Shown: piece by piece, positions 1 to 10,952 of the stretch
How positions within the stretch are numbered: the stretch's first letter is position 1
Layout: each line of letters opens with the position of its first letter
Assembly (NCBI GenBank): GCA_030616165.1
Contig: JAUWXV010000122.1
Location: 1 to 10,952, forward strand
Reading direction: 5' to 3'
DNA length: 10,952 nt
Source of the DNA: a bacterium
GTDB lineage: Bacteria; SM23-31; JAUVVT01
Position numbers and translations under genes: made by a program
The notes under the pieces: model-generated
What the model was told of the DNA's origin: nothing
Databases searched by the model: none
Seen by the model: the letters and a program-made list of their open reading frames with translations, nothing else

Positions 1-779
1 TTAATGAATTAACGGCACTTGGAGCTTCAAAAGCAGAATCCCCAAAAGAGACTGCCCAAAAAAGTGATGTAATTATTACAATGCTTCCGGACTCCCCGGA
101 TGTGGAGAAGGTAATACTTGGAGAAAATGGAGTGCTCGAAGGCGTAAAAAGTGGAACTGTAATCATAGACATGAGTTCTATTGCCCCTTTAGTTTCAAAA
201 AGAATAGCAGCCGAGATAGAAAAGAATGGAGTTGAAATGCTTGATGCACCGGTCAGTGGTGGAGAAAATGGAGCAATTCAAGGAACTCTTGCAATTATGG
301 TCGGCGGGAAAGAAGAAATTTTTAATAAACATTTAGATATATTAAAAGTTATGGGAAAGAGTGTTGTAAGGGTAGGAGGTATAGGTGCAGGAGGTTTTAC
401 AAAACTTGCAAATCAGATAATTGTTGCTATTAATATTGCTGCAATCTCGGAGGCTCTTGTCTTAGGGAAGAAAGCGGGGCTGAACCCTGAATTTCTATAT
501 AAGGCTATAAGAGGAGGGCTTGCAGGTAGTAATGTTTTAGATTCAAAGATAAATAATATTTTAAAAAGGAATTTTAAACCGGGATTCAAAATAAAACTTC
601 ATAGAAAAGACCTTAATAACGTATTATTGACCGCAAAGGACCTTGACATACCATTACCACTAACAAGCCTTGTTCAGCAGATGATGGTTTCACTTATAAA
701 TGAGGGTAAAGGGGAAGACGACCATTCTGCATTGATTAACTTTATCGAAAATATTGCCAAATGTGAAGTAAAAATTTGA
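1..779 (+). CDS. garR: 2-hydroxy-3-oxopropionate (tartronate semialdehyde) reductase, 3' portion
   Basis: NAD(P)H-dependent beta-hydroxyacid dehydrogenase, expected to reduce tartronate semialdehyde to D-glycerate in the cytoplasm during glyoxylate or glucarate/galactarate breakdown. The frame is open from base 3 (258 codons seen; family about 290-300), so only roughly the first 35 residues, including the N-terminal dinucleotide-binding glycine motif, lie outside the window. The ATG at 81 is internal, because homology-like sequence (GASKAESPKETAQKSDVIIT) continues upstream of it. Visible hallmarks are the substrate-loop motif DAPVSGG with GTLAIMVGG (about 231-306), the catalytic-lysine motif TKLANQ (Lys at 402-404), and the C-terminal helical domain with GGLAGSNVLDSK and NFKPGFKIKLHRKDL. 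These match GarR/GlxR more closely than 3-hydroxyisobutyrate dehydrogenase, but a related substrate is possible. No terminator is evident after the stop; the next gene is 454 bp away. Confidence 0.88.
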   Translation, partial: NELTALGASKAESPKETAQKSDVIITMLPDSPDVEKVILGENGVLEGVKSGTVIIDMSSIAPLVSKRIAAEIEKNGVEMLDAPVSGGENGAIQGTLAIMVGGKEEIFNKHLDILKVMGKSVVRVGGIGAGGFTKLANQIIVAINIAAISEALVLGKKAGLNPEFLYKAIRGGLAGSNVLDSKINNILKRNFKPGFKIKLHRKDLNNVLLTAKDLDIPLPLTSLVQQMMVSLINEGKGEDDHSALINFIENIAKCEVKI

Positions 780-983
780 ACATAAAAATAATAAGTCTGA
801 TAAAATTGAGTTATTCTATAAGCATTAATAAAAACTATGATTTTTAGTTATTTTTATAAAATTTTAAAAGGTTACTAAAAAACCTTATTTAATACTTGGA
901 AAATTAAAAATATTTTTTTATTTTAAAATAATTTAATAACCTTATATATTCCCAAATCATGTTTTTCTCATTCTGAAACAATG

Positions 984-1082
984 ACTGTCATTCCGAACTT
1001 GTTTCGGAATCTATCTTTAGATTTCATATTATATCCTGAAACAATACTGAATCAAGTTCAGCACAGGATTCAGGATGACAGT
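984..1082. repeat. Nested palindromic intergenic repeat (TGTCATTCC type)
   Basis: The outer arms ACTGTCATTCC (984-994) and GGATGACAGT (1073-1082) are nearly inverted. Inside the left arm is a perfect hairpin ATTCCGAA/TTCGGAAT (990-997/1003-1010). Inside the right half are CTGAA/TTCAG (1048-1062) and CCTGAA/TTCAGG (about 1035-1074). This fits the dispersed REP/MITE-like repeats that read TGTCATTCC...GGAATGACA in many bacterial genomes. It is the only structure I see in the 780-1233 gap, apart from a weak promoter-like pair. Confidence 0.65.
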
Positions 1083-1143
1083 AACAGAGGAACTCAATCC
1101 TGTTTCAAAGTGATTCTATAGTAGTCTTAATAATATCGATAAT

Positions 1144-1172
1144 TTGCTCAATAAAATAAAGAATTTTATGAA
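1144..1172 (+). promoter_or_regulatory. Weak candidate sigma70 promoter before the symporter gene
   Basis: TTGCTC (1144-1149), 17 nt, then TATGAA (1167-1172). It is placed about 60 nt before the symporter ATG and downstream of the palindromic repeat. Each hexamer is an imperfect match in very AT-rich sequence, so this may be chance. Confidence 0.2.
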
Positions 1173-1233
1173 TTATTCAGGATAATAAATTCAAATTAAA
1201 AATTAATCAATAAAAAAAATTAGGTATTATAAT

Positions 1234-3429
1234 ATGGCAGGTATTCAAACTACAGATATTATCGTAATGATAATTTATTTTATGATTATGATAGGGATAG
1301 GAATATATTCCCGCAAAAGGACAAAAGACCAGGAAGGTTTTTTTATGGGTGGAAGAGGGTTTGGAAAGATAATTCAAACCTTTGCAGCCTTTGGTGCAGG
1401 AACATCAGCAGATAGTCCAATAGGAACATCCAGGAATATTATTATTGGCGGTCTTTCAGGAATCTGGACTGTACTCAATTGGCTATTTTGTACTCCGTTT
1501 TACTGGTTTTTTGGTAAGTGGTACAGAAGAATGAGAATTATTACTACTGGAGATTTCTACGATGAGCGGTTTGATTCGCGGGGTCTTGCAGGAACATATG
1601 CTATTTTTGCTCTGGTTTTTTTCATGGGGTATATATCCATAGGATTCTCTGCCGTTTCTAAAACCATTTATGCTATTGCTCCAAAATCTGAAGTGTCTCT
1701 TAATGTTAATGAGAAAATAGAACTGACAGAATTTAGGCAAATAAAAGACCTTGAAGAAAAAGATTATTCTCTTTTAACTCCAGAAGAAAGACAAGAATTA
1801 GAAGACCTTCGTGTAAAAAATCCGAGGGGTTTGTTTCCAGTTATAAATCCGAATTATATAATCATTGCAATGGGTGTTGTAGCAGCAATATATGGTATAT
1901 TAGGAGGTTTAACTGCCGCATATTTTACTGATTTAATTCAAGGTACTATGATAATCTTACTTTCATTAATTCTTATTCCGTTTGCTTTAATGGGTATTAC
2001 CAATAAATATGGTAGTGGAGGTGAAGGTCTTTTTGATGGTTTTAGGATAATGCACGATATGCTTCCGGAAGAATTCTTCGATATACTTGGTTCTGCTCAT
2101 GCAAGTGATTTTACATGGTATTATCTTACTGCAATTGTAACGATGAACCTTATTGGAATAATTGTTCAACCGCATCAATTATCAGTAGGTGGTGCAACCG
2201 CAAAAGATGAATTAACCGGAAGAATTGGTATTGTCAGCGGAAATTTATTAAAGAGATTTTGTACATTATTTTGGGCATTGACCGCTCTTTTTGTACTAAC
2301 ATTATTTTCAAAAGAATTTTCTGACCCAGATTTAGCCTGGGGATATGCTACAAGAATGCTTCTGGGTCCATTAGGAATTGGTCTTGTTGGATTAATGCTT
2401 GCATGTTTGCTTGCCGCAGTTATGTCAAGTGTCGATGCATATATGGTTGCTGCCTCAGCCCTGATTACCAGAAATCTGTATAGACCCTTTTCCCCTGGTA
2501 AAAGTGAAAAATTCTATGTTAATATTGGACGGACTTCAGGAGGCATTATTATAATAGGAGCAATTTATCTTTCAATATATTTCCAGGACGTTTTTATGCA
2601 GTTTAAATTTATCTGGGAAATTCCGATTATTTTTGGTGCATCTTTATGGATTGGACTTTTTTGGCGAAGGGCAACCGCTGCGGCTGTTTGGACGAATGTT
2701 GTATTTTCGACTATTTTTTTCTTTATTTTACCAGTAACTATTCCAGCAATAATACCTAATCTTTCCACAAATCCAAAATATTTATTGATGACAAAACCAG
2801 CTCCAATTGTCAGAGAATATGAAGCCAAAGAATTTGATATAATTGAGAGGGATGATGAAATTCAGAGATGGATAAACATTCCTGAAGAGGAGAGACTGGT
2901 TTTACCGAAGCCTGAAAAAATAAATGTAGGTGATAAGATTCAAAAAACTTTCAAACCAAAAAGTGCCTCCATTTTTTGGACAAAAGGTATAAATGTTCAC
3001 GCAGACGGTTCACTTGAAGGAGAGGGGTTTTTTAATTTAGAGATGATACTATTTCAAAAATTGGGAATGGACCTTGAAAGCTATCCGAATCCATTGATTG
3101 AAACATTAAGACTCCCCCTTAGAATTATTCTTCCAATATTGATAATTATTTTGGTTTCTCTTTTTACTTCACCGGTTAATAGAGAAAAAACTGACAGATT
3201 TTTCACAAAAATGCGAATCACTGTTAACCCTGACCATGAAAAAGACCGTAAAAATGTAAAAGAAGCATTAAAAAATCCTGCAAGATATGAACATCTAAAA
3301 ATGTTTCCTAATACTAACTTTGAATTCCAAAAATTAACAAAAGAAGATATAATCGGATTTATTATTGTTTGGATAATGGTTATTGGGATTATTGGAATGG
3401 CAATTGGAATGGCTTCGATTGGTTCATAA
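1234..3429 (+). CDS. Sodium:solute symporter (SSS family), 731 aa with long soluble loops
   Basis: Inner-membrane Na+-coupled transporter of the SSS/SLC5 type, likely importing a sugar, sugar acid or similar organic solute. TM1 lies at about residues 7-26, followed by the family-like FAAFGAGTSADSPIGT stretch and repeated hydrophobic segments. The segment AAVMSSVDAYMVAASALITR (about 394-413) is the SSS signature with the Ser-rich Na2-site region. Usual members have about 450-600 residues. The excess here lies in hydrophilic insertions at about 150-206, 509-620 and 645-706, before a final TM at about 707-727. The start has only a weak TAGGT ribosome-site candidate at 1221-1225. It is followed 48 nt later by a DUF1080 lipoprotein, so co-transcription and a role in the same carbohydrate pathway are likely. 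The substrate cannot be read from sequence; sugar versus carboxylate specificity is open. Confidence 0.9.
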   Translation: MAGIQTTDIIVMIIYFMIMIGIGIYSRKRTKDQEGFFMGGRGFGKIIQTFAAFGAGTSADSPIGTSRNIIIGGLSGIWTVLNWLFCTPFYWFFGKWYRRMRIITTGDFYDERFDSRGLAGTYAIFALVFFMGYISIGFSAVSKTIYAIAPKSEVSLNVNEKIELTEFRQIKDLEEKDYSLLTPEERQELEDLRVKNPRGLFPVINPNYIIIAMGVVAAIYGILGGLTAAYFTDLIQGTMIILLSLILIPFALMGITNKYGSGGEGLFDGFRIMHDMLPEEFFDILGSAHASDFTWYYLTAIVTMNLIGIIVQPHQLSVGGATAKDELTGRIGIVSGNLLKRFCTLFWALTALFVLTLFSKEFSDPDLAWGYATRMLLGPLGIGLVGLMLACLLAAVMSSVDAYMVAASALITRNLYRPFSPGKSEKFYVNIGRTSGGIIIIGAIYLSIYFQDVFMQFKFIWEIPIIFGASLWIGLFWRRATAAAVWTNVVFSTIFFFILPVTIPAIIPNLSTNPKYLLMTKPAPIVREYEAKEFDIIERDDEIQRWINIPEEERLVLPKPEKINVGDKIQKTFKPKSASIFWTKGINVHADGSLEGEGFFNLEMILFQKLGMDLESYPNPLIETLRLPLRIILPILIIILVSLFTSPVNREKTDRFFTKMRITVNPDHEKDRKNVKEALKNPARYEHLKMFPNTNFEFQKLTKEDIIGFIIVWIMVIGIIGMAIGMASIGS

Positions 3430-3477
3430 GATATTTTAAAACATTTAATTTATATTTAAAAATTTTTAGGGGATAAA

Positions 3478-4713
3478 ATGAAAAATATTTTATTTAAAAG
3501 ATTAAAAAGATTTGGATATCTATTAGCAATAATTTGTTTTTCGTTAATTTTAACGAATATTTCCTGCCAGAAAAAATCATCTATCTTAATTAAATCATCG
3601 GCTTGGATTCCGCTTTTTAATGGAAAAGACTTAACTGGTTGGGAAATTGTAGGAGCAGGAGACTGGAAAGTTGAAGATGGGATTTTAGTGGGAAGTTCTG
3701 ATCCCGCAAATCCCTCAGGAAGTTGGCTGATAAATAGAAATGATTACAATAATTTTCATCTCAGAGTAAAATTCCAGATCAATGAGAGTGGTAAGGGAGG
3801 TTTGTGTTTTAGAGTACCTTCACAAGGTAAAGATAACCCATCCGAAAACGGTTATAAAATAAATATAGATTTCAGCGGTATGCTGAATCCAACCGGTACC
3901 ATAATAAACGTTGCAAGGGCATATAAAGTTCGTGAAAAAATCTCCAGTAAAGATCCCTGGCAGAAACTGGAATTGTGGGTGGAAAATGATAGAATTGTTG
4001 TCCTGTTGAACAATGATAAAGTTGCTGAAGGATTTGACAGAAAATCTTTGATTGGAGCGATAGGGATTCAGATTTCAGGTGAAGAAACCGCCTTAAAAAT
4101 TAAGGAAATATCTGTACTACCTCGTCCTGATTGCACAGTTTTAGAGCCAACAATTGAAGAACAACTTGAGAATGCACCAGGAACATGGAAACCTCTTTTT
4201 AATGGAAAAGACATCACTGGTTGGGAACAGCCGTCTGGTAATGCAAAATGGGTAGTTCAAGATGGAGCGTTAACAGTTATGCCGGGAGGAACAGGTTGGA
4301 TGTTTTATTTAGAAGAAAGTTTTTCTAACTTTATATTTCGTCTTAAGTTCAAAGTTGGAGAAACTTGCAATAGCGGAGTAGCTTATAGATATCAATTTTC
4401 TCATGGGAATCGTTTGCCCTCATGGTTTCGGTCTGAGGTGCAAGTTTTTGGTAATGATAATCTGCAAATAGCAGATGGAACAGGTTCAATCTATGCATTA
4501 TCACGGCATAACGTTGGACTTATGAAAGAAGGTGAATGGAATGAACTTAAAATATATGCTTTAGGTGAACATATTGTTACATATGTTAACGGCAAAAAAG
4601 CTTCAGAGGCTATTAACACGGCGACATTAAATGGTTCTATAGGAGTATCTGCTCATGACCCCAAGACGTCCGCTCAATTCAAAGATATCGAAATTAAAGA
4701 AGTGGATTGGTAG
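3478..4713 (+). CDS. Exported lipoprotein with two DUF1080 (3-keto-disaccharide hydrolase) domains
   Basis: A 411-residue protein with a basic N-terminus, a hydrophobic segment (about 13-28) and Cys30 preceded by TNIS. This is a lipobox-like site, imperfect at -3, so lipidation is probable but not certain. Two homologous modules follow: one opens at about residue 43 with PLFNGKDLTGWE, the second at about residue 237 with PLFNGKDITGWE, and each continues with an aromatic beta-rich jelly-roll pattern ending in SIGV/AIGIQ-type strands. DUF1080 (PF06439) members include hydrolases/lyases acting on 3-keto-glycosides; others may simply bind sugars. The start is supported by AGGGGA at 3468-3473. The gene sits between the symporter and an aldo/keto reductase with 47-48 nt gaps, which suggests one operon. 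The tandem arrangement looks like an old internal duplication, since the modules have clearly diverged. Confidence 0.85.
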   Translation: MKNILFKRLKRFGYLLAIICFSLILTNISCQKKSSILIKSSAWIPLFNGKDLTGWEIVGAGDWKVEDGILVGSSDPANPSGSWLINRNDYNNFHLRVKFQINESGKGGLCFRVPSQGKDNPSENGYKINIDFSGMLNPTGTIINVARAYKVREKISSKDPWQKLELWVENDRIVVLLNNDKVAEGFDRKSLIGAIGIQISGEETALKIKEISVLPRPDCTVLEPTIEEQLENAPGTWKPLFNGKDITGWEQPSGNAKWVVQDGALTVMPGGTGWMFYLEESFSNFIFRLKFKVGETCNSGVAYRYQFSHGNRLPSWFRSEVQVFGNDNLQIADGTGSIYALSRHNVGLMKEGEWNELKIYALGEHIVTYVNGKKASEAINTATLNGSIGVSAHDPKTSAQFKDIEIKEVDW

Positions 4714-4760
4714 AAATTTTCTCCGAAGAAGAATGCAGTTAAATTGGGAGGTAATGATAA

Positions 4761-5777
4761 ATGAAATACAGGTATATGGGAAAATCAGGATTAAAGGTAT
4801 CCCGTGTATGTTTAGGTACTATGACCTTTGGACAGGAAAACTGGGGATGTGATAAGCAAACCTCCATTAAAATAGTAGATAAATTCCTTGACTATGGGGG
4901 GAATTTTATTGATACTGCTGATATGTATGGGAAAGGTTTATCTGAAAAATATGTTGGTGAGGCTATAAAGGGTAAAAGAGATAAGGTAGTTCTCGCAACT
5001 AAATGTTATTTTCCAATGGGAGATACTCCAACTTCAAAAGGACTTTCAAGAAAACATATCATTGAAGCATGTGAGGCAAGTCTCCGACGACTTAATACTG
5101 ACTATATCGATTTATATCAGACTCATGGTCCTGATTATCGAACACCCTTAGATGAAACAATGCGCACACTTGACGATTTAGTGAGACAGGGAAAGGTGCG
5201 ATATATTGGGTGCAGTAACCTTCACGCATGGCAGATAGTAAAAGCGAATTGTATAAGTGCCCGGTTTGGACTTGAAAAATACATCTCTGCTCAGCATTTA
5301 TACAATCTGATACTCAGAGACGTGGAGAGAGAAATTCTTCCTGCGGTTTCTGATCAAGGAATGGGACTCATTTGCTGGAGTCCATTAGCAAGTGGTATGC
5401 TTACCGGGAAATACGAGCGAGCAGACATACCCACGTCTGGAACAAGGATGGCACATCGGGCTGAATTTGACATTCCGAGATACTGGCACGCTCGGGGATT
5501 TAAAATAGTCGATGCAGTAAAAGAAGAAGCAAAGAAATTGGATTGGACACCAGCGCAAATTGCATTGGCATGGCTTCTTTACAATAAGACTATCTCCGCT
5601 GTGATTATTGGGACGCGTGCCATCGAACAAATCACCGATACAATAGCAGTAGGCGATTTGGATTTGCCTGAGGAAGCCTGGGAAAGGCTTAATAATGTTG
5701 TTCCTTTTGAGCATGGTTACCCAATGTCGTGGTTTGAACTGGTTAAAAAACAAATTTACAACGATATAGAATTCTGA
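4761..5777 (+). CDS. Aldo/keto reductase, 338 aa
   Basis: Cytoplasmic NADPH-dependent oxidoreductase with a TIM-barrel fold. The family tetrad is visible: Asp51 and Tyr56 in FIDTADMYG, Lys81 in LATKCYF, and His122 in YQTHGPD. The opening MKYRYMGKSGLKVSRVCLGT is the classical first strand of the YajO/YhdN/Kv-beta-like AKR group, and GKVRYIGCSN (about 155-164) and ICWSPLASGMLTGKY are the later conserved strands. Length is normal for the group. The start at 4761 is fixed by a strong GGGAGGT ribosome site at 4746-4752. It probably reduces a keto-sugar or aldehyde produced from the substrate handled by the flanking DUF1080 proteins. That link is inference from the 47-nt gap upstream and the DUF1080 gene downstream; AKRs are promiscuous and specificity cannot be assigned. 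Confidence 0.9.
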   Translation: MKYRYMGKSGLKVSRVCLGTMTFGQENWGCDKQTSIKIVDKFLDYGGNFIDTADMYGKGLSEKYVGEAIKGKRDKVVLATKCYFPMGDTPTSKGLSRKHIIEACEASLRRLNTDYIDLYQTHGPDYRTPLDETMRTLDDLVRQGKVRYIGCSNLHAWQIVKANCISARFGLEKYISAQHLYNLILRDVEREILPAVSDQGMGLICWSPLASGMLTGKYERADIPTSGTRMAHRAEFDIPRYWHARGFKIVDAVKEEAKKLDWTPAQIALAWLLYNKTISAVIIGTRAIEQITDTIAVGDLDLPEEAWERLNNVVPFEHGYPMSWFELVKKQIYNDIEF

Positions 5778-5790
5778 AAAAAAATAAACA

Positions 5791-5818
5791 ATAGAGACAC
5801 ACTGCAGTGTGTCTCTAT
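5791..5818. repeat. Perfect 28-bp palindrome between aldo/keto reductase and DUF1080 genes
   Basis: ATAGAGACACACTG (5791-5804) is followed directly by its exact reverse complement CAGTGTGTCTCTAT (5805-5818). On the + strand no T-tract follows. On the - strand the stem would be followed by a U-rich run (complement of the A-rich 5777-5790). It could be an RNA hairpin processing or attenuation site in the operon, a terminator for antisense transcripts, or a REP-like repeat. The stem at 8627-8660 is similar in composition (GGACAGAACA...). Confidence 0.75.
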
Positions 5819-5858
5819 ATCATGAAAATAATCTTATTAAAAATAATCAGGAGGATTA

Positions 5859-6575
5859 ATGAAATCTTACAAATTAATAAAAACAGCAGTAATTCTTTTA
5901 TCTGTATTTAGTTTTATATTGTGCGCACAAGAAGAAAAAGAAGAGGGTTTTGTTTCACTTTTTGATGGAAAGACATTGAACAGTTGGAAAATACCAGAGG
6001 GTGATAATGGACATTGGAGGATAGTTGATGGCGTAATTGACTACGACGGTAAAAGTGAAGCCCAAGGAGATAAAACTCTCTGGACAGAGAAAGAATATGA
6101 GGATTTTACATTGAAAATAGACTGGCGATTAATAAAAGAACCAGTAGAAGAAGACGTACCATGGGTTCTACCAGATGGAAATTACGAACTGAATGCAGAC
6201 GGAACTCAAAAAACAGTAAGGGTAATGGATGCAGGTGACAGTGGAGTTCTTTTGCGCGGAACTGGTAGATGTCAGTTAAATATTTGGTCCTGGCCAATTG
6301 GATCTGGTGAGGTATATTCATACAGGAATGATAAAAATACTCCTCCAGAAATCAAAAAAGGAGTAACACCAATTATGCATGCTGACAATCTTCCAGGTGA
6401 ATGGAACACATTTATTGCTACAATGAAAGGTGATAGACTGACAGTAGTTCTTAATGGTAAAACTGTTATTGAGAATGCGCAACTACCCGGAGCCCCACCA
6501 ACAGGTCCAATCGGATTACAACATCATACTGACCCGGTCCAGTTTCGAAATATCTTTATTAAAGAAATTAAATAA
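5859..6575 (+). CDS. Exported single-domain DUF1080 protein, 238 aa
   Basis: The N-terminus MKSYKLIKTAVILLSVFSFI is a Sec-type signal peptide. Cys22 (FILCAQ) could be a poor lipobox, but periplasmic release is equally possible. The mature part is one DUF1080 / 3-keto-disaccharide hydrolase module: SLFDGKTLNSWK (about 33-44), GHWRIVDGVIDY, the DSGVLLRG strand, WSWPIGSGEV, GEWNTFIATMKGD, and the terminal GPIGLQHHTDPVQFRNIFIKEI. It has near-normal length for a one-domain member. The start is set by AGGAGG at 5849-5854 with a short 4-nt spacer. It lies 81 nt after the aldo/keto reductase with a perfect palindrome between them. It is more similar to planctomycete/FCB-type DUF1080 enzymes than to either module of the upstream tandem protein, so the two were probably acquired or diverged separately. 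The catalytic role is inferred from the family only. Confidence 0.87.
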   Translation: MKSYKLIKTAVILLSVFSFILCAQEEKEEGFVSLFDGKTLNSWKIPEGDNGHWRIVDGVIDYDGKSEAQGDKTLWTEKEYEDFTLKIDWRLIKEPVEEDVPWVLPDGNYELNADGTQKTVRVMDAGDSGVLLRGTGRCQLNIWSWPIGSGEVYSYRNDKNTPPEIKKGVTPIMHADNLPGEWNTFIATMKGDRLTVVLNGKTVIENAQLPGAPPTGPIGLQHHTDPVQFRNIFIKEIK

Positions 6576-6787
6576 AATTTTTTTTCTCATTGCTAAACAA
6601 AAGCGGTACACATTTCAATCTATTAATATGCATTATACATGAATTAATGAAAGTAGGATTGTATTGATTGTAACTCATGAATAAGACTTAAAGACGTCGG
6701 ATAAATCTCTTTCGACTATTCTTGCAGAAGTTATTAGGTAATGAAAATTTATAAAAAAATTTTTTTTTACTTTTAAAATTTCTTTTC

Positions 6788-6816
6788 TTGACTTAATAAA
6801 AATTATTTTTTATATT
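6788..6816 (+). promoter_or_regulatory. Strong sigma70-type promoter
   Basis: TTGACT (6788-6793), exactly 17 nt, then TATATT (6811-6816) in an AT-rich setting. This predicts a transcription start near 6823, just upstream of the AAGGAG ribosome site at 6831-6836 that serves the 52-residue protein. It is the best promoter match in the window and separates this unit from the DUF1080 operon. The preceding 6576-6787 stretch shows no gene and no clear hairpin terminator, only a T-run right after the stop. Confidence 0.7.
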
Positions 6817-6843
6817 ATAGAAAATAATTAAAGGAGAAGAAAT

Positions 6844-7002
6844 ATGCCAAAAGCAAAAGCAAGAGCAAAAGCTAAGTCCAAAAATGCAACACAGAAAGCA
6901 GCAAAGTCAGCTAGATGTGCAGCTATATCAAAGACTACTAAGAAGCGATGTAAACGGCTTGCAGTGGGAAGAAGTAAGTACTGCACAGCGCACAAAAAAT
7001 AA
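6844..7002 (+). CDS. Small basic Cys/His protein (DUF5763-like), 52 aa
   Basis: It is supported by a near-consensus promoter, an AAGGAG ribosome site at 6831-6836 with 7-nt spacing, and strong coding bias. Residues 2-24 are an Ala/Lys/Arg-rich tail resembling histone-H1-like DNA-binding tails. Residues 25-50 carry Cys25, Cys36, Cys47 and His50 (C-x10-C-x10-C-x2-H) in the pattern RCAAISKTTKKRCKRLAVGR then SKYCTAH. That pattern recalls the short motif of DUF5763-type and similar proteins (C-x-A-x-T-x-x-G-x-x-C-x-R...YC-x-x-H), which is probably metal binding. A nucleic-acid-binding role is inferred from charge and the zinc-knuckle-like spacing; no function is established. It lies 30 nt upstream of the LeuB-like gene and is probably co-transcribed with it. 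Confidence 0.8.
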   Translation: MPKAKARAKAKSKNATQKAAKSARCAAISKTTKKRCKRLAVGRSKYCTAHKK

Positions 7003-7032
7003 GACAGGATTAAAGTCAAATTTGAGGGTTCG

Positions 7033-8094
7033 ATGCTAAAGATTGCGGTGATTCCAGGAGACGGAACTGGACCAGAAGTTATCAACGAAGGTCTTAAGGT
7101 GCTTAATGCGACTTCTCAGAAGACTGGATTCAAATACGAAACGCAGGTTTATGATTTTGGAGGCGAAAGATTTAAAAGGACGGGTGAAATTCTGCCGGAT
7201 TCTGTTTTGCATGAACTGAAACAGTTTGATGCAATTTATCTCGGTGCTATTGGTCATCCAGATGTGAAGCCGGGTATTCTTGAAAAGGGAATTTTATTGA
7301 AATTAAGGTTTGAACTTGACCAGTATATTAATCTTCGTCCTGTAAAACTTTATCCAGGTGTTGAAACACCGCTCAAAGACAAGGGTCCTGAAGATATCGA
7401 TTTTGTTGTGGTTCGTGAAAACACTGAGGGCCTTTATACAGGGAGTGGTGGGTTTTTGAAAAAAGGAACACCAGATGAAGTTGCGCTCCAAACTTCAATT
7501 AATACTCGCAAAGGTGTCGAAAGATGTATTCGATATGCATACGAATATACTCGTAAAAGAAACAAAAGTAAGACTCTCACACTCTGCGGTAAAACAAACG
7601 TTCTGACTTATGCATTTGATTTGTGGGAAAGGGTGTTTTATGAAGTTGGAGATAAATATTATCCGGACATAAAGAAAGATTACGCTCATGTTGATGCTAC
7701 CTGTATGTGGATGGTTAAAAACCCGGAATGGTTTGATGTAATCGTCACGGATAATATGTTCGGCGACATTATTACGGATCTGGGAGCAATGATACAGGGT
7801 GGAATGGGGATAGCTTCTGGCGGTAATATTAATCCTGATGGAGTATCAATGTTTGAGCCAATTGGTGGTTCTGCTCCGAAATACACAGGAAAAAATTTAA
7901 TTAATCCAATGGCTTCTATATCCGCCGCCCAGATGATGCTTTCTATTCTTGGTGAAGAAAAAGCATCGCAGATAATGGAAAACGCAATTGTGAAAGTTCT
8001 TTCAACAAAACTTAAGAGTCTTCAAGCTGGAAAAATGGGATATTCTACAACTGAAGTTGGCGATTTAGTATGTGAAGAAATTGTTAAAGTATAA
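7033..8094 (+). CDS. leuB: 3-isopropylmalate dehydrogenase-like beta-decarboxylating dehydrogenase, 353 aa
   Basis: NAD-dependent oxidative decarboxylase of the isocitrate/isopropylmalate/tartrate dehydrogenase family, normally the third step of leucine synthesis. Visible residues: GDGTGPEV (9-16); Arg92, Arg102 and Arg128 binding the malate moiety; Tyr135 in TEGLYTG; Lys187 in GKTNV; Asp221, Asp245 and Asp249 for the divalent metal; and the cofactor loop GSAPKYTGKNLINP (279-292). Leu88-Leu89 before LRFEL match the hydrophobic isopropyl pocket. The stretch EKGILLKLRFELDQYINLRP is typical of the actinobacterial-type LeuB subgroup. Length is standard. A GAGGG ribosome site at 7024-7028 supports the start. 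No leuA, leuC or leuD is adjacent, so a D-malate or tartrate dehydrogenase role remains possible. It is likely in a bicistron with the small Cys/His gene and is followed by a hairpin terminator. Confidence 0.85.
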   Translation: MLKIAVIPGDGTGPEVINEGLKVLNATSQKTGFKYETQVYDFGGERFKRTGEILPDSVLHELKQFDAIYLGAIGHPDVKPGILEKGILLKLRFELDQYINLRPVKLYPGVETPLKDKGPEDIDFVVVRENTEGLYTGSGGFLKKGTPDEVALQTSINTRKGVERCIRYAYEYTRKRNKSKTLTLCGKTNVLTYAFDLWERVFYEVGDKYYPDIKKDYAHVDATCMWMVKNPEWFDVIVTDNMFGDIITDLGAMIQGGMGIASGGNINPDGVSMFEPIGGSAPKYTGKNLINPMASISAAQMMLSILGEEKASQIMENAIVKVLSTKLKSLQAGKMGYSTTEVGDLVCEEIVKV

Positions 8095-8186
8095 TCCAGT
8101 ATAATTACCCTTAAATGATTTTATAACTATATCTTTGAACAGCAGCGAAGACGTTTTATTTTTAAATGGTGGAATATCCACCTTGG

Positions 8187-8258
8187 GTGCCTCCTATTTT
8201 GTTATGTTTTGTTTTAATAAGTTTTATATAATATAACAAAATTAGAGGCACTTTTTTT
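8187..8258 (+). terminator. Long-stem intrinsic terminator after the LeuB-like gene
   Basis: A 19-nt arm at 8187-8205 (GTGCCTCCTATTTTGTTAT) pairs with 8233-8251 (ATAACAAAATTAGAGGCAC) with only a two-base interruption. The 27-nt loop is AT-rich and T7 follows at 8252-8258. A small hairpin GGTGGA/TCCACC (8168-8182) precedes it. The stem is longer than a typical terminator, so it could be a mobile palindrome doubling as terminator. Confidence 0.65.
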
Positions 8259-8268
8259 ATAACTTTCA

Positions 8269-8311
8269 TTAATAAGCCTATGGCTTATTAACCCCTAACT
8301 TTAGTTAGGGG
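8269..8311. repeat. Two tandem perfect hairpins
   Basis: TTAATAAGCC/GGCTTATTAA (8269-8278/8282-8291, 3-nt loop) abuts CCCCTAACT/AGTTAGGGG (8292-8300/8303-8311, 2-nt spacer), followed by an A-run. On the - strand the second hairpin is followed by no T-run, so this looks like a REP-type repeat unit rather than a terminator. Confidence 0.7.
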
Positions 8312-8360
8312 AAAAAAGAAGCTTCCCTTTAAAAGTCAAACCGTGACATGACACTAGTAG

Positions 8361-8380
8361 GACAGACATTCCTGTCTGTC
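8361..8380. repeat. Palindrome GACAGACA-TTCC-TGTCTGTC
   Basis: Perfect 8-bp arms with a 4-nt loop. It is one of several different short palindromes in the gene-free block and is not followed by a T-tract. Confidence 0.65.
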
Positions 8381-8409
8381 GAATTGGCTCTCTGCGTGCC
8401 CATTGGGTT

Positions 8410-8422
8410 GGGTTTACCCGCC
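8410..8422. repeat. Partial copy of the GGGTTTACCCGCC repeat
   Basis: GGGTTTACCCGCC is identical to 8987-8999 and to the reverse complement of the 8710-8730 core. This gives three occurrences within 600 bp. Confidence 0.6.
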
Positions 8423-8431
8423 TCTGGCAGG

Positions 8432-8465
8432 CTTGTCCTGTGGATTGGTATTGTCACCAACAGAG
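8432..8465 (+). repeat. Two direct-repeat seeds with second copies downstream
   Basis: CTTGTCCTGTGGATT (8432-8446) recurs with one mismatch at 8679-8693. TTGTCACCAACAGAG (8451-8465) recurs exactly at 8963-8977. The two partners are separated by different distances (247 and 512 nt), so this is patchwork copying rather than a simple tandem duplication. Confidence 0.65.
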
Positions 8466-8481
8466 AAAATGTTACACCGCC

Positions 8482-8527
8482 TTGTCATTTCTCCACTTCG
8501 CCTTTCGTGCTTTTCTTGGAATGACAA
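8482..8527. repeat. TTGTCATTyC ... GGAATGACAA inverted repeat
   Basis: TTGTCATTTC (8482-8491) faces GGAATGACAA (8518-8527), a 9/10 match, around a 26-nt pyrimidine-rich loop. The ends match the repeat at 984-1082, which suggests the same dispersed family. Confidence 0.5.
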
Positions 8528-8590
8528 AAAAGATAGTTCTGCAACAGACAAGAAAGCGGGAATCCATACCTTGTTTATCTCGAAAATAGA

Positions 8591-8620
8591 ACCACGAATT
8601 ACACAGATTAAAGAGATTAG
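8591..8620. repeat. CCACGAATTACACAGATTA-type dispersed repeat
   Basis: ACCACGAATTACACAGATTA followed by AAGAGATTAG matches the widespread intergenic phrase (ACCACGAATTACAC...) seen in many environmental genomes. A diverged copy in the opposite orientation is at 9663-9690. Recognition is from memory of the phrase, not from a search. Confidence 0.45.
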
Positions 8621-8626
8621 ATATAG

Positions 8627-8660
8627 GGACAGAACAGTGCCTGCACACTGTGTTCTGTCC
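8627..8660. repeat. Palindromic stem GGACAGAACA ... TGTTCTGTCC
   Basis: The 10-bp arms at 8627-8636 and 8651-8660 are perfect; the interior GTGC/GCAC (8637-8640/8643-8646) can extend the stem with a bulge. It resembles the 5791-5818 palindrome in layout (purine-GACA...TGTC). Confidence 0.6.
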
Positions 8661-8709
8661 TTACAATTAAGCTATGTGCTTGTCCTTTGGATTCGCCCTT
8701 ATAATGAGT

Positions 8710-8730
8710 GCGGGTAAACCCGCCCCTACG
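8710..8730 (+). repeat. 21-bp repeat, left copy of an inverted pair
   Basis: The sequence GCGGGTAAACCCGC then CCCTACG is the exact reverse complement of 8978-8998, and it holds its own palindrome GCGGGTaaACCCGC. It could be one end of a 289-bp palindromic element or an independent REP insertion. Confidence 0.7.
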
Positions 8731-8769
8731 AAATAACTATGTTATAAATATAAAAAATTTACCATGATC

Positions 8770-8792
8770 GCCTCGGGTATCTTACCCGAGGC
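8770..8792. repeat. Perfect hairpin GCCTCGGGTA / TACCCGAGGC
   Basis: 10-bp arms with a 3-nt loop, located between the two 21-bp inverted copies. A smaller hairpin (AGGCT/AGCCC region, about 8803-8819) follows. No T-tract is present. Confidence 0.7.
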
Positions 8793-8977
8793 ACATAATA
8801 AGTAGGCTTCATAGCCCACCAAATAAAGGCAATCTAAAAATTCAGCAACACAATACTTATTTCTTGACAATATGGTTAGAAAATTATTCATTTTACATGT
8901 TGGGCAAAGCTCTTCTTCACCTTGCACTTTTTTTGAGATTTATCTGCGGATCTCTATTAGTGTTGTCACCAACAGAG

Positions 8978-8998
8978 CGTAGGGGCGGGTTTACCCGC
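8978..8998 (-). repeat. 21-bp repeat, right copy of the inverted pair
   Basis: CGTAGGGGCGGGTTTACCCG plus C is the exact reverse complement of 8710-8730. It directly follows the second copy of TTGTCACCAACAGAG (8963-8977). The GTAGGGGCGGG phrase is common in REP-like repeats of several phyla. Confidence 0.7.
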
Positions 8999-9022
8999 CC
9001 TTTCTTTATTTTCATGTATCGT

Positions 9023-9246
9023 GCGCTCCGAATGAGCATGAGTGTTTATTCAGAAAATAGAATATATTTTTAAATTAAATGAATATGAATATTTTAATTA
9101 TCGGGTTCGATTTATCGAACCCCTACAAATTTTATTATTATAATTGTAGGGGCTTGATTTATCAAGCCCTTTATATTAATTTTTGTTAAATCTGCACTTA
9201 CACAATTAATCCAGAAAATATAATATATTTTCATGCTTTGGAGCGC
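9023..9246. repeat. Inverted-repeat-bounded segment with subterminal direct repeats
   Basis: GCGCTCC-n5-AGCATG (9023-9040) faces CATGCT-n2-GGAGCGC (9232-9246). Just inside lie CAGAAAATAGAATATATTTT (9051-9070) and the same 20-mer with one change at 9212-9231. The middle carries the twin hairpins at 9103-9169. The layout resembles a small non-autonomous element with no coding capacity, but no target duplication was identified. Confidence 0.45.
9103..9169. repeat. Twin hairpins with compensatory changes, linked by a CCCCTACAA/TTGTAGGGG stem
   Basis: Hairpin A is GGGTTCGA-TTTA-TCGAACCC (9103-9122). Hairpin B is GGGCTTGA-TTTA-TCAAGCCC (9150-9169). They differ at two stem positions, and both changes are compensated on the opposite arm (T-A to C-G and C-G to T-A). 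CCCCTACAA (9120-9128) and TTGTAGGGG (9144-9152) between them are also complementary, overlapping the hairpin bases, so alternative folds are possible. Confidence 0.75.
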
Positions 9247-9253
9247 CACTAAT

Positions 9254-9508
9254 TAGTCGTCCCTGAAAAACAATATAATATATTGTTAATAAACAGCTTG
9301 CATTTATCATTATTATTGTTTAAACTGCAAGAAAACGCAATAATATTTAAAAAAACTGGTGATTTATGCAGGCAAAAAAACCTACTTTAAGCCCGGAAGA
9401 TTTATTTAGGTCATGTTTAGATCAAATATTAGATAACAAACAACTGTTAATACTCAATCAAGATTCCGCTTTCTTGAAGTTTAAAACCGTGTTTTTCAGG
9501 GACGACTA
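9254..9508. mobile_element. 255-bp MITE-like element with 19-bp perfect terminal inverted repeats
   Basis: TAGTCGTCCCTGAAAAACA (9254-9272) is the exact reverse complement of TGTTTTTCAGGGACGACTA (9490-9508). If the terminal TA is a 2-bp target duplication, the repeats are 17 bp. The interior has an AT-rich palindrome next to the left end (9270-9286) and, on the + strand, a short reading frame from 9366 that resembles the head of a DDE transposase and runs into the right repeat. This looks like an internal-deletion derivative of a complete insertion sequence. The IS family is not certain. Confidence 0.72.
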
Positions 9509-9545
9509 TTTAACTCCTAAAGGCACATCTCCTAATAACCAATAG
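9366..9545 (+). pseudogene. Transposase N-terminal fragment inside the MITE (59 codons)
   Basis: The frame opens MQAKKPTLSPEDLFRSCLDQ and continues ILDNKQLLILNQDSAFLKFK before reading through the right terminal repeat (9490-9508) to a TAG at 9543-9545. A 'PEDLFRS.LDQIL...LL.L' opening resembles the first helix of IS5/IS4-type DDE transposases, in which this head is followed by several hundred residues that are missing here. About 40 residues are transposase-like; the rest is the element's end and flanking DNA. A functional protein is unlikely, though a short repressor-like peptide cannot be excluded. Confidence 0.45.
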
Positions 9546-9662
9546 CCAACAAATAATAGCAAAAACTTAAAATAGTTCTTGCAATTACGAAAAATATTTA
9601 TTATATTTATAACATAGTATTATTAACAATAACTTTTTTTATTTCGATACTGGGAAACATCT

Positions 9663-9690
9663 AATTCGTAAAATTAGCGTAATTAGCGGT
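9663..9690. repeat. Diverged inverse copy of the CCACGAATTACAC-type repeat
   Basis: AATTCGTAAAATTAGCGTAA followed by TTAGCGGT reads, on the - strand, ACCGCTAATTACGCTAATTT, similar to the start of 8591-8620. Similarity is partial and rests on eye alignment. Confidence 0.3.
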
Positions 9691-9791
9691 TTTTATAAAG
9701 ATTTATGCATTTTTCAGAAAGAAATATCCGATTTTTTTTGAATAAATTATGGCTTTAATCCTTGAATTTAAATAAATTAACCCCTGGCACT

Positions 9792-9832
9792 AAATTCCCA
9801 AAAACTCACGTATTTGGGAAAAATGGGAATTT
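9792..9832. repeat. Competing stems AAATTCCCA / TTTGGGAA / TGGGAATTT
   Basis: AAATTCCCA (9792-9800) can pair with TGGGAATTT (9824-9832). The overlapping TTCCCAAA (9795-9802) can pair with TTTGGGAA (9813-9820). The direct repeat GGCACT flanks the pair (about 9786-9791 and 9834-9839). It sits just downstream of the - strand DUF1232 stop and may end its transcript, though no clean U-tract follows. Confidence 0.5.
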
Positions 9833-9866
9833 TGGCACTTTTTTCCCACAAAACAAAATAAGGTTT

Positions 9867-10301
9867 TTATTTAAGACCTATCTTTTTACGCAAAACATCA
9901 AGTTTTTTTCCTATAATATTATGGGAAATGGCAAGAATATTCTGTATTAAAGCAAGAATATTACCGCGGCCGCTCCAATTTTCAACAACTGCTTCTTCAC
10001 TAACTTCATTAATAATCTTATTTAAAACCATAACTGCAATAATTATATCATCGGTATATCCAAAAGGACCAACCAGTGCTTCCGGGATAATGTCAATAGG
10101 GGAGATAAAATATGCAATAGCCGCAGCTAAAAAACCTTTATGCTTAGCGGGAACACGCTTATCTTTCATAAGTCGAAACAAAAGCATAAATATATCAGGA
10201 GCCAATAGTATTAAATCGGAATGTTTACCGCTGTATTTAGAAATCTTTTTTCGCAGTTTGTCATAAAAACGTTTTGCCCTTAATTCAGTAATATCTTTCA
10301 T
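9867..10301 (-). CDS. DUF1232 (YkvA-type) small membrane-associated protein, 144 aa
   Basis: The family core is plain: VPAKHKGFLAAAIAYFISPI then DIIPEALVGPFGYTDD (about residues 50-85), with the invariant SPIDxIP and GYxDD motifs that define DUF1232 (PF06803). One hydrophobic helix (about 57-68) continues into a second (about 85-97), so membrane association is likely. The N-terminal 30 residues are basic. The function of the family is unknown; YkvA-like proteins are widespread one-gene additions. The start ATG (10299-10301) has no convincing ribosome site, but it places the conserved core at a normal distance. The next gene upstream on this strand ends 165 nt away. The 3' end faces the repeat block. 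Confidence 0.85.
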   Translation of the reverse strand: MKDITELRAKRFYDKLRKKISKYSGKHSDLILLAPDIFMLLFRLMKDKRVPAKHKGFLAAAIAYFISPIDIIPEALVGPFGYTDDIIIAVMVLNKIINEVSEEAVVENWSGRGNILALIQNILAISHNIIGKKLDVLRKKIGLK

Positions 10302-10404
10302 AATATAATTAAGATTTCAATGTCAATAATAAAAAAATATATTTTATAAACGTAATGAATTTTTAATGAATTAATTATTATAGTTGTAAAAAAGACATAA
10401 ATTT

Positions 10405-10433
10405 AATATGTCGCATAATATATATTATGTAAA
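10405..10433 (-). promoter_or_regulatory. Candidate promoter for the DUF1232 gene
   Basis: On the - strand, TTTACA (10433-10428), 17 nt, then CATATT (10410-10405), about 100 nt upstream of the DUF1232 start. The spacer contains the 16-bp palindrome CATAATATATATTATG (10414-10429 on the + strand, overlapping the -35), which could bind a regulator. AT-rich background makes chance matches likely. Confidence 0.3.
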
Positions 10434-10466
10434 CTAATAAAAATTTATATTTTTCCCCTTTTAAAT

Positions 10467-10673
10467 TCATCTAAAAATCCTTTTCAAGAATATTATAAAA
10501 ATAACAATAATTATCATTATAATTATCCAAAGCGGAAAACCTCTTTTCTTCGAACTTCTCTGAAATCTTTTGAACTTTATTCTACTTTCTTTACCTCCCC
10601 CCTCTTTTTCTTCCTTTAAATATTGTGGTGTATAAGAAAACCTTCTTGGTTTTTTTCTTTGTGGAAATAACAT
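10467..10673 (-). CDS. Small basic protein with one C-terminal membrane segment, 68 aa
   Basis: Starting at the ATG at 10671-10673, the protein begins MLFPQRKKPRRFSYTPQYLK. A TTG two codons upstream could add two residues. The first 47 residues are strongly charged and basic (KKPRRF, KEEKEGGGK, RFQRSSKKR). They are followed by a single hydrophobic helix (PLWIIIMIIIVIFIIFL, about 48-64) and a basic tail, giving a tail-anchored layout with the N-terminus in the cytoplasm. The RRFSYTPQY region resembles the RKFxYxPRY phrase of uncharacterised short proteins common in Bacteroidota and relatives. I know no function. No good ribosome site is visible, which is usual in some FCB lineages. It may be co-transcribed with the neighbouring - strand genes. 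Confidence 0.7.
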   Translation of the reverse strand: MLFPQRKKPRRFSYTPQYLKEEKEGGGKESRIKFKRFQRSSKKRGFPLWIIIMIIIVIFIIFLKRIFR

Positions 10674-10773
10674 AAACAATCTTATGAAATAAGAGAATAA
10701 AAAATAATATAAATTATTTTAACTTTGCATTCAAACTTTTAAATAAAATATTTAGAATCATAAAATTTTTTTC

Positions 10774-10952
10774 TTAAAATAAAAAGTTTTCAATATTTTC
10801 TTCAACACCTAATCCTGATTTTTCTGGGAGTATCAATTTTCCATCCTTAACGGATACGCCTGTAAATGGGTCATTTGATATTAGCAAATTTCCATCGAGG
10901 TCAGCAAAATCGACGCTTGGCGAAATATGCGCTGCTGCAGTAATGGCTGCTG
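10774..10952 (-). CDS. Enolase-superfamily (dipeptide epimerase-like) enzyme, C-terminal end
   Basis: Only the last 58 codons are in the window; the gene starts beyond the right edge. The fragment AAITAAAHISPSVDFADLDG, followed by NLLISNDPFTGVSVKDGKLI and LPEKSGLGVEE, fits the C-terminus of mandelate-racemase/muconate-lactonizing proteins. In particular it fits L-Ala-D/L-Glu (dipeptide) epimerases, where FADLDG, a DPF/F-G segment, a short DGxLxLP hairpin and PGLGV close the barrel and reach over the active site. Such enzymes recycle murein peptides or epimerise other dipeptides. The metal ligands and catalytic lysines lie upstream, outside the window, so exact specificity is not assignable. 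The stop TAA is at 10774-10776. The gap of about 100 nt to the small TM gene on the same strand allows an operon. Confidence 0.75.
   Translation of the reverse strand, partial: AAITAAAHISPSVDFADLDGNLLISNDPFTGVSVKDGKLILPEKSGLGVEENIENFLF

What the first reader, a model, noticed from the sequence alone, without database searches (positions are those of the whole stretch)
6844..7002. 52-residue Lys/Ala-tail plus Cys/His protein with its own strong promoter, directly upstream of a LeuB-like gene
The gene is short and easily missed by annotation, yet it has the best promoter and ribosome site in the window. Its C-x10-C-x10-C-x2-H pattern behind a histone-H1-like tail suggests a tiny metal-dependent nucleic-acid-binding protein. 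Pairing with a metabolic dehydrogenase is unexpected and could mean autoregulation or simple hitch-hiking.
Basis: partly seen in the sequence, partly recalled or inferred. Interest (0 to 1): 0.65.

Follow-up and report, generated by a model that had tools for sequence, protein, structure and literature searches.

The report
H1-tailed bacterial mini zinc-finger protein
A real 52-residue bacterial gene encodes a positively charged tail joined to a tiny probable zinc finger; relatives with the same build occur in at least six bacterial phyla, including more than half of the genomes of one phylum, and probably bind DNA or RNA, while the metabolic gene next to it is there by chance.

Summary
The small gene at 6844-7002 is real. 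Its protein, a Lys/Ala tail followed by C-x10-C-x10-C-x2-H, has no match in Pfam or NCBIfam. Profile searches nevertheless found relatives with the same two-part build. I examined 72 copies from 70 genomes in at least six phyla; in one phylum 74 of 132 genomes carry the motif, nearly always as a small gene. A profile built without the query finds it at E = 1e-8, and none of 40,000 shuffles scores as high. All 72 copies have C-x9-C-x10-C-x2-H, so the window protein, with x10, is an outlier. The finger is under purifying selection, and 61 of 72 copies have their own terminator. The LeuB pairing is not conserved: none of 85 LeuB-type loci carries the motif, and no relative sits beside LeuB. The spacing equals that of plant WRC/HRT zinc fingers, with weak profile similarity to DUF5763, WRC, Mcm10 zf-primase and HGGxSTG. 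Best reading: a zinc-stabilised, largely sequence-nonspecific nucleic-acid binder with an H1-like tail. Zinc and nucleic-acid binding are inferred, not shown.

The parts
6788..6816 (+). promoter-like site TTGACT-17 nt-TATATT in very AT-rich DNA
   Evidence: 10 of 12 matches; consensus match only
6830..6836 (+). Shine-Dalgarno AAAGGAG, 7 nt before the start codon
   Evidence: duplex -9.0 kcal/mol, reached by 2.6% of random 22-mers of the window
6844..7002 (+). 52-aa H1-tail plus C3H-finger protein
   Evidence: family membership
6844..6912 (+). Lys/Ala/Arg-rich tail, residues 1-23, predicted disordered
   Evidence: sequence; AlphaFold with 10-row alignment gives pLDDT about 50 here
6916..6993 (+). 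C3H mini-finger C25-x10-C36-x10-C47-x2-H50
   Evidence: pLDDT about 80-86
7024..7028 (+). GAGGG, weak ribosome site of the LeuB-like gene
   Evidence: -6.1 kcal/mol
7033..8094 (+). 3-isopropylmalate dehydrogenase-like gene, probably cotranscribed; incidental neighbour
   Evidence: Pfam Iso_dh 4e-91; NCBIfam NF002898 539.6 bits, cut-off 393; pairing not conserved
8187..8258 (+). imperfect hairpin followed by T-run, possible terminator of the two-gene unit
   Evidence: inverted repeat I5 and following CTTTTTTTAT

Best explanation
6844-7002 encodes a member of a widespread, so far unmodelled family of tiny basic bacterial proteins: a variable, disordered Lys/Ala(/Val/Arg) tail like that of histone H1, plus one mini-finger whose three Cys and one His hold one zinc ion. 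Shown: coding gene, conserved two-part build, invariant C3H residues, purifying selection on the finger, an own terminator in most relatives. Inferred: zinc binding, and largely sequence-nonspecific binding of DNA (possibly RNA), with the tail giving electrostatic affinity and the finger a fixed anchor, so that the protein acts as a small nucleoid- or RNA-associated packing protein. In this genome it shares a transcript with a LeuB-like gene by chance of position.
For: Leave-query-out profile of 67 distinct relative cores: query E 1.1e-8 for a 40,000-sequence space; 0 of 20,000 shuffles and 0 of 20,000 shuffles with Cys/His fixed reach its score. 72 of 72 copies keep C-x9-C-x10-C-x2-H with a basic tail of 2-100 residues. 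Distribution: 74 of 132 genomes of one phylum, 6 of 8 of another, 3 of 9 of a third, plus two further lineages. Purifying selection on the finger: omega 0.06-0.21 where measurable in one family, median 0.29 over 173 pairs. Hairpin plus T-run within 80 nt of the stop in 61 of 72 copies, against 3-4 in shuffles and 47 of 290 neighbouring genes. Same spacing as the plant WRC/HRT finger, a DNA-binding zinc finger (PMC7380329), and weak matches to WRC 2e-4, zf-primase 3e-4, DUF5763 3e-4 and HGG_STG 5e-6. ET/HRT repeats bind zinc and DNA (PMC6585611); the Mcm10 CCCH finger binds ss- and dsDNA without sequence preference (PMC5333062); the H1-like KPAA tail of AlgP binds DNA (PMC9239181).
Against: No experiment shows zinc or nucleic-acid binding. 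All named-family matches whose cut-off was shown are below it, and the query itself matches no Pfam or NCBIfam model. No solved structure matches by sequence or by fold. The window member deviates: x10 instead of x9, Ser for the invariant Thr, and loss of the usual Gly. It has no relative in its own class, so it may be a recent acquisition or lie on a mis-binned 11-kb contig. The same motif also appears in secreted-looking and phage proteins, where DNA binding is not obvious.
Confidence: 0.62

Rival explanations
1. RNA- or ribosome-associated protein: the finger and tail bind rRNA, tRNA or mRNA rather than DNA.
For: Some relatives match the tRNA-methylase TRM13 CCCH finger weakly; very small size, strong ribosome site and high basic charge (+19 in 52 residues) also fit ribosome-associated proteins.
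Against: Tails of up to 100 residues that vary strongly in length resemble H1-like DNA-binding tails more than ribosomal proteins; no ribosomal gene recognised among the conserved neighbours.
Confidence: 0.2
2. Local regulator or leader ORF of the downstream LeuB-like gene (autoregulation, attenuation or translational coupling).
For: Only 30 nt separate the genes, no terminator or promoter was found between them, and LeuB has a weaker ribosome site.
Against: One Leu codon in 52, so no leucine attenuator; no leader RNA family; pairing absent in 85 LeuB-type loci and in all relatives; relatives are stand-alone units with their own terminators.
Confidence: 0.05
3. Metal handling: a zinc store or buffer, with the basic tail incidental.
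For: Four invariant metal-ligand-type residues.
Against: One site per 32-130 residues is poor storage; the tail is kept in nearly all lineages; no zinc transporter or zinc regulator neighbours seen.
Confidence: 0.06
4. Tethering factor: the tail binds DNA or polyphosphate and the finger binds a partner protein, as proposed for granule positioning by AlgP/PhaF.
For: H1-like tails are used that way in AlgP and PhaF (PMC9239181).
Against: No granule or partner gene recognised near the copies; AlgP has a helical N-terminal domain instead of a finger.
Confidence: 0.07

Closest known systems
WRC/HRT-type C3H zinc finger (Pfam WRC PF08879; plant GRF and ET/HRT proteins)
   Same: C-x9-C-x10-C-x2-H in all 72 relatives; basic surroundings; weak profile matches (2e-4 at best)
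   Different: no Trp-Arg-Cys signature, bacterial, stand-alone, query has x10; matches weak (the one with a shown cut-off, lies under it)
DUF5763 (Pfam PF19067)
   Same: same Cys/His layout and similar residues between them; weak match for 11 of 18 relatives tested
   Different: below cut-off 26.3 bits where shown; query not matched at E<=10; in the genomes inspected DUF5763 hits mostly sit in larger proteins without an H1-like tail
HGGxSTG domain (NCBIfam NF041373), N-terminus of phage terminase-small-subunit-like proteins
   Same: same C3H spacing, e.g. Microbacterium phage gene 1 just before the terminase gene
   Different: HGG motif after the finger absent here; 13-17 bits against a cut-off of 29 where shown
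Mcm10/primase zinc finger (Pfam PF09329 zf-primase)
   Same: CCCH zinc finger binding DNA without sequence preference; weak match for 6 of 18 relatives
   Different: Mcm10 finger is packed on an OB-fold; here it stands alone
Bacterial H1-like proteins (Hc1/Hc2, AlgP, PhaF)
   Same: low-complexity Lys/Ala tail of very variable length
   Different: AlgP has a helical domain and no finger is known in this group (own knowledge); only one relative matched HC2, at 0.14

Membership tests
DUF5763 (PF19067) | profile score at or above the gathering cut-off of 26.3 bits | tested here: not met
   query no match at E<=10; best relative E 3e-4
DUF5763 (PF19067) | Cys/His layout as seen in its hits (C-x9-C-x8to10-C-x2-H) | tested here: inconclusive
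   met by all 72 relatives; query has x10 in the first gap
WRC/HRT zinc finger | C-x9-C-x10-C-x2-H | tested here: inconclusive
   met by 72 of 72 relatives, not by the query (x10)
WRC/HRT zinc finger | Pfam WRC score over cut-off and Trp-Arg-Cys signature | tested here: not met
   query: no match, Ala-Arg-Cys; relatives weak only
HGGxSTG domain | HGG after the last Cys, score over 29 bits | tested here: not met
   sequence HKK; relatives 13-17 bits where shown
this H1-tail plus C3H family | basic Lys-rich tail plus one C3H core recognised by a profile made without the query | tested here: met
   E 1.1e-8; 0 of 40,000 shuffles
histone H1-like nucleoid protein | binds DNA in vivo and in vitro | not testable with these tools
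   composition only; HC2 profile matched by one relative at 0.14
zinc finger | binds one zinc ion through C3H | not testable with these tools
   ligand residues invariant; AlphaFold models carry no metal

The most novel reading that the evidence does not exclude
A previously unnamed class of bacterial linker-histone-like chromatin proteins, anchored by a WRC/HRT/Mcm10-type single zinc finger and kept as stand-alone, own-terminator genes in most members of one phylum, in effect a bacterial counterpart of a finger studied mainly in plants.
Probability: 0.3. Interest if true: 0.75.

Novelty: new variant of a known kind. Interest (0 to 1): 0.52.

Why it matters
Small genes like this are often missed, and I found no Pfam or NCBIfam model that recognises this family over its cut-off, although in one phylum 74 of 132 genomes carry it. 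If the relatives are nucleoid proteins, uncultured lineages have a histone-like protein that seems not to have been studied, in a form of 32-130 residues that can be made synthetically and tested for zinc and DNA binding at once. It also places the C-x9-C-x10-C-x2-H finger, described in plant transcription factors, in an ordinary bacterial setting.

Tried and rejected
Single-sequence searches of genome contigs and viral contigs, phage and plasmid tblastn, Pfam, NCBIfam and PDB with the query alone found nothing; the low-complexity tail and divergent finger hide the family, and a profile was needed. The pattern search was mis-specified by one base and says nothing. The LeuB pairing was tested with named genomes and class-mates and rejected. 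Leucine attenuation rejected (one Leu codon; no RNA family). AlphaFold with the query alone gave an implausible 29-residue helix running into the finger; with ten related fingers the core reached about 80-86 pLDDT and the tail was disordered, but Foldseek found no solved fold. A functional partner from synteny: neighbours are conserved only within lineages (pyrD region, a Lon-like gene, ComEA-like gene; names from reading the sequences, not profile-tested) with no common theme. Viral origin: no viral copy with the H1-like tail found.

Full report
OBSERVATION. The window is a whole 10,952-base contig or its first 10,952 bases (C28 of 343) of a 3.7-Mb draft genome whose phylum has only six genomes in the collection. 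At 6844-7002 lies MPKAKARAKAKSKNATQKAAKSARCAAISKTTKKRCKRLAVGRSKYCTAHKK, 52 residues, net charge +19, with C25-x10-C36-x10-C47-x2-H50. A TTGACT-17-TATATT site and an AAAGGAG ribosome site precede it. Both are good, but neither is the best in the window. A LeuB-like gene (Iso_dh; NCBIfam 3-isopropylmalate dehydrogenase, over the cut-off) starts 30 nt after the stop.

FIRST SEARCHES FAIL. Pfam, NCBIfam, PDB, phage, plasmid, viral and genome collections gave no usable hit with this sequence alone; only PHROG 10899, a phage terminase small subunit, matched weakly (0.012). This explains why such genes go unannotated.

FINDING THE FAMILY. Aligned with the query, the three Cys and the His are invariant. 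A first profile of those 12 motifs without the query already scored the query above all but 1 of about 20,000 shuffles. A profile including the query over 386 genomes hit 18. Several hits were small proteins with the query's own build, for example MAKKKSAAKPKAKAKAKAKVTVKAKAKVKATRCAANTKAGKRCKRSASGRSKFCIAHKK, which shares 67% of the finger.

EXTENT. A profile of the closest forms found the motif in 6 of 8 genomes of one phylum, including all six of one family; 3 of 9 of another, one of them a bare 32-residue finger; single genomes of two more lineages; and 74 of 132 genomes of a fifth phylum, a few only in long frames. The genome lists of these searches do not overlap, so with the window's own there are at least six phyla. 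In the 72 copies (70 genomes) that I read, all keep exactly C-x9-C-x10-C-x2-H, and the Lys-rich tail runs from 2 to 100 residues. The window protein, with x10 and Ser for the invariant Thr, is a divergent member.

STATISTICS. A profile from 67 distinct cores without the query scores the query at E 1.1e-8 (space of 40,000); none of 20,000 shuffles, nor of 20,000 shuffles with Cys and His fixed, scores as high. The relatives were gathered with profiles that had contained the query, so this is not wholly independent; one search is. The finger is under purifying selection: omega 0.06-0.21 where synonymous sites are not saturated in one family, median 0.29 over 173 pairs. A strong Shine-Dalgarno precedes 69 of 72 (starts were partly chosen for it). 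A hairpin plus T-run follows within 80 nt in 61 of 72, against 3-4 in shuffled DNA and 47 of 290 neighbouring genes. These are genes with their own transcripts.

THE LEUB PAIRING. None of 80 LeuB-like loci of other genomes, nor the five class-mate loci searched, contains the motif. No relative lies beside LeuB; their neighbours differ by lineage and share no theme, though in two genomes a ComEA-like gene follows by 4 and 17 nt. The ORF holds one Leu codon, so leucine attenuation is out. Cotranscription here is likely, a functional link is not.

MECHANISM. The spacing C-x9-C-x10-C-x2-H is that of the WRC/HRT zinc finger, a DNA-binding module of plant GRF and ET/HRT proteins (PMC7380329; PMC6585611). 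Relatives match WRC, zf-primase (Mcm10), DUF5763, HGGxSTG and a GvpO N-terminal model weakly, under the curated cut-off wherever one was shown. Mcm10's CCCH finger binds ss- and dsDNA without sequence preference (PMC5333062). Lys/Ala tails of H1 type bind DNA in AlgP (PMC9239181). From these I infer, and have not shown, that one zinc ion folds the finger and that finger plus tail bind nucleic acid largely without sequence preference. AlphaFold with ten related fingers gives an ordered core and disordered tail; no solved fold matched.

VERDICT. New variant of a known kind.

CAVEATS. The contig may be mis-binned, as its LeuB is 75-80% identical to proteins of other phyla but only 53% to its best class-mate, and class-mates lack the small gene. 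'Unmodelled' refers to the Pfam and NCBIfam copies used here, and the paper library is not complete.

Noticed in passing
L148 and L166 (reverse strand of the stored loci), finger gene and the gene after it: In two related genomes the small finger gene lies 4 and 17 nt upstream of a ComEA-like gene (membrane anchor plus helix-hairpin-helix by eye), hinting at a DNA-uptake neighbour in that lineage.
   Followed up: partly
window 8095-9870: About 1.7 kb after LeuB with no convincing gene but several long inverted repeats (e.g. 8707-8730 with 8978-9001; 9250-9272 with 9490-9512) and a GGACAGACATTCCTGTCTGTC palindrome near 8360-8380.
   Followed up: partly
window 1234-6575: A sugar-type cluster: sodium/solute-symporter-like protein, two DUF1080 (3-keto-disaccharide hydrolase) genes, the first with two such domains, and an aldo/keto reductase.
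   Followed up: no
window 7033-8094: The LeuB-like protein is 75-80% identical to proteins from many phyla but only 53% or less to class-mates, suggesting horizontal transfer or mis-binning.
   Followed up: partly
L113:1-639, L122:1-624: Microbacterium phage gene 1, directly before terminase and annotated hypothetical, starts with the same C3H motif followed by HGG, as expected for a small terminase subunit.
   Followed up: partly
NCBIfam NF045806 against relatives: The N-terminal model of halophile GvpO matches these fingers (18 of 18, best 6e-7) under its cut-off where shown, so gas-vesicle GvpO of halophiles seems to carry the same mini-finger.
   Followed up: no
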